In this document: in pieces, positions 1 through 36,499 of the stretch
Position numbering within the stretch: position 1 is the first letter of the stretch
How the letters are laid out: every line of letters begins with the position of its first letter
Source of the DNA: Bacillota bacterium
Lineage (GTDB): Bacteria > Bacillota > Dethiobacteria > DTU022 > UBA8154
NCBI GenBank assembly: GCA_012839215.1
Contig: DUNV01000150.1
Location: forward strand, 1-36,499
DNA: 36,499 nucleotides
Reading direction: 5' to 3'
The notes under the pieces: generated by a model
Database searches by the model: none
Told to the model about the DNA's origin: nothing
What the model saw: the letters and a program-made list of their open reading frames with translations, nothing else
Translations under genes and position numbers: made by a program

Positions 1-89
1 AAGCCCAGTACAGCGACGGTATTTTATCCATCACCCTGCCCAAGGCACAGCCGGAAAGGATCAAAGGCAGAAGGATCGATATCCAGTAG
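1..89 (+). CDS. Hsp20/alpha-crystallin small heat shock protein, C-terminal end only
   Basis: In frame 3 the first 89 bases encode a 28-residue tail that reads as the last strand and C-terminal extension of a small heat shock protein (YSDGILSITLPKAQPERIKG, then RRIDIQ and a TAG stop). Hsp20 proteins typically end in G-V/I-L-x-I-x-L-P-K, and the final I-x-I/V motif is seen here as IDI. The rest of the gene lies left of the window. Family members are ATP-independent holdases that form oligomers. The gene is followed directly by a strong terminator. The call rests on a short stretch, but the motif is characteristic. Confidence 0.75.
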   Translation, partial: AQYSDGILSITLPKAQPERIKGRRIDIQ

Positions 90-113
90 GGAAAAACATC
101 TTCCCCCGGGCAC

Positions 114-141
114 AAGTGCCCCCCAAACGGGGCACTTTTTT
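114..141. terminator. Rho-independent terminator, probably shared by convergent genes
   Basis: Perfect 9-bp stem AAGTGCCCC / GGGGCACTT with loop CCAAAC, followed by a T run on the plus strand. It ends the Hsp20 gene. Because the other strand also has flanking A/T, it may stop the minus-strand operon that ends at 154. Confidence 0.85.
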
Positions 142-153
142 ACATATAACAGA

Positions 154-792
154 TCAATCTCCCTTGCGCATGATCACCCATAAATTTGCACTATCATAGC
201 TAACCCCGGCCTCCGATTCCGGTACTTTGCTTTTACGTAGGACCTCATGGAACCTTTCCGGAGCCCCGGGCCCAATATTTTTTTCTACAAATTTATCAAA
301 ATGAGGATTTTTTGTTTTCATTTTGGCCACGATATCGGCCATCAGTTGGGGTGTGGCAAAGCCACCGCCAATAAAAGTCCAGCCTCCCGGAGCGAGAACG
401 CGGTAGATTTCGTTAAAGTCCTCGACCTTATTTTCCCAGAAAAAGACTGAACCGCGGCTAACGATCAGCCGGGCATAATTATCCGGAAATGGCAAGGCTC
501 CGGCACCCGCCACAACTGTGCCCACCCTTCCTTCCAGCCGGCGTTCCCCAATATTCACCCTGGCAAGCTTTAGAATATCGGGATCGGGGTCCACCAAGTG
601 AACCCGAAGATTGCTTTTTTCGGCCAGGGCAAGGCCCAGGTAACCATTTCCCGCACCGATATCGAGACAGGTACCTTCCGTAATACCACTTTTTTGCATA
701 AAATCAGCGGCCAGTAGAGGATACACCGGAAACATGATCTCCCGAACCATTTTGTCAAATCCACCCTTGTCCCCCACACTCCTATTCCCCAA
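154..792 (-). CDS. Class I SAM-dependent methyltransferase, last gene of the metal/ABC operon
   Basis: Predicted soluble 212-residue Rossmann methyltransferase. The SAM-binding motif I is CLDIGAGNGYLG (about residues 42-53), followed by an acidic motif (VDPDPD, about 67-72) and the post-II segment LPFPDNYARLIVSRGSVFFW; YRVLAPGG is the usual methyltransferase_11 motif. The start is TTG, with AAGGGGG eight bases upstream. It lies 113 bp downstream of the permease gene in the same orientation, with no terminator visible between them, so it probably belongs to the upstream operon. The substrate is unknown; the operon context (metal GTPase plus importer) suggests a small imported molecule or cofactor, which is inference. 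Confidence 0.8.
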   Translation of the reverse strand: MGNRSVGDKGGFDKMVREIMFPVYPLLAADFMQKSGITEGTCLDIGAGNGYLGLALAEKSNLRVHLVDPDPDILKLARVNIGERRLEGRVGTVVAGAGALPFPDNYARLIVSRGSVFFWENKVEDFNEIYRVLAPGGWTFIGGGFATPQLMADIVAKMKTKNPHFDKFVEKNIGPGAPERFHEVLRKSKVPESEAGVSYDSANLWVIMRKGD

Positions 793-905
793 AATCTGAA
801 CCCCCTTGTATGTAACTACATAGCAAATGGAAAAACAGCTTTGACAGTATTAACTGCAGTATTGTTTACAGCATTATCTGCAGTATTGCTACCGGCACGC
901 TGTCC

Positions 906-1658
906 TCAGTCCGCCCGCGTCCATTTTTTTAATGGCCGGATAAAGAGAAATTCCAGCAAGACGAGAATGACAAGTAGCACTGTCACCCAGGCAAAAAGTT
1001 TTTCTGTCTCCAAATAGACACGGGAGATATAGATCCTCTGCCCCATCCCGTCCACTGCCCCCAACATTTCAGACATAATCGTCAGCCGCATGGAAGAAGC
1101 CAGCCCCAAGGAAAAACCGGTAATCAGATGCCCACGCATACCCGGAAGATAAATTTTACCCCATATTTTGAGGGGTGGCATCTGGTAGATCTGGGCCATC
1201 TGCATAAACAAAGGATCAATGGAATTAATGCCGGAGGCAGTATTCATATGCATGATGGGAAAGACCAGCAGAGCTACGAGAAAAACAGTCATCCTCGTTC
1301 CCGTCCCGAACCAGACCATGGCCATTGTCACATAGATAATCGCCGGCACAGAAAGTAAAAATGTAACTATGGGCTGGAATAGCAACCCAACTTTTTTAAA
1401 TACTCCCGCTACAACACCGGTAAAAGTCCCCGCCATCAGACCCAGCAGTAGACCCATCAGTTGCCGGGAAAAAGTAATCTTAAGGTTTTCCAACATTTCT
1501 CCGCTGGTGGCGATCTCCACCAGGGCCTGCCAGGTCTCCAGGGGCGAAGGGACAATCACCCTGCCATAATGGGCAGAAAACAACTGCCATCCCAACAAGA
1601 TAAGGCCGACGCCTAGGGTATACCAAACATTTTTATTATCTGTAGAAAAAATCGTCAT
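906..1658 (-). CDS. ABC transporter permease, SsuC/TauC/NrtB-like
   Basis: About 250 residues with six predicted hydrophobic segments and the cytoplasmic EAA-loop region EMLGAVDGMGQRIYISRVYL, which docks the ATPase in binding-protein-dependent importers (BPD_transp_1 family). The family imports alkanesulfonates, taurine, nitrate, bicarbonate or thiamin precursors. I chose the ATG at 1658, preceded by GGGGGA at about nine bases; a TTG at 1676 would add six residues but has poor spacing. It overlaps the end of the lipoprotein gene by 23 bp, so translational coupling is likely. It should form the membrane channel of the importer with the two genes upstream. Confidence 0.85.
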   Translation of the reverse strand: MTIFSTDNKNVWYTLGVGLILLGWQLFSAHYGRVIVPSPLETWQALVEIATSGEMLENLKITFSRQLMGLLLGLMAGTFTGVVAGVFKKVGLLFQPIVTFLLSVPAIIYVTMAMVWFGTGTRMTVFLVALLVFPIMHMNTASGINSIDPLFMQMAQIYQMPPLKIWGKIYLPGMRGHLITGFSLGLASSMRLTIMSEMLGAVDGMGQRIYISRVYLETEKLFAWVTVLLVILVLLEFLFIRPLKKWTRAD

Positions 1659-2721
1659 CAGGCAACTTTCCCCCAATGGCCCTCATATCAGCAGTTGTCG
1701 TCAGTTCTTTAAAAAAACTAATGATCTCTTCCTTACATTCCTGTGCAGGCCGGGGATCGAGACGGGCATACCCGATCGATTGGCTAACCGCCATGGCCTT
1801 CATGGTGGGAATATGCTTTTCCACCAGGACCCCCGCCTCCGGCCCGTGGGTGTCAATCCAGGCGGCCTCCTGGATATAGCCCCTGGCAAATGTCTCGATC
1901 TGTTCCGGTGAGGCCCCGCTGCCACCAACAACAATGATCCCCGCCATAGGAAACCCCCTTCCCATTTGCCCGGGGAGCTTGTTCCACTCCTCGGTTAGAT
2001 CGAGCACCCGCCTCAGTTCAAGATTTTCCTTTTCCATATTGAGCGTGGCAATGCTGGCCTGGGGCTCGTTAAGAACGGCGTGTTTTATCTGGCCGGAGAT
2101 TAAGCGCTGGGAGGCCTCCATCATGTCAAGATAAGTAATTGTCAGGTCCTTGTTTGGATCTAGATCGTTTTTAATCAAAAGATGCCTGAAAATGAGATCC
2201 TGTATCCCGCCTTTCCCTGAAACAATCACTTCCTTTCCTTTTAAGTCTTCCATGCAGACAATATCATTTTCGGTACTCATCACATAGAGCATCCCCCAGA
2301 CGGTAACCATCAACAGCTGGGTATCCATACCCTTATTGTAGGTAAGTAAGGCGTTACTAATTGGTGTACTGCAGAGATCTACCTCCTTGGAAGTGATCAT
2401 CGCCGTCAGCTTCTCACCGCCCTGCCATGGGTTGAGGACTATATTGGGATTTTTCTCGTGCATGATCGCCAGGGGATAGGTAACGGGACCGGGGGCGCTG
2501 CCTATCGTCAAGCTTAACTGCCCGTAGGAGGCAGGAGCTTCCACCCCCTCAATCAATGCCTCTCCCACCCCTTTAGCCGGTGTTTCTCCCACACCTTCAG
2601 GCAAACTATTTTCAACGGTTCCCCCGCATCCCGCCAGGCCAAGCAACACTGGCAGCACCAGCAGCAGAAGCAGCGCCGGTTGTAACTGCCTCGGGGAAAA
2701 AATGGGGGTTCTCTTTTCCAT
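1636..2721 (-). CDS. ABC transporter substrate-binding lipoprotein, SsuA/NMT1-like
   Basis: 361 residues. An N-terminal signal (MEKRTPIF, then a leucine-rich core) ends in the lipobox LAGC near residue 32, so the mature protein should be anchored by a diacylglyceryl cysteine on the outer face of the membrane. The rest reads as a type 2 periplasmic-binding fold of the NMT1/THI5/SsuA kind: a segment ending LAIMHEKNPNIV, then VDLCSTPISNALLTYNKGMD, DLKGKEVIVSGKGG and AVLNEPQA. The ATG has GGTGGAG upstream, and the start sits 110 bp inside the end of the ATPase gene. Ligand unknown; oxyanion, sulfonate or organic ligands are typical of the family. Confidence 0.85.
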   Translation of the reverse strand: MEKRTPIFSPRQLQPALLLLLVLPVLLGLAGCGGTVENSLPEGVGETPAKGVGEALIEGVEAPASYGQLSLTIGSAPGPVTYPLAIMHEKNPNIVLNPWQGGEKLTAMITSKEVDLCSTPISNALLTYNKGMDTQLLMVTVWGMLYVMSTENDIVCMEDLKGKEVIVSGKGGIQDLIFRHLLIKNDLDPNKDLTITYLDMMEASQRLISGQIKHAVLNEPQASIATLNMEKENLELRRVLDLTEEWNKLPGQMGRGFPMAGIIVVGGSGASPEQIETFARGYIQEAAWIDTHGPEAGVLVEKHIPTMKAMAVSQSIGYARLDPRPAQECKEEIISFFKELTTTADMRAIGGKLPDDDFFYR

Positions 2722-3475
2722 GTATCTCCACCGCCTTCAGGTTTGATTCTGTTAGATATAATGCCGATAAGATTTGTTTTTCTAGAACGCCCCTGACCGC
2801 CGGATCTTCCTTCCCTTTCCTGCTGACAGCCATATCCAGGACGATCCGGCCGGGCCTGCCATGGATGACAATAATGCGATCCCCCAGTTTGATGGCCTCC
2901 CGGATATCGTGGGTAACCATGATGGTTGTACACCTGTGCCAGCCGGATAACATCTGCAGCAAGTCCTGCATACTTGTTTTCAGTGCCTCATCAAGGCCGG
3001 TGAAGGGTTCATCCAACAAAAGCAGATCGGGCTGGATGACATAAGCTCTACCGATGGAAACCCGCTGTTTCATGCCGCCGCTCAGTTGTTCGGGGTAATA
3101 GCCGGCAAACCTTTCCAAGCCAATTTTCTGCAGCATCTGCCGGACCATTTCCTCCCTCCGTCTTTTGTCTCCTCCCAGCCTGTAAAGGCCAACCTCCATG
3201 TTTTTTTCCACTGTCATCCAGGGTAGCAGGCGCGGCTCCTGAAAAACGTAGGCCAGTCGCCTGGCGCGGGAAACAACAGAGCCACAGAACGGCTTTAATG
3301 TCCCGGCAAACAGGTTTAAGATGGTCGTTTTCCCCACGCCGGATGTGCCCAATAGGCAAAGAAAGCAGTTGGGTTCCCCGCGCAGGGTAAAATTTTCCAA
3401 TACCCTTAGTGGTCCAAAATCTACTGTGACATTGCGCATCTCAAACAAGGGCAATTCCCCCCAAGTTTCTTTCAT
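2612..3475 (-). CDS. ABC transporter ATP-binding protein, SsuB/TauB/NrtD-like
   Basis: 287 residues with the full ATPase set: Walker A GTSGVGKTT (about residues 43-51), signature LSGGMKQRVSIGRA, Walker B LLLDEPF and switch histidine in MVTHDIREA. The group is that of nitrate/sulfonate importers. The ATG overlaps the previous stop (ATGA). Oddity: the last ~36 residues overlap the lipoprotein's signal-peptide codons in another frame and read as low-complexity Ala/Gly, suggesting a C-terminal extension gained by loss of an earlier stop. The catalytic core is complete. It energises the 906 permease with the 1636 lipoprotein. Confidence 0.9.
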   Translation of the reverse strand: MKETWGELPLFEMRNVTVDFGPLRVLENFTLRGEPNCFLCLLGTSGVGKTTILNLFAGTLKPFCGSVVSRARRLAYVFQEPRLLPWMTVEKNMEVGLYRLGGDKRRREEMVRQMLQKIGLERFAGYYPEQLSGGMKQRVSIGRAYVIQPDLLLLDEPFTGLDEALKTSMQDLLQMLSGWHRCTTIMVTHDIREAIKLGDRIIVIHGRPGRIVLDMAVSRKGKEDPAVRGVLEKQILSALYLTESNLKAVEIHGKENPHFFPEAVTTGAASAAGAASVAWPGGMRGNR

Positions 3476-4338
3476 TGTTTGATAGCCTGGCGGTAACTTT
3501 CCCAGCCAGGCCAGTAAATTTTAACATTTTTTTCCCTAAATATTTCGGGCAGGCCGACCCCGGGCGCTGCCGGGAAAAAGAGCTGCTGGGTAAGCAGGCT
3601 TTGCACCTCAGCTGAAAGCAGGAATTCGCCAAGCCCAAGCATTTTTTCAGCCGGCCCCTTCCTCCAAATGACGGTTTGCGGCGCACACAAAAGACCCTCC
3701 CGGGGGCAAATCATCTTTATGTTGAGGCCCTCCGAAATTTTGCCAAAGGTAATGTTTGCAATGCCCAGGGAAAATTCGCCCCTTTTGATCGCCGCGATAA
3801 CATTGGGTGGTACCCCACTGCAAACAATATTTTCATCAACTGCACTGGCCCGTTCCGGATTATTATGTTTGAGAACGGCACGCACGATGCGGGGGGCGAT
3901 ATGTTCCTTTCCCGGCATCATGATCCGCCCCTGCCACCTTTGATCAAGAAGCTCATCCCAGGTAGAGGGGATCTCCTTTTCATCCAGAAAATCAGGGTTA
4001 TAGAACATAACAAAGGGTACGATGCCAAAAAGATGAAAGATACCCCAGGGATCAGCAAAACCCTGCCCCTCCAGTTCCCTTCTGATGGGGAAACCCGCAG
4101 GGATACGCACAAAATGTTCCAAAAGATATTCGTCCGTCAGTGCTTCGATCTCCGGCATAAAGCCGATCATAATATCGGCCGGTTGTTGCCCGGATGTGCC
4201 TTCCTGCCCACAGGTATGTGAATTTATAAGTGATACTTCCTCCCGGTACCTATGGGAGTTAGCCTCTAGATGTTCCATTAAAAGCTTTTCCAAAGCAGGG
4301 CTGATATTAAGGGGCAACCGTATATGTATCCTTAGCAC
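3472..4338 (-). CDS. Solute-binding-protein-like protein without a signal peptide (AfuA/FutA type)
   Basis: 288 residues resembling iron(III)/thiamin-type binding proteins. The key stretch is PFVMFYNPDFLDEKEIPSTW followed by DELLDQRWQGRI, the usual Y-N-x-x-x...P-x-x-W-x-x-L-x-x-x-x-W-x-G-x-I pattern. Unlike true exported binding proteins it begins directly with a beta strand (GTG start, MLRIHIRLPL) and has no hydrophobic signal or lipobox. AGGAGG lies eight bases before the GTG, which supports the start. It should therefore be cytoplasmic, perhaps as a ligand sensor or carrier handing a bound molecule to the neighbouring ATPase and GTPase. That role is inference. Confidence 0.7.
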   Translation of the reverse strand: MLRIHIRLPLNISPALEKLLMEHLEANSHRYREEVSLINSHTCGQEGTSGQQPADIMIGFMPEIEALTDEYLLEHFVRIPAGFPIRRELEGQGFADPWGIFHLFGIVPFVMFYNPDFLDEKEIPSTWDELLDQRWQGRIMMPGKEHIAPRIVRAVLKHNNPERASAVDENIVCSGVPPNVIAAIKRGEFSLGIANITFGKISEGLNIKMICPREGLLCAPQTVIWRKGPAEKMLGLGEFLLSAEVQSLLTQQLFFPAAPGVGLPEIFREKNVKIYWPGWESYRQAIKQ

Positions 4339-4387
4339 TTTTACGCCTCCTCTATTGCTTCATAACCCATTTGCCGGGGCGGAGCAT

Positions 4388-5449
4388 TTATTCGGCAGTA
4401 TTCCTTTTCAACGCTGCACATTCTGAATCAATAATCCCCGTAGATAATTTACAGTCGTCCAGGGCCCCGCCGATCCGCATCCGAGCGCGCATCTCCAGCA
4501 ACTGCCTGTCCATGAACTCCAATTTCTTTAGGGTTTCCTCCTCCCCCTTAGAGCGCAGGACAACACGGTGGATCCCGCCATTTTTGATCACGAGCCGTTT
4601 CTGTGCCAGGAGGGCAAGGAGCGGGTCATGGGTTGCCAGAAAGACAATCTTATCCTCGCTGGTCAGCAGATCCAAAGCCCGGCGCCTATTGATCCCCGCA
4701 TTTTCTATCTCGTCGATGAGGACGATGGGGGCCGTCGACAGCAGCGCACAATCGGCAATCATCAGCGCACGCGACTGCCCACCGCTAAGCTGGGCCACAT
4801 TATCCTCAAGGGCAAATTTTTCCCCGGAAAGGGAATTGGCCAGCTCCAGTATCCTGGCGATTTTGTTGCCGCTACCTTCCGAAGGCCAGCAACGGGCATG
4901 CATATTTAAGAAATCCCCGACGCCTAGATCGACGACAAAGTTCATGTTTTGGGAAAGCTGTGCCACAATCTTTTGCCGTGCCCGGCGTTTTTTTCTAATA
5001 TATGATTGTTGATCATTGATCAAAACCCGTCTTTTGGAAGGGGTGTTTCCATCAGCCCCACACTCGATATCCTCGAGAAGGCGACTTTTTCCGCTCCCGG
5101 TCGGACCGACAATAGCAACAATTTCCCCGGGATAAAAAACCAGGGAATCAAATTTTTCCAGACGGCCATCCTTATCCCGGCCCGGCAGGAGAGCCACCGT
5201 TTTAACTTCTTCCCGGGGCTGTTTTAAGAGGTCCTTCATCGCCGACAAATAATCGTCGAGCTGCTCCAGGAGCAAGCGGGCATTCATGTTTTGTAATGGA
5301 TCGAAGGATTCCTTTTGCCGGGAAACCAATTCATGCAAGGTGCAATTCACATCGTCAAGAATACAAATCTGCCCCAGCCAGTCCTCCGCGTAGGGGTGTT
5401 CGACAAAAAGCAGCTTCACTGGTTTATGTAAGTATTGATCGACGATCAT
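4388..5449 (-). CDS. Soluble ABC-type ATPase with extended N-terminus, partner of the HypB-like GTPase
   Basis: 353 residues, no membrane segment. Walker A GPTGSGKS at residues 115-122, signature LSGGQ at 221-225, Walker B VLIDE at 243-247 and switch His274. About 100 residues precede the ABC fold, and a charged, possibly helical tail follows residue 300. The Walker B run continues IENAGINRR rather than the usual DEPT/ADLD of transporters. It starts 2 bp after the GTPase gene stops, and a second, ordinary importer ATPase is encoded downstream, so this one probably acts in something other than import, such as cofactor loading or protein remodelling. I do not recognise a named family. Confidence 0.7.
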   Translation of the reverse strand: MIVDQYLHKPVKLLFVEHPYAEDWLGQICILDDVNCTLHELVSRQKESFDPLQNMNARLLLEQLDDYLSAMKDLLKQPREEVKTVALLPGRDKDGRLEKFDSLVFYPGEIVAIVGPTGSGKSRLLEDIECGADGNTPSKRRVLINDQQSYIRKKRRARQKIVAQLSQNMNFVVDLGVGDFLNMHARCWPSEGSGNKIARILELANSLSGEKFALEDNVAQLSGGQSRALMIADCALLSTAPIVLIDEIENAGINRRRALDLLTSEDKIVFLATHDPLLALLAQKRLVIKNGGIHRVVLRSKGEEETLKKLEFMDRQLLEMRARMRIGGALDDCKLSTGIIDSECAALKRNTAE

Positions 5450-5451
5450 TA

Positions 5452-6156
5452 TTAACCTCCCATGTCCTTATCCCGGATCTTGATCTTACGCAAATTGCCA
5501 AGCTGGTAACTGGCACCGATGTTGGTTTCCCCCATACAGTAGGAACAAAGAGCTGTCGGCATGGAACAACGCAGCCTGTTGCCGCTGACAGTCGCATCAT
5601 CAGTGCTTGCCTCCAGCACACCGACCAGTTCCCTGGCCCCCTGCCCCGTCAGGCCATTGACATGCAGGATGTCGGCCCGGGGATTGACATAGCTGACATT
5701 CATTTCGAATACTTCCCTTTCTGCCTGGGAAACAAGGTCGCTTTTGGTGATGACGACAATATCCGCGAACCTGAGCATCGGCCCAATTTTTTTGGGCGTA
5801 TGTATGCCGCTCATCTGGTCGATCACGCAAACCGCCGGAATATCCCGGATATGCGGGGCACAGCGGTTGCAGAGGCCGGCACTTTCCGACAAGAGTATGT
5901 CGAGCCCCAGCTCCTGGCCCCAGTTAAAAACGTCCTCGATATTGCTGACAAAGTAATGATCAGGGCATTGCTGGCCGGAAAGCCCCAAGAGGACAGGTAT
6001 ATTCATGTGGGCGAAAAATTTATCATCATTGCTCTGCAGGCAATCAAATTTGATTACACCCACCCTGATGTGGTGATCGAGATAAATTTGAATCATCTTG
6101 GAAATGACCGAAGTTTTCCCCGAGGAAGGAGGCCCGGCAAAGGTAATCAGACGCAT
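5452..6156 (-). CDS. HypB/CobW-like G3E GTPase with cysteine motifs, first gene of the operon
   Basis: 234 residues. P-loop GPPSSGKT at 8-15, G4 motif TKSD at 137-140 and a G5-like NGLTGQG near 167-173 place it in the SIMIBI/G3E class (HypB, UreG, CobW), whose members drive nickel, cobalt or zinc delivery. It has two thiol sites: C96/C99 in AGLCNRC next to the putative Walker B/G3 strand, and C204/C207 in LCSYCMGE with C197 nearby. Classical HypB has an N-terminal CxxCGC and a Cys at G3; here the extra thiols are C-terminal. The ATG has GGAGG seven bases upstream. It probably binds a metal or metallocofactor. Confidence 0.75.
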   Translation of the reverse strand: MRLITFAGPPSSGKTSVISKMIQIYLDHHIRVGVIKFDCLQSNDDKFFAHMNIPVLLGLSGQQCPDHYFVSNIEDVFNWGQELGLDILLSESAGLCNRCAPHIRDIPAVCVIDQMSGIHTPKKIGPMLRFADIVVITKSDLVSQAEREVFEMNVSYVNPRADILHVNGLTGQGARELVGVLEASTDDATVSGNRLRCSMPTALCSYCMGETNIGASYQLGNLRKIKIRDKDMGG

Positions 6157-6186
6157 CCATTTTCCTCCTTTCCAATAAAAAGCTGT

Positions 6187-6215
6187 ATTATCCTCAACAC
6201 AGGATTATCCTCAAC
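6187..6215 (-). promoter_or_regulatory. Tandem 12-bp direct repeat just downstream of the -10 box, possible operator
   Basis: GTTGAGGATAAT occurs twice on the minus strand (6204-6215 and 6187-6198), 17 bp apart, starting two bases after the -10 box and covering the expected start of transcription. A repressor bound there would block the operon. No cognate regulator gene is adjacent. Confidence 0.5.
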
Positions 6216-6217
6216 TA

Positions 6218-6246
6218 AGTATAATGCATTTTAAAACAATGATCAA
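6218..6246 (-). promoter_or_regulatory. Sigma-A-type promoter of the GTPase/ABC/methyltransferase operon
   Basis: On the minus strand, TTGATC (6241-6246), 17-bp spacer, TATACT (6218-6223). It fires toward the GTPase gene at 6156 and no other near-consensus promoter was noticed within the operon. Confidence 0.7.
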
Positions 6247-6443
6247 GCACTTATTTGTTACATAATAAAGGCACATCATAATAACCGTGCAACCTTGCTT
6301 TCCCGTAACAAAGTTCAAAGATACTGTATAAGCATAAAATTTAGGAAGGGAAGTAACGATATTGTGACGAATTACAAGATGGGTTTTATTATTACAGCTT
6401 TTTTGACCAGGAAAATCAGACAAATTGAAAAGAGAACAAAAAT

Positions 6444-6689
6444 ATGGTCCCGATAAATGTGAATATCCAAGAAATTTTGCATATTACCCCCCAACTACTG
6501 AAAATGCCCTCTAAGCATGTTTGGTACAGCTATGATGAAGATGCGGATGTTTTATATTTAAACTTTAAAAAACCCAGCCGCGCTGATGATAGTGAAATAA
6601 CTGATGACAATGTAATAATTAGGTATGAAAAAGGCGAAGTCGTAGGTATTACCATTCTCAATGCCAGCCAGAGAAGCAATTTGTTTTAG
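6444..6689 (+). CDS. DUF2283 family protein
   Basis: 81 residues. The core WYSYDEDADVLYLNF, followed by DNVIIRYEKGEVVGITILNA, is the DUF2283 signature (Y-D-x-x-A-D-x-L-Y-I...G-x-x-V-G-x-x-I-L-x-A). Residues 1-20 are an N-terminal extension with L-x-x-L-P-x-L-L-K-x-P-like character. Function unknown; these genes often sit beside DUF4258 or other toxin-antitoxin-like genes, but no partner is present here. It is divergent from the GTPase operon and ends 4 bp inside the end of comEC. Confidence 0.8.
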   Translation: MVPINVNIQEILHITPQLLKMPSKHVWYSYDEDADVLYLNFKKPSRADDSEITDDNVIIRYEKGEVVGITILNASQRSNLF

Positions 6690-9202
6690 TTAATTTGGTG
6701 CTGAAAGGATAAGGCAGCAGTAGGAAGCTGGGTTTTAACAGTCCAGCCATACCCGTTGCTGCGCACGGTTATGGCCCCGTGAAGATCCGTCCTGTAGATT
6801 TCTATATCTTTTTCCATTAGTTCAGAAAGCGTTGCCGGATGGGGATGCCCAAAAGAATTTTTGCCTACGGAAATTATGGCCAGATCGGGACTAACCTCCT
6901 GCAACAATAAGGGAAGCTCCTCAAGAGCGCTGCCGTGGTGGGGCACTTTGAAGATTTGACTCTGCAAATTTACACCGCTTTCAAGCAATTTTTTTGCGGC
7001 ACGGCCTTCCATATCTCCGGTAAAGAGAAAATTTACTTCCTTATAACAAAGCTGTATGACCAAAGAATTATCGTTGAGGTCGCTTTTCCCGCCGGAAAAT
7101 AATTTTTCGGGCGGATTTAAAATTTTTAGCACTAGGGAAGGACCCAAAGTGATCCGATCCCCGGCCTGTAAGGTTTGCTGGGGAATATTTTTTTCCCGGG
7201 CCAGGGCCAGCAACTCATCATATTGGACAGAATCCGTCTCCGCCAAGCTGGTCAGCAACAGATCGGCGGGAAACCTATCCAGGACGGCAGCCATCCCTCC
7301 AAAATGATCCTCGTGGGGATGGGAAATGATTATGGCATCCAATTTGCCGACGCGCTTTTGCTGCAGAAAAGGGACGACGACCCGATCGCCGGGATCATAG
7401 CTACTCATGGAAAAAGGCGGCCTGCCGCCGGCATCGAGGAGCAGATACCTCCCCCCAGGGGTTTGAATAAAAATAGCATCACCCTGGCCCACATCGAGAA
7501 AAGCCACTTCTAACTGCCCCGAAAAATTGAACGCCCCACCCCACCAGGCAAACAGAAGCGCTAAAATAAGCAGAATAGTCAGTATACGGGAGGCAAGCAA
7601 ACCCCGGAAGGGAGTTTCTGCTGAAATATTGCGCCCTCTCGCCGCCGGGCTGAACAATAGGGCATAGTAGGCGCAAATTTCCCAGCTATGGGGCGGGTAA
7701 AGCGCCAAAACAGCAAAAACTAGCTCCCCTAGAAACCCCGTTGTCCAGGTCATGAAAGCCAGCAGGGGCAAGGCGGCCAAAACAGAGAAAGAACCGGCAA
7801 TGGGAAGAAACAGGCCCAAAAGGGCTGAAAACAACCCGATACCCAGCACCAGGGACATGAGCGGCAAAAGGATGACATTGGCCAGCAAAGCAACCAGGGA
7901 AACTTCCCCAAAGTAAAAAGCACTAAGGGGTAAAACACCGAGCTGCGCAGCCAAGGTAACCGCCGCCAGGGAGGCAAATTGGTGACGCCAGGTGAAAAAT
8001 GAAAAAAGGGGGGTCTCCAAAAGAAGCATCAGGCCTTCTTGCCAGGGGGCGGCCAAAAGGATAATAGAAGCCGTCGCCGCATAGGAAAACTGAAAACCCG
8101 CGCTAAAGAGCAAAAGCGGGTTATACAAAAGTGTTAAAAAGGCGGCCGCTGCTAGGGCGGTGGGCAGATCCTTCTCGCGTTCCAGGACGTAGGCCAGAAG
8201 GCCGAAGAGAATCATAATGAAGGCACGCAAGGCAGAAGGCTTTACACCTGTCAGAAAAACATAAGCAAAGAGAAAGAAAGCTGTTAAAAGGAAAAGAAAC
8301 CATTTTCTGCGGCCAAATCCAAGCCGGTTCAACACGAAAAGGATGAAAGCGGCAACAAGGCCCGTATGCAGCCCCGAGACGGCCAACAGATGCGCCACAC
8401 CGCAGCGGCTAAAGTACCGTTCCGTGGCAGCATCCAGGCCCCTGCGCTCGCCGAAGAGCATACCCACCAACAGGCTGCCTTCCCTTGATGGCAGGTAGGC
8501 CCGCAAAATGGCGGACATTTTTCCCTTCGTCTGCAGGGCGGTCCGGCATAGGTAAGATAGCCCCGCGGAAGGACCGAGATCGGCCGCATCTTTGGCCGCG
8601 CCATAAAAAGTGGCTGCCATCCCCTGCGTTTCAAGGAAATCCCGATAGGCAAAGCCGCCGGGGTTGCGCTGCCCCTGTGGCTCATAAAGTACACCTTTTA
8701 GGGACACCTGTTGGCCGTAAGATAAAAAATGTAGGCCTTCATCGCCAGCCTTGTTCCCAAAGCTTTTATCCTTTGCAGTACTTCCCGGAACAGTACTGTC
8801 CCTGGAATCCAGCCGGAGGGTTACCCTGACCTTTCCATTTGCAGGATATTCATTACCTTCCAGTAATATTTTTTCCGGGCATAGGAGGAAAACCACGTCG
8901 CCTTCCCGCCTCAAAGGCTCATCTTCCACCATACCCACCAACGTACACTTTTCCCCGCCAAAATCGCGAATATTGCCTTTTACCCCGGCCAGCGCATAGT
9001 GATACCTCACCCCCCCGGCAACTAAAAAAAGAAGTAATAGGGGCACAAAAGCCCGCACCCCGCTTTTTTCTTTAGAAACTTGCCATAAAGTCCAGAAGAT
9101 GACGGCGGCTGCAGGCAGGATAAAAATACAAGGCGTAAAAAAACGCCCCAGGATAATCCCCGCGACGTACGCTATGATCAGGGAAACAAGTGGACGAGCC
9201 AT
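6686..9202 (-). CDS. comEC: ComEC/Rec2 DNA-uptake channel protein
   Basis: 838 residues, full length. N-terminal membrane segments and a DUF4131-type OB region are followed by the competence domain (LLVGMLFGERRGL, then HLLAVSGLHTGLVA, about residues 245-290) with many transmembrane helices, then a C-terminal metallo-beta-lactamase-like domain from about residue 565. The latter keeps HPHEDHFGG, a downstream LFTGDMEG and VPHHGS, so its nuclease-like metal site looks intact. ComEC carries single-stranded DNA across the membrane during transformation. No comEA lies alongside in this window. The ATG has GAAGGAGC upstream at longer than usual spacing (about 13 bases). Confidence 0.93.
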   Translation of the reverse strand: MARPLVSLIIAYVAGIILGRFFTPCIFILPAAAVIFWTLWQVSKEKSGVRAFVPLLLLFLVAGGVRYHYALAGVKGNIRDFGGEKCTLVGMVEDEPLRREGDVVFLLCPEKILLEGNEYPANGKVRVTLRLDSRDSTVPGSTAKDKSFGNKAGDEGLHFLSYGQQVSLKGVLYEPQGQRNPGGFAYRDFLETQGMAATFYGAAKDAADLGPSAGLSYLCRTALQTKGKMSAILRAYLPSREGSLLVGMLFGERRGLDAATERYFSRCGVAHLLAVSGLHTGLVAAFILFVLNRLGFGRRKWFLFLLTAFFLFAYVFLTGVKPSALRAFIMILFGLLAYVLEREKDLPTALAAAAFLTLLYNPLLLFSAGFQFSYAATASIILLAAPWQEGLMLLLETPLFSFFTWRHQFASLAAVTLAAQLGVLPLSAFYFGEVSLVALLANVILLPLMSLVLGIGLFSALLGLFLPIAGSFSVLAALPLLAFMTWTTGFLGELVFAVLALYPPHSWEICAYYALLFSPAARGRNISAETPFRGLLASRILTILLILALLFAWWGGAFNFSGQLEVAFLDVGQGDAIFIQTPGGRYLLLDAGGRPPFSMSSYDPGDRVVVPFLQQKRVGKLDAIIISHPHEDHFGGMAAVLDRFPADLLLTSLAETDSVQYDELLALAREKNIPQQTLQAGDRITLGPSLVLKILNPPEKLFSGGKSDLNDNSLVIQLCYKEVNFLFTGDMEGRAAKKLLESGVNLQSQIFKVPHHGSALEELPLLLQEVSPDLAIISVGKNSFGHPHPATLSELMEKDIEIYRTDLHGAITVRSNGYGWTVKTQLPTAALSFQHQIN

Positions 9203-9263
9203 TAAAATAAAATGCTCCTTCCCCCGCAGTTTTAATTAGCAATCTGCCAGGGCTATTTTATCC

Positions 9264-9373
9264 TTACAATAATTGAATAAATTCCTCAACTGATAGACCC
9301 ACATCGTTTAGTATTTTTTTTCAAGGGCTCCAATGCAGTCCAAACCGGAAACAAGAGGTATTTTGGGGATCAT
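9264..9373 (-). pseudogene. hicA: hicA toxin remnant, internally deleted and frameshifted
   Basis: An ATG overlapping the hicB stop (ATGA) opens a reading frame MIPKIPLVSGLDCIGALEKK, then Tyr and TAA. This matches the N-terminus of HicA toxins (P-x-x-S-G-x-x-x-I-x-A-L-x-K). One frame over, the next codons read LNDVGLSVEEFIQLL and stop, matching the usual HicA C-terminus (R-x-x-G-L-S-V-E-E-F-x-x-L-L). The central 35-40 codons, including the catalytic His region, are gone. The antitoxin gene upstream is therefore an orphan. Confidence 0.8.
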
Positions 9374-9579
9374 CTTTCCAATACCACACTGCCAACGATT
9401 ATACTGCCAACCGGGTTTTCTTCTTCATCAATACACAACTCTATTGCCTCTTTTATGTTTTTTAGAGCCTCATCTATTGTGTCCCCTTGGGAGTAGCATC
9501 CCTTAAATATGGGACAGGATATAACATACCCATTCCCATCTTGTTCAATGATGACGGGGTAATTTTTCAATTCAATCAC
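9370..9579 (-). CDS. hicB: HicB family antitoxin, orphaned
   Basis: 69 residues: MIELKNYPVIIEQDGNGYVI, then SCPIFKGCYSQGDTIDEALK and NIKEAIELCIDEEE. This is the partial-RNase-H fold typical of HicB (x-x-E-x-D-G-x-G-Y-x-x-x-x-P-x-x-x-G-x-x-x-x-G-x-T-x-x-E-A). It lacks the C-terminal DNA-binding extension of longer HicB proteins. It would normally neutralise the HicA mRNA interferase, whose gene downstream is broken, so this gene may be on its way to decay or protect against other HicA proteins. The frame itself is intact. Confidence 0.85.
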   Translation of the reverse strand: MIELKNYPVIIEQDGNGYVISCPIFKGCYSQGDTIDEALKNIKEAIELCIDEEENPVGSIIVGSVVLER

Positions 9580-9698
9580 CCCTTTATGTAATTATAACCC
9601 ATTATTAGCTAGCCCAACAATATCATTTTGAGGGTAGTGCTTCCATCGCCCCTTCGCTTGTATTATAATTGCATAAAGATGGTGTCTCCCCAAGAATA

Positions 9699-9956
9699 TT
9701 ACAAATTGTGACACCACCCCCGTCCCCGTGTCATCATACCCTTCTTTATGAGAAACTTTATAACGATAGCAATAAATACAATTAACGAAACAGCAATCCC
9801 ATTTATCTGAATGCTTGTATGCCAGGGTGCCGATTGCATTTCATATAAACCAGGGTTTTTTATATAATGATAATATTTGTAAATAGAATGGCCTATAAAT
9901 GCACCAATAAATGAGCCAATTATAGCATTTAAAATAGTATTTAATCTTCTAAGCAT
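9699..9956 (-). CDS. Small predicted two-helix membrane protein, unknown function
   Basis: About 85 residues with two hydrophobic segments (around NAIIGSFIGAFIGHSIY and GIAVSLIVFIAIVIKFLI) and a short, aromatic-rich loop between them. I chose the ATG at 9956, which has GGAGAGGG close upstream; a TTG at 9971 would add five residues with no better site. The last about ten codons and the stop (MTRGRGWCHNL) are supplied by the 28-bp dispersed repeat at 9706-9733, so the native C-terminus was probably replaced when the repeat arrived. I do not recognise the family. Confidence 0.6.
   Translation of the reverse strand: MLRRLNTILNAIIGSFIGAFIGHSIYKYYHYIKNPGLYEMQSAPWHTSIQINGIAVSLIVFIAIVIKFLIKKGMMTRGRGWCHNL
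9706..9733. repeat. 28-bp dispersed repeat, copy 1
   Basis: Begins TTGTGACACC and ends CCCCGTGTCA; the ends TGACAC/GTGTCA are inverted, so the unit can fold. It differs from copy 2 (10111-10138) at one base in 28. It encodes the C-terminus of the small membrane protein. Confidence 0.85.
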
Positions 9957-10043
9957 ATTATCCCTCTCCAACTGTTTCGCATAATACTACTAATGTTCAT
10001 TATATCCCACATCATATCCCGCGTCTTGACTGGTTTATTTTAT

Positions 10044-10090
10044 AAAAAACAAGGCACCGCCCTCTATGCCTGGTACGACACCTTGTTTTT
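10044..10090. terminator. Terminator-like hairpin 3' of the XRE gene
   Basis: AAAAACAAGG (10045-10054) pairs with CCTTGTTTTT (10081-10090) around a 26-nt apical region that can itself partly fold. A/T runs flank both sides, so it can end transcription in either direction; it lies downstream of the minus-strand regulator at 10142-10360. Confidence 0.65.
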
Positions 10091-10110
10091 CATTTATTTA
10101 AATTGTTTAA

Positions 10111-10138
10111 TTGTGACACTACCCCCGTCCCCGTGTCA
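10111..10138. repeat. 28-bp dispersed repeat, copy 2
   Basis: 27/28 identical to the unit at 9706-9733 and in the same orientation. It sits 3 bp beyond the stop codon of the XRE regulator gene, again at the 3' end of a gene. Confidence 0.85.
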
Positions 10139-10141
10139 GCT

Positions 10142-10360
10142 TTAATCTATCCCCTCTAACAATCTGGCAGGATCGGTACCCAGGGCCTTGGCAAGCTTGG
10201 CAATATTTATGAGGGATATATTCCGTTTCCCCCTTTCCACAGAACTAATGTAAGTTCTATGCAGCCCGCTGCGGAATGCCAGCTCTTCCTGGGAAATTTT
10301 TTGTGATCGACGAAGATCTTTAAGTTGGTTGCCAAAGGCGATCCTGATATCTTTTACCAC
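10142..10360 (-). CDS. XRE-family helix-turn-helix regulator
   Basis: 72 residues, essentially a lone Cro/C1-type HTH: QLKDLRRSQKISQEELAFRS (first helices and turn), then GLHRTYISSVERGKRNISL (recognition helix and following helix), then LAKALGTDPARLL. The GTG start has AAAGAGGT about eight bases upstream. Proteins of this shape are often phage or mobile-element repressors, and it is divergent from a terminase remnant, so a prophage origin is likely. No effector domain is present. Confidence 0.85.
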   Translation of the reverse strand: MVKDIRIAFGNQLKDLRRSQKISQEELAFRSGLHRTYISSVERGKRNISLINIAKLAKALGTDPARLLEGID

Positions 10361-10441
10361 TATTGTTTACCTCTTTCACATACGCTCCCATTGACTATTT
10401 TTGTTTGCTTGTATACTATAGGTCTACATACTGTGCAAACA

Positions 10442-10594
10442 GATCCGGCGGGGAATATAAAGCCGGATAAGGCCAAGTCAAGTGAAAAGATTGACGGGGC
10501 GGTGGCCATGATTATGGCCCTGGATCGGTGTATCAGGAATGAGGGGATTAGGGATAACTCGGTTTACGATGAGCGGGGATTAGTGGTGTTTTGA
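10442..10594 (+). pseudogene. Phage terminase large subunit remnant (C-terminus)
   Basis: The frame encodes DPAGNIKPDKAKSSEKIDGA, then VAMIMALDRCIRN and finally SVYDERGLVVF with a TGA stop. This is the C-terminal signature of HK97-type terminase large subunits (N-I-K-P-D-K-x-K-S-x-x-K-I-D-G...A-x-x-M-A-L-D-R...Y-x-x-R-G-x-x-x). The ATPase and most of the nuclease domain are missing; upstream the frame runs into unrelated sequence over the XRE promoter region. It marks a decayed prophage, together with the portal fragment at 12260. Confidence 0.8.
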
Positions 10595-10605
10595 GCCTGC
10601 GGATA

Positions 10606-10636
10606 TATTGCATATCGCAATACAGAATGGTAAAAT
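10606..10636 (+). promoter_or_regulatory. Promoter with overlapping palindrome for the relBE-type pair
   Basis: TTGCAT (10608-10613), 17-bp spacer, TAAAAT (10631-10636). The palindrome TATTGC-ATATC-GCAATA (10606-10622) covers the -35 box and spacer, where the antitoxin/toxin complex of RelBE-type systems usually binds to repress its own operon. Confidence 0.65.
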
Positions 10637-10662
10637 ATAAATACAAGAAAGGAGCGATATGC

Positions 10663-10974
10663 ATGTCCAAAACCACAAGTATTTTTGCTCGGGTAGAGCC
10701 GGAAATAAAAGAACAAGCGGAAATGGTGTTAGGCAAACTTGGCATACCCATGTCAAACGCCATTAATATTTTTTTGAGGCAGGTTATTTTGCAAAACGGG
10801 CTGCCCTTTGAAGTTAAAATTACACATAACAGACCTCTTGCCACGGGGGATTTAACACCTGAAGAATTTAACCGGGAAATTGAAAAAGGCATAGATGATT
10901 TAAAAGCGGGCAGGGTTGTATCTGCGGATAAGGTAGCCGAGCGTATGAATAAGGAATATGGGCATGAATTATAA
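10663..10974 (+). CDS. RelB/DinJ family antitoxin
   Basis: 103 residues. The N-terminal ribbon-helix-helix reads TTSIFARVEPEIKEQAEMVL, then GKLGIPMSNAINIFLRQVIL, the standard RelB/DinJ pattern (V-x-x-x-x-K-x-x-A-x-x-x-x-x-x-x-G-x-x-x-S-x-A-I-x-x-F). The C-terminal half (DLTPEEFNREIEKGIDDLKA) should wrap the toxin. AAAGGAGC precedes the ATG at 10663; an upstream in-frame start at 10591 lacks a site. It overlaps the toxin gene by 11 bp and is transcribed from the palindrome-bearing promoter just upstream. Confidence 0.88.
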   Translation: MSKTTSIFARVEPEIKEQAEMVLGKLGIPMSNAINIFLRQVILQNGLPFEVKITHNRPLATGDLTPEEFNREIEKGIDDLKAGRVVSADKVAERMNKEYGHEL

Positions 10975-11311
10975 AATTATTTATACCCAAGAATCAGAAC
11001 AGGATCTCATAAATATTTACCGATACATTGCCATCAACCTATCGGTGCCAGAGACTGCAAAAAGGCAAACAGACAGAATCATGAAGGCAATTGAAAGCCT
11101 GGATGAAATGCCCCTCAGGCATAAACTCTATCAAAATGAACCCTGGCACAGCAAAGGTTTAAGGGTTCTTTCGGTAGATAATTACCTTGTGTTTTATGTA
11201 GTAGTTGAGGAAGAAAAACTGGTTGCAATAATGAGAATAATGTATGGTGGGCGTAATATAGAATTGCAACTATCGAACATAAAAGATGAAAGTAGTTTAT
11301 CGTCTCTGTAG
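10964..11311 (+). CDS. RelE/ParE family toxin
   Basis: 115 residues. Typical ParE/RelE fold: YKIIYTQESEQDLINIYRYI, then LDEMPLRHKLYQNEP, GLRVLSVDNYLVFYVV and AIMRIMYGGRNIE, the last being the common R-I-x-x-x-x-R-x strand. RelE toxins cut mRNA on the ribosome, ParE toxins poison gyrase; the sequence alone does not separate them. The ATG at 10964 is preferred over one at 10958 and lies inside the antitoxin gene. The frame is intact, so the pair may still work. It sits between the two phage gene remnants. Confidence 0.87.
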   Translation: MNYKIIYTQESEQDLINIYRYIAINLSVPETAKRQTDRIMKAIESLDEMPLRHKLYQNEPWHSKGLRVLSVDNYLVFYVVVEEEKLVAIMRIMYGGRNIELQLSNIKDESSLSSL

Positions 11312-11418
11312 GGGAATGTGGTTGTATGGAAAATCATCCTTAGTAGGCAGGGATCCTACAGCATATAAGTGGAATAAAGCGAATTATAGGCTATATACTA
11401 AATCTTTAGTTAGGGGGT

Positions 11419-11437
11419 GTGTAAGGTTTACTTGACA
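11419..11437 (+). promoter_or_regulatory. Direct-repeat operator half 1 upstream of the XRE/membrane pair
   Basis: GTGTAAGGTTTACTTGACA, repeated with two changes at 11466-11484, 47 bp further on. The TTGACA at its end also makes a -35-like box. Likely binding site of the XRE regulator encoded at 11501. Confidence 0.5.
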
Positions 11438-11465
11438 CATCCTCTTTTTTCATGCTATCATCAGG

Positions 11466-11484
11466 GTGTAAGGTGTACCTGACA
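11466..11484 (+). promoter_or_regulatory. Direct-repeat operator half 2
   Basis: GTGTAAGGTGTACCTGACA, 17/19 identical to 11419-11437, ending just before the ribosome site AAGGAG at 11487. Its position next to the start codon fits autoregulation. Confidence 0.5.
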
Positions 11485-11500
11485 TGAAGGAGAGGTGCGG

Positions 11501-11707
11501 TTGAAAAATAAAATAAAACAGTTACGAGAGCAATATGGGTTAACACAGGCAAAGCTGGGTGAGAAAGTAAATGTATCACGTCAGGCCATCAATGCAATAG
11601 AAACCGAGAAATTTGACCCATCTATATGGTTAGCATACGATTTAGCCAAGCTTTTTAACATGTCTATAGAAGACATCTTTGATTTTGAGGGGAGTGAACG
11701 AAAATGA
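11501..11707 (+). CDS. XRE-family regulator, YozG-like
   Basis: 68 residues: KNKIKQLREQYGLTQAKLGE, then KVNVSRQAINAIETEKFDPS, with DLAKLFNMSIEDIFDF at the end. This is the short Cro/C1-type regulator (Q-A-x-x-x-x-E...F-D-P-S-x-x-x-A) typically paired with a small membrane protein. TTG at 11501 is the preferred start, with AAGGAG eight bases away; a GTG at 11495 is too close to that site. It overlaps the next gene by ATGA. Confidence 0.85.
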   Translation: MKNKIKQLREQYGLTQAKLGEKVNVSRQAINAIETEKFDPSIWLAYDLAKLFNMSIEDIFDFEGSERK

Positions 11708-12156
11708 AACTATTAAGGCATTCAGCTGTAAATGCACTATTTATAGGATTAATGTCTGCAATATATTCGTTCCTTTTCATTTTTACATCGGGGCATATTG
11801 AATTTTTAAGGTTACTATCAAAGTCTAAAACTCTGCAATCTGGCTTCTGGAATGTTTGGTCTGACTTTATCAGGGCAGGAAATATGAAGTATATAGGCTA
11901 CATGATAATAGCTTTAACTCTAATAATTTTTCTGTTAATGATTTTCAAGAGAGTCGAAAAATATGATGAATATCAGATTAGCATATTATCCAAAGGCTTA
12001 ATAACCGCGGGTATTCTATCTATCCTAATGATGCCTGTAATTATAGTACAGCTTTTGAGTGACCCCAATTATACAATAGAGGCTATATTTTTGTTTGCAG
12101 TTATTCAATGGTTTGGAATTTTAATAGCAGATTTTATTCATGTTGTTAAGTGTTAG
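11704..12156 (+). CDS. Four-helix membrane protein paired with the XRE regulator
   Basis: 150 residues with four hydrophobic segments (near residues 8-28, 60-80, 95-118 and 125-145). It shows the arrangement seen in many Firmicutes, where an XRE regulator is translationally coupled to a small integral membrane protein of unknown role. A DUF2178-like relationship is possible but I cannot confirm it. The KRVEKYDEYQ stretch between helices 2 and 3 is strongly charged and should be cytoplasmic. A terminator follows at 12200. Confidence 0.65.
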   Translation: MKLLRHSAVNALFIGLMSAIYSFLFIFTSGHIEFLRLLSKSKTLQSGFWNVWSDFIRAGNMKYIGYMIIALTLIIFLLMIFKRVEKYDEYQISILSKGLITAGILSILMMPVIIVQLLSDPNYTIEAIFLFAVIQWFGILIADFIHVVKC

Positions 12157-12199
12157 TAGGAATTAATAAGACGTTATTTTTATATTATACGACAAAAAC

Positions 12200-12226
12200 G
12201 GCATCTCAACCGGGGTGCCTTTTTTA
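12200..12226 (+). terminator. Rho-independent terminator after the XRE/membrane pair
   Basis: GGCATC pairs with GGTGCC (one G-U) and is followed by six T. It closes the operon that ends at 12156. Confidence 0.7.
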
Positions 12227-12259
12227 TATCCAAAATTTAGGGGAGGTGAAACCCTTTGT

Positions 12260-12433
12260 ATGAAAATACCCATTCTATCTAGGCTATTTAAATCCCGGGC
12301 TGGGCCGAAAAATAGTCTTTGGCAAAATACCTATGCTTTTTTCTTCGGCCCTACACCCAGCGGCAAAACGGTCAACGAGCGCACGGCCATGGCAGCAGAA
12401 TCACCTTGTGATACCTGGGAGTGTTGTTTTTAG
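12260..12433 (+). pseudogene. Phage portal protein remnant (N-terminus)
   Basis: The frame starts MKIPILSRLFKSRAGPKNSL and continues FFFGPTPSGKTVNERTAM. This matches the start of HK97-type portal proteins (F-x-R-L-F...F-G-x-T-x-S-G-x-x-V-N-E-x-T-A-M). After residue 44 homology stops and 13 unrelated residues precede the stop at 12433. Terminase and portal genes are normally adjacent in this order, so this and the fragment at 10442 are pieces of one prophage, now separated by about 1.7 kb of toxin-antitoxin and regulator genes. Confidence 0.75.
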
Positions 12434-12437
12434 CTAT

Positions 12438-12466
12438 TTGGCAAGGTGATTTTCTTGTGCTATAAT
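12438..12466 (+). promoter_or_regulatory. Promoter of the selenoprotein gene
   Basis: TTGGCA (12438-12443), 17-bp spacer, consensus TATAAT (12461-12466), 32 bp before the ATG at 12498. The spacing and -10 match are excellent. Confidence 0.75.
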
Positions 12467-12497
12467 TTAAAAAATAAAAACAACGGGGATGGAAAAG

Positions 12498-12764
12498 ATG
12501 ATCGTAGAATTAAACCCTAGAGCGAGACAGTTTCTTTTAAAAAAAAATGAGGGGGCTGTAACCCTGGACTTGATCCTGGGCGGGAGCTGATGCACCCTAT
12601 CCTATCGGCCTGCCGTGAAAGCAGGCGAGCCATCCGATAAGGAAAAATATCACGAGACCAGGCATGATGACATCAAAATTTATATCTCGCAAGCCGTAAA
12701 GGCCAGGCATATACATATTTTTAGGCATTGGCCTTTTGGCGGGCTCGACGCTCACCTATCCTAA
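12498..12764 (+). CDS. CC/Se-motif family selenoprotein (UGA read as selenocysteine)
   Basis: Reading through one in-frame TGA (12588-12590) gives 88 residues: MIVELNPRARQFLLKKNEGA, then VTLDLILGGS-Sec-CTL, then PAVKAGEPSDKEKYHETRHD and DIKIYISQAVKARHIHI, with Sec31 next to Cys32. Length, the N-terminal beta-strand/helix opening, the doublet position, the P-x-V-x-x-G-x-P pattern and the D-x-I-K-x-Y-x-S strand match the CC/Se-motif (seleno)protein family as I know it. In cysteine homologues the doublet is CC. Coding potential continues unbroken past the TGA, a promoter lies upstream, and a SECIS-like hairpin begins 17 nt after the codon. The function is unknown; a thiol/selenol redox or metal-binding role is inference. 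The 3' end overlaps thiL tail to tail by 4 bp. Confidence 0.82.
12588..12626 (+). promoter_or_regulatory. Bacterial SECIS-like element: UGA codon plus hairpin
   Basis: The UGA at 12588-12590 is followed after 17 nt by a perfect 6-bp stem GCCTGC (12608-12613) / GCAGGC (12621-12626) with loop CGUGAAA. Bacterial SECIS hairpins lie inside the coding region just downstream of the UGA and expose a G in the apical loop for SelB. Position and loop fit. Confidence 0.65.
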
Positions 12765-13792
12765 CATTTTTTGACAGGTGCCTGGCACCTATCAAAGTGA
12801 TCGAAACTGTAATGCCCCAATCTGTTGACAGCACCATTTGCCTCCAGTATCCTGACCCCTTCATCTTCGGCCAGCACCTGGCCAATGACGGATAAATTTG
12901 TTCCCAACCCATCAATGGCCCTTTTTATGGGGGCAAATAGATCGGGGGGAATGGTCATGAGAAGCTCATAATCCTCCCCGCCATAAAGGGCCCAGTCCAG
13001 AAAGTTTTTTTCGAGTGCAGCCGCAGCCTGTCTAACATTTTCACCGACAGGCAGTTGTGATGACAAGAGCAGGGCACCCACCCCGCTGTTTTCACAGATG
13101 TGGTACAAATCACCGGCCAGGCCATCGCTGAGATCGATCATCGCTGATGGTGGCCCGTTCCTGAGCAGCACCTCTGCCTCCCCCACTCGGGGGCGGGGCT
13201 CCAAATGGGCCGAAAGAAGGCTACGCACAGTTTCCGTATCCAGACCGGAAACTGTTTCATTTCCACACTGCCCCTTTATCAGAGCCAATCCCGCCGCCGA
13301 GGCACCTAGAAAACCCGTTACAGCAATGAGATCTCCTATCCTCGCCCCGGCACGTGTAATGGGGGGGCCATCAATCTCTCCGATAACAGCAACATCGAGG
13401 ATTATCTGGGGAGAGCGGACTGTATCACCTCCGATAATGGATACCTCAAATTCGTCCGCCAAGCGGTCCATACCGCGGTAAATGCCCTGGGCATATTCCA
13501 GCTCAAGCTCCGGCGGCCAGCCCGCCGAAACAAGAGCATACCTGGGCCGTCCGCCCATAGCGGCAATGTCGCTCAGGCTAACTGCCAGGGCTTTGCTGCC
13601 TAGCTGTTCCGGCATTATTTTGCCCCGGATAAAGTGGTGATCCTCCACCAGCATATCGCAGGTAACGAGCAGATTTTTACCCTCGCCCATGCGGATAACA
13701 GCAGCATCATCTCCGATGCCCACGAGAACAGAGCTATTGCCTGCCGACCTGATTCTTTTTGTCAGGGTATCGATCAGGGAAAACTCTCCCAT
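12761..13792 (-). CDS. thiL: Thiamine-monophosphate kinase
   Basis: About 343 residues from the preferred ATG at 13792 (GEFSLIDTLTKRI is the usual ThiL opening). Motifs: GIGDDAAVI and a downstream DMLVEDHHF, SLSDIAAMGGRPR, GGDTVRSP, DLSDGLAGDL and YGGEDYELL, the ATP/thiamin-phosphate and magnesium sites of the AIR-synthase-like fold. It phosphorylates TMP to the active cofactor TPP and is the last gene of the operon. A longer frame to 13891 exists, but its extra 33 residues are mostly repeat sequence (KGPSPCVPPCASRV). The C-terminal nine residues are also repeat-encoded. Confidence 0.93.
   Translation of the reverse strand: MGEFSLIDTLTKRIRSAGNSSVLVGIGDDAAVIRMGEGKNLLVTCDMLVEDHHFIRGKIMPEQLGSKALAVSLSDIAAMGGRPRYALVSAGWPPELELEYAQGIYRGMDRLADEFEVSIIGGDTVRSPQIILDVAVIGEIDGPPITRAGARIGDLIAVTGFLGASAAGLALIKGQCGNETVSGLDTETVRSLLSAHLEPRPRVGEAEVLLRNGPPSAMIDLSDGLAGDLYHICENSGVGALLLSSQLPVGENVRQAAAALEKNFLDWALYGGEDYELLMTIPPDLFAPIKRAIDGLGTNLSVIGQVLAEDEGVRILEANGAVNRLGHYSFDHFDRCQAPVKKC
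12770..12796. repeat. 27-bp palindromic repeat at the thiL/selenoprotein junction
   Basis: TTTGACAGGTGCC / GGCACCTATCAAA with a single central base and one mismatched pair. It encodes the last residues of ThiL (DRCQAPVK) and lies 6 bp beyond the selenoprotein stop, between two convergent genes. The shape resembles REP-type elements spread by RAYT-like transposases; no such transposase is in the window. Confidence 0.7.
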
Positions 13793-13805
13793 ATCACCCA
13801 CACGT

Positions 13806-13838
13806 GAGGCACACGGGGGAACACACGGGGACGGCCCT
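13806..13838. repeat. Repeat related to the 28-bp unit, reversed, at the thiL 5' end
   Basis: On the minus strand this contains GGCCGTCCCCGTGTG followed by a second CCCCCGTGTG half, sharing CCGTCCCCGTGT with the units at 9706 and 10111. It lies between the two candidate thiL starts and is open in the thiL frame. Confidence 0.5.
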
Positions 13839-13953
13839 TTTGTATCCCCGAATCCTTGGGAATAGGACTCTTTATCATCGTTATTTGCCATATTTATAAT
13901 ACCTAATCGCCTTTTCTAATAGTATTTGCAAATGGATCGTGATATTTGCCTCG

Positions 13954-14607
13954 CTAACGCTGCCGTGCCTCCTGCACAGAGGCAACAATCTCCCGGGCAG
14001 CACCGGCAATATCTACGGCTGAAACCACACTGCTAACCACTGCCACCCCGGTGGCCCCGGCACCGATCACTGCCCCGGCATTGGCGGCATTGATCCCTCC
14101 AATGCCTACCACCGGCACCGTTATACGCCGGCAGATCGTAGACAAATTGATAAGACCCATAGGCCTTCCGGTATCTGTCTTGGTAGAGGTGGCATAGACC
14201 GAGCCCGCCCCCAAATAGGAGGCACCATCGTCTTGGGCCTGCACGGCCTGCTGCTCGTTGCGCACCGTAACCCCAAGAAACATTTCCGCAGGCATAATGC
14301 GGCGTGCCGCCCTTGCCGGTAGATCGTATTGCCCAAGGTGAACCCCATCAGCGCCCACGGCCATAGCGATATCGAGTCGATCATTGACAATAAAAAAAAC
14401 ACCATGTTTTTCCGTCTGCTCCCGCACTTGCCCGGCCAGGGTATAAAAATCCCGCCCCGAAAGTTCCTTTTCCCGCAGCTGGATGCAAGTAGCCCCGCCG
14501 CGAATAATCTCCATCAGCACCTGGAGATGCTCCCGGCCCCGGGTAAACCTGCCATCCAGGACGACATAAACGCTTAAATCGAGCTCTTTAGTCGGCATTG
14601 TCGGCAT
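13954..14607 (-). CDS. thiE: Thiamine phosphate synthase
   Basis: 217 residues, TIM-barrel. Motifs seen: YVVLDGR, a downstream CIQLREKEL, FFIVNDRLDIAMAVGADGVH, LGQYDLPARAARRI and YLGAGSVYATSTKTDTG, followed by VVGIGGINAANA. All match ThiE substrate- and Mg-binding loops. It joins HMP-pyrophosphate (from ThiD) with thiazole phosphate (from ThiM) to give thiamin phosphate. The ATG has GGGAGGGGG upstream; the start region is a short duplication (MPTMPT). It lies 107 bp after thiM in the operon. Confidence 0.95.
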   Translation of the reverse strand: MPTMPTKELDLSVYVVLDGRFTRGREHLQVLMEIIRGGATCIQLREKELSGRDFYTLAGQVREQTEKHGVFFIVNDRLDIAMAVGADGVHLGQYDLPARAARRIMPAEMFLGVTVRNEQQAVQAQDDGASYLGAGSVYATSTKTDTGRPMGLINLSTICRRITVPVVGIGGINAANAGAVIGAGATGVAVVSSVVSAVDIAGAAREIVASVQEARQR

Positions 14608-14714
14608 TGCTTCCCCCTCCCTTTTCCTTCATTGAACAAACCCGCACCGGCTTTAATAAAAACGATCCTAATATCATTAAAACCATTCTAAAACATTCTA
14701 AACCATCAAACCCT

Positions 14715-15536
14715 TCACAGCGGTAAAATTTCCATCCTGGCCTTTTCGGCCAACGTTTCGGGAGTGAGCAAATAAAGTTCATCAATAAATCGCAGCTTGA
14801 AAGATAGTGGGCCGAAAGAGCTACCCCCTAGGGCCTCTGCCGCCCGTTCGGCAGCCAGACCCAAGCAGGCCAGGGCATAAGCGGCAGCAACGAAATAATC
14901 CCTTTCCACTGCGGCAAAACAGGCAATCAGGGAAACCGACATGCAACCACTGCCCACCACACGGGGCAAAAGGGGATGACCGTTAAAAATGCGGGCAACC
15001 CGCAGACCATCCGTGACCACATCAACAGGCCCGGTAACAGCAATCACTGCATCGTAATTGAGACGTTCCCTCAGCCGTCTGGCCGCCTCCAGGGGTTTTC
15101 CTACAAACTCAAGGGTCTCAATGCCGCTGATGATCGCCCCTTCCATTCCGGCCAAAAACCCTATTTCTGCTGCGTTCCCCCGAACTACCGCCGGATGTAT
15201 CCCCCCGAGGAGGTGCTTTATTTCCCTCGTACGATAGGTTGTCGCCCCGGCCCCGACAGGATCAAAGACCACGGGAATACCCTTCTCGCGGGCCTTTTTG
15301 CCCATCAACATCATGGAGCGTGCTCGCCACGGGAGAAGGGTCCCGGTGTTGATCACCGCCGCGCCAGCCTGCGCCACCATCTCCTCCGCTTCCTCCTCGG
15401 CCTCGGCCATGACCGGGAGAGCGCCAACACTGGCAGTTACTGCGGCACAATCGTTCATAGTAACATAATTGGTAAGATGGTGGATGAGGGGCCTTTTTTC
15501 TCTGATAACCTTCAGCAAACCAGCCCCGTTAGACAT
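14715..15536 (-). CDS. thiM: Hydroxyethylthiazole kinase
   Basis: 273 residues, ribokinase-like. Motifs: PLIHHLTNYVTMNDCA at the N-terminus, ALPVMAEAEEE, NTGTLLPWR, VFDPVGAGATTYRT, AVVRGNAAEIGFLAG and VVGSGCMSVSLIACF with the catalytic Cys. It salvages the thiazole alcohol from thiamin breakdown. Together with ThiD and the ThiW transporter this is a salvage-type set: no thiC, thiG or thiS occurs in the operon. The ribosome site is modest (GGGGG at about ten bases). Confidence 0.95.
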   Translation of the reverse strand: MSNGAGLLKVIREKRPLIHHLTNYVTMNDCAAVTASVGALPVMAEAEEEAEEMVAQAGAAVINTGTLLPWRARSMMLMGKKAREKGIPVVFDPVGAGATTYRTREIKHLLGGIHPAVVRGNAAEIGFLAGMEGAIISGIETLEFVGKPLEAARRLRERLNYDAVIAVTGPVDVVTDGLRVARIFNGHPLLPRVVGSGCMSVSLIACFAAVERDYFVAAAYALACLGLAAERAAEALGGSSFGPLSFKLRFIDELYLLTPETLAEKARMEILPL

Positions 15537-15603
15537 AAACTACGCGCCCCCATTTATGTTCATCTGCAACTTCCAAATTCACAATCGAAACGTCAGCATG
15601 CCC

Positions 15604-16416
15604 TCAAACTTTTCTCCAGCAGGCAAAATGATCCATGGGGCCATTGCCCCCGCCCAGCCCCGGGCTCATAGGAATAATTGACTGCAGGTAGCATCGTGCC
15701 TTTAGGACAGCAAAAGGGACAGGAAGTCCCCAGGCGAGCCAGGCAGCAATAGCCGAGGCATAGGTACACCCCGTGCCATGGGTATCCTTAGAATAAATAC
15801 GCCTGGCCTGATAAAAGAAAAACCTTTCTCCATCAAAAAGTAGATCGGTGAGCAACCTGCCGCCGGGCAGATGTCCGCCCTTGATGAGGACATAGGCAGG
15901 ACCCGATTCATAAAGGACTTTGGCTGCCTCCCTCATCTGGCCAACCCCCTCAATTTTTACCCCGGAGAGAACCTCAGCTTCGGGAATATTGGGTGTAACA
16001 ACTGCCGCCAGGGGAAAGAGTTCCTTTTGCATAACCAACTGTGTATCCTTCTCTAAAAGCAAATCGCCGCCCTTGGCCACCATGACCGGATCTACTACAA
16101 CATTTGGCGCGCCGTATCGCTTTAACCGGGAAACAACCGCCTCGACGACTTCGCCATTGCCCAGCATCCCGGTTTTGACTGCAGCAACAGGGAAGTCGGT
16201 AAAAACGGAGTCAATCTGCGCCTCCACCATTTCTGCGGAAAGAACCTCAAAACGGTCCACCCCTAATGTGTTTTGGGCTGTTACCGCCGCAATGACAGTT
16301 AAACCATAGATACCTTGGGCAGCCATGGCCTTAAGATCGGCCTGCACCCCCGCACCGGCCCCAGAATCAGATCCGGCAATGCTGACAGCACAGGGAAGCC
16401 TGTTATCTCTTCTCAA
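15604..16416 (-). CDS. thiD: Hydroxymethylpyrimidine/phosphomethylpyrimidine kinase
   Basis: 270 residues, ribokinase fold. Motifs: AVSIAGSDSGAGAGVQADLK, then TVIAAVTAQNTLGVD, AVKTGMLGN, VVVDPVMVAKGGDLLL, TPNIPEAEVLSG, VLIKGGHLPGG and the anion hole DTHGTGCTYASAIAA. It phosphorylates HMP twice. The start is TTG, with GGGATGG at good spacing, 27 bp after thiW. The C-terminus (GPMDHFACWRKV) is slightly longer than usual. Confidence 0.95.
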   Translation of the reverse strand: MRRDNRLPCAVSIAGSDSGAGAGVQADLKAMAAQGIYGLTVIAAVTAQNTLGVDRFEVLSAEMVEAQIDSVFTDFPVAAVKTGMLGNGEVVEAVVSRLKRYGAPNVVVDPVMVAKGGDLLLEKDTQLVMQKELFPLAAVVTPNIPEAEVLSGVKIEGVGQMREAAKVLYESGPAYVLIKGGHLPGGRLLTDLLFDGERFFFYQARRIYSKDTHGTGCTYASAIAAWLAWGLPVPFAVLKARCYLQSIIPMSPGLGGGNGPMDHFACWRKV

Positions 16417-16443
16417 GTAAATACCATCCCTTCTTCATCCAGA

Positions 16444-16956
16444 TTAGATACGCCAAATCAGGGCCTTTTGGTTCTTGGAAAGAAGCCGCAGGATAGCCAG
16501 CCCGATGATGGCACCCACCAGGCTGCTAAGGGCAAATGGTACGATAAAGGCGTAGGCCAAACCAGAAAAACCGAGCAGCCATTTAGCCACGGGAAAGGAG
16601 ACCAGCGCGCCAATGAACCCCGTGCCGATGACCTCGCCCACTGCGGCGAAATAATCCCGCTTCGATAGCCGGAAAGCCAGCCCGGCCAGGAGTGCCCCAA
16701 AAATACTGCCGGGAAAAGCCAATGGTGTACCGGTACCAATCAGGTTTCGCAGCGTGGAAGTTAGTATGGCTGCCAGAACGCCCGGCCCGGGACCCAACAG
16801 CACCCCGGCAAGAACATTGATGCAATGCTGTACAGGGTAAACCCTGGCCACCCCGATAGGAATGGAAAAGGGTGCAGCTAAGGTCCCCAGCGCAACGAGC
16901 AAACCCACAGCCACGATCCCGCGCAGCGATAAGGTTTCATCCAATAGATTTTTCAC
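16444..16956 (-). CDS. thiW: ThiW, ECF-transporter S component for thiamin precursor
   Basis: 170 residues from the GTG at 16956, which follows a GGGGGAC site by seven bases; a longer ATG-started frame to 17037 runs over the attenuator. Multiple transmembrane segments, with GVARVYPVQHCINVLAGVLL and GPGPGVLAAILTSTLRNLIG, then GTPLAFPGSIFGALLAGLAF, are the ThiW/HMP-thiazole S-component signature. It would bind the thiazole (or HMP) moiety and dock on a shared ECF energising module encoded elsewhere. First gene of the operon, directly under TPP riboswitch control. Confidence 0.92.
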   Translation of the reverse strand: MKNLLDETLSLRGIVAVGLLVALGTLAAPFSIPIGVARVYPVQHCINVLAGVLLGPGPGVLAAILTSTLRNLIGTGTPLAFPGSIFGALLAGLAFRLSKRDYFAAVGEVIGTGFIGALVSFPVAKWLLGFSGLAYAFIVPFALSSLVGAIIGLAILRLLSKNQKALIWRI

Positions 16957-16993
16957 ATTATGTCCCCCTTGTATCTTTATCTTTTCCGGGCAA

Positions 16994-17025
16994 AATAAAA
17001 CAGAAAGCAGGCCGCCGCGGCCTGC
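16994..17025 (-). terminator. Attenuator terminator of the TPP riboswitch
   Basis: Perfect 8-bp stem GCAGGCCG / CGGCCTGC (17007-17025) followed on the minus strand by TTTCTGTTTTATTTT. It lies between the riboswitch and the thiW start, so control is by premature termination. Confidence 0.85.
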
Positions 17026-17049
17026 CATACAATGCAAACTGTAAATTAG

Positions 17050-17172
17050 AAGTTCCCTCCGCTGGCATTACCCAGGCAGACCGCCATGGGGCAGGTCCGC
17101 ACAACAGGTTCAAAGGGTTTGGGAACTTCATCGCGTTCCCCTCTCAGCCTTCGCTCCAAGAAAGCACCCCGA
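17050..17172 (-). promoter_or_regulatory. TPP (THI-box) riboswitch
   Basis: On the minus strand: GGGGTGC, GGCTGAGAGGGGA, ACCCTTTGAACCTG and GGGTAATGCCAGCGGAGGGAA, in order. These are the conserved pyrimidine- and pyrophosphate-sensing elements of the TPP aptamer. Bound TPP should favour the terminator at 16994-17025 and switch off the thi operon. Confidence 0.97.
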
Positions 17173-17191
17173 AAAGATATTATTTGCTAAA

Positions 17192-17220
17192 ATTATACAC
17201 CGGCTGGTAGTACTTTGCAA
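17192..17220 (-). promoter_or_regulatory. Promoter of the thi operon
   Basis: TTGCAA (17215-17220), 17-bp spacer, TATAAT (17192-17197) on the minus strand, about 20 bp upstream of the riboswitch. Confidence 0.8.
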
Positions 17221-17238
17221 CCATTTTGCAGTCTTTTT

Positions 17239-17832
17239 TCAATATTCGATTCCCCTGCGGCTCTTTATTCCCTTTTCGTAGGGATGTTTTAAAGCGTTGA
17301 TTTCCGAGACCAGATCAGCAGCCTGCAAAATTTCCGGCGGCATGCCCCGGCCGGTAAGTATCAGCTCCACAAAAGAGGGTTTGTTTTTGATCAACTCCAG
17401 GACTTTAGCCACCGGGATAAAATCAAAACGCAGGGCATTGTTTATTTCATCGAGTATGACCAGGTCATATTTCCCGCTGCCCAGGGCTTTTTTAGCAAAA
17501 TCATAAGCCTTCAGGGCAAGTTTTTTCTCCTCAGCATCACCCGCTAAATTAATAAAACAGTTTTCGCGGCAGTCTGCGCAGGCAAAAAGGCCCTGGCGGA
17601 TCAGGGATGAATAGGGGCAATCCTTGCCAAACTGGTAGAAATCAATATAAGGTTTAAGCAGCTGGGTGGTATAGAGTTCCCCACAATAACTGTGACCCTT
17701 TAAAAATTGGATCATACATACCTTGAAACCATGCCCGATAGCCCGGTAAGCCAACCCCAGGGCCGCGGTGGTTTTCCCCTTGCCACTGCCTGTATAAACC
17801 TGGACCAACCCGCAAATCAGCCTTTCCCCCAT
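17239..17832 (-). CDS. cobO: Cob(I)alamin adenosyltransferase, CobA/CobO/BtuR type
   Basis: 197 residues from the ATG at 17832 (a GGGGGA site lies seven bases upstream; an ATG at 17847 has almost no space after its AAGGA). P-loop VYTGSGKGKTTAALGLAYRA, then VCMIQFLKG, VILDEINNALRF and ELILTGRGMPPEI are CobA hallmarks. It transfers the adenosyl group of ATP to cob(I)alamin. An insert with CADCRENC adds three closely spaced cysteines, maybe a metal site. No cobalamin riboswitch or other cob gene is adjacent; it lies just upstream of the thi promoter in the same direction. Confidence 0.92.
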   Translation of the reverse strand: MGERLICGLVQVYTGSGKGKTTAALGLAYRAIGHGFKVCMIQFLKGHSYCGELYTTQLLKPYIDFYQFGKDCPYSSLIRQGLFACADCRENCFINLAGDAEEKKLALKAYDFAKKALGSGKYDLVILDEINNALRFDFIPVAKVLELIKNKPSFVELILTGRGMPPEILQAADLVSEINALKHPYEKGIKSRRGIEY

Positions 17833-18133
17833 CCCTTTATCCCCCATTTCCTTAAAACAAACCGGGATCAGCTAAACCTCCACTTTTTCCCGTCCTCCTT
17901 ATTATTCTATTTTTTCGATGGACACGCAACCCCCGGTAGTCATTTGATCGCCTCCAATAAATACTTCTTACATTTTACCCCCCGGAAATATATAATAATA
18001 ACGACTCTGCTGCAAAAAGTACATTCTGCCGCGTAAAACTATGGCTTGCTTTTGCAACAGGGGTTTATATGGGAGAATCAATAATTGTTAGGGAAACCTG
18101 GCCAGCATATTTATTATAGTAAGGGGAAAAAAC

Positions 18134-19519
18134 TTGACAACATTTTTTATGTTAATTATTTGTTCCTTTTTGGCAGGAATAGCCATTAGTTATGTGCCAC
18201 TTTACAGGCAATCAAAATACCGCCTGGAGGTGGATTTTGTCAAAGGGGCAGCTGTAGCCCTGGTGACACTTTTTCTTGTGGGGACACCTATGGCCCTGCT
18301 GGCGGCCGGCTGTGGCCTCTTAACCGCCACACGCTGGTTCCCCTATCCCCGGGGCCATGATAGAAAAATATATGGTATGGCCACAGGCTTGCTGCTTTTC
18401 ATGGCACCCGATCTTTTTTTAGTACTCCTTTTATGGTGCCTGCTCCTGGGTTTTCTGCAATGTTCCTTTCACGAGGAACTCCTCTCCTCTTATTTTCTCA
18501 TTTTGCCGCTACTAATGTTTTTCACGGACAAGAGCGATGTATACATCCTCTTTAGCCTAGTGCTTTTTGTCATTGTACTTCTCGATAATTTTGAGCGTTT
18601 AGAAATGGGAATGTCCCATTTATTCGGGCCCGTGGGGAAAAAAATTAACCACGGAGCAACAATGGGCCTTGGCGGGGCAGGATATACCCTTTCACAAGGA
18701 GAAATAGGAAGTGAGCTGCCATCAGGCCGCCAACAAGAACTAAATACACGGCTTGCCAGCAAATTGCCGGCATGGTTTAGGAGCCTGCGGCGCCCGGCAT
18801 ATGTCCTGGCTGTCTTTCTATTGTTTTTTGCTTTCTTTTTGAACCGCTATGTTTACCGCGGTTTTGGCATGCAAATCGAGCTTTTCCGCAAGGGGCCCCC
18901 GGAAGCACATGTCGTGGCCCTGACCTTTGATGACGGACCGGATCCACGTTTTACCCCAGACATACTGGATATACTGGCTGAGGAAGATGTCAAGGCCACC
19001 TTTTTCATGGTAGGCAAGCATGTAGAAAAATATCCCCATATTGCCCAACAAGTCCTGGAGGCCGGGCATGAAATCGGCAATCATACTTATAGCCATGCCA
19101 ATTTGCTACAAGCCCCACTAGGGCGTATTACAACGGAAATCGAACGGGGAGAAAAGGCAATTTTCAATGCCACCGGGCTGCGCCCATCCCTCTTTCGTCC
19201 CCCGCGGGGGCTTTATGAGGCCAAGTTGATGGAGGAAACAAAAGAAAGAGGCTATACAATTACCCTGTGGTCCCTTTCTTCCAATGACTGGCTGGAAATG
19301 CGCCCCGTAGATATCTCCAGAACAATCTTGCAAAATGTTACACCGGGGGACATTATCCTTTTTCATGACAGTGGCAATTTAATCCGTGCCGAGGGCGGAG
19401 AACGCTTACCAACAGTTCGCTCCCTAAAAACTGTCATCAGTGGCCTCAAGGAACAGGGATATGACTTTGTTACAGTCACCGAGCTGCTCATCCTATCCGG
19501 GCTAAGCGGCGATCAATGA
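18134..19519 (+). CDS. Membrane polysaccharide deacetylase with PlsY-like N-terminal region
   Basis: 461 residues. The C-terminal NodB domain (about 255-455) is complete: LTFDDGPDPRFTPD (catalytic Asp and metal Asp), HTYSHAN (metal His pair), FRPPRGLY, WSLSSNDW and IILFHDSGN. It should deacetylate N-acetylglucosamine polymers such as peptidoglycan outside the cell. Residues 1-165 form several membrane helices and, in order, carry EVDFVKGAAVAL, GHDRKIYGMATG with LLLFMAPDL, and VLLDNFERLEMG. This resembles the PlsY acyltransferase plan (D-x-x-K-G, G-G-K-G-x-A-x-x-x-G, H-R-x-N-I-x-R-L) with key residues lost. A helix near 222-240 precedes the catalytic domain. TTG start with AAGGGG upstream. Confidence 0.85.
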   Translation: MTTFFMLIICSFLAGIAISYVPLYRQSKYRLEVDFVKGAAVALVTLFLVGTPMALLAAGCGLLTATRWFPYPRGHDRKIYGMATGLLLFMAPDLFLVLLLWCLLLGFLQCSFHEELLSSYFLILPLLMFFTDKSDVYILFSLVLFVIVLLDNFERLEMGMSHLFGPVGKKINHGATMGLGGAGYTLSQGEIGSELPSGRQQELNTRLASKLPAWFRSLRRPAYVLAVFLLFFAFFLNRYVYRGFGMQIELFRKGPPEAHVVALTFDDGPDPRFTPDILDILAEEDVKATFFMVGKHVEKYPHIAQQVLEAGHEIGNHTYSHANLLQAPLGRITTEIERGEKAIFNATGLRPSLFRPPRGLYEAKLMEETKERGYTITLWSLSSNDWLEMRPVDISRTILQNVTPGDIILFHDSGNLIRAEGGERLPTVRSLKTVISGLKEQGYDFVTVTELLILSGLSGDQ

Positions 19520-19540
19520 GCAGTGGAGGCAGGTTAAAAA

Positions 19541-20239
19541 ATGAAAAACACGGGCAATATTTGGCAGGGAGACAGGATCTCCCATCATGTGGATTGGCAG
19601 GTCCACCTAGCCTCCCCGGCTGATATGCCCCAAGTTGCCGATCTATTTCTCACCTCATTTGGTGAAACAATAACCCATCTATATGGGACAAACATTCCCC
19701 GCAAAGAAGCCCTTCTTGAAGCCGTACAAGATTTTTTTACCTTCCTGCACAGGGAAACACCGAGAGCTTTCTGGGTCACCCATAAGCGGCATGAAAAAGG
19801 GCAAAAACTTTGTGGGTATCTCGTTGTTTCCACCGATCTAATCCTCCTCTGGAAGCGTGCCATTTGGGGTGGGTATCTTTTGCGCTGGGCCGCAAAATTT
19901 CTAAGGGGTACTTATGGGTTCGATTTCAGGGCCCTCGGACGCATTTTAATCAATAAAATTTCTTTTTGGCGTGCTTCACGCTTTCAGCCCTACCGTGCGC
20001 AAATTCTCTCCCTGGCCGTTGCCGAACACTATCGCTGCCAGGGAATTGGGCGCGCGCTCTTGCTAAAGGGGATAGCCTACCTGCGTAGGCAGAACAGCTT
20101 CCGCATTAAGTTGGAGGTCAGGCCTTGGAACAAGCCTGCAATGCATCTCTACCAAAGCTGTGGCTTTTCCCAGGCGGGTGTAACCCGCGACACACAGGGG
20201 GAGTGGCTGATCATGATCGCCGATACAAGGGTTAAATAA
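19541..20239 (+). CDS. GNAT family N-acetyltransferase
   Basis: 232 residues. The acetyl-CoA loop is SLAVAEHYRCQGIGRALLLK (motif A, Q/R-x-x-G-x-G/A as QGIGRA, about residues 157-176), preceded by a strand and followed by RIKLEVRPWNKPAMHLYQSC and GFSQAG (motif B). The N-terminal half (DMPQVADLFLTSFGETITHL) is the usual first strand/helix. RimI-like architecture, but with about 50 inserted residues in the middle, so the substrate is uncertain. 21 bp after the deacetylase gene, same strand, likely one operon. Confidence 0.85.
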   Translation: MKNTGNIWQGDRISHHVDWQVHLASPADMPQVADLFLTSFGETITHLYGTNIPRKEALLEAVQDFFTFLHRETPRAFWVTHKRHEKGQKLCGYLVVSTDLILLWKRAIWGGYLLRWAAKFLRGTYGFDFRALGRILINKISFWRASRFQPYRAQILSLAVAEHYRCQGIGRALLLKGIAYLRRQNSFRIKLEVRPWNKPAMHLYQSCGFSQAGVTRDTQGEWLIMIADTRVK

Positions 20240-20269
20240 AAAAACACTTAGAGGAAGGATAAATAGGTA

Positions 20270-21610
20270 TTGGTACGCATGGGGCACAATAAAACACATC
20301 TCCTGGCCTGGATCATGTGGGGTACACTGGCGCTGGCCTACCTCATCGGTTACTTCCATAGGCTTTCCCTGGCAATCGTCCTCGATTACCTTATCGTTGA
20401 TTTTAAGATCAAAGACGCTGCTGTGGCAGGAGCCCTCGTGGCAATTTATGCTCTGATCTACATGGTTATGCAGATTCCTACAGGATTCCTGGCCGACACA
20501 TGGGGGGCACGTAAAACTGTAACGGCGGGCATGCTGATCGCCTGCGGCGGCTCTTTCATCTTTGCCCAGGCACCAAGTGTTTTTTTTGCTTTCCTGGGCC
20601 GGGGCCTGGTCGCCCTCGGTGTTTCCGTTGTTTTTGTCTGCACATTAAAATTTCAACTCAACTGGTTTAAACCGGATCAATTTGCCACCATCACCGGCCT
20701 ATCCGGATTCGTTGGCAATCTGGGCGTGGCCCTGGGAACAACACCCCTTTCGCTCCTCGTCATCAGATCAGGCTGGCGTAACTCTTTCCTGCTGATTGGT
20801 GCCTTTACTTTTATCGTGGCGCTTGCCTGCCTGTTTCTGGTGCGTGACTCCCCGGAAGATTTGCCAGGCAAAAGAAAAAAGCCGCTCAAAGAAGATGCAG
20901 CTTCTTTCCACCATCTTTGGGGCGCCCTCAAAAAAATTTTAGGTAACTATCGCAACTATTTTCTTATTGCCGGCACCTTTGGAATTTATGGCATATCGAT
21001 CGCCTTTACAGGTACATGGAGCATCCTTTATCTGATGCAGATCTACGAATTTTCAAGGAGTACCGCCGCCAATTATATCCTTGTGGCAACAATGGGAATG
21101 TGCATTGGTTTTCCCCTGATTGGTTTTGTTTCGGATCGGCTGCGCCTGCGCAGGCAGCCCCTGCTCTTTCTTTTCCTTTTACAGATAGCCGTCTGGTGCC
21201 TGCTGCTGCTCTGGAACAGGGGCCAGCCCCCGGAAAGCGCCCTCTACTTTCTTTTTTTCCTCATGGGACTTAGCTCCAGCTCCGCTGCCCTTATCATCAC
21301 TGTTGCCAAGGAAATTAATGACCCCTCCTTTTCAGGTATTGCCCTCAGCGTAGCCAATGGTGGCTCTTTTTTGGGCATGTCTGTCATGCAGCCCCTCCTG
21401 GGTTTTATATTGGATTTCCGCTGGGAGGGCCTGATATCGGGGGGAACCAGGCTTTACCCGCTGGCTGCCTACCGGGGACTCTTTGCCACCTGCCTCATCT
21501 TCCTGATCATCAGCTTTATTTTCATCTCTTTCATTAAAGAAACCCATTGCCAAAATATTTATCAGGCCCCACAGAAAAATTTTGCCGGAAAAGCCAGGGA
21601 ACATATTTAA
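20270..21610 (+). CDS. Major facilitator superfamily transporter
   Basis: 446 residues (TTG at 20270; ATG at 20279 is equally possible). Twelve predicted helices; the loop 2-3 signature is GFLADTWGARKTVTAGMLIA (G-x-L-A-D-x-x-G-x-R-K), and loop 8-9 has GFVSDRLRLRRQP. DYLIVDFKIKDAAVAGALVA in helix 1-2 resembles the OPA/UhpC-like or nitrate-porter branch. Substrate not predictable. Co-oriented with the GNAT and deacetylase, 30 bp downstream; convergent with the M15 peptidase gene. Confidence 0.88.
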   Translation: MVRMGHNKTHLLAWIMWGTLALAYLIGYFHRLSLAIVLDYLIVDFKIKDAAVAGALVAIYALIYMVMQIPTGFLADTWGARKTVTAGMLIACGGSFIFAQAPSVFFAFLGRGLVALGVSVVFVCTLKFQLNWFKPDQFATITGLSGFVGNLGVALGTTPLSLLVIRSGWRNSFLLIGAFTFIVALACLFLVRDSPEDLPGKRKKPLKEDAASFHHLWGALKKILGNYRNYFLIAGTFGIYGISIAFTGTWSILYLMQIYEFSRSTAANYILVATMGMCIGFPLIGFVSDRLRLRRQPLLFLFLLQIAVWCLLLLWNRGQPPESALYFLFFLMGLSSSSAALIITVAKEINDPSFSGIALSVANGGSFLGMSVMQPLLGFILDFRWEGLISGGTRLYPLAAYRGLFATCLIFLIISFIFISFIKETHCQNIYQAPQKNFAGKAREHI

Positions 21611-21619
21611 CAGAAATAG

Positions 21620-21976
21620 CTACCCTTTCCACGTTACCGCTTTGCCCCGCACATCCACATGAACAAAGGAATTGTAGATGCCAATACCGGTAAAGCCTAT
21701 TTCCCGGGAAATTTCGGCCAGTTTTTGCACCGAGTAGCCCGAAACGACAATATCCGCCGCCCTCCCCAACAAATGCTGGCTCCCGGGCGAACCACCGACC
21801 GCCTTATTGTGGGCAGGATTCCTATAACCCGAAAGGATAACCACCGGGCGTCCAACCTTATCGCGTAGCGCCTGCAATTTTTGCAACAAACGGCTATCAA
21901 TGCGCACCTGGTGGGTTCCATCCTTACATTCAAATTCCCTCAGCAAAAAATTTGGAGAAATTCTAATGTTATTCAT
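21620..21976 (-). CDS. Peptidase M15A family protein (Peptidase_M15_3), YcbK-like
   Basis: 118 residues, no signal peptide. Motifs: FLLREFECKDGTHQVRIDSR, LSGYRNPAHNKAVGGSPGSQ, then HLLGRAADIVV and FVHVDVRG. The zinc ligands (H in SQH, D in AADI, H in VHVD) and the S-G-Y-R substrate loop are present. Family members hydrolyse peptidoglycan cross-peptides; small cytoplasmic forms also come from phage endolysins. I start at the ATG of MNNIRIS, with GGAGG nine bases upstream. Last gene of a mini-operon with YvrJ, DUF2922 and DUF1659 genes. Confidence 0.88.
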   Translation of the reverse strand: MNNIRISPNFLLREFECKDGTHQVRIDSRLLQKLQALRDKVGRPVVILSGYRNPAHNKAVGGSPGSQHLLGRAADIVVSGYSVQKLAEISREIGFTGIGIYNSFVHVDVRGKAVTWKG

Positions 21977-22008
21977 TGTAACCACCCTCCTAATAGCCCA
22001 ACTGGTAT

Positions 22009-22152
22009 TTACAGCAATTTGGCAATAACCTTGCTCAGTTCCTTCATGCTAGCTGTCAAAGCCTCCAGTTTCCCTTCAATGCGAATGAGCAGATAAAAGC
22101 AGACCACGACAGGAAAACCAAAGTTGGCTATCAGGGCCATTATCTCCTCCAT
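22009..22152 (-). CDS. YvrJ family protein
   Basis: 47 residues, too short for routine ORF calling: MEEIMALIANFGFPVVVCFY, then LLIRIEGKLEALTASMKELS and KVIAKLL. This is the YvrJ pattern: one N-terminal membrane helix with N-x-G-F-P, then an amphipathic, possibly coiled-coil tail. AAGGAGG lies upstream of the ATG at proper distance. Function unknown; the family is almost always encoded with DUF1659 and DUF2922 genes in Firmicutes, as here. Confidence 0.85.
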   Translation of the reverse strand: MEEIMALIANFGFPVVVCFYLLIRIEGKLEALTASMKELSKVIAKLL

Positions 22153-22278
22153 AGTTTATCCCTCCTTGGCAGTTTCCCTTTGTTAATCTACCTTGTAAAT
22201 TAATCTACCTTTTTAGGCCCCTTCCTTTGACCGGCAGGGTCACCATAGCCCAAGTATAATCAACGCCCGTGGCAGGAA

Positions 22279-22301
22279 GGCGGCCCCATCCCGGGGCCGC
22301 C
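22279..22301. terminator. GC-rich hairpin between DUF2922 and YvrJ genes
   Basis: GGCGGCCCC / GGGGCCGCC, perfect 9-bp stem, five-base loop. On the plus strand it is followed by CCCCTTTT; on the minus (operon) strand no T run follows, so it may only slow or protect the transcript rather than end it. Confidence 0.45.
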
Positions 22302-22313
22302 CCCTTTTCGCCG

Positions 22314-22535
22314 CTAGAAAACAGCAATCTCCTCTGTTTCAGTTTTTATCAAAGTGGCACTGACCTTCTCCGTAATTGATCCAGTTGAGGTATCAAAAAT
22401 ATCATAATCAATGACTGCATCCATTACTTCGGTCACATCTTCAACTTCGGGATTATCGATAGGGTTTTGCAAACTGATGGTAGCTGCATTGCCCCCCTCG
22501 GTGCGAAACTTCATCCTCAGAACTTGCGTGGCCAT
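22314..22535 (-). CDS. DUF2922 family protein
   Basis: 73 residues: MATQVLRMKFRTEGGNAATI, then SLQNPIDNPEVEDVTEVMDA. It has the DUF2922 pattern of a short beta-rich opening (L-x-M-x-F) and the D-x-x-x-V-x-x-V-M-D-x-I helix. The second gene of the DUF1659-DUF2922-YvrJ-M15 set. Its function is unknown; the widespread pairing with DUF1659 suggests the two proteins act together. Confidence 0.85.
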   Translation of the reverse strand: MATQVLRMKFRTEGGNAATISLQNPIDNPEVEDVTEVMDAVIDYDIFDTSTGSITEKVSATLIKTETEEIAVF

Positions 22536-22578
22536 TACCTATTTCACCCCCTTTCGCTAAATTTCCCCTGGCGATGGA

Positions 22579-22812
22579 TTATCCTTCATCGTCCATCAAG
22601 GTAACGACCCTGGTCCTGGAAATGCTCTCTAGTTCATCCGCCCCCAATTCGCCCAACATGGATGCAAATTCGTAGAGATGTTCGTCAGTAACCCCGGCCT
22701 TGACCCTAGACCAGGATCGGGTCCTGTAGATGGGGTTGCCATTTTGGGGATCAATCCCCACCTGCACCCTGAGCTGCAGCTTATCGCCTGCAGGAACCGC
22801 AACGATGGCCAT
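22579..22812 (-). CDS. DUF1659 domain-containing protein
   Basis: 77 residues: MAIVAVPAGDKLQLRVQVGI, then DPQNGNPIYRTRSWSRVKAG and a helix LYEFASMLGELGADELESI, ending RTRVVTLMDDEG. This fits DUF1659 (L-x-x-x-F/V-x-x-G-x-D-x-x-G-x-x-x-x-x-x-R-S/T). First gene of its small operon; 43 bp before DUF2922. Unknown function. Confidence 0.85.
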   Translation of the reverse strand: MAIVAVPAGDKLQLRVQVGIDPQNGNPIYRTRSWSRVKAGVTDEHLYEFASMLGELGADELESISRTRVVTLMDDEG

Positions 22813-22870
22813 AATGTACCACCCCCTTCCTTCTTTGAACTATGCCTTACGGTTCCCATTTTAACAGCAC

Positions 22871-22899
22871 AGGCGGATGGAACAAAGTTCCATCCGCCT
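22871..22899. other. 13-bp perfect inverted repeat upstream of DUF1659
   Basis: AGGCGGATGGAAC / GTTCCATCCGCCT with loop AAA. No T tract on either side, so more likely an operator or RNA structure than a terminator. It is 59 bp upstream of the DUF1659 start. Confidence 0.6.
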
Positions 22900-23026
22900 A
22901 TTGAGCGGGCAGATATCAACACTGCCCAGGGCTTCGGGGAGAGCAAATCATCGCCTTTGCCACCCGCAGAAAAGCCTTTTCCTTTGCTGTAGGCTGGTAG
23001 AAGTAATAATCGAATAAATTTTATTT

Positions 23027-23521
23027 TTATCCCTGGGAAAGAACTAGGAGATTATACAACCAGTAAAAAAGCGCCCCCAACCCAAAAAATACGCTTAGGG
23101 GAAATCGTTCAACAGCACTTCCACTTTCTTTCCCTTCCTGTTTCCGGCCTGTTTTTCCGCAGATTAACAGGTAAATAGCTGAAACGATACCCATCAGGAT
23201 AAATCCATAAAGGGTTGAAAAGAAAACCTGTGAGGGCCCGATAAAAGCACCCAAGGTGAGCAGAAATTTAACATCCCCTCCACAGGCCCATTCCTTGCGG
23301 TAGGGAATGATAAGTATGAAAAATCCTGCCAGCACTCCTGCAAAGGCTGTGGCAACCCCGGGCAAACCACCGCTGCAATATTGGGCGGTTAGCGCCACGA
23401 GGAAAAATATTATATTCAAGCGGTTGTAGATAACCTTAAAGCAGATATCGCAATAACAGGCAATTGCTATATAAGCAACAAGGGTAAAAGTAATTAAAAA
23501 ACAACCATTCAAATCGTTCAC
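23027..23521 (-). CDS. A24 family prepilin peptidase, CpaA/TadV-like
   Basis: 164 residues, about five to six membrane helices, lacking the N-terminal methylase part of PilD. The two aspartates of the A24 site are in YCDICFKVIYNRLN (first) and ACGGDVKFLL (G-x-G/G-G-D-x-K, second). CpaA-type peptidases cut Flp-like pilins or small pseudopilins after Gly. Its likely substrate is the 44-residue protein encoded 63 bp upstream on the same strand. No tad ATPase, secretin or platform genes are in view. Confidence 0.85.
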   Translation of the reverse strand: MNDLNGCFLITFTLVAYIAIACYCDICFKVIYNRLNIIFFLVALTAQYCSGGLPGVATAFAGVLAGFFILIIPYRKEWACGGDVKFLLTLGAFIGPSQVFFSTLYGFILMGIVSAIYLLICGKTGRKQEGKESGSAVERFPLSVFFGLGALFYWLYNLLVLSQG

Positions 23522-23584
23522 CTCATTTCGGGCACAGGCCCCTCATCAGATTGCAAAAATTGACGATCCCTGCCCTGCAGGTGC

Positions 23585-23719
23585 CTATGATCTCCCCATA
23601 AAATTGCATATCCCTAAAATGACAGCCGCGACGAAAGCCATAATAAAACTGTGCTCTACTTTTCCCTGCCCCCTTTCATCCTGCCATAACTCCTTCAAGA
23701 AGTGCCTTACCTGCTGCAT
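23585..23719 (-). CDS. Flp-like (type IVb) pilin, very small
   Basis: 44 residues: MQQVRHFLKELWQDERGQGK, then VEHSFIMAFVAAVILGICNF. The segment after G17 (Q-G-K-V-E-H, then a helix) is a prepilin cleavage motif with Glu at +5, as in Flp pilins (G / x-x-x-x-E-Y). AAAGGAGG lies upstream of the ATG. It is followed by an A24 peptidase gene, which supports the call. The mature peptide would be only 27 residues, short even for this family, and the usual Tyr after Glu is His. Confidence 0.75.
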   Translation of the reverse strand: MQQVRHFLKELWQDERGQGKVEHSFIMAFVAAVILGICNFMGRS

Positions 23720-23804
23720 GGATATCCTCCTTTCGTACTTCTAAGGTATGCTATTCCCGGCATATAAATAAGGTTACACTATTGTATATAACAATGGTAC
23801 AAAC

Positions 23805-23838
23805 AAAAAAGCCCTGCCATAATAGGCAGGACCTTTTT
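23805..23838. terminator. Rho-independent terminator, bidirectional
   Basis: CCTGCC / GGCAGG with loop ATAATA and A/T runs on both sides. On the minus strand it closes the DUF1657 gene. Confidence 0.85.
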
Positions 23839-23886
23839 ATTAATGGGAGCCAGCAATAGACAACGGTATTACACTCCTACCGTTTA

Positions 23887-24093
23887 CTAGGTATTTTTGT
23901 ACTGGGGTTCCTGACTTTCAATTTCCATGACTCTGCTTTGCAGCCCCTCCACCATTGTTTTGGCCTGGCTGGCAAACTGGTTAAACATATCCTTGGCCGT
24001 AGGATTTTCTGTTTCAAGGGCAAAGGACTCCAGGTCAGCCTGAACGCTTTTCAAATCGGAAAGGGTCATCTTCAAGTTTTTACCTATAGTCAT
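23887..24093 (-). CDS. DUF1657 domain-containing protein
   Basis: 68 residues, predicted helical: MTIGKNLKMTLSDLKSVQAD, then LESFALETENPTAKDMFNQF and MVEGLQSRVMEIESQEPQYK. It matches DUF1657 (T-x-L-x-x-x-x-x-x-L-x-x-F-A-L-x-T-x-D/N-x-x-A-K-x-x-F), a family of sporulating Firmicutes often next to spoVA-like or yetF genes. Here it is a single-gene unit with its own terminator and is divergent from the GerMN lipoprotein gene. Confidence 0.88.
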   Translation of the reverse strand: MTIGKNLKMTLSDLKSVQADLESFALETENPTAKDMFNQFASQAKTMVEGLQSRVMEIESQEPQYKNT

Positions 24094-24212
24094 TATTCTA
24101 GGATCGCCTCCTTTTCCTTTGCTTAGTTTTACTTTTTATGTCATAATTATACCGAAACAGAAAAAATTTATGTCGTTGAAATAAATATAGTAAATGTTGG
24201 AGGGATTTTCTT

Positions 24213-25058
24213 ATGAAGCATTTCTTTGCAGGCCTCTTTCTCCTGATTGCAGTGTTTTTTCTAGTTGGCTGCGGAAGACCCATTGTACCGGCTCCCCCGC
24301 AGGATGTAAATAATAATAGTATGACAACAGATATTGCCGTTTATTACGCTAAAAATTACGGCAACGAAGTCTACCTTGTGCGGGAAATCCATGAAATTGC
24401 AAAACCTTCCCAGCCTACCTTGCTTTATAAGGCTGCACTGGAAGAACTCATCCAGGGAAAACCTGAAACCAAGGAAGCCTACACCATCCTGCCACCGGAA
24501 ACACATATAAGGGGAATCCGTGTGGATAAAGGAGTGGCCACCATAGATTTCTCCAGGGAAGTCCTCAATGCCAATGTGGGAGCTAGCGGAGAATCGCTGG
24601 GAATCCAAAGCATCGTCAACACCCTGACAGAGTTCTCGGAAATCGATCAGGTGGCTTTCGAGGTAGAAGGGACCCTTGATGAGCAGTCAAGGGATTGGTG
24701 GGGCCATGTTGGTCTGGAAGAACAGCCCTTTGCCCGCGATCTGTCCTCTGTCCATGAGCCGGCCATCTGGGTAGATGAGCCAACGCCCAATCAAAAGGTT
24801 TCCAGCCCCTTGACAATCAAGGGCAGCGCCCGTGTTTTTGAAGCCACAGTCAATATTCGCCTCCTGGCAGCGACTGGGGAAACTTTAGAGGAAACCTTTG
24901 TCACGGCATCGGCGGGAGCCCCGGAAAGAGGGGAGTTCACTGCTACCCTAATAAGCACCCCTGCCCCGGGCACAAAGGCCCTTCTCGAAGTATTCTGGAA
25001 CAGCCCAAAAGACGGCAGCGAAATGGATAAAGTTGAGATAGCTTTGGAATTCGATTAA
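24213..25058 (+). CDS. Lipoprotein with GerMN and Gmad2 domains
   Basis: 281 residues. Signal peptide with lipobox LVGC (Cys20). GerMN domain about 40-155: VYYAKNYGNEVYLVREIHEI, later LEELIQGKP, THIRGIRVDKGVATIDFSRE, VLNA and SIVNTLTEFSEIDQVAFEVE. C-terminal Gmad2 immunoglobulin-like domain about 185-280 (AIWVDEPTPNQKVSSPLTIK, later GEFTATL). Such proteins are envelope lipoproteins linked to sporulation or germination. Single gene with its own terminator. Confidence 0.9.
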   Translation: MKHFFAGLFLLIAVFFLVGCGRPIVPAPPQDVNNNSMTTDIAVYYAKNYGNEVYLVREIHEIAKPSQPTLLYKAALEELIQGKPETKEAYTILPPETHIRGIRVDKGVATIDFSREVLNANVGASGESLGIQSIVNTLTEFSEIDQVAFEVEGTLDEQSRDWWGHVGLEEQPFARDLSSVHEPAIWVDEPTPNQKVSSPLTIKGSARVFEATVNIRLLAATGETLEETFVTASAGAPERGEFTATLISTPAPGTKALLEVFWNSPKDGSEMDKVEIALEFD

Positions 25059-25086
25059 AAAAACCACTAAAGATAATTAAAAAAAG

Positions 25087-25110
25087 AAACAGGGAGTTTT
25101 TCCCTGTTTT
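25087..25110 (+). terminator. Rho-independent terminator of the GerMN gene
   Basis: AAACAGGGA / TCCCTGTTT with loop GTTTT, then TTTT. Ends the GerMN transcript and separates it from the ncRNA promoter. Confidence 0.85.
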
Positions 25111-25136
25111 AAAGGATATTTGTAGGAGGTTAGGTT

Positions 25137-25166
25137 TTGACTAGTTTGTAATATTAAGACTATTCT
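25137..25166 (+). promoter_or_regulatory. Promoter of the large structured RNA
   Basis: TTGACT (25137-25142), 18-bp spacer, TATTCT (25161-25166), just downstream of the GerMN terminator and with no gene behind it until 25816. Confidence 0.6.
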
Positions 25167-25172
25167 ATAGAG

Positions 25173-25712
25173 ACCATCAAGATTCCTGCCTATTTTAAAA
25201 ATAATTTAAAGATATTTTTAAAAGTTTTTTACATGCGAAAAAATACCATCTATAAAATGCCCCATTCCGGGCAAGATAATGGCGTAAAAGGTCCACAATG
25301 ACCGAGCCAAGACTATGATAAGGTCAAAAGGCTTTATCATAGTCAGCCAAAGGTTGATATAGGGTCAAAAAGGCTCTATATCAGCCAGCGGGAAGATCAT
25401 GCTATGTTCTTTATGGCTTTGGGATGGTCAAAAAGGATCATTCCAGGGTCAAAAAAGGATATAACATGGTCGAGCTAAGATCGGTATGAGTTCCTTTAAA
25501 AACAAATATTCTACCTGTGTTCCTACACAATTTGAGGATATAGAGATCGGCAGTGGCCGAAAAGGCGATTGTCGGTTTCCAAAGGGATTTATACCGATCG
25601 ATCCAAGGTTATGACAGGTTCAAAACGTGATCTATTGCAGTCAAAAAGATTGCAATAGGCTGCCTATGGATCTGTCATAGCCGGAAGAAAAGGCCATTGT
25701 GGGCTTTTTTTT
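25173..25712 (+). ncRNA. Candidate large structured non-coding RNA, about 540 nt
   Basis: No convincing reading frame on either strand, but dense compensated pairing. Hairpins: 25311-25344 (13 bp), 25355-25383 (10 bp, extendable to 13), 25420-25445 (8 bp) and 25632-25658 (9 bp) all end in a nearly identical loop UCAAAA(A)GG or UCAAAAAGA. Enclosing stems include 25607-25617 with 25672-25682 and a long-range 16-bp helix 25479-25494 with 25584-25599. Many differences between arms are G-U or compensated. It has its own promoter and a terminator (AAAAGGCC / GGCTTTTTTT, 25688-25712). Multi-stem architecture recalls ornate large bacterial RNAs, but I do not recognise a class. Transcript ends are estimates. 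Confidence 0.72.
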
Positions 25713-25747
25713 ATTTGCCCTGTGCCAATTATCATAATATAATTGAT

Positions 25748-25764
25748 AAAGTTGTACAAACTTT
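25748..25764. promoter_or_regulatory. Possible operator upstream of the ABC exporter genes
   Basis: AAAGTTGTACAAACTTT contains the 8-bp palindrome TTGTACAA and extends as an imperfect inverted repeat, 51 bp before the exporter start. Looks like a repressor site; no regulator is adjacent. Confidence 0.4.
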
Positions 25765-25815
25765 GGCTTATGCTTTTCGAGAAAAATCATTAGACGCTAG
25801 GGTGTATAGAAACAG

Positions 25816-27552
25816 ATGATAAAACTGTTACGTTTCCTGAAACCCTTTAAAATTCATCTGGCCGCATCTTTTATTTTGGTGGTTATCCGTGCCCTTGCCG
25901 AACTTTACCTGCCTTCGCTTTCTGCCGATATGGTCAACATAGGAATTATCAATGGGGATATTGGATATATCAAACTGATAGGTTTGCGCATGTTACTTAT
26001 TACTGCCACCGGCATCTGCGCCTTTATCCTAGCCGGCTATCTGTCTTCCCGGGCCGCCGCCGGCCTGGCCCGGCATTTGCGCCAGGAGGTTTTTGCCCAT
26101 GTGGAAAGTTTCTCCTTAAGGGAATTCGATCGCTTTGGAACCGCTTCCCTGGTAAACAGGACGACAAATGATATTACACACCTGCAAAACTTTGTGATAT
26201 TTGCCCTGCGCATGATGGTAATGGCACCCATTTTAACCGTTGGCTGCCTGATTCTGGCCTACGTGCGGGATGCAATGCTGACGCTTATCCTGGTAGCCGT
26301 CACGCCCATACTTTTTGCCGCCATTAAACTCATCATCGGCAAAGGTCTTCCCCTCTTCAGAACACTGCAAAGCAGGTTGGACAGGCTAAATCTTATCGTC
26401 CGTGAAGGGCTGATGGGAGTAAGGGTTATTCGTGCCTTTAACAGGGACGCCTATGAGAATAAAAGGTTCAAGGAGGCAAATTTTGAATATGCCTCCCTAG
26501 GACTGCGGGTTAACCGCATCATGGGGGCCATGACCCCGCTGATAACATTGATCATGAACCTGACAATTATCGCCATCGTCTGGTTTGGGGGCATACGCAT
26601 CGACAATGGCCTGGTGAACGTGGGTGATCTTTTGGCCCTCATCCAATACGCCATGCAGGTCATGTTTTCCTTCATCGCCATCTCCAGGATATTCCTGATC
26701 ATTCCCCGTGCCACAGCCTCAGCCTGGCGTATCAACGAAATCTTTGATACCATTCCTGAAATTAAGGATCCACCGCAACAGGGCAGGGAACAGCCAATAG
26801 GAAACCTCGAAGGTTACATCGAATTTAGGAATGTCACCTTCAGTTATCCCGAGGCTGAAAACCCGGTACTCAGGAATATTTCCTTCCGGGCCGTTCCCGG
26901 GGAAACTACAGCAATTATCGGCAGCACCGGCTCAGGCAAATCCACCCTGGTTCATCTGATGCTACGCCTCTACGATGTCAGTAGCGGCAGTATAACAGTG
27001 GATGGAGTAGATATCCGTCAGTTGCCCCTGCAAACGTTGCGCCGGATAATTGGCTTTGTACCCCAAAGAACCCTTCTTTTTTCTGGCACGGTCCGGGATA
27101 ACATTTGTTATGGCAGGGAGGATGCCTCCGAAAAGGATATTGTCCGGGCTGCAAGAGTTGCCCAGATAGCCGGATTTGTGGCAGAAATGGATAACGGATA
27201 CGATTCGGCGATTGCCCAGGAGGGCAAAAATGTTTCCGGCGGGCAAAAACAGCGCCTTGCTATTGCCAGGGCACTGCTCAAAAAGGTGCCGATCTATATT
27301 TTCGATGATAGCTTTTCAGCCCTCGATTATGCGACTGAGGCCAGATTGAGAACTGCACTTTTGCGGGAGATGGCCGACTCCGCAATTTTTATCATCTCCC
27401 AAAGGGCCAGCACAGTCCGTAACGCCGATAGGATCATCGTACTCGATGAGGGAAGGATAGCCGGTATGGGCAACCATGCAGAATTAATGTCGGCCTGCCA
27501 CGTTTATCGGGAAATCGTTGCCTCCCAACAGGCAGGGGGGGAAACGGCATGA
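25816..27552 (+). CDS. Heterodimeric ABC exporter subunit with degenerate Walker B (BmrC/YheI-like)
   Basis: 578 residues: six-helix ABC exporter membrane domain (about 1-320), then ATPase domain. Walker A GSTGSGKST, Q-loop GFVPQRTLLFSGTVRDN, signature NVSGGQKQRLAIARALL (canonical), Walker B IYIFDDSFSALDYATE, where the catalytic Glu is Asp. Switch residue is Gln in ISQRAST instead of His. Loss of these two residues is the mark of the non-catalytic site partner in asymmetric exporters. The gene ends in a 4-bp overlap with the next one, whose product supplies the intact site. Likely drug or lipid export. Confidence 0.92.
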   Translation: MIKLLRFLKPFKIHLAASFILVVIRALAELYLPSLSADMVNIGIINGDIGYIKLIGLRMLLITATGICAFILAGYLSSRAAAGLARHLRQEVFAHVESFSLREFDRFGTASLVNRTTNDITHLQNFVIFALRMMVMAPILTVGCLILAYVRDAMLTLILVAVTPILFAAIKLIIGKGLPLFRTLQSRLDRLNLIVREGLMGVRVIRAFNRDAYENKRFKEANFEYASLGLRVNRIMGAMTPLITLIMNLTIIAIVWFGGIRIDNGLVNVGDLLALIQYAMQVMFSFIAISRIFLIIPRATASAWRINEIFDTIPEIKDPPQQGREQPIGNLEGYIEFRNVTFSYPEAENPVLRNISFRAVPGETTAIIGSTGSGKSTLVHLMLRLYDVSSGSITVDGVDIRQLPLQTLRRIIGFVPQRTLLFSGTVRDNICYGREDASEKDIVRAARVAQIAGFVAEMDNGYDSAIAQEGKNVSGGQKQRLAIARALLKKVPIYIFDDSFSALDYATEARLRTALLREMADSAIFIISQRASTVRNADRIIVLDEGRIAGMGNHAELMSACHVYREIVASQQAGGETA

Positions 27553-29435
27553 ACAAAAAGTATGATCAAGGGGACTCCCCCAGACAAGCAATGCACGGCC
27601 GGGTTGGCAGAGGACGCATGTTCATGGCCACCCCGCCGCAAAAAGCTAAAAATATCAAAAAAACTTTCCTTCATTTGCTCCATTATCTCGGCCCGCACAG
27701 CTTTCCGCTGCTGATCGTTTTTGCTATATCGATCTGTGGAACGATCTTTAACATTTTGGCTCCCAAGATCCTAGGTTCGGCCACAACAATACTCTTTGAG
27801 GGGGTCATGAAACGTCTCGGGGGCCTCCCGGCAGTAATTGATTTCAATCGTATCGGCCAGATCCTGCTGCTCCTGGTTTTTATCTACCTTTTTAGTGAGG
27901 CATTTTCCTATTTGGGCCAGTTTATCATGGCCGGAGTTGTGCAAAAAATAGTTTTTCGAATGCGCGAGGAAACCTATGCCAAACTGTCCCACCTGCCCCT
28001 CAAGTTTTTCGATGGCCATACCCATGGGGAGATTCTCAGCAGGGTAATTAACGACATGGATCTGATCGGCAGCACACTTGATCAAAGCCTCACCCATCTC
28101 ATTTCCGCCATCGTCACCGTCAGTGGTGTTTTGGTCATGATGCTGTTGATCAGTCCCATCATGACGCTGGTTGCCCTCGTCACGCTCCCTTTATCATACC
28201 TGGTGACGGCAAAAATAGCCGGTTATTCACAAAAAAGGTTTGCCGAACAGCAAAGGGTGCTGGGCAGGCTCAACGGTCATATCGAAGAAACCTACGGAGG
28301 GCATATCATCGTCAAATCCTTCGGCAATGAAGATAAGGCCATCAGGCATTTTAAAAAAATTAATGATAAACTCTACGATACCAATTGGCGCGCCCAGTTT
28401 GTTTCCGGAATTATTATGCCCCTGCTTGGTTTCATCAATAATATCAGCTATGTGCTGATCTGCATCATCGGGGCTGTTTTTGTCGTGCAGGGAAAAATCG
28501 TCATTGGGGATCTGCAGGCATTTATTCAGTATTCCAAAAACTTCCGGGAACCGATCGTGCAGTTCGCCAATATTGCCAACATTATTCAATCCACACTGGC
28601 CGCGGCCGAACGTGTCTTTGAGCTCCTGGATGAAGAGGAAGAAAGAACCGACGACGAGCAAAGCCTGGTGGAGTTTGCCCCCCGGGGCGACATTAGCTTC
28701 CAGAAGGTCACATTTGGTTATAGTGCTGAAACAACACTGATGAAGGATCTGGATATCTGCATCGAGGCAGGTCAAACAGTGGCAGTAGTCGGGCCAACGG
28801 GGGCGGGGAAAACAACCCTCGTTAATCTGCTGATGCGTTTTTACGAGATAGATGGCGGGAAAATCACGATTGATGGGGTAGATATCAGGCATATAGAACG
28901 GGGGACCTTACGGAGCCTTTTTGGTATGGTGCTGCAGGATACTTGGCTTTTCCAGGGGACGATCAGGGACAATATCGCCTATGGCAAGGAGGGGGCCACG
29001 GATGAAGAAATAAAACGTGCGGCCGGGGCCGCACATGCCGATCACTTTATTGGCACACTGCCCGGCGGATACAACACTATCCTTAATGAAGAGGCCTCTA
29101 ACATTTCCCAAGGGCAGAAGCAGCTCATCACTATCGCCCGTGCCATTCTGGCCGACCCGGCCATCCTGATCCTGGATGAGGCTACCAGCAGCGTCGATAC
29201 ACGCACTGAACTGTTAATTCAAAAAGCCATGGCCAGGCTCATGAAAGGGCGGACGAGCTTTGTCATCGCCCACAGGCTCTCCACCATCCGTGACGCTGAT
29301 ATAATACTTGTTATGGATGAGGGCGCAGTGGTGGAGAAAGGTACCAATAGCGAACTTTTATCCTTGGACGGGTTCTATGCTGCCCTTTATCAAAGCCGTT
29401 TTGATGCGGGAGGATCCTACCACGAGGCAGGATAG
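27549..29435 (+). CDS. Heterodimeric ABC exporter subunit with canonical site (BmrD/YheH-like)
   Basis: 628 residues. The N-terminal ~50 residues are polar and precede six membrane helices; ATPase domain has Walker A GPTGAGKTT, Q-loop GMVLQDTWLFQGTIRDNIAY, Walker B ILILDEATSSVDTRTE and switch His in VIAHRLSTI. Its signature is NISQGQKQLITIARAIL: SQGQ replaces SGGQ. So the partner's canonical SGGQ completes this subunit's catalytic site, while this degenerate signature faces the partner's degenerate Walker B. That is the usual one-active-site arrangement. Overlaps the upstream gene by ATGA. Confidence 0.93.
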   Translation: MNKKYDQGDSPRQAMHGRVGRGRMFMATPPQKAKNIKKTFLHLLHYLGPHSFPLLIVFAISICGTIFNILAPKILGSATTILFEGVMKRLGGLPAVIDFNRIGQILLLLVFIYLFSEAFSYLGQFIMAGVVQKIVFRMREETYAKLSHLPLKFFDGHTHGEILSRVINDMDLIGSTLDQSLTHLISAIVTVSGVLVMMLLISPIMTLVALVTLPLSYLVTAKIAGYSQKRFAEQQRVLGRLNGHIEETYGGHIIVKSFGNEDKAIRHFKKINDKLYDTNWRAQFVSGIIMPLLGFINNISYVLICIIGAVFVVQGKIVIGDLQAFIQYSKNFREPIVQFANIANIIQSTLAAAERVFELLDEEEERTDDEQSLVEFAPRGDISFQKVTFGYSAETTLMKDLDICIEAGQTVAVVGPTGAGKTTLVNLLMRFYEIDGGKITIDGVDIRHIERGTLRSLFGMVLQDTWLFQGTIRDNIAYGKEGATDEEIKRAAGAAHADHFIGTLPGGYNTILNEEASNISQGQKQLITIARAILADPAILILDEATSSVDTRTELLIQKAMARLMKGRTSFVIAHRLSTIRDADIILVMDEGAVVEKGTNSELLSLDGFYAALYQSRFDAGGSYHEAG

Positions 29436-29460
29436 GATTTAGCCTGCCCCGCAAAGTTTT

Positions 29461-30720
29461 TCAGGACCACTTGATCAAGAAGTAGTTTCTTTTGCCCCGG
29501 CGAATAACTGTATATTTACCAAATAACCTGTCCTCCCCGGAGGGGTTTCGCTTTAGATCGGTCATGATTTCACCGTTCAAAGAAACAGCCCGGTTTTTGA
29601 TATCTTCCCTGGCCTGCCGCTTTGAGGGGGAGGCACCAACCTGAACGAGCAGATCCACAATGTTTATCTCCTTTTCCCTTTCTATGTTCAAGGAAGGAAC
29701 ATCGGCAAGCCCGGCCGCAATCTCGTCTTCATCAAGATCATGGATTTTCCCATAGAAAAGGGCATTGGAAGTTTTTTCGACCTTAGTCATGGCCTCCTTA
29801 CCGTGAACCAGGGCCGTCACTTCCCTGGCCAGGACACGCTGGGATTCCCTTTTCCCAGGATTGTTTTTAACTTCCCCCTGTAAACCTAGAATTTCTTCCT
29901 TGGTAAGGAACGTGAAATATTTAAGAAAACGGATCACATCGGTATCATCCGTATTGATCCAAAACTGGTAAAACTGATAGGGTGTCGTCTTCTGGGCATC
30001 AAGCCAGATCGTCCCCGCCTCCGTTTTGCCAAATTTAGTCCCATCCTCCTTGGAGACCAGAGGGAAAGTAAGGCCATAGGCCTTGCCATTGATGGTCCTG
30101 CGTATCAGCTCAATTCCCGCGGTAATATTGCCCCACTGATCGCTGCCACCCGCCTGCATTTCACAACCATAATCCTGAAACAACTGCAAAAAATCGTAGG
30201 ATTGCAGAATCATATAGGTAAATTCAGTAAAAGAAATACCAGTTTCCAGCCGGGCCTTGACCGATTCCTTGGAAAGCATATAACTAATGGAAAAATATTT
30301 GCCGATATCACGTAAAAAGTTAATAACTTCGAGTTTACCGAGCCATTGGTAGTTGTTGGCAACCCTGGCCGGATTCACAGGGTTATCGAAATCCAGAAAA
30401 CGTTCTAGTTGGTGTCGAATTTTGCCTGACCATTCCTCGATCAAATCCTCCGGATTAAGGCCCCTTTCGGCGGATTTGCCACTTGGATCCCCGATCATGC
30501 CGGTTCCGCCACCCACAAGGGCAATTGGGCTATGCCCGGCCAGTTGGAAACGGCGCAGCCCCAGGATGGGGAGCAGGCTGCCGACGTGAAGGCTGTCCGC
30601 AGTTGGATCGAAACCAATATAGAGGGTAATCGGCGCGGCATTTAGTCTGGCCCTTAGTTCATCTTCGGCAGTTCCCTGAAATATTAATTCCCGGAACTCC
30701 AAATCCTCAATTATATCCAT
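29461..30720 (-). CDS. tyrS: Tyrosyl-tRNA synthetase
   Basis: About 419 residues from the ATG at 30720 (AAGGGGAC upstream; the longer frame to 30756 overlaps the spore protein gene). Class I motifs: GFDPTADSLHVGSL (HIGH-type H-V-G), YMILQSYDFLQLF, GGSDQWGNI and the KMSKS-like loop as KFGKTEAG; C-terminal S4 RNA-binding domain (VGASPSKRQAREDIKNRAVS). Charges tRNA-Tyr. No T-box was found in the leader. Follows the SASP gene by 13 bp, so it may also be read from that transcript. Confidence 0.96.
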   Translation of the reverse strand: MDIIEDLEFRELIFQGTAEDELRARLNAAPITLYIGFDPTADSLHVGSLLPILGLRRFQLAGHSPIALVGGGTGMIGDPSGKSAERGLNPEDLIEEWSGKIRHQLERFLDFDNPVNPARVANNYQWLGKLEVINFLRDIGKYFSISYMLSKESVKARLETGISFTEFTYMILQSYDFLQLFQDYGCEMQAGGSDQWGNITAGIELIRRTINGKAYGLTFPLVSKEDGTKFGKTEAGTIWLDAQKTTPYQFYQFWINTDDTDVIRFLKYFTFLTKEEILGLQGEVKNNPGKRESQRVLAREVTALVHGKEAMTKVEKTSNALFYGKIHDLDEDEIAAGLADVPSLNIEREKEINIVDLLVQVGASPSKRQAREDIKNRAVSLNGEIMTDLKRNPSGEDRLFGKYTVIRRGKRNYFLIKWS

Positions 30721-30733
30721 TTTCAAGTCCCCT

Positions 30734-30895
30734 TTATTTTTTTCTAGTCCCCTCAAGCTTTAGTTTTTTCGAGATAAGGCCTCCAATTTTTCCCGTTTCT
30801 CTTGAACTCAAACTACCCCAACCCTTGTTATTGATTTCGTCCAATAACCCTAGTTTCGCAGCTGCTTCTTCTTTTAATCTAAGCCTGCCAGGCAT
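30734..30895 (-). CDS. Small acid-soluble spore protein, alpha/beta type (minor, SspF-like)
   Basis: At least 53 residues: MPGRLRLKEEAAAKLGLLDE, then INNKGWGSLSSRETGKIGGL and ISKKLKLEG. The KLGL...GWG-x-L-S-S-R-E-x-G-x-I-G-G-x-I-x-K-x-L pattern is the DNA-binding core of alpha/beta SASPs, with the GPR-type protease region E-x-A-x-x-L-G. SASPs coat spore DNA. The start is uncertain: the frame continues upstream with basic residues (SKKDRKRKAGL) like SspF N-termini, and a strong AGGAGG sits seven bases before an in-frame ATT at 30982, but no ATG/GTG/TTG is available there. 13 bp upstream of tyrS. Confidence 0.78.
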   Translation of the reverse strand: MPGRLRLKEEAAAKLGLLDEINNKGWGSLSSRETGKIGGLISKKLKLEGTRKK

Positions 30896-31165
30896 TAGGC
30901 CTGCCTTTCTCTTCCTGTCCTTTTTACTTATAAGCCTGGCAAGGTCCTTCCCGCATAGGTCGGAATATCCTGATCGCGTAATTGTCGTGCCTCCTATCGT
31001 TAGCTGTATTTGTGCCGTAGAAGATGAATTTTGTAGTTGTGATTCTATCTTTTCCTTTATTCCGGATGGTGATAACTAAAAAAAACCGGCACAGATACTT
31101 ATGCACAATTATCTTAGCACAGGTCTGGCCTGGAAACAAGAAACCGGCAGTGAATCAATATACTT

Positions 31166-31936
31166 TTACTTTTCCTTAAGGATACCTAGTTCATCGACTA
31201 ACTTGGGAAGGATTTCTTCTGATCTGCCCTTTAAAAATATATCCGCGATGGATGAAGTCAAGGCAGTTGGTTCCGGATTGATTTCGATGATGAAGGCGCC
31301 ATTGCTTTTGGCCATTGATGGCAGGCTGGCTGCAGGTTCCACCATTCCGGAGGTTCCCACAACGAGTACTGCCTCACATTGCTGTACATCAACACGCGCC
31401 TGCAACAAGGCAGCAGTGGGTATGGATTCACCAAAAAAGACAGCATCGGGTTTTAACAGACCTCCGCATGAAGGGCAATATGGCGGCAACGTATCAAGAG
31501 GGATTTCTGTGGATGGATAAAGTGCCCGGCATTCCATGCAAACAAGACGCCGGGTATTTCCGTGAAACTCAATAACTACCTTATTCCCGGCCTCCTGGTG
31601 CAGACCATCTACATTTTGCGTAATAATACTGAATAGAAACCCCATGCCTTCCATTCTTGCCAAGGAAAAATGGGCCGGGTTGGGATGGGCCTTTTCCACT
31701 ACTTCCTGGATTTCCCGCAACGCAATCCAGGATTTAGCCGGGTGTTTTAAAAAACGGTTGATTTCAGCCACCTCGGCTGGATCATATTTTTCCCAAAGCC
31801 CCCCTTTCCCCCGGAAAGGCATGATACCACTGGCAACCGAGATTCCGGCCCCAGTCAGGGCTACCACTTTTTTTGCCGAGGCAATTTTCCTTGCAGCAAT
31901 TTTCAAATCCTTTTCCTGCTTGCTAAGCTCCTCCAT
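31166..31936 (-). CDS. Sirtuin NAD-dependent protein deacylase
   Basis: 256 residues. GAGISVASGIMPFRG (NAD loop), TQNVDGLHQEAGN, catalytic His in EFHGNTRRLVC, zinc fingers C-x-x-C (CMEC and CPSC), GGLLKPDAVFFGE and the NAD-binding VVGTSGMVEPAASL. These cover all sirtuin core motifs; note I-M-P-F-R-G where many have I-P-D-F-R. The S-G-x-x-P-F substitution removes the Asp of the class II/III loop, so the acyl substrate may differ. Deacylates lysines, for example on acetyl-CoA synthetase. The ATG is 1 bp after the rsfS stop. Confidence 0.93.
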   Translation of the reverse strand: MEELSKQEKDLKIAARKIASAKKVVALTGAGISVASGIMPFRGKGGLWEKYDPAEVAEINRFLKHPAKSWIALREIQEVVEKAHPNPAHFSLARMEGMGFLFSIITQNVDGLHQEAGNKVVIEFHGNTRRLVCMECRALYPSTEIPLDTLPPYCPSCGGLLKPDAVFFGESIPTAALLQARVDVQQCEAVLVVGTSGMVEPAASLPSMAKSNGAFIIEINPEPTALTSSIADIFLKGRSEEILPKLVDELGILKEK

Positions 31937-32341
31937 TTATAGATCTCCCCTCCATTTCAAGGCTCCTTCGCTTTGCAAATCGGGGGGCGGCATCAGGCAG
32001 CCCAAATCGATCCCCTTTGCACCTCCCCAAAGACGTTCCAAATTATAAAAGGAACGCTCTTCAGGAAGAAAAATGTGTATAATCAGCGCCCCATAATCAA
32101 GCAATATCCATTTACCCTCCTGGTAACCCTCCTGTCGCAACAAGGGGTATCCGCCATCCAGCAAATTATCCTTTAGATGGACACAAAGCGCCTGGGTTTG
32201 TATTCTTGATGAACCGCTGCAGATAAGAAAGTAATCGGCAACAAGCGTTAGATTACCCATTTCTAGAAGTACAATATCCTGCGCTTTTTTTTCATTTAAA
32301 AAACGGACTGCCTCCAGGGCAAACTCTTTTGTCCCTAAAAT
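31937..32341 (-). CDS. rsfS: Ribosomal silencing factor, probably AUU-initiated
   Basis: 134 residues if started at the ATT at 32341. That frame gives LGTKEFALEAVRFLNEKKAQ, then DIVLLEMGNLTLVADYFLIC and SGSSRIQTQAL, matching RsfS from its very first helix. The only ATG (32260) would remove 27 residues that the family conserves, and no ATG, GTG or TTG lies between. AGGAGG precedes the ATT by eight bases. RsfS binds ribosomal protein L14 and blocks subunit joining under starvation. Start codon by inference; the gene itself is certain. Confidence 0.9.
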   Translation of the reverse strand: MLGTKEFALEAVRFLNEKKAQDIVLLEMGNLTLVADYFLICSGSSRIQTQALCVHLKDNLLDGGYPLLRQEGYQEGKWILLDYGALIIHIFLPEERSFYNLERLWGGAKGIDLGCLMPPPDLQSEGALKWRGDL

Positions 32342-32365
32342 TAAAAATACCTCCTTTTATCTTTA

Positions 32366-33580
32366 CTAAAAGGAAAAGTCCTTTCCAATAATAATAGTAA
32401 CCATAACCGGAGAATTTTGGACGGGCTCCTTGATGAGTTCAACAATACCGGCCGCCTCTGCCACCTGCTTGGCGGCAATCATATCCTCCAGGCGTGAGAT
32501 AACCAAGGTACGCTCATAATCAAAACTGTCTGCATTGTCAACATTTACATCATCAATCTGGAAACCGCTGCGGCGAAGAAGATCCGCCATCCGTGCAGCG
32601 ACCCCATGAATGCCACACCCATTTAAAATTTCCACGGTGATTAAATCGCGGGGAAGAATGAAATCTTTCTCAAGATTACCCATTAAAAAGGCTATTTGTT
32701 CGTAATTTGGTTCAAAAAATGGTTCCCCATTTATCTCCCGCAGCTCCCCTGGTAGCTGAACCACTAGCGTCTCCGCAGAGGAAAGCAATCCGAAAAGAGG
32801 GTAAATCCCCTTTAATTCCTTCCAGGAAAGATCAGTATTCAAGTAGGGAGACACTTTTCTGAGCAAACGGGGAGTTGATAAAAGACCCTTTTTGGGCACA
32901 ATGGAGGCGATCAAATCATGGAGCAGGCCCGCCCTTGCCAGCGCCCTTTCAAGCTGGCCCTCGCCGTCCTCCCCACGCAAAAAATATTCAAGATAATCCT
33001 CCCCCCCCAGAACATATCCTTGGTAGGAAATGCCCCCCCTGGTATCGATCAGAGCAGGGATCCCCCCATAGTTAAATTCTAAAAAGTGATGAATGGGAAC
33101 CCCCAGAAAGGAGGATAATTGATCGATGAGTAGTTTGGCACCACCATCCTGATGAAAATTGGCAGGTGTGTAGTAGGAGGTTAAACCATTTTCCTCCGCG
33201 GAATCGCCCCCTAAAACATCAACATCCGTCCTTGCCCTTTCTGCAGAACGTTGCAAAAGCATATTCCCGGGGATAAAAACCAGATGCGGCGGGTCAGCTG
33301 TATCCCTTGTATTTATGAAGAAGATATCCTCAATGCACAACCCGTCCTCAGTTTCCTCCAGGCCGTAGAAAAGATAGTTTGTTCCTTCATCCTGTGAATT
33401 TTCCCGCAGGGCCTTGGCCCAGGGTTCCGTATTTTGCAGGGCTTGAAAAGAACCAAGAAAACGCACCCCTAGAATGATAATGCCAAGAAAAAGAAGTAAA
33501 GTTATCAAAAATATGGCGCGGTTTCTTTGTTTTACAGCTTTCCTCGATGCAGGCCGTTCCCATACCCCAAACAATCTCAT
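32366..33580 (-). CDS. LCP-like (LytR-CpsA-Psr) protein with LytR_C domain, catalytic Arg missing
   Basis: 404 residues. One membrane anchor (about 22-45), a domain in the LCP position (about 65-250) and a C-terminal LytR_C domain (ILPRDLITVEILNGCGIHGV, then AARMADLLRRSGFQIDDVNV). In active LCP enzymes the segment L-V-S-I-P-R-D-T carries an Arg contacting the lipid pyrophosphate; here it is LVFIPGNMLL. The R-T-D motif is present only as RTDVDVLG. It may be inactive or work differently in cell-wall polymer transfer. Located between yqeK and rsfS, a conserved position for LCP genes; overlaps yqeK by one base (TAATG). Confidence 0.82.
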   Translation of the reverse strand: MRLFGVWERPASRKAVKQRNRAIFLITLLLFLGIIILGVRFLGSFQALQNTEPWAKALRENSQDEGTNYLFYGLEETEDGLCIEDIFFINTRDTADPPHLVFIPGNMLLQRSAERARTDVDVLGGDSAEENGLTSYYTPANFHQDGGAKLLIDQLSSFLGVPIHHFLEFNYGGIPALIDTRGGISYQGYVLGGEDYLEYFLRGEDGEGQLERALARAGLLHDLIASIVPKKGLLSTPRLLRKVSPYLNTDLSWKELKGIYPLFGLLSSAETLVVQLPGELREINGEPFFEPNYEQIAFLMGNLEKDFILPRDLITVEILNGCGIHGVAARMADLLRRSGFQIDDVNVDNADSFDYERTLVISRLEDMIAAKQVAEAAGIVELIKEPVQNSPVMVTIIIGKDFSF

Positions 33581-34161
33581 TAAAGTGACAACTCCTGCCC
33601 TTCTCTCTTTCTCAATACAGAAATTAACCAGTGACGGAAGGCAATTGATCCGGGATGAAGAATACCCTGTTTATCCAGCACAGAACGGATTGTTAAATCC
33701 ACTGCACCCAGCAAAGCCCTGTGCAGATCCCTAAAGGCCAATTCACGAATTTTATCAACCCCGGGGAAATTTCTCCCCGGTTCAATATAATCTGCAATAT
33801 AAATAATCCCCGAAAATAGCGTCATGTTGGCAGCACCGGTGGTATGAACCCTGACTGCATTCAGTATATCACAATCCTCTATTCCCTGTTCATGCTCCAA
33901 AAGCCAGGCGCCCACCGGGGCATGGAGCAAGACGGGTTCCTGCAGCGAAAATTCATCAGCAATGTTATTAGTTTGGGCGATGTGCAGTAGATCGTCTTCC
34001 GGATACGTTTTTCCATAGTCATGCAATAAAGCTGCCAGCGCTGCTTTTTCCTCATCAGCCCCATAGACAACTGCCAAGCGACGCGCTGTCTGTTCTACAC
34101 CCTTTGTATGGGCCAACAACTTATCAGTAAATCTTTTACGGATTTCATCATTAAACAGCAT
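33580..34161 (-). CDS. yqeK: YqeK, HD-domain diadenosine tetraphosphatase
   Basis: About 193 residues from MLFNDEIRKRF (ATG at 34161). HD motifs: LLAHTKGVEQTARRLA (first His), ALLHDYGKTYPE (HD pair) and HAPVGAWLL, RVHTTGAANMT and IYIADYIEPGRNF. This is the full metal set of YqeK, which cleaves Ap4A symmetrically to ADP. A further 20 upstream codons are open (start at 34221) but overlap the terminator of the RRM gene, so I rejected them. The usual nadD partner upstream is absent: an RRM gene and its terminator take its place. Confidence 0.9.
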   Translation of the reverse strand: MLFNDEIRKRFTDKLLAHTKGVEQTARRLAVVYGADEEKAALAALLHDYGKTYPEDDLLHIAQTNNIADEFSLQEPVLLHAPVGAWLLEHEQGIEDCDILNAVRVHTTGAANMTLFSGIIYIADYIEPGRNFPGVDKIRELAFRDLHRALLGAVDLTIRSVLDKQGILHPGSIAFRHWLISVLRKREGQELSL

Positions 34162-34220
34162 AGGCAGACCGCTTTCTTTTTCAATTTGACAAAAAAGAAA
34201 ACATTCCTTCAGCTTAAACA

Positions 34221-34250
34221 AAAAAAGGCAACCACTGTTGCCTTTTTTTT
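34221..34250. terminator. Rho-independent terminator of the RRM gene
   Basis: AAAAAAGGCAAC / GTTGCCTTTTTT, loop CACT, 12-bp perfect stem. On the minus strand it begins 4 bp after the RRM stop and is 60 bp upstream of the yqeK start. Confidence 0.9.
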
Positions 34251-34253
34251 TAA

Positions 34254-34502
34254 TTACTCTCTTGGTTTTGCCTCATTGACGACCAGGCGACGCCCGCCAA
34301 CCTCTGCACCGTTCATTTTCTCGATCATGTTTTCAAAATCCTCATCATTTACCTCGACGAACCCGTATCCCCTGGAACGGCCGGTTGCCCTTTCCGTAAT
34401 AATGCGGCAGCCAACAACCTCACCGTATTGCTCAAAAGTTTCTTTCAGCTCATCTTCCGTGGTTCCCCAGGAAATATTTCCAACATAAAGAGTTTTTACC
34501 AA
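34254..34502 (-). CDS. RRM-type RNA-binding protein
   Basis: 82 residues from a TTG at 34502: MVKTLYVGNISWGTTEDELK, then ETFEQYGEVVGCRIITERAT, GRSRGYGFVEV and GRRLVVNEAKPRE. RNP2 is LYVGNI and RNP1 is RGYGFVEV, both with key aromatics, so RNA binding should be intact. GAGGTGA lies before the TTG. A longer ATG frame to 34526 runs into the leader structure. Single RRM proteins of bacteria are often cold-induced chaperones; the long folded leader fits that. Confidence 0.93.
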   Translation of the reverse strand: MVKTLYVGNISWGTTEDELKETFEQYGEVVGCRIITERATGRSRGYGFVEVNDEDFENMIEKMNGAEVGGRRLVVNEAKPRE

Positions 34503-34750
34503 AATTGTCACCTCGCTTCCCGGCATTTACGGATTGTTCTTGCGCATATTATGTGGTACAAAAGACAAGTTTATGCGAAATCTCACCTCCTGAAATGCCG
34601 GCGGGTAACATGGAGAAGGGATTGCAAATCTTCATGAGATACCACATCGGCCCTTAGCCCCCCAGTTGAGAGGAAACATCTGCATCGGCAAATTTTACCC
34701 AAAAAAAACTACAAAAAAGCAACTCTTCCCCTTTATTACCAAAAATTCTT
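34503..34750 (-). promoter_or_regulatory. Long folded 5' leader of the RRM gene
   Basis: About 250 nt between promoter and start. Near its end CCGGCATTT pairs with AAATGCCGG (plus-strand positions 34593-34601 and 34520-34528), enclosing a second stem CGCATA / TATGCG (34572-34577 with 34543-34548). An orphan AGGAGG (plus 34586-34591) lies at the base, followed by short open frames. The pairing ends nine bases before the RRM ribosome site. It could be a temperature- or autoregulation-sensitive leader. Confidence 0.55.
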
Positions 34751-34757
34751 TTCTAAT

Positions 34758-34786
34758 ATAATATCATTAAGGGAAGGCGAAGTCAA
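34758..34786 (-). promoter_or_regulatory. Promoter of the RRM gene
   Basis: TTGACT (34781-34786), 17-bp spacer, TATTAT (34758-34763) on the minus strand; only 11 bp from the presumed end of the IS66 remnant. Confidence 0.7.
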
Positions 34787-34870
34787 GCAAAAGAAGGTAA
34801 GCGTCAAACAAACGCTCACATAGTATAGTAGTTTCAAAGATGGTACAATCCCATTAAGGCAATTTAAAAA

Positions 34871-34898
34871 GTTGAAAAAGTAGGCCAACTTTTTCAAC
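34871..34898 (-). terminator. Terminator within the IS66 3' region
   Basis: GTTGAAAAAGT / ACTTTTTCAAC, 11-bp perfect stem, loop of six; on the minus strand it is followed by TTTTTAAA. It would stop read-through from the element toward the RRM promoter. The 34900-35069 stretch has no gene I can see. Confidence 0.65.
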
Positions 34899-35069
34899 CT
34901 TGGAGTTTAATTATTATCATGGGGTACATTTGGATTATTTGCTGCTACATCAGGTTTCCTCCCATGGGTATGTTTCATTGTTTTTGGGTTTCGGTGAAAA
35001 CACCCTAAGGGGTAAAGTTGTACTGCCAGGTAGTAAGTCTTTGATCCCGGCTGCATAACCTGGTTTCCC

Positions 35070-35213
35070 CTAGTTAGGGGCGTTGGTAAAAATCCAAGTC
35101 AGATATTCAAATGGATTCAGGCCATTTTCCCTTGCTGTTACGATCAGGCTGTAGTAAATAGCACTGGTTTTTGCACCGCCAGGTGTGTTTGCGAATAACC
35201 AATTTTTTCTATT
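35070..35213 (-). pseudogene. IS66 transposase remnant, C-terminal end
   Basis: About 48 codons ending at TAG: NRKNWLFANTPGGAKTSAIY, then YSLIVTARENGLNPFEYLTW and IFTNAPN. This is the C-terminal signature of IS66 TnpC (R-K-N-W-L-F-x-x-x-P-x-G-A-x-x-S-A-x-x-Y-S-x-x-x-T-A-x-x-N-G-L-x-P). The middle of the transposase, including its catalytic residues, is missing between here and 36320. Confidence 0.82.
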
Positions 35214-35228
35214 ATGTGCTTACTTTGT

Positions 35229-35317
35229 TTATGTGCTCCCTAGTTCAAACCACAGGTAAGACTGCCTAGGAATACCCATTTTGGAGTGCGCTTAGCGCAC
35301 TCCTGATGAGCACATAA
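35229..35317. repeat. Inverted repeat and 9-bp hairpin next to the recombinase gene
   Basis: TTATGTGCTC (35229-35238) and GAGCACATAA (35308-35317) are exact inverted copies flanking GGAGTGCGC-TTA-GCGCACTCC (35283-35303). The pair lies just beyond the recombinase stop, at the boundary with IS66 sequence, and may be the end of the inserted element or a recombination site. Confidence 0.6.
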
Positions 35318-36319
35318 TTATAGGGCAGCTAAAAACGACAAAATATCCTTAGGTGGTTTATACCGGTATCCGCTAACAGATGGTTCAGCTATTTTCTCCA
35401 GGATTTTCTGTTTCATTTCCATATCTGCTTCCATGTATTTATGGGTTGTATTTATGCTCTCATGTCCGAGCCAAATAGCAATGGTTGAAATATCAACCCC
35501 TGACTGAAGCAAATGAAGCGCAGTAGAATGGCGAAAGGTATGTGGACTGATTTTTTTAGCCTTTAATCCCGGGGTAATTTTCTGCGCCCTTTCCTTTAAA
35601 CAATTAATACGGTAACGAACACCTGATCGGGTCAATTCATCGCCCATATGATTTATGAACAATTTGTCATCTGGCTTCAAGCCATGCTCTTTAATATGTT
35701 TTTTGATATAGGATGCAGTTGTCTTCCAGAGAGGAATATTTCTTTCCTTTCGCCCTTTGCCCCTTACGTGAGCATAACCGGTGATTCCAGAACCATCAAA
35801 TATAATATCCCTGCATCTAAGGGAAACAAGCTCTGACACCCTCATTCCGGTATTGTAAAGAATCAGTAACATCATTCTATCACGACGGCCAAGGATTTCC
35901 TTCATGGGACAGGCTTCCAGAAAAGCATCTACCTCTTCTTTGGTCAGGAAATCCAGTTGCCGTTTTTCCGTCTTCTGGAAAGGGATCATAAGGCTCCTTT
36001 GAACAGTGGCGCTGTGTTCAGGCCTTTCAAAGGATATGAACTGAAGAAAGGCATGGATTGCCGCCAGGCGGTTATTAATAGTTTTTGTTTGATTCCCTCT
36101 TTTTTGATCAAGATACTCCAGAAAACCAAGTATATATTCCGCTTCAATATGTTCTAAATTTATTTTTTGTGGTGGACATTTATGAACCACATTTAAATAC
36201 TCAATGTAAATTCGAAAGGTGTCCCGGTAAGATTTAATTGTTTCTGGGGAAACCCGTTTTTGGTTAATCAACCGTTTAAGGAAGAACCTTTGAAGTAAAT
36301 CTTGGAAGGTACTACACAC
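35318..36319 (-). CDS. Tyrosine recombinase (phage integrase family)
   Basis: 333 residues. N-terminal SAM-like core-binding domain (about 5-110: RVSPETIKSYRDTFRIYIEY). Catalytic domain with all residues: Arg in NTGMRVSELVSLR, Lys in GKGRKERNIPL, HTFRHSTALHLL, GHESINTTHKY with the nucleophile Tyr. The closest shape is the TnpA/TnpB recombinases of Tn554-like elements or lone XerCD-like integrases. The GTG start is inside IS66-derived sequence and no clear ribosome site precedes it. No partner recombinases follow, so it may mobilise alone. Confidence 0.9.
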   Translation of the reverse strand: MCSTFQDLLQRFFLKRLINQKRVSPETIKSYRDTFRIYIEYLNVVHKCPPQKINLEHIEAEYILGFLEYLDQKRGNQTKTINNRLAAIHAFLQFISFERPEHSATVQRSLMIPFQKTEKRQLDFLTKEEVDAFLEACPMKEILGRRDRMMLLILYNTGMRVSELVSLRCRDIIFDGSGITGYAHVRGKGRKERNIPLWKTTASYIKKHIKEHGLKPDDKLFINHMGDELTRSGVRYRINCLKERAQKITPGLKAKKISPHTFRHSTALHLLQSGVDISTIAIWLGHESINTTHKYMEADMEMKQKILEKIAEPSVSGYRYKPPKDILSFLAAL

Positions 36320-36499
36320 AGGGCCACAACAAAGCTGCCTTTGATGACAGGCCTCGGCATTTCTGCTTTGACAATGGGCACGTGATCAGAAGTTTTTTCG
36401 CAGTTCCGGCAGGAATAGGTGTACCGCACATGGCGTGTTATTATTGCTTTTGCAGGGATGACTTTTAGCTCGTCGCGCGTTTCCTTGCCCATGGTATGC
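36320..36499 (-). pseudogene. IS66 transposase remnant, zinc-binding N-terminal part
   Basis: MGKETRDELKVIPAKAIITR, then HVRYTYSCRNCEKTSDHVPI and VKAEMPRPVIKGSF match the IS66 zinc-finger region (G-K-E-x-R-x-E-L...R-H-V-R-x-x-Y-x-C-R-x-C-E). Homology stops at about 36331, after which the frame reads into the recombinase region. The frame is open to the right edge, so more transposase lies outside. Confidence 0.82.

Follow-up and report, generated by a model that had tools for sequence, protein, structure and literature searches.

The DNA analyzed here, in the following called the window, comprises 36,499 nucleotides of contig DUNV01000150.1 from a member of the Bacillota. It raises the question of whether a TGA within an otherwise open frame at positions 12498 to 12764 of the forward strand terminates translation, marks a decayed gene or encodes selenocysteine. 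The frame starts with ATG at 12498, ends with TAA at 12762-12764 and contains, apart from a single TGA at codon 31 (12588-12590, forward strand), no further stop; the codon following the TGA is TGC (Cys32). The first-pass annotation had described 88 codons interrupted only by one TGA in front of a Cys codon (Sec31-Cys32), and all of its coordinates were reproduced. Translation through the TGA gave the 88-residue product MIVELNPRARQFLLKKNEGAVTLDLILGGSUCTLSYRPAVKAGEPSDKEKYHETRHDDIKIYISQAVKARHIHIFRHWPFGGLDAHLS, in which Cys32 is the only cysteine besides Sec31 and no cysteine follows residue 32.

As a selenoprotein reading presupposes, all four of the genes selA, selB, selC and selD were present in the source genome (2.06 Mb, 156 contigs, 97% complete). 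A tRNA-Sec with the anticodon tca (UCA) was found, selA is split into two pieces, one at an end of contig C109 and the other at an end of C79, and selB lies directly behind the second of these pieces. The selD gene (L018) harbors an in-frame TGA of its own within the motif AAGUASKIGPGDL, and is itself a selenoprotein gene of this genome. A reassignment of the genetic code was ruled out, because TGA serves as the ordinary stop for 10 of the 25 large open reading frames in the window.

When the product was compared with the NCBIfam profiles (TGA read as Cys), it matched NF041239, the "CC/Se motif family (seleno)protein" (Moor_selen_rel), with 59.7 bits, the curated cut-off being 40 bits. The match covers residues 1-74 and spans the TGA, which is in line with the earlier assumption that both flanks fit this family. 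The profile score, together with a TGA at codon 31 in the column of the 52 Sec and most Cys members, places the product in NF041239. At the level of the taxonomic family 11 of 23 genomes matched NF041239, at that of the class 45 of 98, and in the sample across the phylum 90 of 398, the majority of the matches holding exactly one TGA. The 14 control genomes gave no match, and the selenoprotein gene was absent from two genomes of the same genus. The record that contains one relative from the same taxonomic family (L035) bears the name of a Bacillota MAG. In another genome (G467, contig 13) two family matches at 31701-31967 and 28056-28307 were noticed, in which TAA and TAG, one of each, take the place of TGA. 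A search of the open literature for the CC/Se family name, whose signs are not searchable, yielded no publication.

An alignment of 69 members from the class, including that of the window, revealed an in-frame TGA in 54 of them. In 52 of these the TGA falls into the column of window residue 31, while the remaining two carry it one residue later and one residue earlier, respectively. Most of the 15 members without TGA have Cys in the same column, so that homologues do show Sec or Cys at this position, as the first-pass reading implied. Of the 52 members whose TGA falls into this column, only 8 have a Cys immediately after Sec; judging from the alignment, the adjacent Cys32 is not a general trait of the family. 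Amino acid identity to the five nearest relatives amounted to 40-47% in the part preceding the TGA and to 38-47% in the part following it, and on either side the second codon position was the best conserved, revealing conservation at the protein level past the TGA. These data also bear on the possibility that a 30-residue peptide ends at the TGA, the downstream frame being open by chance. Such a peptide is what translation table 11, taken literally, would give, as TGA ordinarily terminates translation in this genome. However, the 57 downstream residues match both the family profile and the relatives, and synonymous sites within the hairpin described below are constrained, leaving a short peptide with next to no probability.

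The hairpin, for which the first-pass annotation had given a 6-bp stem and the loop CGUGAAA 17 nt after the UGA, was confirmed at 12608-12626 of the forward strand (GCCTGC-CGTGAAA-GCAGGC); its 7-nt loop lies 23 nt past the UGA. In the published model of bacterial SECIS elements (bSECIS; PMC13188914) the stem measures 4-16 bp, the loop 3-9 nt and the distance from the UGA 16-37 nt, and one of the first two loop nucleotides is a G, in many cases with G or U as the next base. The hairpin conforms to this model. Its region did not match any family in an Rfam scan, and the folding energy of the single sequence was not significant (z = -1.6; 17 of 200 shuffles were as good).

The codons for the motif PAVxAGxP (12609-12632, forward strand) are common to the constraint on the protein and that on the RNA. 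Among Sec-containing members, Pro38 is encoded by CCT in 40 of 46, Ala39 by GCC in 51 of 51, Val40 by GTG in 51 of 52 and Ala42 by GCA in 42 of 45 cases, whereas for Gly43 and Pro45, which are equally conserved as residues, all four codons are used. The CGUG of the loop was unchanged in 78 of 78 distinct Sec genes from the class and the phylum, which stem from many genera and are nearly saturated at their other third positions. Codons 38 and 42 pair through their synonymous third positions in 77 of these 78 genes (TA 66, CG 10, AT 1), a level reached by none of 5000 shuffles, which ignore kinship. In the actual register 412 pairs were counted; with the stem partner shifted by one to three bases there were at most 179. 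Covariation was not clear for the outermost pair, which joins codons 37 and 43 at their third positions (39 paired against 32.9 expected; equalled in 179 of 5000 shuffles), and therefore the conserved stem comprises the inner 5 bp. We also counted the exact 14-base motif CCTGCCGTGNNNGCAGG in the 98 genomes, with the reversed sequence as a control. It occurred 44 times, 40 of these within the NF041239 family, while the control occurred three times. The four matches outside the family were read as chance, one of them lying in a PhoH-like gene, where it falls on the codons for PAVEAGE.

Thus, it is comparative evidence and not folding energy that lifts the hairpin far above chance. Judged by its frozen synonymous codons and compensatory changes, which back the original guess of a SECIS-like structure, we regard the hairpin at 12608-12626 as a real SECIS element. 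SelB with Sec-tRNA(UCA) would bind it just behind the UGA, and selenocysteine would be put in at position 31 in place of termination, an event for which the comparative evidence is strong. Members without TGA mostly lack the PAVxAG motif. From the frozen codons, the invariant loop and the covariation we infer that this protein motif is largely a shadow of the RNA element, i.e., that PAVxAG may in large part be the SECIS itself. A prior statement to this effect was not found in the literature searched.

The same data speak to the possibility that the locus is a pseudogene, a decayed Cys-type member in which TGC or TGT mutated to TGA. Cys-type members do exist, 15 of the 69 aligned sequences being without TGA, and the gene adjoins a broken phage gene. 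Against this, the TGA occupies the same column in 52 members from many genera, and the gene has kept an intact frame, stop, promoter and hairpin, with the protein conserved beyond the TGA. Decay was counted as already refuted for the family, and for this copy we consider it very improbable. Weighing the comparative data together, we estimate at roughly 93% the probability that 12498-12764 is an intact selenoprotein gene belonging to NF041239, a figure that excludes its function.

Upstream of the gene, a putative sigma-70 promoter (TTGGCA - 17 bp - TATAAT, preceded by the TG of an extended -10 region) was identified at 12438-12466 of the forward strand by a consensus scan with 11 of 12 matches; the consensus promoter with a 17-bp spacer and TATAAT had thus been given with the correct sequence. 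As the 600-bp stretch contains three promoter-like sites against 1.1 expected, this putative promoter alone is weak evidence. The previously noted placement between a prophage remnant and thiL was likewise recovered. On the 5' side, the portal protein of a phage is represented by an N-terminal fragment (12215-12433), which aligns over 57 residues with its counterpart from a Syntrophomonadaceae phage at 70% identity, and on the 3' side a convergent thiL-like gene with AIRS domains follows, whose stop overlaps the stop codon of the selenoprotein gene. A phage link for the selenoprotein gene was dropped, since a comparison with phage records gave no match. The neighbors within the window are toxin-antitoxin-like genes, HTH genes, the phage fragment and thiamin genes; a thioredoxin gene adjoining the selenoprotein gene was not found there. 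The toxin-antitoxin-like genes include a RelB-like antitoxin with a ParE-type toxin (10591-11311) and a HicB-like antitoxin (9370-9579). The thiL-like frame has as its 3' end (residues DRCQAPVKKC) a palindrome-like sequence, GACAGGTGCCTGGCACC at 12773-12789, of which two near copies exist elsewhere in the same genome.

Attempts were also made to assign a fold to the protein. An AlphaFold2 model built from the family alignment reached a pLDDT of 88 and a pTM of 0.75, and its best matches in the PDB were SufA (E 5.2e-4, TM 0.58), IscA and AQ_1857. As the TM-scores are moderate (0.5-0.6), this is a match at the level of the superfamily. Profile comparison yielded 97.3% with HesB-like selenoproteins and 95.8% with Cys-type IscA relatives, and in both cases the Sec column of the family aligned with the Sec/Cys column of the partner. 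Against the sequences of solved structures the family profile gave two insignificant matches only. The Pfam profile Fe-S_biosyn (PF01521) scored 12.1 bits, below its cut-off of 26.3, while 23 of 64 relatives matched it weakly, with a best value of 8.8e-5. By model and profile comparison, the CC/Se family is predicted to be a remote member of the HesB/IscA/SufA fold. The features that define PF01521 and the A-type carriers are missing, the fold being what they have in common.

Regarding function, a thioredoxin or a thioredoxin-thioredoxin reductase fusion adjoins the gene or lies within about 1 kb of it in relatives from five other Bacillota families (f20, f44, f49, f55, f95). These are high-scoring members, and two of the five families are over-represented in the sample. 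Such neighbors in several relatives suggest a thiol/selenol redox role. We tentatively propose a thioredoxin-coupled, reversible thiol/selenol redox reaction of the Sec31-Cys32 pair, which is plausible though short of probable. Sec31 would be the nucleophile and Cys32, in this copy, the resolving residue; the oxidized pair would be reduced by thioredoxin. Three copies (L043, L052, L053) were also seen near a rubredoxin-like gene. The main alternative, in which the selenoprotein handles Fe-S clusters, metals or metalloids as a HesB/IscA-like carrier, would agree with the predicted fold, with Sec at the first Cys of the A-type carriers and with an RnfC-like gene near four copies from the window's own taxonomic family (L028, L030, L031, L032). 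The thioredoxin neighborhood in relatives and the lack of a C-terminal Cys-Gly-Cys, Cys32 being the sole Cys beside Sec31, speak against a carrier, which we hold somewhat less likely than the redox role.

Additionally, paralogues with two consecutive in-frame TGA codons, [GT]UUxxFxAPSGLxGKP, were detected at 12 loci in 11 Bacillota genomes (L087, L157-L167). Their sequence is conserved on either side, they possess a hairpin of their own, CCC[AG]TCAGGT..TGA[CT]GGG, with compensatory A-T/G-C pairs, and most of them score below the NF041239 cut-off. Judging from these sequences, it is possible that they are vicinal Sec-Sec proteins. The redox reading of the window protein can be extended to a speculative scenario for the entire family, which we hold conceivable. 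The CC/Se family would be a HesB/IscA branch that has lost cluster carriage and become a thioredoxin-dependent selenol redox enzyme, that has retained PAVxAG chiefly on account of the SECIS hairpin formed by its codons, and that includes a paralogous branch with a vicinal Sec-Sec pair.

The analysis turns a stretch that is hard to annotate into what is very likely a selenoprotein gene. It adds strong comparative support for a SECIS, a predicted fold and a testable function to a family that is otherwise known here from a curated profile alone. The near-invariant DNA signature, TGA followed after 18 nt by CCTGCCGTGNNNGCAGG, lets further copies be found in raw sequence. The frozen SECIS, the link to the fold and the UU paralogues may be new even to specialists.

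Compared with known systems, the window protein has the length, the Sec/Cys position and the PAVxAGxP motif of NF041239, but it reads GGSUCT around Sec where the family more commonly has GGU(G/A)G. Its last 14 residues lie beyond the profile match, yet align with near relatives. With the bSECIS model (PMC13188914, Fig. 2A) the hairpin has in common a 6-bp stem, a 7-nt loop placed 23 nt from the UGA and a G at loop position 2 followed by U; it differs in its near-invariant primary sequence CCUGCCGUGNNNGCAGG, which is tied to the PAVxAG codons. The A-type carriers IscA, SufA and ErpA share the predicted fold and the position of the first conserved Cys, which Sec31 would occupy here. They hold their cluster by three cysteines, this central one and those of a C-terminal CGC; the latter is missing from the window protein, which therefore would not hold a cluster in the manner of IscA. 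HesB-like selenoproteins, i.e., PF01521 proteins with an in-frame TGA (PMC1794560, PMC11097638), occur in Bacillota relatives as well (L176-L187). The one from Methanococcus was found by 75Se labelling and mutagenesis and is without clear function (PMC11097638). These proteins have their own motif, GxGUGGPxFGL, whereas the window protein is sub-threshold for PF01521; similar size, the predicted fold and the aligned Sec columns indicate that the gene is probably related, at a distance, to those of the HesB-like selenoproteins.
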